Source: a virus
Direction: 5' to 3' (one strand)
DNA: 43,506 nt
IMG/VR virus record: IMGVR_UViG_3300022707_000146
Span: 1-43,506 of that record
Shown here: positions 1 to 43,506 of the stretch, piece by piece
Numbering within the stretch: the stretch's first letter is position 1
Layout: each line of letters starts with the position of its first letter
Position numbers and translations under genes: made by a program
The notes under the pieces: model-generated
Told to the model about the DNA's origin: nothing
Databases searched by the model: none
What the model saw: the letters and a program-made list of their open reading frames with translations, nothing else

Positions 1-36
1 ATGCCGCTCGGGCTGCCGCTCGGGCTGCCACTCGGG
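1..36. repeat. Three 12-bp GC-rich tandem repeats at the left edge
   Basis: Three consecutive 12-base units differ by only two bases (units 1-12, 13-24, 25-36; core GCCGCTCGGG). They stand out as GC-rich in an AT-rich genome. Read from position 1 they would encode a repeated Leu-Pro-Leu-Gly and run open to a TAG at 64-66. This could be the tail of a gene cut by the window edge, part of a genome-end repeat, or an assembly artefact; the sequence alone cannot decide. Confidence 0.7.
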
Positions 37-95
37 ATAAACAGAATAAAATTCTTGTTGCGTTAGTTGATAAGTACATTTCTAGGGGGTAGGCT
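37..95 (+). promoter_or_regulatory. Leader of the left arm with ribosome binding site
   Basis: Short AT-rich stretch before the first left-arm gene. A GGGGG run at about 85-89 lies 6 bases before the ATG at 96 and is the likely ribosome binding site. I see no convincing -35/-10 pair here. If the genome is permuted or circular, the leftward and rightward arms diverge across this end and 43428-43506, so early promoters may lie at the junction. Confidence 0.4.
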
Positions 96-1004
96 ATGCT
101 GGATGAACTGAAGGATAAAGTGGTAGAAGTGCAAGACAATATGTTAAAGAATCTGTTAGGGGATTTAGATGGTAATGTAGAGGGTATGGAGGATGCAACG
201 ATCACCGAACAAAACTACATAGCTATTATTAGTGAAGATTGTAAGGTGAGGTATTTAAGTAATAATGCATGTGCCGCTGGTTTACTGGAGGGGTATAACA
301 CAGAATGGGCTACTAACAATACGCCAGTAGTTATTGTATCGGCATTAATGCATGGTGAGGATGGGAGATACCTACAGAATACCGAGGTGGGTCTTAGGTT
401 TCTAGATTGGCTATTGAATAGAAGCCCATATGCTTGTACATTTATCTCTAAGAATTCTAAAGAGGTTGTTGACAGTGGGTTTGTCTTATGCGACCCAGAT
501 ACTAACAGAGACCTCATGGTGGGCGGATTGGTAGCGTGCCGTGTGATGTGGGAATATACATCTGCTTGTGAGGGGTGGTACGAGCTAGTATCTAGGGGAT
601 GTAATGAGAATTTAGCTTTCCTAGTGTCCCATAGAGCCAATTTTACAGGTGGCAGGGTTAATTTTGATAATCGTGATGACTGTCATAGGGCCGTCTCTAT
701 CTATTATTTAGGGCATGCTATACGCAATTTTGTATTCGGCAAGCCAGATAAACGACCGACATATAAAGATAAGCCTGGGTATGGTGGTATATCTAATTTA
801 TGGGGAAAGTATGAATGGGATAAAGGATATATCAAAGATTTAACGTCTAAGATAAATTACAGTGAGGAGTCTAATAACAATATATTTGCTAAAGACCCTG
901 CCAAGAAAATGTGTAGTGTTAAAAATGGATTTGACCAATTAGCCCCATTAGTGCTGGAATATGAACGTACTGTGTTGAAATTAAATAAGGAAGAAGCGGC
1001 ATGA
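96..1004 (+). CDS. Hypothetical protein opening the amidoligase operon
   Basis: Protein of 302 residues that I do not recognise. It has no signal peptide or membrane segment. It is fairly rich in Cys and aromatic residues in its middle (about residues 130-230), suggesting a compact globular or metal-binding domain. A strong GGGGG ribosome site supports the ATG. Its stop overlaps the start of the class I glutamine amidotransferase (ATGA at 1001), so it is translationally coupled to the first enzyme of the cassette. By position it may be a substrate, scaffold or further enzyme of that pathway; this is inference only. Confidence 0.8.
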   Translation: MLDELKDKVVEVQDNMLKNLLGDLDGNVEGMEDATITEQNYIAIISEDCKVRYLSNNACAAGLLEGYNTEWATNNTPVVIVSALMHGEDGRYLQNTEVGLRFLDWLLNRSPYACTFISKNSKEVVDSGFVLCDPDTNRDLMVGGLVACRVMWEYTSACEGWYELVSRGCNENLAFLVSHRANFTGGRVNFDNRDDCHRAVSIYYLGHAIRNFVFGKPDKRPTYKDKPGYGGISNLWGKYEWDKGYIKDLTSKINYSEESNNNIFAKDPAKKMCSVKNGFDQLAPLVLEYERTVLKLNKEEAA

Positions 1005-1639
1005 AAGTGTTTATAGAAAATGGAAGTTACGAGTATAATGAATTATTCTTAAGCTTAGGGTTTGAATTAACAGACAACTCAGAAGAATCTGATTTGGTAT
1101 GTTTTACTGGTGGGTCTGACGTAAGCCCACATTTTTATGGGGAGCGGCACCACCCAACCACATGGAATGATGTAAACAGGGATGTACAAGGGCAACATAT
1201 TATTCAAGTGGCTCTTAAATTGGGTATACCTATGGTGGGCATATGCCGAGGTGGTCAGTTCTTAAATGTCATGAATGGTGGTAAATTATATCAGGATGTT
1301 GATGGTCATGCCACAGGCCGTCCTCACAACCTCATAGACGAGCTTACTAGCGAACAGTATAGTGTTACGTCCACTCACCACCAAATGATGAGCCATGGGC
1401 CTAAGGGGTTGATTGTAGCCCATGCTAAGGAATCATCATATAAAGAATATATGAGGGATGACTACGTAGTTAGGATTAACCCCGTACAGGACTATGAGGA
1501 AGATGTTGAGGTGGTATGGTATGAGGACACTAAATGTCTGTGCTTTCAGCCCCACCCCGAGTTTACTGGGAATGAGAGTGCTGATTCCACGAAATTATAT
1601 TTCAAAATTTTATTAGAACGTTATTTCAACATAAATTAG
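1001..1639 (+). CDS. Class I glutamine amidotransferase-like protein (peptidase C26 fold)
   Basis: Protein of 212 residues with the triad of class I glutamine amidotransferases: nucleophile Cys82 in the elbow GICRGGQ, and His185/Glu187 in the motif FQPHPEF. Family members hydrolyse glutamine to release ammonia for a partner synthetase, or cleave gamma-glutamyl amide bonds (gamma-glutamyl-GABA hydrolase type). The length fits a free-standing single domain. It is coupled to the preceding gene (ATGA) and followed after 9 bases by an ATP-grasp ligase, as expected if it supplies nitrogen to, or trims products of, the neighbouring ligases. The exact substrate is unknown. Confidence 0.88.
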   Translation: MKVFIENGSYEYNELFLSLGFELTDNSEESDLVCFTGGSDVSPHFYGERHHPTTWNDVNRDVQGQHIIQVALKLGIPMVGICRGGQFLNVMNGGKLYQDVDGHATGRPHNLIDELTSEQYSVTSTHHQMMSHGPKGLIVAHAKESSYKEYMRDDYVVRINPVQDYEEDVEVVWYEDTKCLCFQPHPEFTGNESADSTKLYFKILLERYFNIN

Positions 1640-1648
1640 GAGCTCGTA

Positions 1649-2500
1649 ATGGCTACAATAGTACGTAGAAGAAAACTTGGTATGTCTAGTGCTAAGGGTA
1701 TTTGTGAGGCATCACAGACGGGTATAAGTTGGTGTCGTAATGATTTAGGCATTCCTGAAGATAATATATACATTCGTTGGGGATGTACAGCCAATGTGCC
1801 GCGCGGAGCCAAGATTATTAATAAGGCTGCGGGCATTCATGAGGTGGCCAACAAGCTTGAGTTTAGACGGTTATTAGATGAGCATGAGCTTTGCCCTGCC
1901 ACTTGGTTTGATTACAAAGATGTGCCACAGGAGACATTTGAGGGGGGTGTTATTGTACGTACTAAGACTCATGCACAAGGTCGTGGATTATGGCTTATAC
2001 ACGAGTCTGGGGAGCTTAAGGCTAAATGTTTAGCTATGGGTGAGGGTGAATACTACCTAGCCGAGTACATACCTAAAGTGGCCGAATACCGTGTGTTTGT
2101 TATTAGTGGACGGGCTGTATGTGTAGCAGAGAAGACACCTGCTGACAAAGATTCTATAGCTTGGAACGTAGCCAAGGGCGGTCGATTTGACAATGTGCGT
2201 TGGGGAGATTGGAACGTTAAGGCCGTTAAAGTGGCTATAAAGGCGTTTAATTTAACAAGTTTAGACTTTGGTGGTGTTGATGTAATGGTTGCACCTAATG
2301 GTGATTGTACGGTGTTAGAGATTAATTCGGCCCCCTCATTAACGAGCCCTTATCGTCAACAATGTATGGCTAAGGGCTTGGACCATATTGTAACTAACGG
2401 TACAGATCGTATACCACTAATTAAAGAGCTTGGAGGCTATCTAAAGTTTATACACCCAGCAGTATGTGATAAGTCTAAGATGGTTGAGGGGGTGGTATAA
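1649..2500 (+). CDS. ATP-grasp ligase, copy 1
   Basis: Protein of 283 residues with the layout of an ATP-grasp carboxylate-amine ligase: an N-terminal region with a WGC motif, a central nucleotide-binding region (about 95-150), and the C-terminal metal-binding signature LEINSAP with Glu224 and Asn226. Such enzymes activate a carboxylate as acyl-phosphate and join it to an amine. An AGGAG-like site precedes the ATG, and the end overlaps the next gene (TAATG at 2500). It is clearly paralogous to the protein at 6020-7018: both share the WGC N-terminal motif, the following NKL-F segment and the YIPK-EYRV core. The substrate is not known. Confidence 0.85.
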   Translation: MATIVRRRKLGMSSAKGICEASQTGISWCRNDLGIPEDNIYIRWGCTANVPRGAKIINKAAGIHEVANKLEFRRLLDEHELCPATWFDYKDVPQETFEGGVIVRTKTHAQGRGLWLIHESGELKAKCLAMGEGEYYLAEYIPKVAEYRVFVISGRAVCVAEKTPADKDSIAWNVAKGGRFDNVRWGDWNVKAVKVAIKAFNLTSLDFGGVDVMVAPNGDCTVLEINSAPSLTSPYRQQCMAKGLDHIVTNGTDRIPLIKELGGYLKFIHPAVCDKSKMVEGVV

Positions 2501-3765
2501 TGTGTGGATTGGTTGGCGTGATGGGCCACATAACCATCGTAGAAAAAGCTGTATTCCAACAACTACTGCTCGTAGATACCATAAGGGGTAAACATTCAAC
2601 AGGTATAGCAGCTATTGACCACGTAGGGGATGTCACCGTATTTAAGAGGGCTGTTAATGCCTTAGACTTCTTTGACTTCAAGCAATATGACCGTACAATG
2701 CTATATTCTAGCAATTGTTTGATGGGGCATAACCGTTACGCTACAGCAGGGGAGGTAAACAATACTAACGCCCACCCATTCGAGTTTAGTGAGCTTGTTG
2801 GTATGCATAATGGAACACTGACAAAACGTTATATGTTGGACGACCATGTGGATTTCGATGTGGACAGTGAGAATTTATACCATCATATGAATAAGAATGG
2901 TGTAGAGGATACCTTTGAGAAGGTGGGGGGTGCTTTTGCCTTGACATGGTTTGATAAGGTAGACAATAAACTATGCTTTCTTCGTAATAACCAACGGCCA
3001 TTGTGCTATTGCCATGTTGAAGGTAGAAAGACTATATATTGGGCTAGTGAGCCTTGGATGTTAGAGGGTATTCTGGAGCGTAACTGTATAAACCACGAAG
3101 CTGTTATCATTACTAAAAAGGATACACTATACGAGTTTGATGTACCTAAGGGGTATAATACACACTCTTGGCCTTTGAATGCCCCTGATATTAGGCTACT
3201 TAAGAAAAAGGAGGAGCCTGTAGTAAAAAAGCCATTAGGGCTTGTGTCCAAGGGCTCTTCAGGGGGCTCCGGCTACACTAAGGCAAAGGTTTATTTGGGG
3301 GAGAATCCACTATTCTTTGTAGAAAGAAAAGAGAGGGATATGAATGGGTCTGAATATATGCTATGTACACTAGAGGATGGAGTTGATGTCCCCATTAGGG
3401 TGTACCTACCCAAAGATCACGACATGTGGCATATTATGGAAGAGAGCGTCAACTCTTTCACTGGCAAAGTGAAGGCTCTTAAAATTCAATCGGGCAAGGT
3501 ATACTTATTAATAAATGTAAAGAGTGTTGCCGAAGTAGAGTTTGATATAGAAATTGATGAAGACCCAGACACAGTGCTTGGGTGGGGGGGTGCTGTCTTA
3601 ACCAAGGAAGATTTTAGTGAAGTAACTAGTAGTGGTTGTTGTTGGTGTAGTGGCAACGCTGAATGGGGCAAGCCTTTTGAGTTTGTCAGTGCAGAAGAAT
3701 TCGTATGCCAGCACTGTTTACACTTAGAAGATGTACAAGCATATCTTAATGAGGGGGTAGGGTAA
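2500..3765 (+). CDS. Class II (Ntn) glutamine amidotransferase with C-terminal zinc ribbon
   Basis: Protein of 421 residues. The N-terminus MCGLVGVMG exposes Cys2 as nucleophile after Met removal, as in GlmS, PurF and AsnB glutaminase domains. Supporting motifs are RGKHSTGIA, GHNRYATAGE and HNGTL, all within the first 110 residues. No synthetase or isomerase domain follows. Instead, after a Gly/Ser linker near 250, there is an unknown beta-rich region and a CxxC...CxxC zinc ribbon near the C-terminus (CCWC and CQHC). It probably delivers ammonia to the ATP-grasp or amidoligase partners encoded on either side. It is coupled by TAATG overlaps at both ends. Confidence 0.88.
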   Translation: MCGLVGVMGHITIVEKAVFQQLLLVDTIRGKHSTGIAAIDHVGDVTVFKRAVNALDFFDFKQYDRTMLYSSNCLMGHNRYATAGEVNNTNAHPFEFSELVGMHNGTLTKRYMLDDHVDFDVDSENLYHHMNKNGVEDTFEKVGGAFALTWFDKVDNKLCFLRNNQRPLCYCHVEGRKTIYWASEPWMLEGILERNCINHEAVIITKKDTLYEFDVPKGYNTHSWPLNAPDIRLLKKKEEPVVKKPLGLVSKGSSGGSGYTKAKVYLGENPLFFVERKERDMNGSEYMLCTLEDGVDVPIRVYLPKDHDMWHIMEESVNSFTGKVKALKIQSGKVYLLINVKSVAEVEFDIEIDEDPDTVLGWGGAVLTKEDFSEVTSSGCCWCSGNAEWGKPFEFVSAEEFVCQHCLHLEDVQAYLNEGVG

Positions 3766-4595
3766 TGAAGATTGGTAAGTTTAATGTACTGCTGGGGGCT
3801 GACCCTGAGTTGTTCGTATCTAAAGGGGGTGAGTTTGTTTCAGCTCATGGTATGGTTGAGGGGACTAAGAAAAAGCCCTTCCCAGTAAAGAATGGTGCTG
3901 TACAGGTAGATGGCATGGCATTGGAATTCAATATTGACCCAGCCGAGAATTCACTAGAGTTTGCTAATAATCTGGATAGTGTTATGTTGCAGCTAGGGGC
4001 TATGGTTCCTGAGTATAACCTAGAGGCCGTACCCGTGGCCCATTTCAGCAAGGAAGTTATGGAGGCCGCCCCTCGTGAAGCGCTAGAGCTAGGTTGTGAG
4101 CCTGACTTCAATGCTTGGGAAGGGGGAAGGGCTAACCCAACACCAAATGGAGATGTAGACTTTCGTACTGCCGCTGGTCATATACACATAGGCTGGACAG
4201 AGGGTATTGATATTAATGATGTAGGTCATGTAGAAGCTTGTATATTATTAGCCAAGCAATTAGATTTCTATCTAGGCCTACCATCCATATTATTAGATCC
4301 TGATAATAAGCGTCGTGAGTTGTACGGTAAGGCTGGCGCTTTCAGGGTTAAGACTTACGGCATGGAGTATCGAGTCTTGTCTAACTTCTGGCTTAAGGAC
4401 AGGTCATTGATGCGTTGGGTGCATACCAACACCATGGAGGCGTTCTCCAATTTATTAAATAATGGCGGTAGACCAAGATATGGGCCCCACACAGAAAATA
4501 TTATAAATGAGTCAGGTAGAAAAGAGTCAGTTAAACTTATCAAACTATTCGGCTTACACATGCCCCCTAAGGTATTAATAAAAGGATTGTTATAA
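3765..4595 (+). CDS. phiEco32-type COOH.NH2 ligase (amidoligase type 2)
   Basis: Protein of 276 residues with the signature run of the phiEco32-type amidoligase family: GADPELF near the N-terminus, DGMALEFNIDPA, AAGHIHIGW, and GMEYRVLSNFWL toward the C-terminus. These supply the acidic, His and Arg residues of a glutamine-synthetase-like active site that ligates a carboxylate to an amine using ATP. Family assignment rests on remembered motif patterns. It lies between the class II amidotransferase and an unknown protein, overlapping both by one base-frame step (TAATG). It is predicted to act in the cytoplasm on a peptide or small amine; the product is unknown. Confidence 0.85.
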   Translation: MKIGKFNVLLGADPELFVSKGGEFVSAHGMVEGTKKKPFPVKNGAVQVDGMALEFNIDPAENSLEFANNLDSVMLQLGAMVPEYNLEAVPVAHFSKEVMEAAPREALELGCEPDFNAWEGGRANPTPNGDVDFRTAAGHIHIGWTEGIDINDVGHVEACILLAKQLDFYLGLPSILLDPDNKRRELYGKAGAFRVKTYGMEYRVLSNFWLKDRSLMRWVHTNTMEAFSNLLNNGGRPRYGPHTENIINESGRKESVKLIKLFGLHMPPKVLIKGLL

Positions 4596-5149
4596 TGTAT
4601 GATGAACCAGATTATGCTAGGTCCAGGCTAGAGGGTACAGTAGTGTTGCTTAACGGTAAGGCTGTATATGTGGGGGATGTATATGGAGATATGTATTGTG
4701 ACGTGTACTTGGATTTAAATGAGGGGGTTTGTGAGCGGGTAGCTGTCGATGACTTACAAGTACTAGCCCCCCCCTTAGGATTTGTAAATCTTCGTAATAA
4801 GGCTGCATACTTAAGCCGTAAACCCTTGAGGGAGGATTGGAGGCAGGGTCTACGGCCTAATCAGATAGTGGACTTATCGGGAAACCTTAAGCCCAGAGAG
4901 CTAGATAGTAAGTTAATAATGAATTGTGTTAATGGGCAGTTCTTCAACTTACATGTAGCTCAAGACTCAATAGGGCATGGGGCTAAATCTGTTGCCATCA
5001 GCCGTGACTTCTGTGTATCAGGTGATAAGGGGGGTTTAGAACTTATCTACAAGTGGTATGGTAAGGTGGGTGAGGTGTGGAGTGGTAAAGTTAATCTGGA
5101 TAAGGAATGGCTACATTTAAAGAGTTTGTTGGGGGTGTTTTGTGCTTAA
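4595..5149 (+). CDS. Hypothetical protein within the amidoligase operon
   Basis: Protein of 184 residues, not recognised. The first 60 residues look like a small beta barrel rich in Val, Tyr and Asp. The rest is mixed, with scattered Cys. There is no signal peptide or membrane helix. It overlaps the genes on both sides, so it is made together with the two amidoligases and probably belongs to the same pathway or complex (inference). Confidence 0.8.
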   Translation: MYDEPDYARSRLEGTVVLLNGKAVYVGDVYGDMYCDVYLDLNEGVCERVAVDDLQVLAPPLGFVNLRNKAAYLSRKPLREDWRQGLRPNQIVDLSGNLKPRELDSKLIMNCVNGQFFNLHVAQDSIGHGAKSVAISRDFCVSGDKGGLELIYKWYGKVGEVWSGKVNLDKEWLHLKSLLGVFCA

Positions 5150-6020
5150 AGTTATGAGAGCTTTTAAGGTATACAAGGGATATGCCACTGAAGGAGACCT
5201 AGGAGTGGAGATAGAGGTGGAGGGACATAATCTACCTGATGCAAAACACTATTGGAAGAGGGATTATGATGGCTCTCTACGTGGTGAATGTACTGAGTAT
5301 GTGCTGCGTAAGGCTATGACACTGCCGGAAGTTAAGAAAGCTTTAATTTCCTTAAATAAAGCCTATAAAGACAATAAAACTAAAGTGAATGATTCAGTAA
5401 GGGCTGGAGTACACATACATGTCAACGTACAACATCTGACAGTGGTACAACTATTTAATTTCATGACAACCTACATTATACTGGAGGATTTATTAGTACG
5501 GTATTGTGGTGAATATAGGGAGGGTAATCTATTCTGCTTACGTATTAAGGATGCTGATTACCTGCTATATACACTAGAGAAAGTGGCCCGTGATAAAACA
5601 TTTCATAAATTAAACAATGATGTGTTACGTTATTCATCTATGAATGTAGTATCCCTTGCCAAGTATGGTAGCCTAGAGTTCAGGGCAATGAGGGGGTCGA
5701 GGGATTTAAAATTAATTGGTCGTTGGGCTGAAATACTTCTTAAATTACGGAATAGAGCTATAACATTCTCAAATCCTAAGGAGATAGTAGAGCTTGTTAA
5801 TGAACATGGCTCTGAGAGCTTCCTCAAAGCATTCCTAGGGGACTTCTTTGATGAGATATGCAATGGTATTAACCCAGAAGAATATATCCCTAACGGACTT
5901 CTTAGAGCTTCGGGTTTAGCTAACAGTGCGGACTGGGATAGCTATGAATCAAAATTAATTGGTGGACTTGATTTTCCTTTGGGTGTCGAGTTTCCAGATG
6001 AACCACAGGAGGACTACTAA
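5142..6020 (+). CDS. Amidoligase-like enzyme (glutamine-synthetase fold)
   Basis: Protein of 292 residues with the pattern of the putative amidoligase family: GVEIEVEG near the N-terminus (metal-binding acids), GVHIHVNV in the middle, and LEFRAMRGS toward the C-terminus (ATP-binding Arg). I chose the GTG at 5142 because a GGGGGTG ribosome site sits 4-5 bases upstream; the ATG at 5154 is too far from it. It overlaps the preceding stop by 8 bases and runs into the second ATP-grasp gene by TAATG. Function: ATP-dependent amide-bond formation on an unknown substrate. Confidence 0.82.
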   Translation: MLKVMRAFKVYKGYATEGDLGVEIEVEGHNLPDAKHYWKRDYDGSLRGECTEYVLRKAMTLPEVKKALISLNKAYKDNKTKVNDSVRAGVHIHVNVQHLTVVQLFNFMTTYIILEDLLVRYCGEYREGNLFCLRIKDADYLLYTLEKVARDKTFHKLNNDVLRYSSMNVVSLAKYGSLEFRAMRGSRDLKLIGRWAEILLKLRNRAITFSNPKEIVELVNEHGSESFLKAFLGDFFDEICNGINPEEYIPNGLLRASGLANSADWDSYESKLIGGLDFPLGVEFPDEPQEDY

Positions 6021-7018
6021 TGTTTATCTATCCATACAAAATTGGCAGTAAGTCAGTAGGGGCACTGAGACAAGGCCTAGGCGCTAAAAGTATTAAGCTT
6101 GAGAATAGTAATTTTAAGGGGTCTGCTGACAGAGTGGTGATTAATTGGGGGTGTTCACAAGACTTACCGCCTGAGGTAGCTATGTGTAGGGTAATTAACC
6201 CACCTGATATTGTGCGTAAAGCGTCTAATAAGCTGTCATTCTTTGAAACTATTGAAGACTGGAATGAGGACGAGGGGTATTATGTAACTATACCCAGTTA
6301 TACTACTAAAAAAGATTGGGTTAGGGCGTGGCTTAATGGTGGTGATATTGTTCTGGCTCGGCATAAGCTTAATGGCCATAACGGCGATGGCATTGAATTG
6401 CTGGAGGGGGTAGATTGTGGTATACCAGATGCCCCTTTGTACGTTAAGTATATACCAAAGAAACAGGAATATCGTGTACATGTAGTTGGTGGGCAAGTAG
6501 TTGACGTACAGCGTAAGTCTAGGCGTCATGATGTATCTGATGATGAAGTTAACTGGCGTATACGTAATTACAAGAATGGATTCATCTTTGCTCATAGTGA
6601 TTTAAATGTACCTCATGGTGTCAGGGAAGGGTCCATAGCTACTTGTGAAGCATTAGGACTAGACTTTGGTGCTGTTGATGTTATATACAGCGATAGGAAT
6701 CAAACAACTTATATTATTGGAGTGAATACAGCCCCAGCCCTAGCAGGTACAACGCTTGAGGGGTATGTTGAAAGGTTCAAGAACTGGGACAAGCCTGCTG
6801 AAAAGATACAGAGATTTAAGGCTAATCCATTCCACGTGTATGATACACTAGAGGTGCAATTAGATATGGAGTGTATTGCAGTACCCGCAGCTCCAGTAGT
6901 GCCCGGTGTAAAGGCTCGTGTGGCGATACCAAATAAGATTATATTGAATCATGCCGCTGAAAAACGTTTAGTGATGGAAGATGTTGCATGGGCTGATGAC
7001 TTAGTGGACGAGGGGTAG
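6020..7018 (+). CDS. ATP-grasp ligase, copy 2, with a changed metal-binding site
   Basis: Protein of 332 residues, paralogous to the ATP-grasp protein at 1649-2500. Shared features are the N-terminal NWGC motif, an NKLSF segment, a central YIPKKQEYRV core, LGLDFGAVDV and a C-terminal NTAPAL. The usual Glu of the ExN metal site is Gly234 here (GGA codon), followed by Asn236. It carries about 75 extra C-terminal residues that copy 1 lacks. Either the enzyme tolerates the change, uses another ligand, or has become a regulatory or substrate-binding partner. It is the last gene of the tightly coupled cassette. Confidence 0.82.
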   Translation: MFIYPYKIGSKSVGALRQGLGAKSIKLENSNFKGSADRVVINWGCSQDLPPEVAMCRVINPPDIVRKASNKLSFFETIEDWNEDEGYYVTIPSYTTKKDWVRAWLNGGDIVLARHKLNGHNGDGIELLEGVDCGIPDAPLYVKYIPKKQEYRVHVVGGQVVDVQRKSRRHDVSDDEVNWRIRNYKNGFIFAHSDLNVPHGVREGSIATCEALGLDFGAVDVIYSDRNQTTYIIGVNTAPALAGTTLEGYVERFKNWDKPAEKIQRFKANPFHVYDTLEVQLDMECIAVPAAPVVPGVKARVAIPNKIILNHAAEKRLVMEDVAWADDLVDEG

Positions 7019-7021
7019 TTT

Positions 7022-7378
7022 ATGGGTATCAATAATGGTGATTTAGTTTACGTATCACACCTACCAGGCTCTATGAGTCACTTTGATGTTAAGGTGGGGG
7101 TTGTGTGTGAGTGTAATAGGAGGGGAGGGTTCTTCATCAGGGAGGTAAATAAGTTCGGTAAGACTATAAAGGATAGTGAGTCTGGTTGGTATGATGAGTC
7201 TAATGTTACAGTTCTGTGCAAGGGCTACCTTCGAGGCAGGTTAGATAATAGAAACGTGTATAAAGAAGTGGATGGCTTACAGGGTTTGATAAAGTCTGCC
7301 AGCCCTTATATGGAAAAGGTCAAGTCCGAAGCTAATAAACACAGCAGAGAGTTCTGGGCAAGGTTTGGGCTGGAGTAG
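7022..7378 (+). CDS. Hypothetical protein, SH3-like N-terminus
   Basis: Protein of 118 residues, not recognised. The N-terminal half reads like a small beta-barrel: a GDLVYVSHLPGS opening, then alternating strands ending in WYDESNVTVL. The C-terminal half is helical and charged. It starts 3 bases after the second ATP-grasp stop, so it is co-transcribed with the cassette. It is followed by a hairpin and the start of the replication block. Confidence 0.75.
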   Translation: MGINNGDLVYVSHLPGSMSHFDVKVGVVCECNRRGGFFIREVNKFGKTIKDSESGWYDESNVTVLCKGYLRGRLDNRNVYKEVDGLQGLIKSASPYMEKVKSEANKHSREFWARFGLE

Positions 7379-7403
7379 AGAAGTCCTCATTTCTTGTAAT
7401 TAT

Positions 7404-7424
7404 AGCTCAAAAATAATTTGGGCT
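7404..7424 (+). terminator. Weak hairpin between the amidoligase and replication blocks
   Basis: An 8-bp inverted repeat, AGCTCAAA / TTTGGGCT with one G-U pair and a 5-base loop, is followed by a T-rich but interrupted tract. It lies in a 74-base gap, the longest non-coding stretch in the first 7.5 kb, between 7378 and 7453. It may be an attenuator or an RNA processing site; the low GC and broken T tract make it a poor full terminator. Confidence 0.35.
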
Positions 7425-7452
7425 TTGGTTTAATGATAAAAAGGAAAATGTA

Positions 7453-7662
7453 ATGCCAGTGATTAATGGTAAATACTACACAGAAGAAGAAGTGGCAGCT
7501 ATTAAAAGTCAATCTAGTGCTAGTGACTTTGATAAATTCTTAATCAGCGGGGTTATTGGTGCTGTTACGGGCTCTGCAATTATAGGTGGTCTATTAGGTG
7601 GTAGCCTTCTTGGAGGTCTCGTTGGAGATATATTTGAGGGCGATGACGATAGTTGGTTCTAG
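7453..7662 (+). CDS. Small glycine-zipper protein
   Basis: Protein of 69 residues. A hydrophilic N-terminus is followed at about 28-58 by a Gly-rich hydrophobic segment (repeated GG and GxxxG spacing) and a strongly acidic end with Trp-Phe. Such segments insert in or span membranes and oligomerise. An AAGGAAA site precedes the ATG. It sits directly before the primase-helicase gene. A role in the host membrane is plausible but not shown. Confidence 0.75.
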   Translation: MPVINGKYYTEEEVAAIKSQSSASDFDKFLISGVIGAVTGSAIIGGLLGGSLLGGLVGDIFEGDDDSWF

Positions 7663-7671
7663 GAGATTAAC

Positions 7672-10233
7672 ATGGGTCAATGTTTAGATAAAACCTCTCA
7701 CTCTTGCGGAACTAGGCAGGGAGTGCAGGTATTCGAGAGGCCTGACGGTAATGTTGATGGATATTGTTTTTCCTGTGATACATACGTTAGGTATCCCTAT
7801 GGGGGTGAGAAGTCTGTCAAAGAGCTGCCTAAGAAGCGTATGGGTCTGTCCAAAAAGGAAACTAAGGCTAAGATAGCAGAAATAGATTCCCTCTCCTGTA
7901 TGGACCTCCCAGAGAGGCGCTTACGTAAGGATGCCCTTGAGCAATTTGGTATTAAGATAGGGCTGAGTGAGGAGGATGGTAAAACACCAGCATTCCACCA
8001 CTACCCCTATACTAAGGACGGAGAATTTGCATCATACAAGACACGCCTCATTGAAGGGAAACGTATGTGGTCTGTTGGAGACCAAACTGATGTAGACCTG
8101 TTCGGCTGGGAACAAGCCATAGCTACTGGAGCTAAACGATTAGTGATAGTGGAGGGTGAGTGCTTTAGGCCTGAGACAGAGGTGTTAACTCAACAAGGGT
8201 GGGTTAGTCTTAGGGACTATGATGGAGTTAGCCCTGTAATGGTTGCTCACCAAGAGGGGGATGGGGAATTTTCCACACCTATTGCCGTGGTTGATAAGTT
8301 CTACACTGGAGAGTTAGTAGAGTATAGATCTGGCTCTTACTACTCTTGCACCACACCCAAGCATAATTTAGTGAGGATAGATAAAAAGACTGGGGGCTGG
8401 TTTAAGTGCAAGGCTGGGGATAAAAAGAAGAAACACTACGCAGTACCACGCACTATCTCTAACCTTAGGTTTAGTGACAACACGTACAGCGTAGCCTTGG
8501 CTCAAGCTAAGGTAATGATAAGTGCTGACTTCACCCTCAGGAAGGAAGGGGACTTGTACGCCAGATTTAAAAAGGCCCGTAAAGTAGCTCGGTGTGTTAG
8601 GATACTAGACTCTTTAGGAGTTAGGTACACTATGAACTGGGACAACAACAAGGATTTTGCCAGCTTCTTTGTACACAGGGGACATGGGCTTGATGTCAGT
8701 AAGTTATTTAAGTTTGAGGACTTAGGGGCTACAAATGCCAGAGTAATGCTGGAAGAGTTGGTTCACTGGGATGGCAACACAGTGCCTAACCGGTGCCAGT
8801 TTGAATACTCCAGTAAAGAGTACCATAACGCCTGTTTTGTGCAGGCTTTAGCTCACACACTGGGGTACACTTCTACCATAATACCAAGAAATAATGAGTT
8901 CGGTAACTGGTATAAGGTGTCGGTACTGCTCAACAAGCAACACTCTTGCACTCAACAAGGTTACACACTAGCCCCCTACACCGGGCGTGTGATGTGCCTT
9001 ACGGTTAAATCTGGGATGCTTATGGTACGTCAGCGTGGTAGTGTATCTATATCAGGCAACTGTGATGCTGCCTCCTTGTGGAAGATACTACAGCTGTATC
9101 AAAAGGAGGAGTTTAAGGACTATCTACCTGCAATCACATCGCTACCTCACGGAGCTTCTGGAGCCGCTAGAGATTTAGCTAGGCTAGCCCCTAAGATACG
9201 TAGACATTTCAAGGATATTACATTCGTATTCGATGCTGATGAAGCTGGCAGGTTAGCCACCGAGGAAGCTTGTAAGGTGTTTCCTGAGGCCACCACCGTA
9301 GCATTACCAGCTAAGGATGCTAATGAATGTATTATGAAGGGGCTTGGTAAGGCAGCATTCAAGGCTGTCACATTCAACGCTAAGAAGCCTAAGAACACTA
9401 GGCTTGTTTGGGGCAGGGATGTACATGATGATGCTAAGAAACCTGCTGAATGGGGCTTGAGCTTCCCTTGGGAGGGGTTGACTAAGATAACTAGGGGATT
9501 ACGTTTTGGTGAAACTTATTACTTCGGTGCAGGTGAAAAGCTTGGCAAGAGTGAACTTGTTAATGCCCTAACTGCACACTTCATAGAGGAACATGACTTA
9601 AAGGTAATGGTTGCTAAACCAGAGGAAGCCAACAACAAAACCTATAAGATGGTGTTGTCTAAGATTGTAGGTAAGATATTCCATGACCCCACCAAGGAGT
9701 TTGACCCTGAGGCATATGAAAAGGGTGGAGATATCATTAGGGATAACTTATGTATGCTTAATCTATATCAACACATAGATTGGGAGACCCTCAAGGGGGA
9801 CATTATAGCAGCTACATCGGAGGGTGTTAAATTAGTTATCATTGACCCAATCACCAATCTAACTAACGGCATGTCCAACAGTGACATTGACGCCCACCTC
9901 AAAGGGGTGGCTCAAGAAGCTGCTGCTATGGCTATGGATTTAGATATAGCTATCATGTTCTTTTGTCATCTAAATAAGCCTGTTAAGGGGGCTACACCCT
10001 GGGACCGTGGAGGTAAGATTACTACGGATTACTTCGCGGGTAGTAGTGCTATGGCCCGTAGTTGTAATTACGCTATAGGTATACAGGGGAATAAAGACCC
10101 TGAATTACCACCTGAGGAGCGTAACATACGTGACCTAGTGATATTGGCTGACCGTGAGTTTGGTGAGAGCGGCACGGTTAGGTTGTACTGGGACCAGAAT
10201 ACTAGCCTATTTAACGAAATGAAAGGTGGATAA
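7672..10233 (+). CDS. Primase-helicase (T7 gp4-like) interrupted by an intein
   Basis: Precursor of 853 residues. The host protein has an N-terminal zinc-ribbon primase module (His/Cys near 10-12, CFSC at about 33-36) and a Toprim domain whose first acidic motif VEGE ends at residue 163 and whose DxD is Asp521/Asp523. The RecA-like DnaB-type helicase has a P-loop ending GKS at 625-627 and a Walker B Asp725. Residues 164-463 are an intein; after splicing a protein of about 553 residues remains, close to T7 gp4. It would unwind DNA and lay primers for the family A polymerase encoded downstream. Confidence 0.93.
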   Translation: MGQCLDKTSHSCGTRQGVQVFERPDGNVDGYCFSCDTYVRYPYGGEKSVKELPKKRMGLSKKETKAKIAEIDSLSCMDLPERRLRKDALEQFGIKIGLSEEDGKTPAFHHYPYTKDGEFASYKTRLIEGKRMWSVGDQTDVDLFGWEQAIATGAKRLVIVEGECFRPETEVLTQQGWVSLRDYDGVSPVMVAHQEGDGEFSTPIAVVDKFYTGELVEYRSGSYYSCTTPKHNLVRIDKKTGGWFKCKAGDKKKKHYAVPRTISNLRFSDNTYSVALAQAKVMISADFTLRKEGDLYARFKKARKVARCVRILDSLGVRYTMNWDNNKDFASFFVHRGHGLDVSKLFKFEDLGATNARVMLEELVHWDGNTVPNRCQFEYSSKEYHNACFVQALAHTLGYTSTIIPRNNEFGNWYKVSVLLNKQHSCTQQGYTLAPYTGRVMCLTVKSGMLMVRQRGSVSISGNCDAASLWKILQLYQKEEFKDYLPAITSLPHGASGAARDLARLAPKIRRHFKDITFVFDADEAGRLATEEACKVFPEATTVALPAKDANECIMKGLGKAAFKAVTFNAKKPKNTRLVWGRDVHDDAKKPAEWGLSFPWEGLTKITRGLRFGETYYFGAGEKLGKSELVNALTAHFIEEHDLKVMVAKPEEANNKTYKMVLSKIVGKIFHDPTKEFDPEAYEKGGDIIRDNLCMLNLYQHIDWETLKGDIIAATSEGVKLVIIDPITNLTNGMSNSDIDAHLKGVAQEAAAMAMDLDIAIMFFCHLNKPVKGATPWDRGGKITTDYFAGSSAMARSCNYAIGIQGNKDPELPPEERNIRDLVILADREFGESGTVRLYWDQNTSLFNEMKGG
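8161..9060 (+). mobile_element. Intein (300 residues) in the Toprim domain, with a homing-endonuclease-like core
   Basis: In-frame insertion of exactly 900 bases between VEGE and CDAASLWKIL of the primase-helicase. Splicing signatures: Cys1 followed by FRPETEVLTQ (block A), TPKH (block B), CLTVKSGMLMVRQRG (block F), and terminal SISGN followed by extein Cys464 (block G). The penultimate His is Gly, a variation I recall from phage inteins. The middle 180 residues contain two LAGLIDADG-like segments (near ALAQAKVMISADFTL and LEELVHWDGN), both diverged, so endonuclease activity is uncertain. Removal rejoins a normal Toprim motif. Confidence 0.92.
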
Positions 10234-10234
10234 A

Positions 10235-10759
10235 ATGAGCAGACTAATGATAACATCTGACCTACACTTAGGTCATGACAATGCTATTAAGTGGAGGCAA
10301 CAGTTCAGTACACCAGAAGAACATCATGAGACGTTGTTTGATAACTTGGCGTCTAATATAGGTAAGAGGGACACCTTAATAATGCTGGGTGACATGGCCT
10401 TTAACAGCCATTGGCTCCATCGCATAGCTGGTATTAAATGCCAGAAGAAAATATTAGTGTTGGGTAATCATGATACTGAGAGGGTGCATATTAGGGATAT
10501 AGTTTTATCTGGGGCTTATGATGACATGCACTCCTTGTACTATAAAAGGAATAAAATATTCAGCCATTGTCCTATACACCCCAAACACATGAGGGGTAAA
10601 GATTGTAATATCCATGGGCACTTACATGAGGAAATAATTACTGAAATTGGGCCGGGCTTCAGTACCCAACCTCACCATAAATACTTCAATGCTTGTGTAG
10701 AGCATACGGATTATAAGCCTATCCCTTTTGCTGAAATATTGGAGAGAATTAATGCTTAA
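10235..10759 (+). CDS. Calcineurin-like metallophosphoesterase
   Basis: Protein of 174 residues with every family motif: SDLHLGH at the N-terminus, LGDMAF, LGNHD, SHCPI and HGHLH. These bind two metal ions for phosphoester hydrolysis. I chose the ATG at 10235, which lies 5 bases after an AAAGGTGG site that overlaps the end of the primase-helicase gene; a GTG at 10226 is in frame but lies inside that site. The substrate is unknown; phage relatives are variously proposed to act on nucleotides or nucleic-acid ends. Confidence 0.9.
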   Translation: MSRLMITSDLHLGHDNAIKWRQQFSTPEEHHETLFDNLASNIGKRDTLIMLGDMAFNSHWLHRIAGIKCQKKILVLGNHDTERVHIRDIVLSGAYDDMHSLYYKRNKIFSHCPIHPKHMRGKDCNIHGHLHEEIITEIGPGFSTQPHHKYFNACVEHTDYKPIPFAEILERINA

Positions 10760-11237
10760 GATATTAGAGAAATTCTATATTGAAAATCGTCTATTGCTAG
10801 TCAAGCGATTAGCTAATCGTGCGGGTAGTATAGAGAATGCTGAAGATGTCTTACAGGAGTCATTCACTAGAGCTATTAAGTATCGGGCACACTTTGACCC
10901 CGATAAACGAGAGCTAGGGGCTTGGTTCAACACCATCATGAACAATGCTCTAAAGGACTTTAAACGTGATGACCGACTGGGGGGTATGGTTATTACGTAT
11001 GAAGAGGGCATGGAAGAAGCTTATGAGATGTCCCAAACTGACTATGACATGGCCAATCGCATTAGTAAAGCCATCTCTAATCGTGATGCAAATACTCGGT
11101 CTGTGTTACATCTATATTTTGAAAAGGAATGTAGGGTGGGGGAGATTAAGGAGATATTAGGTATACCATATAAAACCGTGGAGTCTATTATCTATCGTTT
11201 CAAGGCAGATATGTCTGATGAATTTGGAGAAGAATGA
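10752..11237 (+). CDS. ECF-like RNA polymerase sigma factor
   Basis: Protein of 161 residues with the two-domain plan of ECF sigma factors. Region 2 reads NAEDVLQESFTRAIKYRAHF then FDPDKRELGAWFNTIMNNAL; the C-terminal region 4 helix-turn-helix has LHLYFEKECRVGEIKEILG and IPYKTVESIIYRFK. No sigma-3 domain is seen. A GGAGAG site 5 bases before the ATG at 10752 fixes the start; an upstream in-frame TTG has no such support. It overlaps the phosphoesterase stop by 8 bases. In phiEco32 a comparable phage sigma factor directs host polymerase to phage promoters; the same is inferred here. Confidence 0.88.
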   Translation: MLKILEKFYIENRLLLVKRLANRAGSIENAEDVLQESFTRAIKYRAHFDPDKRELGAWFNTIMNNALKDFKRDDRLGGMVITYEEGMEEAYEMSQTDYDMANRISKAISNRDANTRSVLHLYFEKECRVGEIKEILGIPYKTVESIIYRFKADMSDEFGEE

Positions 11238-11701
11238 TGAGTGAAGAATTTAAAGCGTGGCCTAAGATACCAAGGTCTTGTGGTGAAAATGTAGTAATAA
11301 CAGAGAAGATGGATGGCACTAACTCCTGTATAGTTATACGGGATGTTGTCATAGTTGGTGTTCAATCTCGTAAAAGATTTATAACCCCTGAGGATGATAA
11401 CTATGGCTTTGCCACATGGGTTAAGGCTAACGAAGAGTCGTTACTAAGTTTGGGGGAAGGCCATCACTACGGTGAATGGGTTGGTCCGGGCATCCAAAAG
11501 AACCCACACAACCTACTAGAGAAGAGGTTGTTCCTATTCAACACATTCAGGTGGAACGAGAACAACCCTCAATTGCCTAGTTGTTGTAGTGTTGTACCTG
11601 TTTTATATAATGGGGAATTGGAAGATATTACTTTGGAGCTGGAGATGGCTGCCCTTAAGATTAAGTCCTTGGAGGCAGGGTATGTACCAGAGGGGTTATA
11701 A
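11237..11701 (+). CDS. RNA ligase family nucleotidyltransferase, frame-broken near its end
   Basis: Reads 154 residues as sequenced. The adenylation motif EKMDGTNS supplies the Lys nucleophile. GEWVGPGIQKN and LFLFNTFRW are typical of phage RNA ligases. The frame ends in a TAA right after PEG, in the middle of nucleotidyltransferase motif IV. Stepping back one base in the GGGG at 11692-11695 continues motifs IV-V to a TAA at 11770-11772 that overlaps the polymerase ATG (see separate entry). An ATG at 11234 is possible, but 11237 is better spaced from the GGAG site. Likely role: RNA end sealing. Confidence 0.82.
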   Translation: MSEEFKAWPKIPRSCGENVVITEKMDGTNSCIVIRDVVIVGVQSRKRFITPEDDNYGFATWVKANEESLLSLGEGHHYGEWVGPGIQKNPHNLLEKRLFLFNTFRWNENNPQLPSCCSVVPVLYNGELEDITLELEMAALKIKSLEAGYVPEGL

Positions 11702-11772
11702 CTTACTTCTGCAAGGCAAGGAGGTATGAGAAAACTACGTATAATTACTCCAAGGGTAAATGGTGTAGCTAA
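11692..11772 (+). pseudogene. Out-of-frame C-terminal end of the RNA ligase (-1 frame)
   Basis: From the GGGG at 11692 the -1 frame encodes VITYFCKARRYEKTTYNYSK and then GKWCS before TAA at 11770-11772. This fits the EG(V/L)xxY...K-T...KGKW pattern closing phage RNA ligases. The TAA overlaps the polymerase ATG as TAATG, the same junction style used across this genome, and without it there would be an atypical 70-base gap. It is either a lost G in a run of five, a sequencing indel, or a programmed -1 frameshift. Confidence 0.7.
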
Positions 11773-13127
11773 TGCACATTGGTAATGTATTCGACCTAGA
11801 GTGTGATGGGTTCAACCCCACCAAGATACATTGCTTATCCGTTAACGGGGGTAAGCTTAAATCTACCGCCAACTATGACAACATGCGTAAGTTCTTTCTA
11901 CAAGACAACTTAGTGTTAGTAGGACATAACATATCACTGTTTGACCTGCCTATAGTTGATAGGTTGTTAGGTATAGAAGTGAAGGCCAGGATAGTTGATA
12001 CCTTAGCCTTATCTTGGTACTTAGAGCCTGACCGTAAACGTCATGGACTTGAATACTATGGTGAAGACTTCGGCATACCTAAGCCAGTAGTTACTGACTG
12101 GGATGGGCTGACTACTGAAGAGTATATACATCGTTGTGAAGAGGATGTAAAGATAAACACCATGCTTTGGGAGAAGCAATGGAAACAACTGTTACGTATG
12201 TATGGCAGTGAAGAAGAAGCTTGGAGACTGATAGACTATCTATCCTTCAAGATGGACTGTGCTAGAGAGCAAGAGCGACGCAAGTGGAAGCTTGATATAC
12301 CCCTTGCCAAGGGCACGCTAGGTAAGCTCACTAAGCTCAAGGAAGAAAAGACTATAGAGCTTGCGGGGGCTATGCCTGACGTTCCTATTAAGTCTAAGAG
12401 GGAACGCCCTAAGAAGCCATACAAGCAGGATGGTAGCCTATCAGCTACAGGTATCAAGTGGGATATAATCACCAGAGAACATAACAAGTCATTTGATTTT
12501 GATGGAGTAGTTGAGGTGGTGACGGGGCATAAGCCCCCTAACCCAGGTAGTGTACCTCAATTAAAAGACTGGCTGTACTATTTCGGCTGGATTCCTGAAA
12601 CGTTTGAGTATAAACGCAACAAGGAAACTGGTGATGTAAGGAAAATACCTCAAATAAACCTTAAGCATGGTAAGGGTGTATGTCCCAGCATTAAGAGGTT
12701 GTTCGAGGTAGAGCCTGCTCTTAAAGTATTGGAAGGGTTATCAATACTAACACACAGAATCTCTATCTTCAAGGGGTTCCTTGCCAATGTAGATGATGAG
12801 GGGTATATTAAAGCTCAGATACAAGGCTTGACTAATACGCTTAGATTCAAACACAAAGTGGTGGTTAACCTGCCGGGTATTGATAAGCCCTACGGCGAGG
12901 ACGTGCGAGGATGTTTGATAGCGCCTGAAGGATACGAGCTATTAGGTAGTGATATGTGTTCACTAGAGGATCGTACAGGGATGCACTATCAACAACCCAT
13001 AGACCCTGACTATGTAGACCTTAAATCTGCTGAGGGTTATGACCCGCACCTACAAATGGCGGTGGTTGCAGGAATGATAACTCAAGACGAGATGGAGTTT
13101 TATAAATGGTATCAAAAGAATCATTAG
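11772..13127 (+). CDS. Family A DNA polymerase, N-terminal part (split gene)
   Basis: Protein of 451 residues. The N-terminal 3'-5' proofreading exonuclease has VFDLECDG, GHNISLFDLPIVD and a YIHRCEEDVKIN third motif. The polymerase part begins after about 190 and reaches motif A, SDMCSLEDRTG, with catalytic Asp394. The frame then stops at 13125-13127, before motif B, because an HNH endonuclease gene is inserted. The true polymerase sequence seems to end near Trp446; the last five residues are read from the insert. The rest of the polymerase is at 13545-14108 in the same reading phase. It would need to associate with that part to be active. Confidence 0.9.
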   Translation: MHIGNVFDLECDGFNPTKIHCLSVNGGKLKSTANYDNMRKFFLQDNLVLVGHNISLFDLPIVDRLLGIEVKARIVDTLALSWYLEPDRKRHGLEYYGEDFGIPKPVVTDWDGLTTEEYIHRCEEDVKINTMLWEKQWKQLLRMYGSEEEAWRLIDYLSFKMDCAREQERRKWKLDIPLAKGTLGKLTKLKEEKTIELAGAMPDVPIKSKRERPKKPYKQDGSLSATGIKWDIITREHNKSFDFDGVVEVVTGHKPPNPGSVPQLKDWLYYFGWIPETFEYKRNKETGDVRKIPQINLKHGKGVCPSIKRLFEVEPALKVLEGLSILTHRISIFKGFLANVDDEGYIKAQIQGLTNTLRFKHKVVVNLPGIDKPYGEDVRGCLIAPEGYELLGSDMCSLEDRTGMHYQQPIDPDYVDLKSAEGYDPHLQMAVVAGMITQDEMEFYKWYQKNH

Positions 13128-13582
13128 AAGATTATTTAGATTATAATTATATGTACACCAACAAAGGTGTGTTAACAAGGGCTTTCACACTAAGCCGCTG
13201 GAAGGAGGGAGAAGAGGTGGGTAGGTGTGTCGGCAAGCGGGGCTATAAAACTATCTATATATTAGGGAAGAGGTACTACACCCACCAAATTGTCTATTGG
13301 CTACACACCGGCGAGTGGCCGGATTTGATAGACCACATAGATGGAGATAAAACCAACAACGCCCCGCACAACTTACGTTCATCGTCTAAGGTAGAGAATG
13401 CCCTAAACTTGAAGGCTTGCCACAAGGACAACAGGTCAGGTTTTCTCGGGGTCACCTACAGAAAAGACACTGGTAAGTACTCTGCTAGGTTTAGGAACAA
13501 GAACTTAGGCTGTTATAACAGCCCAGAGGAGGCGCACGAAGTGTATGTTAAATTTAAAGCAGATGCAACAACTACCTCCTGA
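13106..13582 (+). CDS. HNH homing endonuclease with AP2-like domain, inserted in the DNA polymerase gene
   Basis: Protein of 158 residues. The HNH core is THQIVYWLHTGEWPDLIDHI then DGDKTNNAPHNLR (about 70-92). The C-terminal AP2-like DNA-binding region reads GFLGVTYRKDTGKYSARFR and ends in a SPEEAHEVY helix. It overlaps the upstream polymerase part by 22 bases and the downstream part by 38. It fills essentially the whole insertion, leaving no room for a group I intron, so it is an intron-less invader. Such genes spread by cutting uninterrupted copies of the target gene. Confidence 0.9.
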   Translation: MVSKESLEDYLDYNYMYTNKGVLTRAFTLSRWKEGEEVGRCVGKRGYKTIYILGKRYYTHQIVYWLHTGEWPDLIDHIDGDKTNNAPHNLRSSSKVENALNLKACHKDNRSGFLGVTYRKDTGKYSARFRNKNLGCYNSPEEAHEVYVKFKADATTTS

Positions 13583-14108
13583 TAAACAGGCGGCCATAAT
13601 AGCTAAGATAGGGGCAGCCCGCAAGAAAGGAAAGGCAACTAACTATGCGGCTACTTATGGGGCTGGTGGAGCTACCATAGCCCGAGGAGCTAACGTTAGT
13701 AAGGCTGAGGGAGACAAGCTGGTTGAAGCCTACTGGAAACTTAACTGGTCTATTCCTGCGGTTGCAGAAGGGCTGACAGTCCGAACTTTCAATGGACGTA
13801 AGTGGCTACACAACCCCGTGAGTGGTTTTTGGTATAGCCTTAGGTATGAAAAGGACCGTTGGTCAACTTTAAATCAGGGTACTGGTGTTTATTGTTTTGA
13901 TATGTGGGTTAAGTATGTGCGTTCTAAGGGGCTTCCCATCCTAGGACAAATGCACGATGAAATTATTGGCCTAGTGAGGAAAGGTCTGAGGGAGAGAGCC
14001 ACTGCTGTTTGTAAATGGGCAGTGGGTGAAGTTAATAAAGAGCTAAATCTCAATCGGGATTTAGATGTTGATGTTCAATTTGGAGAGAGTTATGCCGATA
14101 TTCACTAA
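13545..14108 (+). CDS. Family A DNA polymerase, C-terminal part (split gene)
   Basis: Protein of 187 residues carrying the remaining active-site motifs. Motif B (O helix) is complete with Arg26, Lys30, Tyr34 and Tyr38-Gly39 in RKKGKATNYAATYG. Motif C is QMHDEII with His137-Asp138-Glu139. It lacks motif A, which is in the upstream part. The ATG at 13545 lies 12 bases after AGGAGG (13527-13532), a site formed inside the HNH codons for Pro-Glu-Glu-Ala. Genuine polymerase sequence probably starts at Met7 (13563). Its end overlaps the next gene. Confidence 0.88.
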   Translation: MLNLKQMQQLPPDKQAAIIAKIGAARKKGKATNYAATYGAGGATIARGANVSKAEGDKLVEAYWKLNWSIPAVAEGLTVRTFNGRKWLHNPVSGFWYSLRYEKDRWSTLNQGTGVYCFDMWVKYVRSKGLPILGQMHDEIIGLVRKGLRERATAVCKWAVGEVNKELNLNRDLDVDVQFGESYADIH

Positions 14109-14325
14109 TTTTAATCTTGGTAAAGAAGCTAAGAAGTACAACGAGAAACAAACAGCTTTACGTAAGACATTCTTAAGTAGAGTGCAATCTTATATACGGG
14201 CTGAGAAGTTTGCTGCTGACGATGCTCAGGTAGCTGTAGATGCTTTTACAAAAGAGCGTGACTTAGCTCAGCTCAGGGCAGCAGAGGGAGAAGTGTTACT
14301 AGAGGAGCTGGGAAGTGAAAGCTAG
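14092..14325 (+). CDS. Hypothetical helical protein
   Basis: Protein of 77 residues starting MPIFTNFNLGKEAKKYNEKQ, mostly charged helix with heptad-like spacing, so probably a coiled coil. I chose ATG 14092 because GGAGAG (14082-14087) lies 4-5 bases upstream; longer in-frame starts lack a site. It overlaps the polymerase end by 17 bases. Function unknown. Confidence 0.7.
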   Translation: MPIFTNFNLGKEAKKYNEKQTALRKTFLSRVQSYIRAEKFAADDAQVAVDAFTKERDLAQLRAAEGEVLLEELGSES

Positions 14326-14491
14326 TGAGTTGATACAACAGTCTTGTTGTGGACAAATAGGTGACAAGGCTTTGTATCTTGAGAGGGTTAGGTATATGGA
14401 AGAGGCACTAGAGAGATTGATGCTAGTGGATTCTAAATACGTTTATGATAATTGTGGTTATACAATAGGAGATTTAAAAGGTGTGGGGTAA
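14315..14491 (+). CDS. Small hypothetical protein
   Basis: Protein of 58 residues from a GTG start, overlapping the preceding stop. AGGAG at 14302-14306 is 8 bases upstream. The middle is an amphipathic helix (YLERVRYMEEALERLML), and two adjacent Cys lie near residues 11-12. No recognisable family. The overlap at both ends and the good ribosome site support it as real. Confidence 0.6.
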   Translation: MKASELIQQSCCGQIGDKALYLERVRYMEEALERLMLVDSKYVYDNCGYTIGDLKGVG

Positions 14492-14588
14492 AATTAAAAA
14501 TTGGGCGTACAGAAATGAGATACTGGCTCTCTTCATCATTGATTTAGCGGTTGGTCTATTTTTAATTAGTTTAATATTATTATTATAA
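14481..14588 (+). CDS. Single-span membrane microprotein
   Basis: Protein of 35 residues from GTG 14481, 9 bases after AGGAG (14467-14471). A basic N-terminus (KIKNWAYRNE) precedes one 21-residue hydrophobic helix, giving an expected cytoplasmic N-terminus. It overlaps the preceding gene by 11 bases. One of several tiny membrane proteins in this arm; function unknown. Confidence 0.5.
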   Translation: MWGKIKNWAYRNEILALFIIDLAVGLFLISLILLL

Positions 14589-14600
14589 GGAATAAGTACA

Positions 14601-14792
14601 ATGAATAAATACGAAGTTGACGTCGATTGGGCTGGCTACAGCCGGGGCTATTCCACTTACATAGTGGAAGCTGAGTCTGAAGAAGAAGCTATGAATAGTT
14701 ACTACCTAGGTGAAAAGATAGAACATGAAACTGTCCGGGATGATACAGATAGTGAGGTGTCTTCAGTAACTTTAATTAAAGAGGAAAAATAA
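14601..14792 (+). CDS. Hypothetical acidic protein
   Basis: Protein of 63 residues, acidic, with an aromatic-rich N-terminal third (YEVDVDWAGYSRGYSTYIVEA). AAGGAA lies before the ATG. It sits immediately upstream of the SSB-like gene, with 1 base between. The pattern YIVEAESEEEA resembles small phage proteins of unknown role. No function assigned. Confidence 0.7.
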   Translation: MNKYEVDVDWAGYSRGYSTYIVEAESEEEAMNSYYLGEKIEHETVRDDTDSEVSSVTLIKEEK

Positions 14793-14793
14793 T

Positions 14794-15486
14794 ATGAGTT
14801 TAAATGCAAAGAAAATAACTGGTGGTAAGAAGATAAATGCACAGGTGGCTATGGATGCTGGTAGTTATCCAGCCCGTGTAGTGCAGATACTAGATTTGGG
14901 GTTGCAAGAGCAACAGCCCTACAAAGGGGAAGCTAAGCCACCTAAGAATGAGATTATGCTTACTTATGAATTCTTGGATGAGTTCTGTTTGGATGATGGG
15001 GGAGAGGAGATGGAAGATAAGCCTCGTTGGTTGTCTGAGACATTCCCTTTTAATAGTTTGAATGCTGACTTGGCTAAGTCTACTAAGCGCTACTATGCAC
15101 TAGACCCAGACGAGGAGTTTGATGGTGACTTCACACTACTGGCTGAGTGCCCTTGTGTAGTGACTGTAGTTAACCGTGAGGGGAATGGTAAGCATAAGGG
15201 TAAGGTGTTTAATAACATTGGTGGTGTGTCTGGTATGCGGGCTAAGGATGCCACTAAGGCTGCCCCACTACAGAATCCAGTGAAGGTGTTTGTCTTAGAT
15301 GAACCTGATATGGAAGTGTTCGGTTCCTTGCCTGAATGGTTACAGGATAAGATTAAAGGTAACTTGGAGTTTAATGGCAGTGCATTGCAAGAGGCTCTTG
15401 AGGGGGGTGGTAAAGAGAAGGAAGAGAAGCCTGAGGATAAGCCAGCTAAGAAGGCTGAACCTAAAGATGACGATGGGGATTGGTAA
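14794..15486 (+). CDS. Single-stranded DNA-binding protein, T7 gp2.5-like architecture
   Basis: Protein of 230 residues. A beta-rich core (about 15-170) is followed by a linker dense in Lys/Glu and an acidic C-terminal tail ending in DDDGDW. An acidic tail with a terminal aromatic residue is typical of phage SSBs such as T7 gp2.5, where it contacts polymerase and helicase. The gene lies between the polymerase and exonuclease genes, as expected for a replication SSB. Assignment comes from architecture and context rather than a clear family motif. Confidence 0.7.
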   Translation: MSLNAKKITGGKKINAQVAMDAGSYPARVVQILDLGLQEQQPYKGEAKPPKNEIMLTYEFLDEFCLDDGGEEMEDKPRWLSETFPFNSLNADLAKSTKRYYALDPDEEFDGDFTLLAECPCVVTVVNREGNGKHKGKVFNNIGGVSGMRAKDATKAAPLQNPVKVFVLDEPDMEVFGSLPEWLQDKIKGNLEFNGSALQEALEGGGKEKEEKPEDKPAKKAEPKDDDGDW

Positions 15487-15487
15487 T

Positions 15488-15721
15488 ATGACCTCTGACT
15501 TTTTCAAAGCTGAAGACTTTGATTTTAATAATCATGATGAGGAGAGGGAGCTTTGTACTTGGGGCTCTTTCGGTAAAGATGGCACCTCAGAGTGTCACAG
15601 GTCTAAGATTAAGGACTTAAGCACTAACCATATCTATAACATCTTACGTACTCAGGAATTAAATAGTTTAACGATGATGTTATTTGTACGTGAACTTTGT
15701 TGGAGGATAGAACATGATTGA
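15488..15721 (+). CDS. Hypothetical protein
   Basis: Protein of 77 residues beginning MTSDFFKAEDFDF, acidic at first, then with Cys, His and Arg residues (ELCTWGSFGKDGTSECHRSK). I chose ATG 15488, one base after the SSB stop; the longer open frame upstream lies antiparallel in use to the SSB code and is not credible. It overlaps the next gene by 8 bases. Function unknown. Confidence 0.65.
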   Translation: MTSDFFKAEDFDFNNHDEERELCTWGSFGKDGTSECHRSKIKDLSTNHIYNILRTQELNSLTMMLFVRELCWRIEHD

Positions 15722-15998
15722 GGTGGGAATGTTCGCGACTGTTAAAGGCAGTCGCTATGTTGACTACGGGATACAAGGCGGGGACATAATGTACGTGGCA
15801 GGAGAAATGATGACTGCCATCACTGAGAAAGACCCTTACCTATATCGTAAGTTATTTGTAGCTGCCCGTGTAGTTGAGGGGCATGTACAGGCTGCTGATA
15901 AGCCTCTGTCTATGGATGGGACTAATCTAAAACCTGTCTCTAAGAATAGACAGAAGAAACTGTACGCTCAATTTGAGAAAGACTTTTCTAAGGGGTAA
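15714..15998 (+). CDS. Hypothetical protein
   Basis: Protein of 94 residues; a beta-rich start (IEVGMFATVKGSRYVDYGIQ) and a basic C-terminal helix. A TGGAGG site at about 15701 supports the ATG. It is coupled to the next gene by TAATG. Not recognised. Confidence 0.7.
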   Translation: MIEVGMFATVKGSRYVDYGIQGGDIMYVAGEMMTAITEKDPYLYRKLFVAARVVEGHVQAADKPLSMDGTNLKPVSKNRQKKLYAQFEKDFSKG

Positions 15999-16216
15999 TG
16001 ATAGTGGAATATTTATTAGTTATATACTTAATTGGTAGTACCCTTTCAGGGCTATACTGCTCCACGGAAGAGGTTAAGAGGCGCAGTGAGGGTGATTATC
16101 CCTGCCCCGTCTTTTGGTGGCTCACTGTCTTGGCTTATAGTTGGCTGGGACTAGCGCTGGTTAAATTTGTATTACCCCCTGACGTAGAAAATCCCACATG
16201 GAGGTGGAGAAAATGA
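15998..16216 (+). CDS. Small membrane protein, two spans
   Basis: Protein of 72 residues with two hydrophobic helices, about 3-21 (YLLVIYLIGSTLSGLY) and 39-58 (FWWLTVLAYSWLGLALVKF), joined by a charged loop. It overlaps the exonuclease start by ATGA. It might act at the host membrane; no family recognised. Confidence 0.65.
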   Translation: MIVEYLLVIYLIGSTLSGLYCSTEEVKRRSEGDYPCPVFWWLTVLAYSWLGLALVKFVLPPDVENPTWRWRK

Positions 16217-17169
16217 AAGCCCTCTTTGACCTTGATATTTTGTTATATGAAATCAGTGGGTTAGGTCAATACGTTGATGAAGAGACTGAGGAGACAGTTA
16301 TGAAGTCCTTCGATACTGTGGCTGAAGCCTTCGAGCAGAAGGTGAAGGAGATAGAGGGGGAGGTTTGGTCAACTGAGCCTTCCTTATTCTTTATGACCCA
16401 TAACAAGCAGCTATACAAGATTAGAGAGAAGGCTAAAGCTAAGGTACTTAAGCGTGCTAAGAAGAAGCTAGAATCTAATCCACTTGATAAGAAGGCAGCC
16501 TCTCTTGTAGAGGCTAGTCAACCTAGTAAGTACGTCCCTAACTTCAGGGACAAAGTAGCTGAAAAGAAAGTGTATAAAGGTAATCGTAAAGCTAATAGAC
16601 CATTACACTACGAGAACTTAGTGGCGTATGCCAAAGCTAACCACGAGGTTATTGAAGCTCAGGGTCTAGAGGCTGATGATTTATTGGCTGTCTATCAGGT
16701 AGCTGCTGAACCCCTAACCACTATCATTTGTTCAAGAGATAAGGATTTGAAGATTGTGCCCGGCATGCATTTCGGGTGGGCTTGCGGATTACAGAAGCAA
16801 TTTGGACCTGAACAAGTTACAGAGATTGGCTGGTTGAAGATGCCACACAAGAAACTCACTGGTGTTGGTCTTAAATTCTTCTATGCTCAGATGATAATGG
16901 GGGATGCCACGGATAACATACCTGGCCTGCCTCGTCAGGGGCCAACTAAGGCCTTTAAACTATTAGGGGAATGCAGTAGTGAGGCTGAGTTATTTGAAGC
17001 TGTTGCTGGGTCTTACAGAGAGTTTTACTACGGGGTAGGGGGGGATGCTGATTGTAAGCAATGGAGGAGAGAGATGTTAGAGCAAGCTAGATTGTTGCAT
17101 ATGGTGACAGAGCTTGATGATGAAGGGATACCTGTTATGTGGGAGATGTATGATGAACGAAATAATTAA
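16213..17169 (+). CDS. 5'-3' exonuclease (T7 gp6 / FEN-like)
   Basis: Protein of 318 residues starting MKALFDLDILLYE, whose Asp residues open the active site. Further metal ligands lie in EADD (153-156), SRDKD (174-178) and GDATDN (230-235), followed by the helix-hairpin-helix-like GLPRQGPTKAFKLLG. These are the hallmarks of 5' nucleases that remove RNA primers and degrade host DNA. The GGAGGTGGAG site at 16200-16209 selects ATG 16213; an in-frame ATG at 16198 lies in front of it. Confidence 0.9.
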   Translation: MKALFDLDILLYEISGLGQYVDEETEETVMKSFDTVAEAFEQKVKEIEGEVWSTEPSLFFMTHNKQLYKIREKAKAKVLKRAKKKLESNPLDKKAASLVEASQPSKYVPNFRDKVAEKKVYKGNRKANRPLHYENLVAYAKANHEVIEAQGLEADDLLAVYQVAAEPLTTIICSRDKDLKIVPGMHFGWACGLQKQFGPEQVTEIGWLKMPHKKLTGVGLKFFYAQMIMGDATDNIPGLPRQGPTKAFKLLGECSSEAELFEAVAGSYREFYYGVGGDADCKQWRREMLEQARLLHMVTELDDEGIPVMWEMYDERNN

Positions 17170-17254
17170 TTGGTTTTGGACTGCGCCTTGGGTAGAGGTA
17201 GTGTACGCGGTACTTATTACCGGGGTTCTATCGTATGCGATATTGGCGGACTAA
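17153..17254 (+). CDS. Single-span membrane microprotein
   Basis: Protein of 33 residues: MNEIINWFWTAPWVEVVYAV then a hydrophobic stretch ending LAD. GGGAG lies 7 bases upstream of the ATG. It overlaps the exonuclease end by 17 bases and is followed one base later by the next start. Function unknown; the evidence is the ribosome site, tight packing and hydrophobic pattern. Confidence 0.5.
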   Translation: MNEIINWFWTAPWVEVVYAVLITGVLSYAILAD

Positions 17255-17255
17255 G

Positions 17256-17477
17256 ATGAATGATATATACTATAACGACTTAAAGAATGCCAATAGTAAC
17301 CTAGCGGATCTTGGTACAGAGAGTCTATCGGAAGAATTATCTAGCCACATAACAACTCTTATATCTGAAGTTGAGTTTATGCTTGTTAGGTATGAAGAGG
17401 TGTGTGAGGAAAGGGTGGAGCTTGAGGAGGAGAGGGATACCCTATCAGCTCAACTACTGGAGATTAATGAGGTTTAA
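17256..17477 (+). CDS. Small coiled-coil protein
   Basis: Protein of 73 residues beginning MNDIYYNDLKNANSNL, acidic, with a Glu/Leu-rich C-terminal coiled coil (EERVELEEERDTLSAQLLEI). ATG 17256 follows the previous stop by one base. Not recognised. Confidence 0.65.
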   Translation: MNDIYYNDLKNANSNLADLGTESLSEELSSHITTLISEVEFMLVRYEEVCEERVELEEERDTLSAQLLEINEV

Positions 17478-17532
17478 TAAAGACACTTACTGGATACAAC
17501 TTATAGCGTATGGACGAATAGTGAGGTATTAA
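17467..17532 (+). CDS. Possible 21-residue microprotein
   Basis: ATG 17467, 4-5 bases after TGGAG, opens a 21-residue frame (MRFNKDTYWIQLIAYGRIVRY) that overlaps the preceding stop and ends exactly before the next ATG at 17533. The seamless packing suggests translation, but the length makes this uncertain; it may only serve to couple its neighbours. Confidence 0.35.
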   Translation: MRFNKDTYWIQLIAYGRIVRY

Positions 17533-17748
17533 ATGTTTTTTATATATAGCAAGGGAATTATAAATCTAAGTTTAGTAGAGTGGTTTGGTATACTTAATAC
17601 AGAAAACCAAAAAGTTCTTAGATTTGAAATGTGTTCTGGGGAGTGTACTAATATTAGGGCTAGCTTTAGTGAGCTAAAAGAGGTTATGACTCTAATTGAG
17701 TCTTGTATAGTGCATGGCAACCCATGTTGTAAGAGTCTGGAGGTATAG
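17533..17748 (+). CDS. Hypothetical protein
   Basis: Protein of 71 residues with a hydrophobic, beta-like start (MFFIYSKGIINLSLVEWFG) and four Cys in the C-terminal half. It begins directly after the stop of the preceding small frame. No family recognised. The reverse-strand frame over the same bases has no supporting signals. Confidence 0.6.
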   Translation: MFFIYSKGIINLSLVEWFGILNTENQKVLRFEMCSGECTNIRASFSELKEVMTLIESCIVHGNPCCKSLEV

Positions 17749-17752
17749 AGGG

Positions 17753-18052
17753 GTGTTGATTACTGATATCAAATTAGTAGAGAAATGGGCTGAGGAGCGT
17801 AATCTAATTGAGGGCTCTAACCCTCAAGCTCAGATGCTTAAGTTGTTAGAAGAAACTGGGGAGCTGGCTTCAGGTATTGCCAAGAATAATAGGGAGGTTA
17901 TTGTTGATAGCATTGGTGACGTGCTAATAGTGTTGACAATACTGTGCAAGCAATTAAATATTGATATGCTAGAGGCGTATCACACAGCTTACTTAGAGAT
18001 TAAAGATAGAAGTGGTAAGATGGTGAACGGCATCTTCATTAAGGGGGGTTAA
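17753..18052 (+). CDS. MazG-like nucleotide pyrophosphohydrolase
   Basis: Protein of 99 residues from GTG 17753, 9 bases after GGAGG (17739-17743). It has the MazG pattern: EETGELASGI supplies the first metal-binding acids and VDSIGDVLIVLTILCKQLNI the second set, then a helix with a terminal basic stretch. Such enzymes cleave NTPs or dNTPs to monophosphates, adjusting pools or alarmones during infection. An in-frame ATG at 17714 lies inside the preceding gene without a site. Confidence 0.83.
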   Translation: MLITDIKLVEKWAEERNLIEGSNPQAQMLKLLEETGELASGIAKNNREVIVDSIGDVLIVLTILCKQLNIDMLEAYHTAYLEIKDRSGKMVNGIFIKGG

Positions 18053-18492
18053 TGGCAGAGAAAAAAACTAGGGGTGGACCTAAGACTAGATGTTCGGGGG
18101 CTTGGACAGAGGCTAAGTTCAGGTCATTCATTAAGGGCAACCTACGTAGGTCCACAATGAAGTGGGCCCCTATTAATCAATGTAAGAGGGCAGCTAGGGT
18201 GAGGAGGGGCTTCTATCTATGTGCTGGTTGCAAAGAGGAAGTGCCCGCCTCAATGAAAGAGGAAGGCTCTAGACGTAGAAGTAATAACGTTCATGTAGAC
18301 CACATCAAACCCATCATTGACCCAGCTGTAGGTTGGACTACGTGGGATGATTGTATTGAGCGTATGTTTTGTGAGTTAGAAAACTTGCAAGTGTTGTGTA
18401 CCAAGTGCCACAAAGAAGTAACTGATGCTGAGAAGCAAATTGCCAAAGAGCGCAGAGCTGAAGAGAAACTGGAGAAGTCTATTGAAGAATAA
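18052..18492 (+). CDS. HNH endonuclease
   Basis: Protein of 146 residues. A very basic N-terminus (AEKKTRGGPKTR) is followed by a zinc-supported HNH fold: CAGC, VHVDHIKPI (catalytic His), and ENLQVLCTKCHKEVTDAEK. It differs from the HNH-AP2 protein in the polymerase and is a resident gene of the operon, placed where T7-like phages encode endonuclease I. It could resolve or nick replication intermediates or host DNA; alternatively it is mobile. Overlaps neighbours at both ends. Confidence 0.85.
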   Translation: MAEKKTRGGPKTRCSGAWTEAKFRSFIKGNLRRSTMKWAPINQCKRAARVRRGFYLCAGCKEEVPASMKEEGSRRRSNNVHVDHIKPIIDPAVGWTTWDDCIERMFCELENLQVLCTKCHKEVTDAEKQIAKERRAEEKLEKSIEE

Positions 18493-18742
18493 TAATTATA
18501 AAGGATATAGCTTATTTAACGATGTAGAGGATGCTACACTACGTACGTGGAATCGGTGTGTTGTACTAAGCAACATCAATCATAATCATGGGGAAGGGTT
18601 TGTGGAGGGATACAGTTCGGAGATGTCCAAGGTTGACAAGATACAAATGATGGCTATGCTTCATTACATCAAAGTCAAAGGGGTTGAAGTGGTACGTAAG
18701 GAAATCAACCAAGGAAAACATCCAAACTTATTGGAGGTATGA
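18482..18742 (+). CDS. Conserved-type small phage protein (TTG start)
   Basis: Protein of 86 residues starting at TTG 18482, 7 bases after GGAG (18471-18474), and overlapping the HNH stop. The opening GYSLFNDVEDATLRTWNRCV and the NINHNHG that follows recall a small protein seen often in tailed phages, whose function I do not know. The longer open frame to 18425 lies inside the HNH gene and has no site. The C-terminus is basic and helical. Confidence 0.7.
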   Translation: MKNNNYKGYSLFNDVEDATLRTWNRCVVLSNINHNHGEGFVEGYSSEMSKVDKIQMMAMLHYIKVKGVEVVRKEINQGKHPNLLEV

Positions 18743-18745
18743 TGT

Positions 18746-19009
18746 ATGGCTATATTCCTAAGTCAGTTCTTAACCATATACCTACTGGGCTTGCAGTCTT
18801 TGATGGTAAGGGACAACAATAAACTGGGAGCCTTTATTGGTTCCTTGTTAATAGGTATGTGCCAATTCTATATATACAACATAACAGGCAGCTTTAGCAT
18901 GTTGTCACTTGATTGGTTCTTGTTTATATTTGCAGGGCCAGTGGCTATAGTGTTGGCTATGGAGACACATCCACACTTAATGAAGAAACTATTTAAGGGG
19001 GGTAGATGA
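18746..19009 (+). CDS. Small membrane protein, three hydrophobic segments
   Basis: Protein of 87 residues with hydrophobic helices at about 2-20, 28-47 and 52-72 and a basic C-terminus (KKLFKGGR). GGAGG lies 8 bases before the ATG. Placement in the replication arm argues against a holin, but the shape would allow it. No family recognised. Overlaps the next gene by ATGA. Confidence 0.68.
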
Positions 19010-19347
19010 AAGAACAACTAGCCATGAGGTTTAATGAAGGTAAGAGTCCACTATCTATGGTATTGGAGGCTAAGCACGCATTAACGGGTTGTGCCTCGGT
19101 ACTACAGTTTGGGGCTAAAAAGTACGCTAGAGGTAACTGGCATCAGGGACTAAATCATTCTGAGATATGTGACAGTATGTTGAGGCACCTGTCAGCATAC
19201 TTATCAGGGGAGGACATAGACCTCGAGAGTGGCCTTAGGCACGTAGACCACATAATGTGTAATGCTTTATTCTTAGCCGAGGGTACAATAACACATCCAG
19301 AGCTAGATGACCGTAGTGAGGAACTTAAGAATGGAAGGGATAGTTAA
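19006..19347 (+). CDS. DUF5664-like dNTP diphosphohydrolase (MazG-related)
   Basis: Protein of 113 residues with the pattern of the DUF5664 family: [46 protein letters not shown], and [18 protein letters not shown]. Family members are annotated as dATP/dGTP diphosphohydrolases, and the acidic/His residues in the last two motifs fit a metal site. With the MazG-like gene at 17753 it forms a second nucleotide-pool enzyme in the same operon. The exact substrate is not predictable from sequence. Confidence 0.8.
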
Positions 19348-19477
19348 TCAATTGCTTGAATGTTTAATTAGTGGGATATTCACAGCGTTATTCTTGGTAC
19401 TGGTTGCTAGGCTTAACCAGTTCCCGTTGGTACTCCTTATAACAAATCTAAAAGAGGATGAAGATGAACAATCATAA
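19331..19477 (+). CDS. Single-span membrane microprotein
   Basis: Protein of 48 residues: a short N-terminus, a hydrophobic helix ([17 protein letters not shown]), a second hydrophobic run ([10 protein letters not shown]) and an acidic tail (KEDEDEQS). GAGG lies about 9 bases before the ATG. It overlaps the preceding gene by 17 bases and the PhoH-like gene by 14. Confidence 0.55.
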
Positions 19478-20087
19478 AGCATACCATATGGCCCTTAGAG
19501 ACAAAGATCTTCTTCCCGTCATAGCGTATGGCAGTGCGGGCACTGGCAAGACATACGGAGCCTGTGAGGCAGCCGTGGAGTGGTTGAATAGGGGCAAGGG
19601 TAGTAAGGTATTGGTTATACGCCCTAATGTATCCTTTGCAGATAAGAATGGATTCTTACCGGGCACAGAGAGGGAGAAGATGGAACCTTGGATACGTCCC
19701 GTCTCTCAACACTTCGAAGGGTTTGGACTTAACCGCAGCATGCAGGAGAATCTAGAGAAGAACGGACGCCTAACATACCTACCACTTGAACACATACAGG
19801 GACTCACGTTTGATAACACGTTCATCATATTGGATGAATCCCAGAACATGACCTTCGACCACTTAAAAGGATTTCTAACTCGTATTGGTAAGTGGAGTAA
19901 GGTGGTGTTGTGTGGGGATATAGCTCAGGTTAGCCCTAAGTTTAGAGGTAGTGGTATGGCTGAGTTGATAAGAATGATTGACCACTTCGATATGCCAGTA
20001 CACACTATTGAGTTTGGTAGGGATGATATACTACGTAGTGAGACTTGTAAGCAATTCATTATAGCGTTTGAAGATTGGATAAAATAA
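19464..20087 (+). CDS. PhoH-like ATPase
   Basis: Protein of 207 residues. Walker A is GSAGTGKT near residues 22-29, Walker B FIILDESQN, and a GDIAQ motif follows, the order of PhoH-family P-loop ATPases. Phage PhoH proteins are common; their role (RNA metabolism or helicase-like) remains unclear. AGAGG 6 bases before ATG 19464 favours it over the in-frame ATG at 19458. It is followed without a gap by the next gene. Confidence 0.88.
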   Translation: MNNHKAYHMALRDKDLLPVIAYGSAGTGKTYGACEAAVEWLNRGKGSKVLVIRPNVSFADKNGFLPGTEREKMEPWIRPVSQHFEGFGLNRSMQENLEKNGRLTYLPLEHIQGLTFDNTFIILDESQNMTFDHLKGFLTRIGKWSKVVLCGDIAQVSPKFRGSGMAELIRMIDHFDMPVHTIEFGRDDILRSETCKQFIIAFEDWIK

Positions 20088-20294
20088 ATGAGTAGTTTTA
20101 AAAATTACCGTAGGGTTAATAAAGCAGAGATGAGGCCATACATTCTAGGTGAGGATTTAGCTGGGGTGGCGGTATCTGATGTAGACGCCCCTGAAGAAGA
20201 CCTCGGAATGATTGCAAGGAACCCTGAAAACCACAAAGACCAATGGTATGTAGCCAAGAAATATTTTGAGGATAACTTTGAGGAGAATAAATAA
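20088..20294 (+). CDS. Hypothetical acidic protein
   Basis: Protein of 68 residues: a basic start (KNYRRVNKAEMRPYILGEDL) then an acidic middle and the segment NPENHKDQWYVAKKYFEDNF, a style of small phage protein I have seen beside replication genes but cannot name. It abuts its neighbours on both sides. Confidence 0.7.
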   Translation: MSSFKNYRRVNKAEMRPYILGEDLAGVAVSDVDAPEEDLGMIARNPENHKDQWYVAKKYFEDNFEENK

Positions 20295-21251
20295 TTGATT
20301 AGTTTAAAACAGCAGAATTTAATATGTAAGTTTAAAGAAGAGGGGTATAACCACAGGGATATATCTCAAATGGTATTCGGTGTACGCTCCAGAGCCTCTA
20401 CAGTACACTATGTACTTAAGGATAGAGGGTTGGTACCAGACTCTTGTGAAGCACCCCCTGTGCCCACTACAGGCCCACGTATGCTAGTCTTTGATATAGA
20501 GACAGCACCTATCCTTGGTAATGCATGGGGACTGTGGCAACAGAACATTGGCCTTAGTATGATAGTGAAGGATTGGTATGTCTTATCATGGTCTGCCAAG
20601 TGGGTCGGTGAAGATGAGGTTATGTATGAGGACAAGCGTGCTAATTGGGATGATGAAAATGATTATGAATTATTAAAGTCTATTCATACCCTGCTGGATG
20701 AAGCTGATATTGTTGTTACGCAGAACGGTAAGAAGTTTGATGTTAAGAAGCTTAATGCTAGATTCATTATGAATGGTATGAAGCCGCCTAGTGCGTACAA
20801 GCACATTGATACGCTTCAGATAGCGAAACGTCACTTCGCATTCACCTCTAACAAGCTGGAGTTCATGACTGATAAGCTCTGTGTTAAATACAAAAAGCTT
20901 AAGCATGGTAAGTTCCCTGGCTTTGAGTTGTGGGCTGAATGTATGAAGGGTAATGTAGAAGCTTGGGATGAGATGGAGGAGTATAACATTCATGATGTAC
21001 TATCTCTTGAGGAGCTAGTATTTATCTTAGCCCCTTGGTCTAATCAGATTCCTAATCTAGACTTGTACTATGAGGATGATGATAATCATTGCTTCTGTGG
21101 TTGCACTGAGTGGGAACACTCAGGTTACGCTTATACTAATCTCAGTAAGTTTGATAAGTTTACCTGCACTAATTGTGGAGCAGAGAAACGGGGGCGTACT
21201 AACCTACTAACGAAGGAGAAGCGTGAGAAATTACGCATGAATGTGTTGTAA
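20295..21251 (+). CDS. RNase H-like 3'-5' exonuclease with N-terminal HTH and C-terminal zinc ribbon
   Basis: Protein of 318 residues from TTG 20295, 9 bases after an AGGAG site. Residues about 1-45 look like a helix-turn-helix (GYNHRDISQMVFGVRSRAST). The DEDD core then reads LVFDIETAP, TQNGKKFDVKKLNARF and EYNIHDVLSLEEL; the YxxxD form points to the DEDDy type. The C-terminus carries a zinc ribbon (CFCG...CTNCG) and a basic tail. It could be a DNA-bound exonuclease in repair, end processing or host DNA degradation. Confidence 0.8.
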   Translation: MISLKQQNLICKFKEEGYNHRDISQMVFGVRSRASTVHYVLKDRGLVPDSCEAPPVPTTGPRMLVFDIETAPILGNAWGLWQQNIGLSMIVKDWYVLSWSAKWVGEDEVMYEDKRANWDDENDYELLKSIHTLLDEADIVVTQNGKKFDVKKLNARFIMNGMKPPSAYKHIDTLQIAKRHFAFTSNKLEFMTDKLCVKYKKLKHGKFPGFELWAECMKGNVEAWDEMEEYNIHDVLSLEELVFILAPWSNQIPNLDLYYEDDDNHCFCGCTEWEHSGYAYTNLSKFDKFTCTNCGAEKRGRTNLLTKEKREKLRMNVL

Positions 21252-21305
21252 TCCTAAATATTTCTTTCTTTTTATATCAACTACTTATAAAATACTTTAA
21301 ATTTC

Positions 21306-21347
21306 TTGCAGTGAAAGTGCTAGAAAAAGAGTATATATGAGTATAAT
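21306..21347 (+). promoter_or_regulatory. Promoter-like block A (shared with the block at 37015-37056)
   Basis: Starts with TTGCAG at 21306, then GAAA, CTA, a 15-base identical run AAAAAGAGTATATAT and AGTATA. Over about 38 bases only some seven positions differ from the block on the opposite strand at 37056-37015. Both lie in long AT-rich non-coding gaps ahead of late-type genes. The blocks may be late promoters read by the phage sigma factor, or strong host-sigma promoters. It precedes the lipoprotein gene by about 120 bases. Confidence 0.65.
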
Positions 21348-21384
21348 ACATGACGATATGACAAGATAGTAATTAATAATAAAC

Positions 21385-21454
21385 AAGAAGAAACAAGAAA
21401 GATTAAGAACAATTATAATAACTTATTTCTTTCTTATTCTTCTTAAAGAAATAA
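21385..21454 (+). promoter_or_regulatory. Leader with two mutually exclusive hairpins
   Basis: Purine tract 21385-21401 can pair with pyrimidine tract 21429-21444 (8 + 7 bp around a small internal loop). Alternatively TTATTTCTTT (21423-21432) pairs perfectly with AAAGAAATAA (21445-21454), which ends just before the likely ribosome site. The two structures share bases 21429-21432 and loop/stem sequence, so only one can form. In such AT-rich DNA chance pairing is possible. Confidence 0.35.
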
Positions 21455-21465
21455 GAGAATATATT

Positions 21466-21723
21466 ATGAAAATATATTTAATACTATTAATAATTATTTT
21501 AATATCTGGTTGTAGTACTACTAGCGGTGAATGGATTAAAGCTAAAAATCAATATACGAATGCTGAGTCTGATGCTATCAGGGCAGCTAACAAGTATAAC
21601 CTAGAAGCTAGTCGGTATAGACAAATAACTAAGCTACTTAAAATGGAATTTCATAGATTGATGCAGCTGGACGCTGCTTACAGAAAAGCAATTAGAAATA
21701 CTAATTGTCCGGTGGAGATGTGA
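21466..21723 (+). CDS. Lipoprotein, candidate outer-membrane spanin subunit
   Basis: Protein of 85 residues. A hydrophobic signal (IYLILLIIILISGC) ends in a lipobox with Cys at residue 16, followed by STTSGEW and then a long helical, charged region. Ser at +2 predicts sorting to the outer membrane. It lies at the end of the left arm, facing the endolysin/holin/spanin-like genes across the terminator, so an o-spanin role is plausible. It is less Pro-rich than classic Rz1, so another surface or superinfection role cannot be excluded. Confidence 0.75.
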   Translation: MKIYLILLIIILISGCSTTSGEWIKAKNQYTNAESDAIRAANKYNLEASRYRQITKLLKMEFHRLMQLDAAYRKAIRNTNCPVEM

Positions 21724-21724
21724 T

Positions 21725-21826
21725 ATGTTTATTAAGTTTGATGTTTGGCCTTTCAACCATGCGGTTGGTGAGGGTATAGGTGGATGGGATATTTACAGTG
21801 AAGAGTATTGGGGATGGTGGTCATGA
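21725..21826 (+). CDS. Tryptophan-rich microprotein
   Basis: Protein of 33 residues with five Trp and several Gly (ending YWGWWS), starting one base after the lipoprotein stop. No membrane helix. Its stop overlaps the next ATG (ATGA at 21823). Real by packing; no family recognised, function unknown. Confidence 0.5.
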   Translation: MFIKFDVWPFNHAVGEGIGGWDIYSEEYWGWWS

Positions 21827-21948
21827 AGTGGTCTCAAGATGCTGGTACAATTATTCTATGCCTAGGTCTAGCTGGTTTATCCTTATACTTTAATTCCGTC
21901 TTATGTGGTTTAGGGGCCTTCGTAGCTTTTATAAGTTTATTAGATTAA
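21823..21948 (+). CDS. Membrane microprotein, last gene of the left arm
   Basis: Protein of 41 residues with one long or two short hydrophobic segments (IILCLGLAGLSLYF and LCGLGAFVAFISLL). Coupled by ATGA to the preceding microprotein. It ends 9 bases before the shared terminator hairpin. Could be a lysis accessory or membrane toxin; this is inference. Confidence 0.52.
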   Translation: MKWSQDAGTIILCLGLAGLSLYFNSVLCGLGAFVAFISLLD

Positions 21949-21957
21949 TAACAATAA

Positions 21958-21993
21958 AAAGGGAGGCCAAGCTATTAAGCTTGGCCTCCCTTT
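21958..21993. terminator. Bidirectional intrinsic terminator between convergent arms
   Basis: Perfect 16-bp inverted repeat (21958-21973 with 21978-21993) and a 4-base ATTA loop; GGGAGGCCAAGC forms the core. A T-rich tract follows on the + strand, and the A-run before it gives a T tract on the - strand. It therefore can stop transcripts from both the left arm (ending 21948) and the right arm (ending 22009). Confidence 0.93.
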
Positions 21994-22008
21994 CTTTTTG
22001 CGTTTAAC

Positions 22009-22137
22009 CTACCGCTTCTTGTCACCCCTCTTTTTCTTCTTAACAGGCTTAACTACTTTCTTCTTAATAGCACCCTTCTTAACTACCTTCTTCTTGGTAG
22101 CTCTACTAATCTTATCTTTCTTAACGTCTCTAGCCAT
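22009..22137 (-). CDS. 42-residue lysine-rich basic protein
   Basis: Starts at ATG 22137, overlapping the upstream stop by 8 bases. 18 Lys and 4 Arg in 42 residues, with near repeats (KKKVVKKGAIKKKVVKPVKK). This composition resembles bacterial histone H1-like tails and could bind DNA, RNA or membranes. It is the last gene of the late arm, just before the terminator. Being translated late and so basic, it may be a DNA-condensing or packaged protein, or a lysis helper; none of these is shown. Confidence 0.68.
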   Translation of the reverse strand: MARDVKKDKISRATKKKVVKKGAIKKKVVKPVKKKKRGDKKR

Positions 22138-22462
22138 TGTTAACTCCCAGTCTAATAATATTCTCATTCATCTTCTTCATTTCCTTTAGTATCTCTCCCA
22201 TAGTAAACTCAAGTCTCTCCTGAGTCTTCCGTATCCCCTCCTGTGCTGCCTCTGTACGAGTTAAACGCTCTTTAATCCTATCCATGTCAGACGTTATATA
22301 CGCATCGTAAGAATCTAACTCGGCATCCTTAGCCTCCCTGGCTATCGCCTTCTCTCGCAACACAGCCGTCTCTGATTTAAGGCTGGTATATGATGCTACA
22401 CTTCCCCCTAATAATAACAGCATAGATACAAACACTGCTGCCCAACCACTACTCTTAATCAT
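22130..22462 (-). CDS. Spanin-like inner-membrane coiled-coil protein
   Basis: Protein of 110 residues. An N-terminal membrane anchor (WAAVFVSMLLLLGGSVASYT, about 7-26) precedes a long charged coiled coil, the layout of Rz-type i-spanins that bridge the periplasm. It follows the holin and endolysin genes, supporting a role in outer-membrane disruption. No nested Rz1 frame is evident; the lipoprotein at 21466 on the other strand may be its partner. Confidence 0.65.
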   Translation of the reverse strand: MIKSSGWAAVFVSMLLLLGGSVASYTSLKSETAVLREKAIAREAKDAELDSYDAYITSDMDRIKERLTRTEAAQEGIRKTQERLEFTMGEILKEMKKMNENIIRLGVNNG

Positions 22463-22474
22463 AACACATCCTTA

Positions 22475-22915
22475 TTATTTACTGCTCTTCCCGGTTCTCA
22501 GGGTAGCGATTGTATCAAACAAGCGCATGAATATCCTACGCAACCCAAGCTCTGATATAGTGATTCCATATATAATATATTGATACCACTCAGGCGTATT
22601 CTCATTGAAGAACCTAAATCCTTCGGCTACGTAAGCTTGTGTATACGGTACAAACATAAAGACAAAGGGTGCTAACATAATAACCTTGAACATCTCATCC
22701 GTCCAAGTGTTCTTCATGTTCTTGACCGTAATCAAATCTATATTGTTGCTCATGGCAGCATCATTTTCTAGCACAGTAATCTTTGAATTGGTCTTAGCAG
22801 TTTCAAGAGCAATCTTACCCTTCACCTTAGCGGTCTCCCGCTCCTGCTTAGCCTCCACCCAAGTCTCCCCCATACCAAATAGCTTGCCTAATCCCATTGT
22901 AATAAGACCTAACAT
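22475..22915 (-). CDS. Holin-like membrane protein (three-span GTA holin type)
   Basis: Protein of 146 residues. It has an amphipathic N-terminal segment, TWVEAKQERETAKVKGKIAL, the motif NTWTDEMFKVIMLAPFVFMF starting a membrane helix, and a WYQYIIYGITISELGLRR second helix. This pattern matches my memory of the three-transmembrane holins near endolysin genes in podophages and gene transfer agents. ATG 22915 overlaps the endolysin stop (TAATG) and lies 5 bases after GAGG; an upstream GTG at 22921 is less well placed. Confidence 0.78.
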   Translation of the reverse strand: MLGLITMGLGKLFGMGETWVEAKQERETAKVKGKIALETAKTNSKITVLENDAAMSNNIDLITVKNMKNTWTDEMFKVIMLAPFVFMFVPYTQAYVAEGFRFFNENTPEWYQYIIYGITISELGLRRIFMRLFDTIATLRTGKSSK

Positions 22916-23268
22916 TACCACCTCGCTCTATTTTTTCTGACATCTACATGTGTAAATGATTTATATTTGCCTATGCCATACTTATCTGGATACAGAGACA
23001 GGAGATATTCCTGCACTAACAAGTGACTGACTCCCTTGACAGTGATATCAGCCGCAGTACCTAGTAGGTGCTGAGAGCGCTTAGCCCCCCCCACCTCAGT
23101 GTTATGTTCCTTACATCGTATGCCGGATAATATGGACACGGTAGTATCGAAGTGGTCTCTTACATCCTGTAACACATCTATTAATTCATGACTCACAATA
23201 CTATAGTCACAATATCCACAATGACATACGAATTCATCAGTGGAAAAGTTCTTACTTAACTTGCTCAT
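22915..23268 (-). CDS. Peptidase M15-family endolysin
   Basis: Protein of 117 residues. The zinc ligands and catalytic acid of M15A D-Ala-D-Ala-type peptidases are seen in SGIRCKEHN, SQHLLGTAADI (His and Asp) and the terminal FTHVDVR (His). The length fits a single-domain endolysin that cuts peptidoglycan cross-links. The N-terminus has CHCGYC, a possible extra metal site. No signal peptide, so release needs the adjacent holin. It overlaps the internal virion gene by 17 bases. Confidence 0.87.
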   Translation of the reverse strand: MSKLSKNFSTDEFVCHCGYCDYSIVSHELIDVLQDVRDHFDTTVSILSGIRCKEHNTEVGGAKRSQHLLGTAADITVKGVSHLLVQEYLLSLYPDKYGIGKYKSFTHVDVRKNRARW

Positions 23269-25258
23269 TAATTACCTCTTCTAATGTTGCTATCAGTTTT
23301 GCCTTAGCTCCCGGTGAGAAAGGTGTCCCCTCTTCATCACCAACTAGACTCTCTATACCTTTACGTATTTGTTCTACTGTAAGCCCACGTTCCAGTAGAG
23401 ATTCGATTCTAGCTTGGTCTTCCGTTATACTAGCTTCCCTCGGTTGTTTAATTTCAGTAGGAATGGTTCCACTTATAATACTTAACATTGTTTTATCAAA
23501 CTGTTTACTAGCAGACACTTCTTCCTCTAGCGTAGTGGCATTACTTAGGGCTTCATTAAACACCCTGTTAGCCTCAACAACAGCCTTTCTACCCTCTTCC
23601 CCACCTAGTACATCACTAACAGGTTGGGTCTTCACTACAGGCTCCTGAGGAGCTCCTACCAATACAAAGCTAACAGCCTCTTGGGCAGTCATATCAGGAT
23701 TACCATTCTCTGTGCCAAACTTCTTAAGGAATACAGGATTGAGATTGAATACTGAAAACATATTAAAAGCTATCTTACCAGTGTTACTAGTTACGCCCTC
23801 ACCAGAAACTACATTCATACGGGGGGGCTTACGGCTAAACTTACGTCTACCAGTTTCACTCTTAATCTCTAGTGTGGTAGGTAGTGATGAATTATCCGCT
23901 ACGTAAGAAGAGAGGAAAGCCCTCTTAAGTGAATTGACTGTAGTGGCTAATACTCTATCACCCTTATCCCTATTCTGAGCAGCCCAGCCTTTAAATCGGG
24001 TAGACCACGTTAAAGCAGACGCATCTGTATTCTTCTGAATCATGGAGTCATAGGGAGAAACGGAAGCATCCTCAGTTGCCACCTTCTCCACTACAGAAAT
24101 CATAAGCTTCTCATTGGCTGGGTCATTTAATTGCGTACCTGTTGCAAAGGCTTCAGGTTCAGACATGATAGACACGTCAGGTACGGGCAGGATTAACTTA
24201 TCTAAACCAGTGGCACTAGCTCCGTTGAAGCTGCCCTGTTGCTTAAACATATCCTTGGCTATAGGATTAGCAGCTATCAAGAGAAACTTGGCTGGTCCAT
24301 CTTTACGTTGAGCCGCGACTAAATAAGCCTGTACGGCAGCTGGTCCACCAGCTACCTGTAGCTCCTTCAGTATACGATATTTAGCCGTAGCCACGAAGTT
24401 AATTTCAGCACTCTGTTCTTTGTTCAAATCCCCTATCACTTTTAAATAGGCACTGTCGCCAATCATGGCCTTAGTATTAGAAGCCCAGTCTTCTATCTCA
24501 CTTAGATTTGAATCATACCCAGCCTTATCAATTAATAGATGACCTGTCTGGGGGTCTCTAGTCTGAGAGTTTAACTGACTCTTTAATAAAAGAACTTGCT
24601 GGTCTACGGCTAGATTTAATGAACGAGTGGCATCACCACTTATAGTACCTCCGCCCTGCACATTAGCCCTGTTTACAGCATCCATGAATTTAATGGAATT
24701 GTTATTAAGCTGAGCCTGTGTATTGCTAAATACTAACTCTCCGTTATACTCTCTTACGTCCTTCTGTGCATCAGCTTGTATCTTAGCACTCTTAGCGCTC
24801 TCGTCCAAGGTAATACGTTTCTGGGCCTCTTCTGAGGTAGATAGTCCTAGTGATAGCCTAACCTCTTCAACACGCTGTAAGTGCTTATCACGAGCCTCTT
24901 CCTCGGGCGTAGCTTTAAATACACCTGTAGTAGTGCCTCCCCCAAAAGTATCCTTGAACAGCCTATCAGCTTGCTTGGCCACCCAAGGGGAGTTAGCCTT
25001 AGCCTCATCCAAATCTGCCCTAGCTTTAATCTGTAAGGCAGAGGAGTTACCCCCTTGTTGCCTTGCCTGAACTACCCTCTCAAACTTATTCTTTAACTCT
25101 GTAAGCTCTTGTTGACCAGTGAAGGCAAAGGCAGCTTCAGTTGCCACCCTTGCTACATCTGTAAATAAATCAACAGCGCTGGTACCTACTACACCTTCCC
25201 GTGGCGTAACTGAAGATTTAAGTTGAGCCACTTGTGGTTGAAAGATTTCACCTGCCAT
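23252..25258 (-). CDS. Internal virion protein (gp15-like position)
   Basis: Protein of 668 residues, mostly helical, rich in Ala, Gln and Glu, with no membrane segment. It lies between the 1432-residue protein and the endolysin, the position of ejection proteins in podophages. An N-terminal GEIFQPQVAQLKSSVTPREG is the sort of opening seen in such proteins. Expected to sit in the capsid core and enter the host with DNA. Assignment rests on size, composition and context. Confidence 0.72.
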   Translation of the reverse strand: MAGEIFQPQVAQLKSSVTPREGVVGTSAVDLFTDVARVATEAAFAFTGQQELTELKNKFERVVQARQQGGNSSALQIKARADLDEAKANSPWVAKQADRLFKDTFGGGTTTGVFKATPEEEARDKHLQRVEEVRLSLGLSTSEEAQKRITLDESAKSAKIQADAQKDVREYNGELVFSNTQAQLNNNSIKFMDAVNRANVQGGGTISGDATRSLNLAVDQQVLLLKSQLNSQTRDPQTGHLLIDKAGYDSNLSEIEDWASNTKAMIGDSAYLKVIGDLNKEQSAEINFVATAKYRILKELQVAGGPAAVQAYLVAAQRKDGPAKFLLIAANPIAKDMFKQQGSFNGASATGLDKLILPVPDVSIMSEPEAFATGTQLNDPANEKLMISVVEKVATEDASVSPYDSMIQKNTDASALTWSTRFKGWAAQNRDKGDRVLATTVNSLKRAFLSSYVADNSSLPTTLEIKSETGRRKFSRKPPRMNVVSGEGVTSNTGKIAFNMFSVFNLNPVFLKKFGTENGNPDMTAQEAVSFVLVGAPQEPVVKTQPVSDVLGGEEGRKAVVEANRVFNEALSNATTLEEEVSASKQFDKTMLSIISGTIPTEIKQPREASITEDQARIESLLERGLTVEQIRKGIESLVGDEEGTPFSPGAKAKLIATLEEVINEQVK

Positions 25259-25259
25259 T

Positions 25260-28200
25260 CTACTGGCCTCCCAATTCGTTTTCTTCTATGAATTTCTGTT
25301 TAATAATACTCATCTTATTAGCTGCACCTGTAAACTCACCGACAGCATCAATAATGGCTCTATTAATAGTTTCCTCTTTAAAATCCCTTGGCTTACTAAG
25401 TCGATTTATAATGATATCCATAACTTCCTGTGCATCATCTGGGTCTAGCCTATCAATCTGACGCTTAATCAAAGAGGCTGCAATCTGTGAGCCCTCTGTT
25501 ACAAGTTCATCCTGATTAGAGATAGCCAATTCCAAGTCATGTAGTATAGAGATATAACGCGTAGCTAAATCTCTAATCTCTGTCTTGCGGTTACGGTCAG
25601 CTATAGACAACTTATAAAGGTCATCCATTTCCTGACTACCAAAGCCCATGGCTCTAGCATATATATCACCTAGGTCGGGTTGTACAGAGTATAAAGGACT
25701 GCCATCGGACTTGCGTACCATACCCTGTGACAAGTCATAGGCTGCCATCCACTTACGTGAAGATGATGGTATATTACCAAGAGACCTAATCATTATTTCA
25801 GAAGCAACCTTTAGAGCAGGGCTTAACTCTTCCCCGTCCAAATACTCATCAATAACCATATTACCAGACAACACCATATTACTAAAGAAGTCTACAATCT
25901 TATCACCAGAGGTGAATGAAGCACCCAACATAGACTTAAACATCGGTGTGTTTTCATCTATCAGCGCACGTCTAACATCTTCTATAACATCTGCGGACAC
26001 AGTTAAGCGCCCCGAGATTAAGGCATCAATATCAAGTTCATGATTAATTAACCAACCCACTGCACCCCTCTTAGCTATGGTAAGCTCCTCAGAGTTTAAA
26101 TCACCTGACTCTAATGCAAACACTTTAGTCAATGTTTCATCTGTGAAGTGATTCAGTATTGGTACACCAGCCGCACCGAATAAAGCCATCTGACCTATAG
26201 CCAATCTAGCTTTCTCTGTACCTGTAAAATGTGTACCAAACATAGCTTCCATATATTTAGTATATATCTGCTTGAACTGTGTTGGTAATGCCCAGATTCC
26301 TTTCTGGAAGGCAGCCTTATTAGCACCAGACATATTAAGTCTATATTGCTCTGCTCTTGATACAACTCGTCCAATGGTGGCATCATCGTACCTAAAGGAT
26401 TTACCCTTAAGACTCTTCTCGCGCTCTAATGCAGTAAAGAAGGATATACGCATGTTAGACAGTTCACCCATCCTGTATGGAGTTTGTCCTAGGTCAACAG
26501 CTCGGTTGAATCCTCTACGTAAAAAACCAGCATCATAAGGAAGTCTATTGGCTATAGAACTAGCATCAGCACTCCCCCTTATTACAGCCTCATACATACC
26601 AGACTTACGCCAAGCAGAATAATCCTCAGATAAAGTCTTAGCATCTAATCCATTGTCTTTAGCAACCTTGTTAAGAAACTTACGAGCTGTTTGTTCATTG
26701 GTAACAAAGTCAAGTGCAGAGGACATCAGCCACCTAGGTAGAGCTTTTGTAGCAGAAATCGGGTTGATACTGACGGCTACGCTAGCGCCGAATAACTGTA
26801 CTGGCAGCTGGACCATATTGTACATTCCTAATGTAAGATTAAAGGTTATACCCTTAGCCACATCAGTTATACTCTTATCATGCATTTTATAGAAGAACTT
26901 AGCAGTGCCTTCCCTACCAGCCCTATCAAACTTCTTACCTATAGCTCTCACAGCACCTTGGAAGGCTTGGTCGGTAGCCGTAGGTATGCTAGACATAGTA
27001 CTCACTTGGTCATGCATAGATAATAGTTTAGCCTTCTGTTGGGGGTCCATATTAGAACTACTAATATCAGCCCTTAGTGCAGACCAGTCAATACTCTTAG
27101 CCTTATCCCCTATGCTCTCTTGCATAGCAGCTTCGTTAATAACCCTAGTACGTGCTTCCATTCTCCACTCGGACATAGCCACCCTGTCAGATGTTATACT
27201 CATATAACGTTGTATAGAATCAAGGGCATCGGTACGACCCCCCTCATCTAAATCTCCAGCCCAATCAAGTTCTGTTGACTTACGCTTACCTCGTATCAAC
27301 CCACCAGTGATTGCTAAATTATCTGAATTAGCTACACCTTGACTAACCTCACGGTCAAACACGGCAGCATAATCACCCTCTATAAACTCTTCACCTATAT
27401 CATCAGCTGTTCTCTTAAGCTTCTGTATATACCTGAGAGCTTGACCTTCTGTAGCAGCGTAGGCCATTGTCACTGGTATTCTGCGCTTAACACCATTAAC
27501 TATTATATCACGTTGATGCTTCACAAAATAGTTAGCATCTTCTCTCAACTTAGGTAGGTAATTCCTCACCTTGTTAAGTACAACACTGGGTAGTTCTGCA
27601 ATCTCTGCTTTATTAATAAGAGCATACTTAACAAAACCCTCTGGTGAATCAAACCACTCTTGAGGATTCAAAGCATCAGCACGTACCAATATCTTACCCT
27701 CTGTGTACGCTTGCTTTAATTCATCCAAGCCCACACCCTTGCGGGTTATACCATTGGTATCTACTATTACGCTGTTTTCTACATCACCAGAGAAAGCCCT
27801 ATGAGCTGACTCGGCATCTCCATGTGGTTTGGCATACTGTACATTACCATCTAGATTTACAGCCTTAACCCCACGTAATTCCATCTCTCTACGTACTGTA
27901 GAATTATTGGTGTGCCAAGCATCATCCAACACCCTACGTAAACCCGTTACAGCTATAAACTCTTTATCGTTTAAACGCTGACCACCAACACCCTCATTAA
28001 CTAATTTCTGATACGTCATCTCGATATCCGTGCCATCAACTTGACGCATTACAAGATCAATCTTCTTAAGGCTCTTAACGTTACCACCTACAGGCTTCAA
28101 TGCCGCGTCTACAGCACTCGTATAGGCCTTTCCTATACGACCCTTAGCAAATAGTGCAACTTCAGCTTGTTGTACGAATACACGTCTGTCAGCTCCAGCC

Positions 28201-29558
28201 AGGGTGTTAGGGCTGGTGGCAAATCTTAAACCACTAGCTAGGAACCCAGCTTCTTTCTGTTCAAACCCACCTAAGTCATCTAGGGTAAATAGGCGTTCTT
28301 CTTTAACAGTAGTTACGCCTTTGTTATCCAGCACATCATATTTAATATTTATGCCTTCAACCCCAACCTTAACTTCTATATTATCTAGGTCATCATTCTT
28401 TGCTAAATTACGCTTAACTGCTGCTGCTATCTCATCAGCGTCCTTAGTGCCTGGACGGGCTGTGATTACTAAGGTATCGGTGGCCTTGTCTAATTCTTTT
28501 GTCACTTCGCCCGAGTAGTAACGGTACTCTTGTTGCACTCCATCAGGAGCGCCATTAAAGATGCCGTTAGGCCTTACTGGATTGCCAACACTAGCAGCAT
28601 CCATTTGACTTACGCCTGATGCTTTAGCCACTTCAGCACTGCTTGTAGTCACCTCAGCTATCTTAGCGGCTGTTCTAGCATCGCCTGCCTTAGCTGTTCT
28701 ATTTAATATGTTTAAAGACCTAAGACCCCTAAACAATCCCTTACCTATACTAGACCCCACTAATAGGGCGTCAAACTTCTCTAATGCCTGGAAGGTTTCC
28801 GCAAACGGGTCTCGGCCAAGTATAGCTATGGCAGCACTTATTTGCTGTAGGAAGTTATCATCTACACCCCGAATAACTTCAACCAATCTTTCATCAAATA
28901 TAACTCTGTCTTCGGAAGACAAACTATTACGAAAGCCAGATATACTCTTGAATGCTGAGCCACTGCCCAGCCATTCAACAAACCCCGCCTCGTCTCCGAA
29001 TAGATTAGCTTGTATCTCAGCGGCATTATAAGACTCGTCTGGCACAGCTATAAGGCCAAGTACATCCCAAGCTGTGTCATACCAAGCTCTTTCATCAGCT
29101 CCAGCTGTTATAGACTCCAGCAGTAGACTGTCTATAGCTATAGCCTTTTTAGCATCTTCAGATAGTCTTTCACTGCCATCTAGACTATCAACCCAAGATA
29201 GGTATGGAGTTAGTTTAGAACTACCCATAGCCTCTATTCTGTCAAACTCTTTGGGGGCGTTAGTTACAATAGCTTCTAAATTCTCTGGCTGCTCAGCTGC
29301 TACAAATTCTATAGAGTCGGATAGCAATTGTCTTTGCTCATCTTGATGTGCTACAGTGGCCCCTATCCTCATTTCCTCGGCAGACATCATCTCTACATCC
29401 TCAAGAGATTGCACTATATCACCACCATTAGATATTACGGAGGCTGCCAAATCCGCAGATAGAGAATTCTTTTGATTCCTATCTGAGAAAGCTACTTGGC
29501 TATTATAAATATTACCTTCAATCTCTAGGGATTCAGGTGCTAGTTCAATATCTGCCAT
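25260..29558 (-). CDS. Very large internal virion (ejection) protein, gp16-like position
   Basis: Protein of 1432 residues, the largest in the window. It is acidic and helical in its first 300 residues, mixed in the middle, and has more hydrophobic helices near 920-970 and 1170-1200. I see no clear lytic transglycosylase or peptidase motif. Its size and place after the gp14- and before the gp15-like genes match the large core protein of T7-like and LUZ24-like virions, which forms the trans-envelope DNA channel. Confidence is for role class, not mechanism. Confidence 0.77.
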   Translation of the reverse strand: MADIELAPESLEIEGNIYNSQVAFSDRNQKNSLSADLAASVISNGGDIVQSLEDVEMMSAEEMRIGATVAHQDEQRQLLSDSIEFVAAEQPENLEAIVTNAPKEFDRIEAMGSSKLTPYLSWVDSLDGSERLSEDAKKAIAIDSLLLESITAGADERAWYDTAWDVLGLIAVPDESYNAAEIQANLFGDEAGFVEWLGSGSAFKSISGFRNSLSSEDRVIFDERLVEVIRGVDDNFLQQISAAIAILGRDPFAETFQALEKFDALLVGSSIGKGLFRGLRSLNILNRTAKAGDARTAAKIAEVTTSSAEVAKASGVSQMDAASVGNPVRPNGIFNGAPDGVQQEYRYYSGEVTKELDKATDTLVITARPGTKDADEIAAAVKRNLAKNDDLDNIEVKVGVEGINIKYDVLDNKGVTTVKEERLFTLDDLGGFEQKEAGFLASGLRFATSPNTLAGADRRVFVQQAEVALFAKGRIGKAYTSAVDAALKPVGGNVKSLKKIDLVMRQVDGTDIEMTYQKLVNEGVGGQRLNDKEFIAVTGLRRVLDDAWHTNNSTVRREMELRGVKAVNLDGNVQYAKPHGDAESAHRAFSGDVENSVIVDTNGITRKGVGLDELKQAYTEGKILVRADALNPQEWFDSPEGFVKYALINKAEIAELPSVVLNKVRNYLPKLREDANYFVKHQRDIIVNGVKRRIPVTMAYAATEGQALRYIQKLKRTADDIGEEFIEGDYAAVFDREVSQGVANSDNLAITGGLIRGKRKSTELDWAGDLDEGGRTDALDSIQRYMSITSDRVAMSEWRMEARTRVINEAAMQESIGDKAKSIDWSALRADISSSNMDPQQKAKLLSMHDQVSTMSSIPTATDQAFQGAVRAIGKKFDRAGREGTAKFFYKMHDKSITDVAKGITFNLTLGMYNMVQLPVQLFGASVAVSINPISATKALPRWLMSSALDFVTNEQTARKFLNKVAKDNGLDAKTLSEDYSAWRKSGMYEAVIRGSADASSIANRLPYDAGFLRRGFNRAVDLGQTPYRMGELSNMRISFFTALEREKSLKGKSFRYDDATIGRVVSRAEQYRLNMSGANKAAFQKGIWALPTQFKQIYTKYMEAMFGTHFTGTEKARLAIGQMALFGAAGVPILNHFTDETLTKVFALESGDLNSEELTIAKRGAVGWLINHELDIDALISGRLTVSADVIEDVRRALIDENTPMFKSMLGASFTSGDKIVDFFSNMVLSGNMVIDEYLDGEELSPALKVASEIMIRSLGNIPSSSRKWMAAYDLSQGMVRKSDGSPLYSVQPDLGDIYARAMGFGSQEMDDLYKLSIADRNRKTEIRDLATRYISILHDLELAISNQDELVTEGSQIAASLIKRQIDRLDPDDAQEVMDIIINRLSKPRDFKEETINRAIIDAVGEFTGAANKMSIIKQKFIEENELGGQ

Positions 29559-29566
29559 GGTATTCC

Positions 29567-29995
29567 TTATTTAAATAAATTGTCAAAACCATCAAACTCA
29601 GAGAAAGCAAACTGACCTACAGAGGTGAGTCCAGCGCCTAGTTGTTGCTGAGCTTGTGCAGACGCTATATCTTGATTTAAATCACTTATACCAGCAGCAG
29701 TCCTTTGTCCACCAGCTATCCTGCCAACATTAGCACTAACTTGCGTTCTCAAAGCACTTACAGCACCAATCTCCCTACTAGCACCCCCTGTGCCAGCTTC
29801 TTCTGATGCCTGTAGTATCCGAGCCCTCTTAATACGCTCCTCTCTAGCCTGTTGCCTTAGTGCCGCTGCATCCCTATTACGCTGCTCAGCACTTTGAACC
29901 TCACCTCTCTCCTTGGTTGCTTTTCTAGCTTTACTGGCAGCTTCAGCAGATATAGCTATACCAGTCACAGCTACAATAGCACTTGTTATTGCCAT
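29567..29995 (-). CDS. Internal virion protein (gp14-like)
   Basis: Protein of 142 residues. A hydrophobic start (AITSAIVAVTGIAISAEAAS) is followed by a long Arg/Gln/Ala helix and a Gln-rich C-terminus. This matches the gp14-type small ejection protein that opens the outer membrane channel. It is the first of three adjacent internal virion genes. Confidence 0.75.
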   Translation of the reverse strand: MAITSAIVAVTGIAISAEAASKARKATKERGEVQSAEQRNRDAAALRQQAREERIKRARILQASEEAGTGGASREIGAVSALRTQVSANVGRIAGGQRTAAGISDLNQDIASAQAQQQLGAGLTSVGQFAFSEFDGFDNLFK

Positions 29996-29997
29996 AA

Positions 29998-30456
29998 TTA
30001 ACTTTCCTTAATACATTTAGTATATAGACGTTCAGTATAATCCCAGCCCATTCCCTCACACAACTTATCAAATGGTTGTGAAGTCTTCATGTGCATAGTC
30101 ATTACCGATACGCCCAGGTCTCTCATCCAATTCTCCACAAAAGAGAAAAGACCTACCCCGATTTTAGCATTACGATACTCAGGTTTTATAAGTACAATAT
30201 CATTAACTGCATATAAATCCTCTGAGTAGTGTAGGTTGGGCACTACCATAATAATATAGTAACCAACTAATATACCAGAATCACGAACTGTAGCTACCTT
30301 AAGAATCCCACTATCCTCTAGAGTGTAATAACGATCCCAGTCTGGGACTAAAGATATCTTATCCTTATACATAGCTATTTCATGGTAGTGTTCAACCAAC
30401 ATAGGTCTAAGTTCTTCTTCAATTTTAGATAGCTTTTCTTCTTGATATGTAATCAT
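29998..30456 (-). CDS. GNAT-family acetyltransferase
   Basis: Protein of 152 residues. The acetyl-CoA binding motif A is IKPEYRNAKIGVGLF, preceded by the strand LYAVNDIVL and followed by a helix and MTMHMKTSQPF. The C-terminus GMGWDYTERLYTKCI closes the fold. It lies among virion genes between the tail tube and ejection proteins. It could acetylate a virion or host protein; the substrate is unknown. Confidence 0.82.
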   Translation of the reverse strand: MITYQEEKLSKIEEELRPMLVEHYHEIAMYKDKISLVPDWDRYYTLEDSGILKVATVRDSGILVGYYIIMVVPNLHYSEDLYAVNDIVLIKPEYRNAKIGVGLFSFVENWMRDLGVSVMTMHMKTSQPFDKLCEGMGWDYTERLYTKCIKES

Positions 30457-30463
30457 TAAAATC

Positions 30464-32827
30464 CTATACGTTAGTGGCTGAGCTAGATATAATAGACCAC
30501 CCTAGAATCTTTAAATCCTTTAGTGGTTCAGACTTAAGTAGTAGAGATAATACCTTACCCTTACCCCTAAGTTTATTCTTAGTTGATATAACTTTAAATC
30601 CAGTGTCAAAAGTATCAGAAGCATCTTGTGGGATAAACACCCTCTTGTACCTGTATGCTTGGAATTCCTTACCAAACCTACCAGACGTTGGAGAGTTAGC
30701 CCATTCCCATTGAGCCTGTACTTTACAGGACGATTCATTATCTGGAAATAAATCTCCATTTATATCGGCGGTAAAACCATCCTCAGTCCTCTCAAAATGG
30801 AATGTTACATACGGTACTTGTTTATATCTTTGGAAATCTCCACCGCCATTATAACCAGTGAGGATAAAAGCGGGAGCATCAATACCAGTCCCGTCGAACG
30901 TCTTCCAGTCTACGAATGTACCATCTCTAAATTTAGACAGTGTGTACTCTATCGTGGGCGAGGATTTAGTTACTGTTACGTATAATATCTCCCTCAACCC
31001 GTCCTGACGTACAGAAGAAGTGAATTGCACAGGGTTTGTTAGATGAACTACAGAGTCCGGTCCATTAATAACTAGACTAATAACTTCACCCACTTTAAAG
31101 GAAGGTACCTCTACAGGTGCTACTAGATTAGGTTTACCTAATGCTGTACCAGGTATTGTGTTAATATAGAATGCCGAGAGGTTTATATCCAACACTATCT
31201 CTATAGTATCATTATCATCCCCAATCCTATTACCGTGTAGCCACCTAACCCTTCGCTCGAATGTATCAAAGTTACCTTGTACACTTAGTTTATCTAAATC
31301 TGAGATATTATCATATAGTGTTTGTATGGTTGTATTAGTTAGGTTTAATGCTGTTAATGTGCCAATCTCATTACTTGCTATCTGGTATATACCGTCATCA
31401 CCCCAATACATTATAGAGTTATCAACTTGTACAACAGAGTTCCCATTAGTACATCCGTGATTAGTAATCTTAACAACCTTGCTCTCTAATGCTGTGAAAT
31501 TAAAATCATTACCACCAACTACAGCCCATACACCATTCTCAGCTACAACAATAAGACTAGAGCCTATGTTTACTAATTTCTTAAGACCAAACGCCCCGTC
31601 TAGACGAATGAAACCACCATCTGTATCTAGAAGGTCTGGACTCTCTTTAGAGGTTGGGTCTCCTGTCTGATGGCAAACGCCTAAATCAGCTGTAGATTCC
31701 ACCAACTTACTAAAAGTTAAGTAAGAGGACAACTTGGGGGAATGCTTATCCCCAGACACTACATTACCAGAAAAACCACCGTACCAAGCCCTGCCTGCAA
31801 ACTCAGCCACTAATGTAGCTCCATCTGGAGTTTTATCTAATTTCAACTCAGTAACTAAGTTTTGGATATACGTGTGGTCTACCTCTAGTTTATTTATTTC
31901 GGATAACCTGCTGGTTCCCCTATCTAACAAATCTATTATGAAGTATCCTTTAGGGCTTTCAAAATTACCCCTTGCGGAATCCCTAGCTACATCGGGGAAA
32001 AATCTTTCAGTAAATCTGTCAACTTGGCTGGTTTCATCTGGGAAGAGGGCAGAAGTTACTGAGTCTGAATTTGAAGGAAACTCTTCTGCCTCTTCCCCCT
32101 CACCACTAGACATAGTAAATATACGTATTGGGTCGAATACAGCGCCCGGACCAGTCTCCCCTGAACTTTGGAACTTATCCTCACCGTCAAGTCTAGGTAA
32201 TGCATACGTAGAATTTCTGAGGTTATATGTGTGGTTTTGGGTCTGGTCATCCCTACTCACCCTCTTGCCTATATTACTCAATTCTCTTAAGTCTAAACCC
32301 CCAATGACGTCTTCAACGCCAAACAGGTCTCTTATTTTTATTCTGAAAGAGTCTTCTGTTATAACTCCATCTAGATAAGTGAACTTACTTATATCTCCCA
32401 AGCCTGAAGTGACTACTAAAATTCCATCTACGACGGTGGCGTTATAATTTATACCCACCTCCGAAGTAGTATACGTATGTGTATGAATTAAACTGCCGGA
32501 AACACTAGCCTTATTTGCATCAAAGAACTTTAATACGTTACCTGTTTGTATCACTACCAGTTTAATCTCGGGGTCTCCACCTGCGTTACCCCAGTTGAAT
32601 GTGCTTATAGCTATTTCACCGGATATACCAACAGCAACCCCAGTCTCTACAAGTGTGTGGCTATCTTCAAAGTCCATCCCCAATCTTCGTTGTGTTGTAC
32701 CATCTTTATTAAGGGAGAAGTTATTAATGTCTATGGCGGCATTAGCGGGGAAAGTTAAGGGGCTTGCCTCAGTAATTAAACCACCAACGAAAGTATTAAA
32801 CTCGCTTGCTTGACTCTGCCTTGCCAT
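30464..32827 (-). CDS. Tail tube / nozzle protein (gp12-like)
   Basis: Protein of 787 residues, beta-rich, starting MARQSQASEFNTFVGGLITE. This opening and the NAAIDINNFSLNKDGTTQRR stretch are typical of large podophage tail tube proteins that follow the adaptor. A repeated beta-propeller-like middle (VVAENGVWAVVGG, IMYWGDDGIYQI) supports a ring or nozzle. I prefer ATG 32827, which is better spaced from AGGGCGG than GTG 32836. It would form the lower tail tube. Confidence 0.78.
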   Translation of the reverse strand: MARQSQASEFNTFVGGLITEASPLTFPANAAIDINNFSLNKDGTTQRRLGMDFEDSHTLVETGVAVGISGEIAISTFNWGNAGGDPEIKLVVIQTGNVLKFFDANKASVSGSLIHTHTYTTSEVGINYNATVVDGILVVTSGLGDISKFTYLDGVITEDSFRIKIRDLFGVEDVIGGLDLRELSNIGKRVSRDDQTQNHTYNLRNSTYALPRLDGEDKFQSSGETGPGAVFDPIRIFTMSSGEGEEAEEFPSNSDSVTSALFPDETSQVDRFTERFFPDVARDSARGNFESPKGYFIIDLLDRGTSRLSEINKLEVDHTYIQNLVTELKLDKTPDGATLVAEFAGRAWYGGFSGNVVSGDKHSPKLSSYLTFSKLVESTADLGVCHQTGDPTSKESPDLLDTDGGFIRLDGAFGLKKLVNIGSSLIVVAENGVWAVVGGNDFNFTALESKVVKITNHGCTNGNSVVQVDNSIMYWGDDGIYQIASNEIGTLTALNLTNTTIQTLYDNISDLDKLSVQGNFDTFERRVRWLHGNRIGDDNDTIEIVLDINLSAFYINTIPGTALGKPNLVAPVEVPSFKVGEVISLVINGPDSVVHLTNPVQFTSSVRQDGLREILYVTVTKSSPTIEYTLSKFRDGTFVDWKTFDGTGIDAPAFILTGYNGGGDFQRYKQVPYVTFHFERTEDGFTADINGDLFPDNESSCKVQAQWEWANSPTSGRFGKEFQAYRYKRVFIPQDASDTFDTGFKVISTKNKLRGKGKVLSLLLKSEPLKDLKILGWSIISSSATNV

Positions 32828-32996
32828 TCTTATCACCGCCCTTTGAACTTAGGTGTTGGTCTATAGCCTTCTCAGCAAATACAGATTTTGTGTAGCTACC
32901 ACGTAAGTTAAGGGGTACACTACCCTTACCTTTAGGTTTAATAAGCATCATACCAAAAGTGCCATCACCTTCTATATTAAATCCTTTATATTCCAT
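32796..32996 (-). CDS. Small hypothetical virion-region protein
   Basis: Protein of 66 residues: beta-rich N-terminus (MEYKGFNIEGDGTFGMMLIK) and a basic, Gly/Ser-rich tail. It begins 3 bases after the adaptor stop and overlaps the tail tube gene start by 32 bases. Probably a small tail or assembly protein; not recognised. Confidence 0.65.
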   Translation of the reverse strand: MEYKGFNIEGDGTFGMMLIKPKGKGSVPLNLRGSYTKSVFAEKAIDQHLSSKGGDKNGKAESSKRV

Positions 32997-32999
32997 ATG

Positions 33000-33788
33000 C
33001 TATCTATCCTCTCTTCTAAATGTTACATCTTTAAATTTACGTGTTCTTCTACCGTAGTTGGGATACTGAATGCCACCATTAACTCTCCAAGCTTTTCTTG
33101 ATAGCCATCTCTGCTGTCTCGAAGCTTCCTGCTCAGCCTTAATATCCTGCACCTGCTTGAGTTTGAGCATAGCCCTACTCTTAGCTTCCTCTAGGAGAGC
33201 CGTGAAGGCTTCCGCTGGTAAGTCTGGTATGAATTCGTCTACTGCATCCCAAGACGGTATGACATAGGCCTGCGCTTGTATCTTAGACTTCTGTATTGTT
33301 GTATCTACTTCATTATCGTAAGAATCAAAAATTATAGTGTCATCATCAAAAGATGTGTAGTAGGTAGGGGCCAAATCATTTCGTATTAACAACTCCACTC
33401 CAGTTGGGTCTGTTATTACATCAATATCAGAGTTGTCATTATTACGCCTGTTAAGCACCCGTAAGAAATCATCCGGCTCTAACCATCTTATAGGCAAGTA
33501 TAACTTCCTAGTCTCCCCTAATTTTATCTTATTGTAGTTAATGAAAACAAGTTCTTTAATATTTTCTTGTACTCTGGCATGTGTAGGCAAAGCGCTGTCA
33601 CCAAAGGAGTCTATCTGTATAGCTTGTCTAGTATGGGGCCAGTTACGATTACTCATCAAGGCAAAGAACGTTGACTTTATTATCTGAGCCACTTGTGCAG
33701 CTTCAAATGTCTCATCAATACTATTTACTTCATCACCATCCATGTCGTTTAAAATATCTTGAACCATATCAAGTAATGTTAATTTCAT
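33000..33788 (-). CDS. Tail tube / head-tail adaptor protein (gp11-like)
   Basis: Protein of 262 residues. The N-terminal helices (LTLLDMVQDILNDMDGDEVN, then FEAAQVAQIIKSTFFALMSN) and the following NWPHTRQAIQI are the pattern of podophage gp11-type tubular proteins that dock under the portal. The C-terminus is Arg-rich. Context between a head-fibre-like gene and the gp12-like gene agrees. Confidence 0.78.
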   Translation of the reverse strand: MKLTLLDMVQDILNDMDGDEVNSIDETFEAAQVAQIIKSTFFALMSNRNWPHTRQAIQIDSFGDSALPTHARVQENIKELVFINYNKIKLGETRKLYLPIRWLEPDDFLRVLNRRNNDNSDIDVITDPTGVELLIRNDLAPTYYTSFDDDTIIFDSYDNEVDTTIQKSKIQAQAYVIPSWDAVDEFIPDLPAEAFTALLEEAKSRAMLKLKQVQDIKAEQEASRQQRWLSRKAWRVNGGIQYPNYGRRTRKFKDVTFRREDR

Positions 33789-33789
33789 A

Positions 33790-34452
33790 TTAAGCCCTTA
33801 TTCTTTGTAAATCAAACACACTATCACGAAGTGTAATATTTGTATTGCCAGTGCTGGCAAAAGACAACCCGATTACATCCCCAGTTACAAATGAACCTAC
33901 CCCAAAACCTGATACAGTGACAATATCATTTGCATTTTTCTGTGCTGTTTGTACTACGGCTGAACCTGGAGCTGCTGCTACACCGTTTACATTTATGTCC
34001 ATAGCTACTATGGGGCTGCCCGCAGAGTCAGAGGATAAAGATACCCATGCAGTAATTCTATATATTCCATCCGCAGGAATTACAAAATGGCTTGTCCCAT
34101 CAAAAGTTGCTCCACCAGTCACGAAGGCTTCATTAAAATTACTTGTTACGTCTGTGAAAGAGGCTGGAGTGTGTGTGTCACCTGCTGTTAAGGCCACTAT
34201 AATAGATTGGTTAACTAAGTCAAGCCTACCCATAACCGTGTCTTGTACTTGTTTCCAAGTTACAGTGCCATCACCATCTGACACAGGGAGAGAGTCTATC
34301 AAAGCTGCTGATTGGCCCTCTAATTTTGGAAACTGATGTGTACCACTGCCAAGTCCATCTGCGGTGTATACTTGACCAGATGTGGCTGAACTTATACCCT
34401 TAGGTTCATGTAACCCAGCTTCGGGTATATCTTTATGTTCTATATTAGCAAT
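33790..34452 (-). CDS. Head fibre / virion surface protein with C1q-like C-terminus, apparent ATT start
   Basis: Reads 220 residues if begun at ATT 34452. Residues 2-20 (ANIEHKDIPEAGLHEPKGI) match the conserved start of small podophage head-fibre proteins, where the first codon is normally Met-Ala. A GGGAG site lies 7 bases before this ATT. No ATG, GTG or TTG occurs in frame before a TTG at 34302, which would lose 50 conserved residues. The C-terminal 120 residues are jelly-roll/C1q-like (FVIPADGIYRITAWVSL) and probably trimerise. The open frame continues upstream without another start. Confidence 0.72.
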   Translation of the reverse strand: MANIEHKDIPEAGLHEPKGISSATSGQVYTADGLGSGTHQFPKLEGQSAALIDSLPVSDGDGTVTWKQVQDTVMGRLDLVNQSIIVALTAGDTHTPASFTDVTSNFNEAFVTGGATFDGTSHFVIPADGIYRITAWVSLSSDSAGSPIVAMDINVNGVAAAPGSAVVQTAQKNANDIVTVSGFGVGSFVTGDVIGLSFASTGNTNITLRDSVFDLQRIRA

Positions 34453-34467
34453 AATATTTCTCCCAAT

Positions 34468-34502
34468 AAAAAAGGGCCAGCCAGTTTTTAGCCGACCGAC
34501 CC
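34468..34502 (-). terminator. Intrinsic terminator after the capsid genes
   Basis: On the - strand an 11-bp stem (GGGTCGGTCGG with CTGGCTGGCCC, four G-U pairs, 7-base A-rich loop) is followed by six T. It lies between the decoration-like gene and the head-fibre-like gene, so it likely trims the strong capsid transcript and lowers expression of tail genes downstream. Confidence 0.8.
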
Positions 34503-34520
34503 CTATCAGAATATACTAGA

Positions 34521-34988
34521 TTATACTACAATCTCAATATATTCAATTACCACTTCCATTTTACCAGCGGCAGTTTTAGTTGGTGTACTACCACCTAGTA
34601 CAATAGCTACAGAAGTCTCAGCGGCAAGCATAGCTGCCCAAGTACCAGTTACAGTACCGAAGATATCATACAGACCCACTGCCTCAGCTTGAGCCTCCGA
34701 TAACACGACTCCATTAGTTACTTCGGAAGATTCAGTACCCGTCAGGATAGTGGGGGTTGTACCCCCTAGTGCGAACGCCTCAGTAACCCTCACATAGGCG
34801 CCTGTTACAAGAGCACCTGCTGGTAACACAGGATCACCAAATAGTGCGACATCAATATCGGCACTGTCTACCTGAATAGATAGCTTGTTCATTGGACCTT
34901 CGGTTTTAAAGTTACCAGAGGTCTGTCCCGTAGGACGTTCCCCATAATGGTTACTTACACCTAGGCCGTTATTTGCTTCAAAACCCAT
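34521..34988 (-). CDS. Probable capsid decoration / minor head protein
   Basis: Protein of 155 residues, beta-rich and low in Cys, with Gly/Thr/Val repeats and a hydrophobic C-terminus (MEVVIEYIEIVV). It is placed 12 bases after the major capsid gene and before a terminator, so it is expressed with the capsid. The size suits a decoration protein. No motif proves it. Confidence 0.65.
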   Translation of the reverse strand: MGFEANNGLGVSNHYGERPTGQTSGNFKTEGPMNKLSIQVDSADIDVALFGDPVLPAGALVTGAYVRVTEAFALGGTTPTILTGTESSEVTNGVVLSEAQAEAVGLYDIFGTVTGTWAAMLAAETSVAIVLGGSTPTKTAAGKMEVVIEYIEIVV

Positions 34989-35000
34989 TTATATTCTCCC

Positions 35001-35939
35001 TTAGAAGTTAGATGCAGAAGTGATGATAATGGCTAGCGTATCAAGACGCTGTGTACCAAAGCCCCACTTAGCTCGGACTACGAACTCATCACGAGCTCGA
35101 TCTTTATTACGTTCGCCCTCTGCCTTAGGCATACGACGCCATGCACCCATAATAGGCTTAGTCTGGTCATCCAGAACACACATACATACGTTTGCTACCG
35201 CACCTGTTACCGCTGTAGTGCCATCACTAAAATCACCCGTAGCTAGACGGTTAGACTGAATGATGTCAAAGCTGTATAGATTCATTAAGAAGCGTTGACC
35301 ACGGGCCAAACCTTCTTGAAGGATCTTCTCACCAAAAGGAGTTACATCATGTGTAATGGTAACTAGGCCGTTTAAAGTTGCCTCTACCACTGGGTCACAG
35401 ATAAAGATACGGCCTTCACCCGGTACATTGGCTTTATCAAAAGCAATACGTGCAGAGATAAGTTGTGATAGGGCAAAGACATTACCTGATTCAGTAGAAG
35501 AGATGCGGTGTGGGAAACCATTGATGGTATTTGCATTAGCATCTGTCTGTGAGGTATTAGCCACTGATAAGAAACGAGTCTCATGATTCTCTTGAATAGC
35601 TCGAGTTGATTCAGCAGCGCGTTCTGCCATGAGCGTATCAATAGAAGCACCATCTTCACGTAAGTCATCAGTCACATACCAAGCATCACCAACATAATCA
35701 GTAATGGTAAGTAACACTTCACCAGTTTCAATTGGGTTGTAGACCAATGGAGTATCCTCTGCTGCCTCTTGTAAAGTGACAGAGCCTACAGTTTTAATGT
35801 GTAAAGTATCACCTGACATGAAGTCTGTGACATTACGATAGAACGTGTCGGGCAACAGCCCATCGTGCAAATTTAATAGAATGAATGAGCTGTATTGCTC
35901 TGCCTCTATAAAAGCACGGGTATTCGTAGTTAATTGCAT
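35001..35939 (-). CDS. Major capsid protein
   Basis: Protein of 312 residues with an HK97-fold-like course: N-terminal arm (LTTNTRAFIEAEQYSSFILL), beta segments (GDTLHIKTVGSVTLQEAAED), a spine helix (DTLMAERAAESTRAIQENHE), and a C-terminal FVVRAKWGFGTQRLDTLAII. It follows the scaffold gene and a promoter-like block, as expected for the most abundant protein. Family by position and pattern. Confidence 0.85.
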   Translation of the reverse strand: MQLTTNTRAFIEAEQYSSFILLNLHDGLLPDTFYRNVTDFMSGDTLHIKTVGSVTLQEAAEDTPLVYNPIETGEVLLTITDYVGDAWYVTDDLREDGASIDTLMAERAAESTRAIQENHETRFLSVANTSQTDANANTINGFPHRISSTESGNVFALSQLISARIAFDKANVPGEGRIFICDPVVEATLNGLVTITHDVTPFGEKILQEGLARGQRFLMNLYSFDIIQSNRLATGDFSDGTTAVTGAVANVCMCVLDDQTKPIMGAWRRMPKAEGERNKDRARDEFVVRAKWGFGTQRLDTLAIIITSASNF

Positions 35940-35948
35940 TATTTAATC

Positions 35949-36689
35949 CTATGCTGTGATATCATGCTTGCGGTAAACCTCTTCCTTAATCTTACGCATA
36001 TACTCAGCTTGTTCCCTAGAGGTAGCTCCCGATAGGACACTCTTCTCTGGACGTTGTAAAGGCTCATGCTCTACTTTATCCGCTGGAATATAAAAGCTGT
36101 TAGTTGTAGTTGAAGAAGAACCTACCTTTTCTCCAAACAGGGCTAGTACCGCTGCTGGATTCTTTTTAGATAGTTCGCCAATTTCCGAAGGCTTCATCCC
36201 AAGTTCAGCTGCTCGTTTAGCAACCTCAGCTTGTGCGTTAGCTCCATACTTATTGACTAGTGCTTTATTTACTTGGTCAGAGTTGGCCTTGTGTGTATCT
36301 TCAGTAGAACGCTGGAATAATACACCGGCTACAATGTCCTGTATTTGCTGCTCTCCAAGGGGCTCTGCGGTAGCAGGTGTTTCTTGAGGGGTAGCTTGCT
36401 TATCTATGATGTCTTGCACTTTTTGTCCAGCCTCTAGCTTCGCTTGTAGTTCACTAATTACCTGCTCTTGTTGGGACATCTTGTCCTTTAACTCAGGTAT
36501 GTATTGTTGCGAATGCTGTAAGGCTTCAATAGCTTTTTCTACAGTATCATATTTAGGCGCACCATCACTATTCTTAATTGCCGCAAGCTGGTCAGCAAAG
36601 AGGTCATTAGGAGTTTCTGTTGGTGTGGTTTGGTCAGGGGTTTCCTGAGGCTTATTTACTTGTTCATCATTAAAGAGCTGGTCAGCCAT
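35949..36689 (-). CDS. Scaffolding protein
   Basis: Protein of 246 residues, acidic, Gln/Pro/Thr-rich N-terminus, helical coiled-coil middle (ELKDKMSQQEQVISELQAKL) and a basic C-terminal end (MRKIKEEVYRKHDITA) that could contact capsid subunits. It directly precedes the major capsid gene. Composition and place are typical of podophage scaffolds. Confidence 0.85.
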   Translation of the reverse strand: MADQLFNDEQVNKPQETPDQTTPTETPNDLFADQLAAIKNSDGAPKYDTVEKAIEALQHSQQYIPELKDKMSQQEQVISELQAKLEAGQKVQDIIDKQATPQETPATAEPLGEQQIQDIVAGVLFQRSTEDTHKANSDQVNKALVNKYGANAQAEVAKRAAELGMKPSEIGELSKKNPAAVLALFGEKVGSSSTTTNSFYIPADKVEHEPLQRPEKSVLSGATSREQAEYMRKIKEEVYRKHDITA

Positions 36690-36712
36690 TTAAATTCCTT
36701 ATTAGTTTTAAT

Positions 36713-36789
36713 TGGTAGGTGAGGAGAGACTCGAACTCTCAACATTTGCATTCTAAGTGCAACGCGTCTACCAATTGCGCCACTCACCT
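36713..36789 (-). tRNA. tRNA-Leu (anticodon UAG)
   Basis: Folded by eye: 7-bp acceptor (AGGTGAG/CTCACCT), 3-bp D stem, 5-bp anticodon stem TTGCA/TGCAA with loop CTTAGAA giving anticodon UAG for CUA codons, 5-bp T stem with TTCGAGT loop, discriminator A and an encoded CCA. The variable loop is only 5 bases, whereas bacterial tRNA-Leu normally has a long arm. CUA is frequent in this genome. It lies 24 bases upstream of the scaffold start. Confidence 0.88.
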
Positions 36790-36796
36790 ATTTAAT

Positions 36797-36873
36797 TGGT
36801 CAGGGAGGTAGGGCTCGAACCTACATAACCTCGGTTCCAAACCGAGTAGACAGCCAATTGTCACCACACCCTG
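36797..36873 (-). tRNA. tRNA-Pro (anticodon UGG)
   Basis: Acceptor CAGGGTG/CTCCCTG (one U-U mismatch), anticodon stem CTCGG/CCGAG with loop TTTGGAA giving anticodon UGG, T stem GTAGG/CCTAC with TTCGAGC, discriminator A and encoded CCA. The D arm is irregular: the best stem is GACA/TGTC, shifted by two bases. It is separated from tRNA-Leu by 7 bases, and the two are likely cut from one transcript. Confidence 0.85.
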
Positions 36874-37014
36874 ATAAAGATTTACGCAGTAAGGAGAACA
36901 ATATCTTCCTATATACTACTAAAAGTATTCCCTAGTGTCTATATTAATAGAAATAGTTAATAATGATATTTCTTATTAATGTAAATATCTAGGAGTTATC
37001 TAATATAATTCTTA
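36874..37014 (-). other. AT-rich leader before the tRNA pair
   Basis: About 140 bases between promoter-like block B and the tRNAs, without an open frame or a strong hairpin. It would be the 5' leader of the tRNA/scaffold/capsid transcript. A TAAGGAG-like string at 36890-36896 is on the other strand and precedes no gene. Confidence 0.5.
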
Positions 37015-37056
37015 TATATACTTATATATACTCTTTTTTTAGAGTTTTCCCTGCAA
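37015..37056 (-). promoter_or_regulatory. Promoter-like block B (shared with the block at 21306-21347)
   Basis: On the - strand: TTGCAG at 37056-37051, then GGAAAACTCTA, the identical run AAAAAGAGTATATAT, and AGTATA. It nearly matches block A. It lies just downstream of the 80-residue gene and upstream of the tRNAs, scaffold and capsid genes, where strong late transcription is needed. A phage sigma-dependent late promoter is the favoured reading. Confidence 0.68.
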
Positions 37057-37076
37057 ATTATATGAAAATAATTAAA

Positions 37077-37319
37077 TTAATTTTCAATTAAAGAGATAAT
37101 ATCATTAAGAGCGCGGGTATATCCTGTTAAATCTGCTTGCTTATAGGCCCAGTTAGGGCACTCATATCCCTCCTTGGAGCGTGCTGTTCTGTAAGCCTCT
37201 TCCTCTTTATCCTTTAATAGTTTAGTAAGGCGCTTACGCATGTTAGTAGAGCCTGTAAAGAAACCTCTCATCTCTTTAGCAGCGTCCGACTCTAGACCTT
37301 GTACCCAAGACTTCTTCAT
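37077..37319 (-). CDS. Hypothetical protein following the portal gene
   Basis: Protein of 80 residues, basic and helical (KKSWVQGLESDAAKEMRGFF, then MRKRLTKLLKDKEEEAYRTA). A one-base overlap with the portal stop. Small proteins of this style lie beside portal genes in related phages; function unknown. Confidence 0.75.
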   Translation of the reverse strand: MKKSWVQGLESDAAKEMRGFFTGSTNMRKRLTKLLKDKEEEAYRTARSKEGYECPNWAYKQADLTGYTRALNDIISLIEN

Positions 37320-39067
37320 TATGCTGGTGGCTCCTGTTGCTCTTCAACTATCATTTGTTCTTGAGCTGCACGAACTAAGCGTTCAGTCTCCATCTGCTCT
37401 GTAAGAGCTATGTTGGGCTGGAATATTCCAAGCTTCTCTACGTTAAGGCTAGCTGCAAATGCCTTCGCCAGAGCCTTCCCAGATACGTGTTGTTGGATAA
37501 ACTGAAAGATAGTAGAGTTAGCCAGGTTAGCAAAGTCTTGTACAAACTTAGCTTGCTCCGCAAAATGCCTAGCACCAACTGGGCGTATAATACCATCACC
37601 TACCAAATCAGCTTTGGAAATATCTACAAATATAGTAGCCTCTAATTCACTATCAAGAATACCAATACTCTCAATCTCTTGTAGGTTACGATGAGCAGAC
37701 TCCAGCATATCATTAAGAAGGGGCTCTAATAATAACAGTTCGAATGTAGTAATTTTCTCTTGAAATATTCTACCTGCTGCCGATGCCAACTGGTCTACTT
37801 CGAATGCAGTCTTCTCTCCGGGGCTACGTATACCCATAGCCTCCCTAGGAGCGCCAGCATACAGCTCCATCTTATCTTCTAATAGTGAGATATCATTTGA
37901 AGCTTGTATAAGTCCTGCTAGGCTCTTAGAGACTTCTTGAACATCACCTTGTTCATCTATATGAATCTCTGCTCCTGGCCCCCATTCAAATTCTTCTACC
38001 TCACCAATAATCTTAAGTGGTGGATGAACAATTAAATCGGCAGCATCAGCCTTTAGATTCTCTAAATGGTCGATACGATATTGCATACCTACTAGATTAT
38101 CTAGTGGCCCCATAGCATATAAGTTATCCGGGCGTAATCGCCACCCTACGTGACGTATAGGGGCTTTACCTGAATAGGTAGGTATCTCTATATCCCGCAC
38201 CATAGTAGTTCTGTCTACGATGGTTATAAGTCTATTAGTAGTAAGTTCACCTGTGTGTTGGTCATGGAAATCCCCATAGAATTCTAGAATCTCTACAAAA
38301 TCTGATTGTAGATACTCATACATACTTCCAAAACCATCTACACTATATCCTACAGCCTTATCAAAATCCTCTATACTAAAGCCGCCCATCGTAGATTGAA
38401 TCATCTTACGCTTATCTATAGCATCAAGCCAAAAGGCTTGGTCTGGGTCTTGGGCAGCCAATAATTTTAATTCACCAAGAGTTTTAATACTACGTACAAT
38501 TTTAAAACTATCTTCAAAAGAAGAGGCTAAAGGATTAAAGACAATATCTAAAGGGCTTATGCGATGTGCTCTTGGCCCCATATAATCAATTACCTTATCT
38601 CCGGCAGCATTAAGTTTAAATTTAGTATCAAAACTTGGCATACTAAATACGTTGCCAAAGTCTATATAGTCATATACTAGTTTACTAACCTCAGCTCTAA
38701 AACCACTACGCCTAGTTTTATTAGCCATGTAGCCTTCAATTACTCTTGCCCTTTCCTTCTTATTAGAATCTTTAGAAAAGGCTTCCCACTGTAACCAATC
38801 CTCATTAGGGAATAATGCAGTCATATAATTAGAGTGCAGATTATCCCTTATCTGACATAATTTAGGGAGAGTTGTAGAATTCTTCCACGGTAGAGATCTA
38901 TTGCTAGTCGTAGTTGTATCTGTTGCAAATATATAATTACGAAGTTCACTTTTCTCGTTAATCCACTCCCTGCGTTGACTATTAAATTTATTCCACAGGC
39001 CTGTGACCCATGCTGATGGATTATCCCTATCTAATAGGGACACTAATTCTGCTACACTCGTACTCAA
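37319..39067 (-). CDS. Portal protein
   Basis: Protein of 582 residues. The opening SAWVTGLWNKFNSQRREWIN then helical stretches, a WGPGAEIHIDEQGDV-type segment in the middle, and a long stem/crown region with ASAAGRIFQEKITTFELLLLEP are characteristic of podophage portals. The C-terminus is Gln/Glu-rich. It directly follows the large terminase (4-base overlap), the usual packaging order. It forms the dodecameric ring through which DNA enters. Confidence 0.88.
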   Translation of the reverse strand: MSTSVAELVSLLDRDNPSAWVTGLWNKFNSQRREWINEKSELRNYIFATDTTTTSNRSLPWKNSTTLPKLCQIRDNLHSNYMTALFPNEDWLQWEAFSKDSNKKERARVIEGYMANKTRRSGFRAEVSKLVYDYIDFGNVFSMPSFDTKFKLNAAGDKVIDYMGPRAHRISPLDIVFNPLASSFEDSFKIVRSIKTLGELKLLAAQDPDQAFWLDAIDKRKMIQSTMGGFSIEDFDKAVGYSVDGFGSMYEYLQSDFVEILEFYGDFHDQHTGELTTNRLITIVDRTTMVRDIEIPTYSGKAPIRHVGWRLRPDNLYAMGPLDNLVGMQYRIDHLENLKADAADLIVHPPLKIIGEVEEFEWGPGAEIHIDEQGDVQEVSKSLAGLIQASNDISLLEDKMELYAGAPREAMGIRSPGEKTAFEVDQLASAAGRIFQEKITTFELLLLEPLLNDMLESAHRNLQEIESIGILDSELEATIFVDISKADLVGDGIIRPVGARHFAEQAKFVQDFANLANSTIFQFIQQHVSGKALAKAFAASLNVEKLGIFQPNIALTEQMETERLVRAAQEQMIVEEQQEPPA

Positions 39068-40662
39068 AATGGAACTCCTCCGAAACGACTGGTTGCTTTA
39101 GTTTGTGTGAAGAAGTCCTTCACTTTAGATGATGCACTCTTAGCGGGTGCTATTGCAATTTCTACAGCTGAAGCTAAGGCATCCTTAACATCATCATGAG
39201 CTGGACGACCCAGTATTAATTCTTCCTCTAGTATATTAGTCCAACCACCCTCTTGATGCCACATCTGTAAATTATCATATAGGTGTTCTAATGCAGAAGC
39301 TATACGCTCTTCTTTAGTTCCCTCTGCTCTTGATGGCCTAAACTCATCAACAGAAAGCCTGAGACCATCCCTACGTACATAATCTTTGATACTGTTAACA
39401 ATTACTTTCTGGGCAACTGAGACCTCTGCACGTAGCTTATTAAAACGCCACTTAGAATGTAGTGCAGAAACATGCTTAAAATATTCAATAGTTTTATCAG
39501 TCTTGAATCGGTCAATATCTAACACATAGTAATTACTATCACAATCAATACCTACTACCACGATAGCTGTAAAGTCAGCAGCCTTAGATAAGCTGAATGC
39601 AAAGTCAACTGCTGCGTATATATTAAGTTTACGGCCATTATAGAACCACTTACTACCCTCCTTAACTAGATGTCTTGGATTATAGTACTGGAACTTATCT
39701 CTATTAATACGATCGCTTCCAGGGTCATTGGGGTCATTATAATACTGTGAAAAGAACTGCACACGATCGCTATACTCACCTCTGATTCGAGATAAGGTCT
39801 GTAGGTCAAACCCAAAGGCCTTACCATCCGTACGTATAGCACGGGGCCATATAAAGATATTATCTACTTCCACTACAAACTCTTTAATATCCCATATAGC
39901 ACTTTGGTCTATCTTAATGCCCTCATCATCAAATACATCATACACTTGATTTTTCCAAGTATCGTATACATCATTAGGATGATAACGAGTCCCGCAGGCC
40001 ATTGTAAATCCACCGGGATTACGTATAGACGTAAACTGTGAAGCTTTCTTAGATACACTAGTACGCCCCTCTTCTGTATAGGCATTCTCTGGTATTACTA
40101 AATCATCCCCTACAACGATGTCTGCATGCCAACCAGTTGTATTAGTAGTAAGGCCAGCAGTTGCTATAGTAGCATCTCGTATAGCTTCCTGCTTACGTTT
40201 AACGTGGTCTATTGATAACTTAGTCTGGCTCCACTTTTCTCGCTTACCCTCCTGAGGATTTATATACTCTGGAAAGTATCGTTGGTATAGAGTGGAACCT
40301 AAGATATTCTGTATGGCAAATAATTGTGTCTGTGCTAACTCTGCTGTTGCTGATACATATAACATGGTGACTTCAGGTTGTCTTGTTATAACCCAAGCAC
40401 ACCACGTAGCTACCATATGACTCTTTAAGTGGGCTCGGGGCAGCATAATAAGCTTATTACTAGTTAGAGATTCTCCTTGTCCATATAAAGTGTACTCTTG
40501 CATCCACCTAAATATCTCTCTATGGACATCCCCGTACATATACCCTGGGTTTACTAGACGGGCAAAGAATTCTAAATCCACCAAAGCACGCTCTCTAACA
40601 TCGAGAGCAGCTTGTGGCATCAGTTTAATCTTCTTCTGTGCAGCTATTAACCAATCTTCCAT
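39064..40662 (-). CDS. Terminase large subunit
   Basis: Protein of 532 residues. The N-terminal ATPase has a Walker A-like motif LPRAHLKSH, the variant with His seen in some podophage terminases, and a Walker B ADIVVGDDLV. The nuclease part begins AAVDFAFS (catalytic Asp) and has a second acidic site GRPAHDDVKDALASA. It packages DNA into the prohead with the portal. It overlaps genes on both sides. Confidence 0.93.
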   Translation of the reverse strand: MEDWLIAAQKKIKLMPQAALDVRERALVDLEFFARLVNPGYMYGDVHREIFRWMQEYTLYGQGESLTSNKLIMLPRAHLKSHMVATWCAWVITRQPEVTMLYVSATAELAQTQLFAIQNILGSTLYQRYFPEYINPQEGKREKWSQTKLSIDHVKRKQEAIRDATIATAGLTTNTTGWHADIVVGDDLVIPENAYTEEGRTSVSKKASQFTSIRNPGGFTMACGTRYHPNDVYDTWKNQVYDVFDDEGIKIDQSAIWDIKEFVVEVDNIFIWPRAIRTDGKAFGFDLQTLSRIRGEYSDRVQFFSQYYNDPNDPGSDRINRDKFQYYNPRHLVKEGSKWFYNGRKLNIYAAVDFAFSLSKAADFTAIVVVGIDCDSNYYVLDIDRFKTDKTIEYFKHVSALHSKWRFNKLRAEVSVAQKVIVNSIKDYVRRDGLRLSVDEFRPSRAEGTKEERIASALEHLYDNLQMWHQEGGWTNILEEELILGRPAHDDVKDALASAVEIAIAPAKSASSKVKDFFTQTKATSRFGGVPF

Positions 40663-41165
40663 TACTTAACCTTCTTCAGCCTTAGTATATCCGCAGAGAA
40701 CTCATCCTCTAGTTGCTCTTGCATGCGCTTGTCATATGCGCTAGTATCCTTCTTAGGTCGACCAGCCCCGGCCTTATCCCAGCCTTTATCGGCTAAGTAT
40801 TTTTGAGCTTGGAACCCACCGTCTTCATCTAATGCACTTTCTATAATAGCCCGCAATCCAGCAGACCTAAGCTTAAGTTCCAATTCATTACGCCACTCAT
40901 CTATATACTTACGTATTTGTTTATTATTACACATACGTTGCCAGTGATTCCAACCTAATAGATAAGTAACTGCAAAATCATACTCAGTTACATCTTCATG
41001 CTCTAGGTATAGACGCTTAAGGGAGAGATATACTCTACCCTTATACTTGTAATCCTCATCTTTTAGGGTATAGAAGGCTTTATCTGTATAACCTATCTCA
41101 AGGAATAATCCTTGTGTTATAGGTCTTCCACCAATATCTTTAAATTTAGTTTTATCTATCTTCAT
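40662..41165 (-). CDS. Probable terminase small subunit
   Basis: Protein of 167 residues immediately before the large terminase (1-base overlap). It has a helical middle (FAVTYLLGWNHWQRMCNNKQ), a DKAGAGRPKKD basic loop and a charged C-terminus that could bind the large subunit. No clear helix-turn-helix is visible, so the assignment rests on position and size. Confidence 0.6.
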   Translation of the reverse strand: MKIDKTKFKDIGGRPITQGLFLEIGYTDKAFYTLKDEDYKYKGRVYLSLKRLYLEHEDVTEYDFAVTYLLGWNHWQRMCNNKQIRKYIDEWRNELELKLRSAGLRAIIESALDEDGGFQAQKYLADKGWDKAGAGRPKKDTSAYDKRMQEQLEDEFSADILRLKKVK

Positions 41166-41204
41166 TTAAATTCCAAAAATCTTATCTATCATAAATATTT
41201 CAAA

Positions 41205-43427
41205 TTAAAAGTATCTACCTCTAGCAATCATTTTTGCTGTTCTGGTTGCGGCTGTTTGTGATGTAATAGCCGTCAAAAAGAATAGTGTGCTAGTGGTACC
41301 GGTGGATGATTCGCTGGCGGAAAATGCAGTAGCGCCTGTTGGAAGTATACTAAGACCAGGGGGGATAGCTGTAAATGCCGCTGGGAATGTCCATGTTAAT
41401 CCGCCCGTTCTAAATCCACCTAGGAATGCAGCGTTAATAGCAGTTGATGCAACGGTAAAATCAAATGTACAAATCATGATGCCAGATGGCAGTTTCTCGA
41501 AATGACCATTGGAATTATCACCTTCTTCATATGGCAATTCAAAAGTCGTAGCTGGTAATGTAGTCCCACTTAATGCTATCCATTCAACAGGATCCACTAA
41601 TTGGTCGTGAGCGTCTGCTATCACAACGCGTGTTGCATCTCTCCCGCCACTAATTGCTACAAATTGAAATGCTGATGTAAGCAAGCTTAACCCACCAATG
41701 TCCGCAAAGTTCCTCAACACCCATTCATTAGGTATATTATTAGTGTCCTGTACTGCATTAAGAATTTGTTTGATATTTGAATTCCCATTCAACTCCAAAC
41801 CATCAACAACAACCCTATAATTACGGTCAATATTCTGACTTAATGCTGATGCAGTTATTCCCACAACTTCAGTGGCGAGGCCGAGGCCGTGGAATACTGT
41901 ATTTTTATAGAACTCAATCGTACCACCAACAAGTTCGTGATAGCTTAGTGGAATATCATTACTCCCGTTATGGGAATAAACCGTAGTATGTCTACATGAA
42001 GTATTTTCACCTGCTAGTCCAACAGCACCAATAACTATACAATTACTATAATAACTATCAGCAGTATTACCGTGGAAGTCAGCACAATATATTGATGCAG
42101 CCTTATCATTTTCAAGACGACTATTTACAATTCTAATATCTCTACATGGTGGATTAGCATCTTCGGCATCTCCGCCCGTGGTGATAGCGTGTCGACCGCC
42201 ATAAGAATCAACACCGTCTATCAGGACGCTTTGAGAATTTATAATATTGATACCATAGTCATCACCTGATTGGAAATCTTTATAAAATCTACCCCTGATG
42301 ACATTAGTTTTATACGCCCTATCTAAAGCTAGCGCACCATTACCTGTAGATGTAAGTTCAGCAGAATCTAATCTTAATTCAGAGTATGCAGTGTGTATTG
42401 TTCTAAGTGCGAATACTGATGTACCTGAGTTTATAAATTTACCGCCGACAATCCAAACACAAATAGGTGTAACCTTGAAAAGCTTGTCAGTAGAAATGCC
42501 AGTGTAATTCGCTTGTAATGGTGTAGTTGATGTTACTATGCTACCAGCTATACTGGCTATCTCGAAAAACTCCCCATCATGATATTCTGGCCTGTGGGAT
42601 GAGAATGAATTAGCAACGTCGACATCAGCAATAATTAGATCTCTAACCGCAAGACCTGACACAGATGAAAATACTAACGCATCATCACCTTTATTTGCAG
42701 CAGCAGTTACATTTCCCTGACTAACCTTAGAACCTTGCACTGTAATAAACGAAGTTGCACTTGTAAAAGTACAGTTTGTACTCAGAAAGAATGTAGCGCC
42801 TGTTGATGTTATATCTTCTGTGTATCTGTAAGTTGAGCCTGTATAATCAACAATTACTTTATTATTAGCAACTGCGAAATCGTTGACTGCTCGTATGAAT
42901 ATAGTATCATCAACCATACCATCACCGGTTGCACCAAAGGTTTGATAGCCTTCTATAGCATTACTAATACGCAACACTAATGCAAGAGTTGGAACTCCAG
43001 TACATTGAATAATATTAAAAGTATTAGGGGTTACTGTCGATGCTAAAACAACATTAAATAATCCATTAGCTCTATCTTCAATATTTAGGACCATTCCCAC
43101 TTTTAATTCAGTATCTACTACAGCTGCAACTAGTGTCTTATGAGGTTTTATTGCCTTAGCAGCTATACTATCATCTACAAATTGTACAGTAGCACCTACA
43201 GTAGAAGAAGTAATATCTCCTTTACGTAGGGGTTCGGTATCTCCTAGGGGCACTGGTAGGTTTAATAGTCTTTTACTATTCATATCTAAATCTTGAGACA
43301 TGATATTATTACTACCAACAGAGTGGATTATCTCTGTATTAATAACCTCTTCTATCTTTTCAAAGTTATCATTAATCTTAGATAAATTAAACCCACTCTT
43401 AATTTCTTTTAATGTTATATCTGACAT
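41205..43427 (-). CDS. Tailspike / tail fibre with beta-helix
   Basis: Protein of 740 residues. The N-terminus (1-90) has the NSKRLLNLPVPLGDTEPLRK motif typical of particle-attachment domains. FGATGDGMVDDTIFIRAVND (around 170) opens a pectate-lyase-like beta-helix with repeated short strands to about 600. The C-terminus (HFEKLPSGIMICTFDF, WTFPAAFTAIPPGLS) is a trimerising/receptor domain. It recognises and possibly degrades surface polysaccharide. First gene of the right arm; AGAGAGA precedes its ATG. Confidence 0.85.
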   Translation of the reverse strand: MSDITLKEIKSGFNLSKINDNFEKIEEVINTEIIHSVGSNNIMSQDLDMNSKRLLNLPVPLGDTEPLRKGDITSSTVGATVQFVDDSIAAKAIKPHKTLVAAVVDTELKVGMVLNIEDRANGLFNVVLASTVTPNTFNIIQCTGVPTLALVLRISNAIEGYQTFGATGDGMVDDTIFIRAVNDFAVANNKVIVDYTGSTYRYTEDITSTGATFFLSTNCTFTSATSFITVQGSKVSQGNVTAAANKGDDALVFSSVSGLAVRDLIIADVDVANSFSSHRPEYHDGEFFEIASIAGSIVTSTTPLQANYTGISTDKLFKVTPICVWIVGGKFINSGTSVFALRTIHTAYSELRLDSAELTSTGNGALALDRAYKTNVIRGRFYKDFQSGDDYGINIINSQSVLIDGVDSYGGRHAITTGGDAEDANPPCRDIRIVNSRLENDKAASIYCADFHGNTADSYYSNCIVIGAVGLAGENTSCRHTTVYSHNGSNDIPLSYHELVGGTIEFYKNTVFHGLGLATEVVGITASALSQNIDRNYRVVVDGLELNGNSNIKQILNAVQDTNNIPNEWVLRNFADIGGLSLLTSAFQFVAISGGRDATRVVIADAHDQLVDPVEWIALSGTTLPATTFELPYEEGDNSNGHFEKLPSGIMICTFDFTVASTAINAAFLGGFRTGGLTWTFPAAFTAIPPGLSILPTGATAFSASESSTGTTSTLFFLTAITSQTAATRTAKMIARGRYF

Positions 43428-43506
43428 TATCTCTCTCTTATCACTTATGCGTTAAATACTAGGCTCGTCCTAGCTCCCTTCCCTTTGCAAATCCCTGTTC
43501 AAATTA
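43428..43506 (-). promoter_or_regulatory. Leader of the right arm with an inverted repeat
   Basis: Seventy-nine bases before the tailspike. On the - strand there is TTTGCA, AAGGGAAGGGAG, an inverted repeat CTAGG/CCTAG around ACGAG, then TAGTATTTAA and the ribosome site AGAGAGA. The order TTGCA, GGGAA, CTA faintly recalls the promoter-like blocks at 21306 and 37056 but is too diverged to call. It probably holds or adjoins the first right-arm promoter. Confidence 0.35.

Follow-up and report, generated by a model that had tools for sequence, protein, structure and literature searches.

The window, which is the whole 43,506-nt contig IMGVR_UViG_3300022707_000146 (classed by IMG/VR as linear, without end repeats), begins 95 nt 5′ of a run of eight ORFs, g1 to g8, all on the + strand. 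Together they span 96–7018, or 6,923 of the 43,506 nt (16%), in line with the sixth of the genome given in the first-pass annotation. Each ORF is preceded by a Shine-Dalgarno-like stretch, and neighboring genes overlap by 1, 4, or 8 nt at every junction except g2–g3, where there is a 9-nt gap; the earlier description of an operon-like eight-gene cassette thus holds. Our promoter scan performed no better than on shuffles. No small + strand ORF that could be a precursor-peptide gene (graspetide-type RiPP) fits between the packed genes, on a contig that is cut 95 nt ahead of g1. No hydrophobic segment in the cassette proteins reaches a KD value of 1.6, and judging by their sequences all of them look cytoplasmic.

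Profile searches bear out the glutaminase and ligase families named in the first-pass annotation, with Pfam matches for g2, g3, g4, g5, and g7 and a match in PHROG only for g8. The product of g4 (2500–3765) is a stand-alone class II glutaminase (GATase_6, 1.3e-15) in which the N-terminal Cys nucleophile and R79, N104, G105, and D122 of the glutamine site are all present, together with a C-terminal CxxC...CxxC arrangement (C380, C383, C403, and C406). The gene g5 (3765–4595) encodes a phiEco32-like COOH-NH2 ligase type 2 (PF14395, 1.2e-9; phrog_3815, 2e-87) with all family-conserved positions intact, and g7 (5142–6020; GTG start) an Amidoligase_2 protein (PF12224, 1.4e-8, 35.4 bits against a cut-off of 22; phrog_7469, 4e-81) that has the conserved Glu, His, and Arg positions. 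Scans of viral contigs with g7 and g8 gave few or no loci. The two proteins first described as unknown, g1 (96–1004) and g6 (4595–5149), do match only PHROGs of unknown function, although they are core parts of the cassette and not extras. The predicted structure of g6 (184 amino acids; pLDDT 94.7) consists of small beta barrels that are SH3/KOW-like, and its best structural match is weak (VIA Z 5.5, rmsd 3.1 over 67 residues); only weak SH3/KOW/Tudor-like matches were found for its fold. Overall, g6 is likely a non-enzymatic adaptor.

A class II GATase, a PF14395 ligase, an Amidoligase_2 protein, and an ATP-grasp protein thus occur together in one operon, the combination that defines the phiEco32/PA11-type cassette. 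Comparison of gene neighborhoods with other phages, as the first-pass annotation had proposed, recovered the same gene order in ~100 viral contigs, including ~80 gathered with g5; recurrence in ~80 contigs puts the arrangement far beyond chance. The cassette is therefore of a kind already known, this copy being one version of the amidoligase operon found in phages of the phiEco32/PA11/LUZ24 type. Among the closest known systems is the cassette of the Zobellviridae (Pseudomonas phages PA11/TC6 and GP100, Citrobacter phage CVT22, and Salinivibrio phage CW02), which has the same order of g1, g2 (C26), g4, g5, g6, g7, and ATP-grasp, with a primase/helicase after it, as observed in TC6, CVT22, and GP100. 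These phages carry only an ATP-grasp gene of the g8 type (t8), with its metal-binding Glu intact, whereas this contig has an additional gene of the g3 type (t3) between g2 and g4. The "peptidoglycan modification cassette" of RIO-1/PSA-HP1 (Melvirus) has GATase II, COOH-NH2 ligase, small protein, amidoligase, and ATP-grasp in the same order but a gamma-glutamylcyclotransferase (GGCT) in place of the C26 hydrolase. The phiEco32 (Kuravirus) and LUZ24-like cassettes, the precedent cited in the first-pass annotation, do contain the same ligase and glutaminase families, with GGCT instead of C26 and an altered order in which the glutaminase and ATP-grasp come last. A phage module for peptide or peptidoglycan modification has been proposed (Iyer 2009 and Hardies 2013, through the later papers PMC5498523, PMC6256558, PMC10580990, and PMC11945000), and, as noted earlier, no product is reported in the cassette literature examined.

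The placement of the cassette first in the early arm is an effect of the contig edge, since in relatives it is preceded by small early genes that take up ~4 to 6 kb. Early expression, also suggested in the first-pass annotation, gains support: The same cassette is "expressed immediately" in Pseudoalteromonas phage HP1 (PMC7082346), and by analogy the cassette proteins are probably made early in this phage.

The gene g2 (1001–1639) has the class I GATase fold of Peptidase_C26 (8.7e-21; 75.1 bits in Pfam against a cut-off of 20.5), with the triad C82, H185, and E187 conserved across 84 relatives. Among solved structures it matches 7d4r (3.9e-11) and PuuD (6vtv, 1.4e-7), and it groups with gamma-glutamyl hydrolases, the PuuD kind being nearest. 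C26, GGCT, or both are found in 87 of 92 non-truncated relative cassettes. GGCT occupies the C26 slot in Melvirus HSd1, Vibrio phage 275E43-1, and Slicky01, and crAss-like phages differ in the same way (phi14:2 has GGCT, cr108_1 has C26); the GGCT of phiEco32 lies just outside the genome stretch compared. A strict exchange of one for the other fails as a rule, both being present in 19 of the 92. The PuuD-type relatives and the sharing of a slot with GGCT make it improbable that g2 is a second source of ammonia; of the two glutamine amidotransferases first described, the class I and class II folds stand, but a second ammonia donor is disfavored. The same two findings instead point to gamma-glutamyl bonds as the chemistry of the cassette. 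Membership in the C26 or GGCT families does not in itself prove gamma-glutamyl specificity. In the Puu pathway, a GS-type ligase (PuuA) is paired with a C26 hydrolase (PuuD), and butirosin synthesis uses gamma-glutamyl protection of the BtrG type. The likeness is that a ligase adds a gamma-glutamyl group that a C26 hydrolase or GGCT-family enzyme takes off; the cassette differs in its ligase families and in its extra glutaminase and ATP-grasp.

This copy has a pair of ATP-grasp genes. The product of g3 (1649–2500) belongs to the RimK/R2K_3 ligases (RimK/R2K 7e-8; R2K_3 33.1 bits, cut-off 26.3; RimK 32.7 bits, cut-off 21), with all conserved positions intact, including the ExN metal site (E224 and N226). 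The assignment of g8 (6020–7018) rests on PHROG (phrog_2599, 1.4e-76), no Pfam cut-off being reached, and the metal-binding Glu of its ExN motif, in the last strand, is replaced by Gly234 (codon GGA, 6719–6721); the other 82 t8 proteins all keep the Glu. This replacement comes down to one base in a single metagenomic contig and could stem from faulty assembly or from a minor variant; our search for a second contig of the same species found none. Among 92 intact relative cassettes, 60 have t8 only, 18 have t3 only, and seven pair t8 with a third ATP-grasp type (tx). None has both t3 and t8, against ~13 expected by independence, although the relatives are not independent samples. This contig, unlike all of them, contains both. 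The nearest relatives of g3 are proteins of t3 phages (62%–63% identity), and those of g1, g2, g4, g5, g7, and g8 are in t8 phages, so that g3 looks imported from t3-type phages. Since t3 and t8 are never found together in relatives, g3 looks imported, and g8 has lost its Glu, the two ligases probably represent one step, caught during replacement: g8 is probably inactive or redundant, and the working ATP-grasp of this phage is most likely g3. The multi-step pathway of four ligases read from the cassette at first pass therefore keeps its ligase families, but the count is probably too high.

From the gene content and order, the conserved residues, the exclusivity of the ATP-grasp types, and the slot shared by C26 and GGCT, we infer reactions, target, and purpose as follows. 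The glutaminase g4 would release ammonia from glutamine or act on gamma-glutamyl groups; g5 and g7, as GS/GCS-type ligases, would use ATP to make amide bonds, of which one or more would be gamma-glutamyl; a single ATP-grasp ligase would add a further carboxylate-amine bond; g2 would remove a gamma-glutamyl group, as PuuD or GGCT would; and g6 would serve as an adaptor. Given the apparent cytoplasmic location and probable early synthesis of the proteins, the target would be a molecule of the host cytoplasm, either a precursor of peptidoglycan or a small amine or peptide. We hold this model as a whole, with its gamma-glutamyl amide pathway, one ATP-grasp step, g3 replacing g8, and cytoplasmic host target, to be somewhat more probable than otherwise.

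The published proposal, in which unusual linkages on peptidoglycan precursor peptides would block superinfection or ready the wall for the endolysin, agrees with the early expression in HP1 and with the named hosts among the matches listed, which are Gram-negative. Cytoplasmic enzymes would, however, need precursors as substrate, none of the cassette enzymes showed a match to Mur-ligase or lipid-II type domains, and the cassette literature examined reports no wall analysis; we regard the proposal as possible but rather doubtful. A little less probable is that the RimK/R2K ligase and the amidoligases put amino acids or oligopeptides on a host protein, for example a ribosomal or transcription protein. 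Such tagging could do without an enzyme that cleaves gamma-glutamyl bonds, without a glutaminase, and without a pair of GS-type ligases, and the SH3/KOW-like barrels predicted for g6, which speak in its favor, match only weakly; on its side are the nearest solved relatives of g3, namely, RimK, the ribosomal protein S6 glutamate ligase, and a proposal of host-protein modification by phages in the R2K study (PMC4431377).

Other cassettes do pair t8 with tx, and in this one the g3 and g8 reading frames are both unbroken and sit where each is normally found. Both points favor a reading in which two ATP-grasp enzymes act in sequence, in an extended pathway giving a modified product in this phage. 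Two independent steps are disfavored, however, by the exclusivity of t3 and t8 in relatives and by the loss, in g8 alone, of a metal ligand kept in 82 of 82, and we consider them unlikely. Amino-acid-linked thymidines occur in other phages, so the ligases might build an amide-linked group for phage DNA or nucleotides. This is very improbable. The window ORFs scanned, a subset of those on an incomplete contig, include none for a thymidylate-synthase-like protein, a base kinase, or a DNA glycosyltransferase.

The preferred gamma-glutamyl model narrows the chemistry towards such bonds with a single ATP-grasp step and names candidate residues. Unrelated phage lineages (Zobellviridae, LUZ24-like, phiEco32-like, Grimontviridae, and crAss-like) retain the pathway, at up to ~1/7 of the genome, and so it must pay its way. 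Genes of this kind are also present in laboratory phages such as LUZ24, PA11, and HP1, which makes the question directly testable. New here are the exclusivity and replacement of t3 and t8, the gamma-glutamyl link of g2, the contig-edge effect, and the features of g1.

The least understood and most testable part is g1 (302 amino acids), a conserved cysteine protein without a solved-structure match that is newly recognized here. Its relatives, a cassette-linked family, occur only beside cassettes of this kind, and Cys59, Arg149, Glu153, and His197 are near-invariant across 54 sequences. Searches of the PDB with the AF2 model (pLDDT 87.8) gave no match: Foldseek reached E 1.9 at best and VIA a Z of 3.5, and we took two deaminases at VIA Z ~3 to be noise. 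It may be a cysteine-dependent enzyme or a carrier special to the cassette pathway. More tentatively, and with less than even probability, it could be an undescribed cysteine enzyme with a Cys/Arg/Glu/His site and perhaps a novel fold, serving only a biosynthetic pathway almost confined to virulent phages, whose product, made by no cell, would reprogram or protect the infected cell. Alignment with hhalign to the two proteins upstream of the phiEco32 and LUZ24-like cassettes was not significant; apart from a shared C-[FYW]-G motif, the comparison yielded a single marginal hit in BFVD (PaP4, E 0.012), and those two proteins are a candidate link to g1 only.

The cassette (positions 96-7018) is real, conserved and of a known kind. 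Its eight plus-strand genes are g1 (96-1004), g2 (1001-1639, Peptidase_C26/GATase), g3 (1649-2500, RimK/R2K_3 ATP-grasp), g4 (2500-3765, class II GATase), g5 (3765-4595, COOH-NH2 ligase), g6 (4595-5149), g7 (5142-6020, Amidoligase_2) and g8 (6020-7018, ATP-grasp). Six of them can be assigned to Pfam or PHROG families (g8 by PHROG only), which bears out the packed glutaminases, ATP-grasp enzymes and ligases of the first-pass annotation, with the ATP-grasp and amidoligase folds both matched; g1 and g6 match only PHROGs of unknown function. A purine-rich ribosome-binding stretch precedes every gene, and since the junctions overlap by 1 to 8 nt, except for one 9-nt gap, translation is probably coupled. 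The window copy is a variant in which one ATP-grasp enzyme is apparently being replaced by another, and it includes a well-defined protein, g1, that has no known role.

Four later papers trace these genes to Iyer 2009 and Hardies 2013, cited there for the proposal that the cassette modifies peptidoglycan, and name PA11, RIO-1, CW02, LUZ24, PaP3, tf and phiEco32 among its carriers (PMC5498523, PMC6256558, PMC10580990, PMC11945000). As the annotation had stated, no product is reported in the literature cited. Relatives of g5 occur in 317 phage records; in a prokaryote collection covering 84,980 species' genomes there are only 13 places, all on metagenome-assembled-genome contigs, several of them of phage-genome size. 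Comparison of gene neighborhoods finds one highly regular order in 80 viral contigs: g1, g2, g4, g5, g6 and g7, with optional ATP-grasp slots after g2 and after g7. Given this repetition, we regard g1 and g6, listed earlier as two unknown proteins, as core parts of the cassette rather than extras. One relative contig (L054) carries two g5-like genes ~7 kb apart, in ORFs starting at 2484 and 10001.

Among relatives, ATP-grasp genes resembling g3 (t3) usually lie either in the g2-g4 interval or ahead of g1, and those resembling g8 (t8) after g7; tx is a third type. With matches >100 bits in 92 non-truncated, deduplicated cassettes, 60 have t8 alone, 18 t3 alone, seven t8 and tx, four tx alone and three none. 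None of the 92 combines t3 and t8 at this threshold, where independence would give ~13 (18 x 67 / 92); in one contig, L101, a t3 gene accompanies an ATP-grasp ORF whose t8 score, 53 bits, falls below it. The window cassette carries a strong example of each. The g3 protein shares 62-63% identity with its t3-phage counterparts and is intact at all conserved positions; the nearest relatives of g1, g2, g4, g5, g7 and g8 are t8 phages. In g8, the Glu of the ExN metal-binding motif, present in all 82 other t8 proteins, is replaced by Gly234 (GGA, 6719-6721), a change that a single-base error of sequencing or assembly may explain. Most simply, a t8-type cassette would have acquired a t3 gene, with loss of the metal site from the older enzyme, g8. 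The four ligase-family genes proposed earlier are present, but the two ATP-grasp proteins would most simply represent one step, not two.

The g2 protein keeps its triad (C82, H185 and E187), and its PDB relatives include the gamma-glutamyl-GABA hydrolase PuuD (6vtv, 1.4e-7) and 7d4r. Of the 92 cassettes, 54 have Peptidase_C26 (C26) only, 19 C26 and gamma-glutamylcyclotransferase (GGCT), 14 GGCT only, and five neither in the stretch examined; in phiEco32, which is among these five, a GGACT protein is encoded just beyond it. In HSd1, 275E43-1 and Slicky01, GGCT occupies the C26 slot, between a g1-like gene and g4. That two unrelated families, both acting on gamma-glutamyl bonds, share one slot is the best clue to the chemistry, and from this family membership we infer that such bonds are involved. 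The g4 protein is a stand-alone glutaminase with no synthase fusion and a conserved CxxC pair at its C-terminal end. The confidently predicted fold of g6 is made up of small beta barrels that match SH3/KOW-like structures weakly, so g6 is likely an adaptor.

Across 54 homologs of g1, C59 and R149 never vary, and H197 and E153 are 98% and 93% conserved. We read g1 as a putative cysteine enzyme; the pattern is also compatible with a cysteine-based carrier or a metal site. The AlphaFold2 model is confident (pLDDT 87.8) and found no structural match in the PDB. Against predicted viral proteins, Foldseek gave 14 matches at E <0.001, those named (CW02, CVT22, RIO-1, Aeromonas 4_4572, Cronobacter GAP52 and Proteus 3H10_20) all being uncharacterized, and weaker ones to LAh and PaP4 proteins; the cassette check of these relatives covered all but GAP52 and 4_4572. 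When iterated over 11,096 ORFs, an HMM search reached 100 matches; those inspected sit immediately upstream of the cassette, where Grimontviridae and LAh_9 have two in tandem. The paired upstream proteins of phages of the LUZ24 and phiEco32 kinds have a C-[FYW]-G motif in common with g1, their kinship being unconfirmed. In addition to its pair, Aeromonas phage LAh_9 has an apparent third g1-like ORF, bearing a C-W-G motif (L118, 4586-5440).

No membrane segment was found in any of the eight proteins, and cassette genes are "expressed immediately" in HP1-infected cells (PMC7082346). The absence of export signals and probably early expression favor a cytoplasmic host molecule as substrate. We rank a small molecule or peptide first, a peptidoglycan precursor second and a protein tag third; the evidence does not decide among them.

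IMG/VR classes the 43,506-base record as linear, without end repeats; the two arms run toward each other and meet near 22 kb. DNA matches of the cassette region (PA11/TC6, CVT22, CW02, GP100 and HP1) and gene order point to Zobellviridae. In complete relatives, small early genes precede the cassette (~6 kb of them in TC6, ~5 kb in both CVT22 and LUZ24, and 4 kb in HSd1), so its start at base 96, earlier taken to place it first in the early arm, is most likely a contig edge. Three tandem 12-nt copies of TGCCGCTCGGGC lie at the extreme left end (1-37) and may have stopped the assembly there. The place directly upstream of g1, where many relatives have GGCT (L012, L047, L063, L068, L070, L079 and L080), is cut off. 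Beyond g8, a small gene (7022-7378), with no relatives in the loci searched, may belong to the cassette transcript, since a terminator-like hairpin (7404-7424) separates it from the next ORF.

Within the Toprim region of the primase/helicase ORF (853 aa, 7672-10233), an intein-like stretch interrupts the protein at residues ~163-464. The alignment with L053 runs full length (854 residues, 52%), and an intein is therefore probable in the L053 gene too. DNA polymerase is divided between two ORFs (11772-14108) with the gene for an HNH endonuclease lying between them and overlapping both, as if by insertion of a homing-endonuclease-bearing intron, and a separate gene for a polymerase exonuclease subunit lies far downstream (20295-21251). 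In the structural arm, the minus strand carries two adjoining genes (36713-36873) for tRNA-Leu (tag) and tRNA-Pro (tgg).
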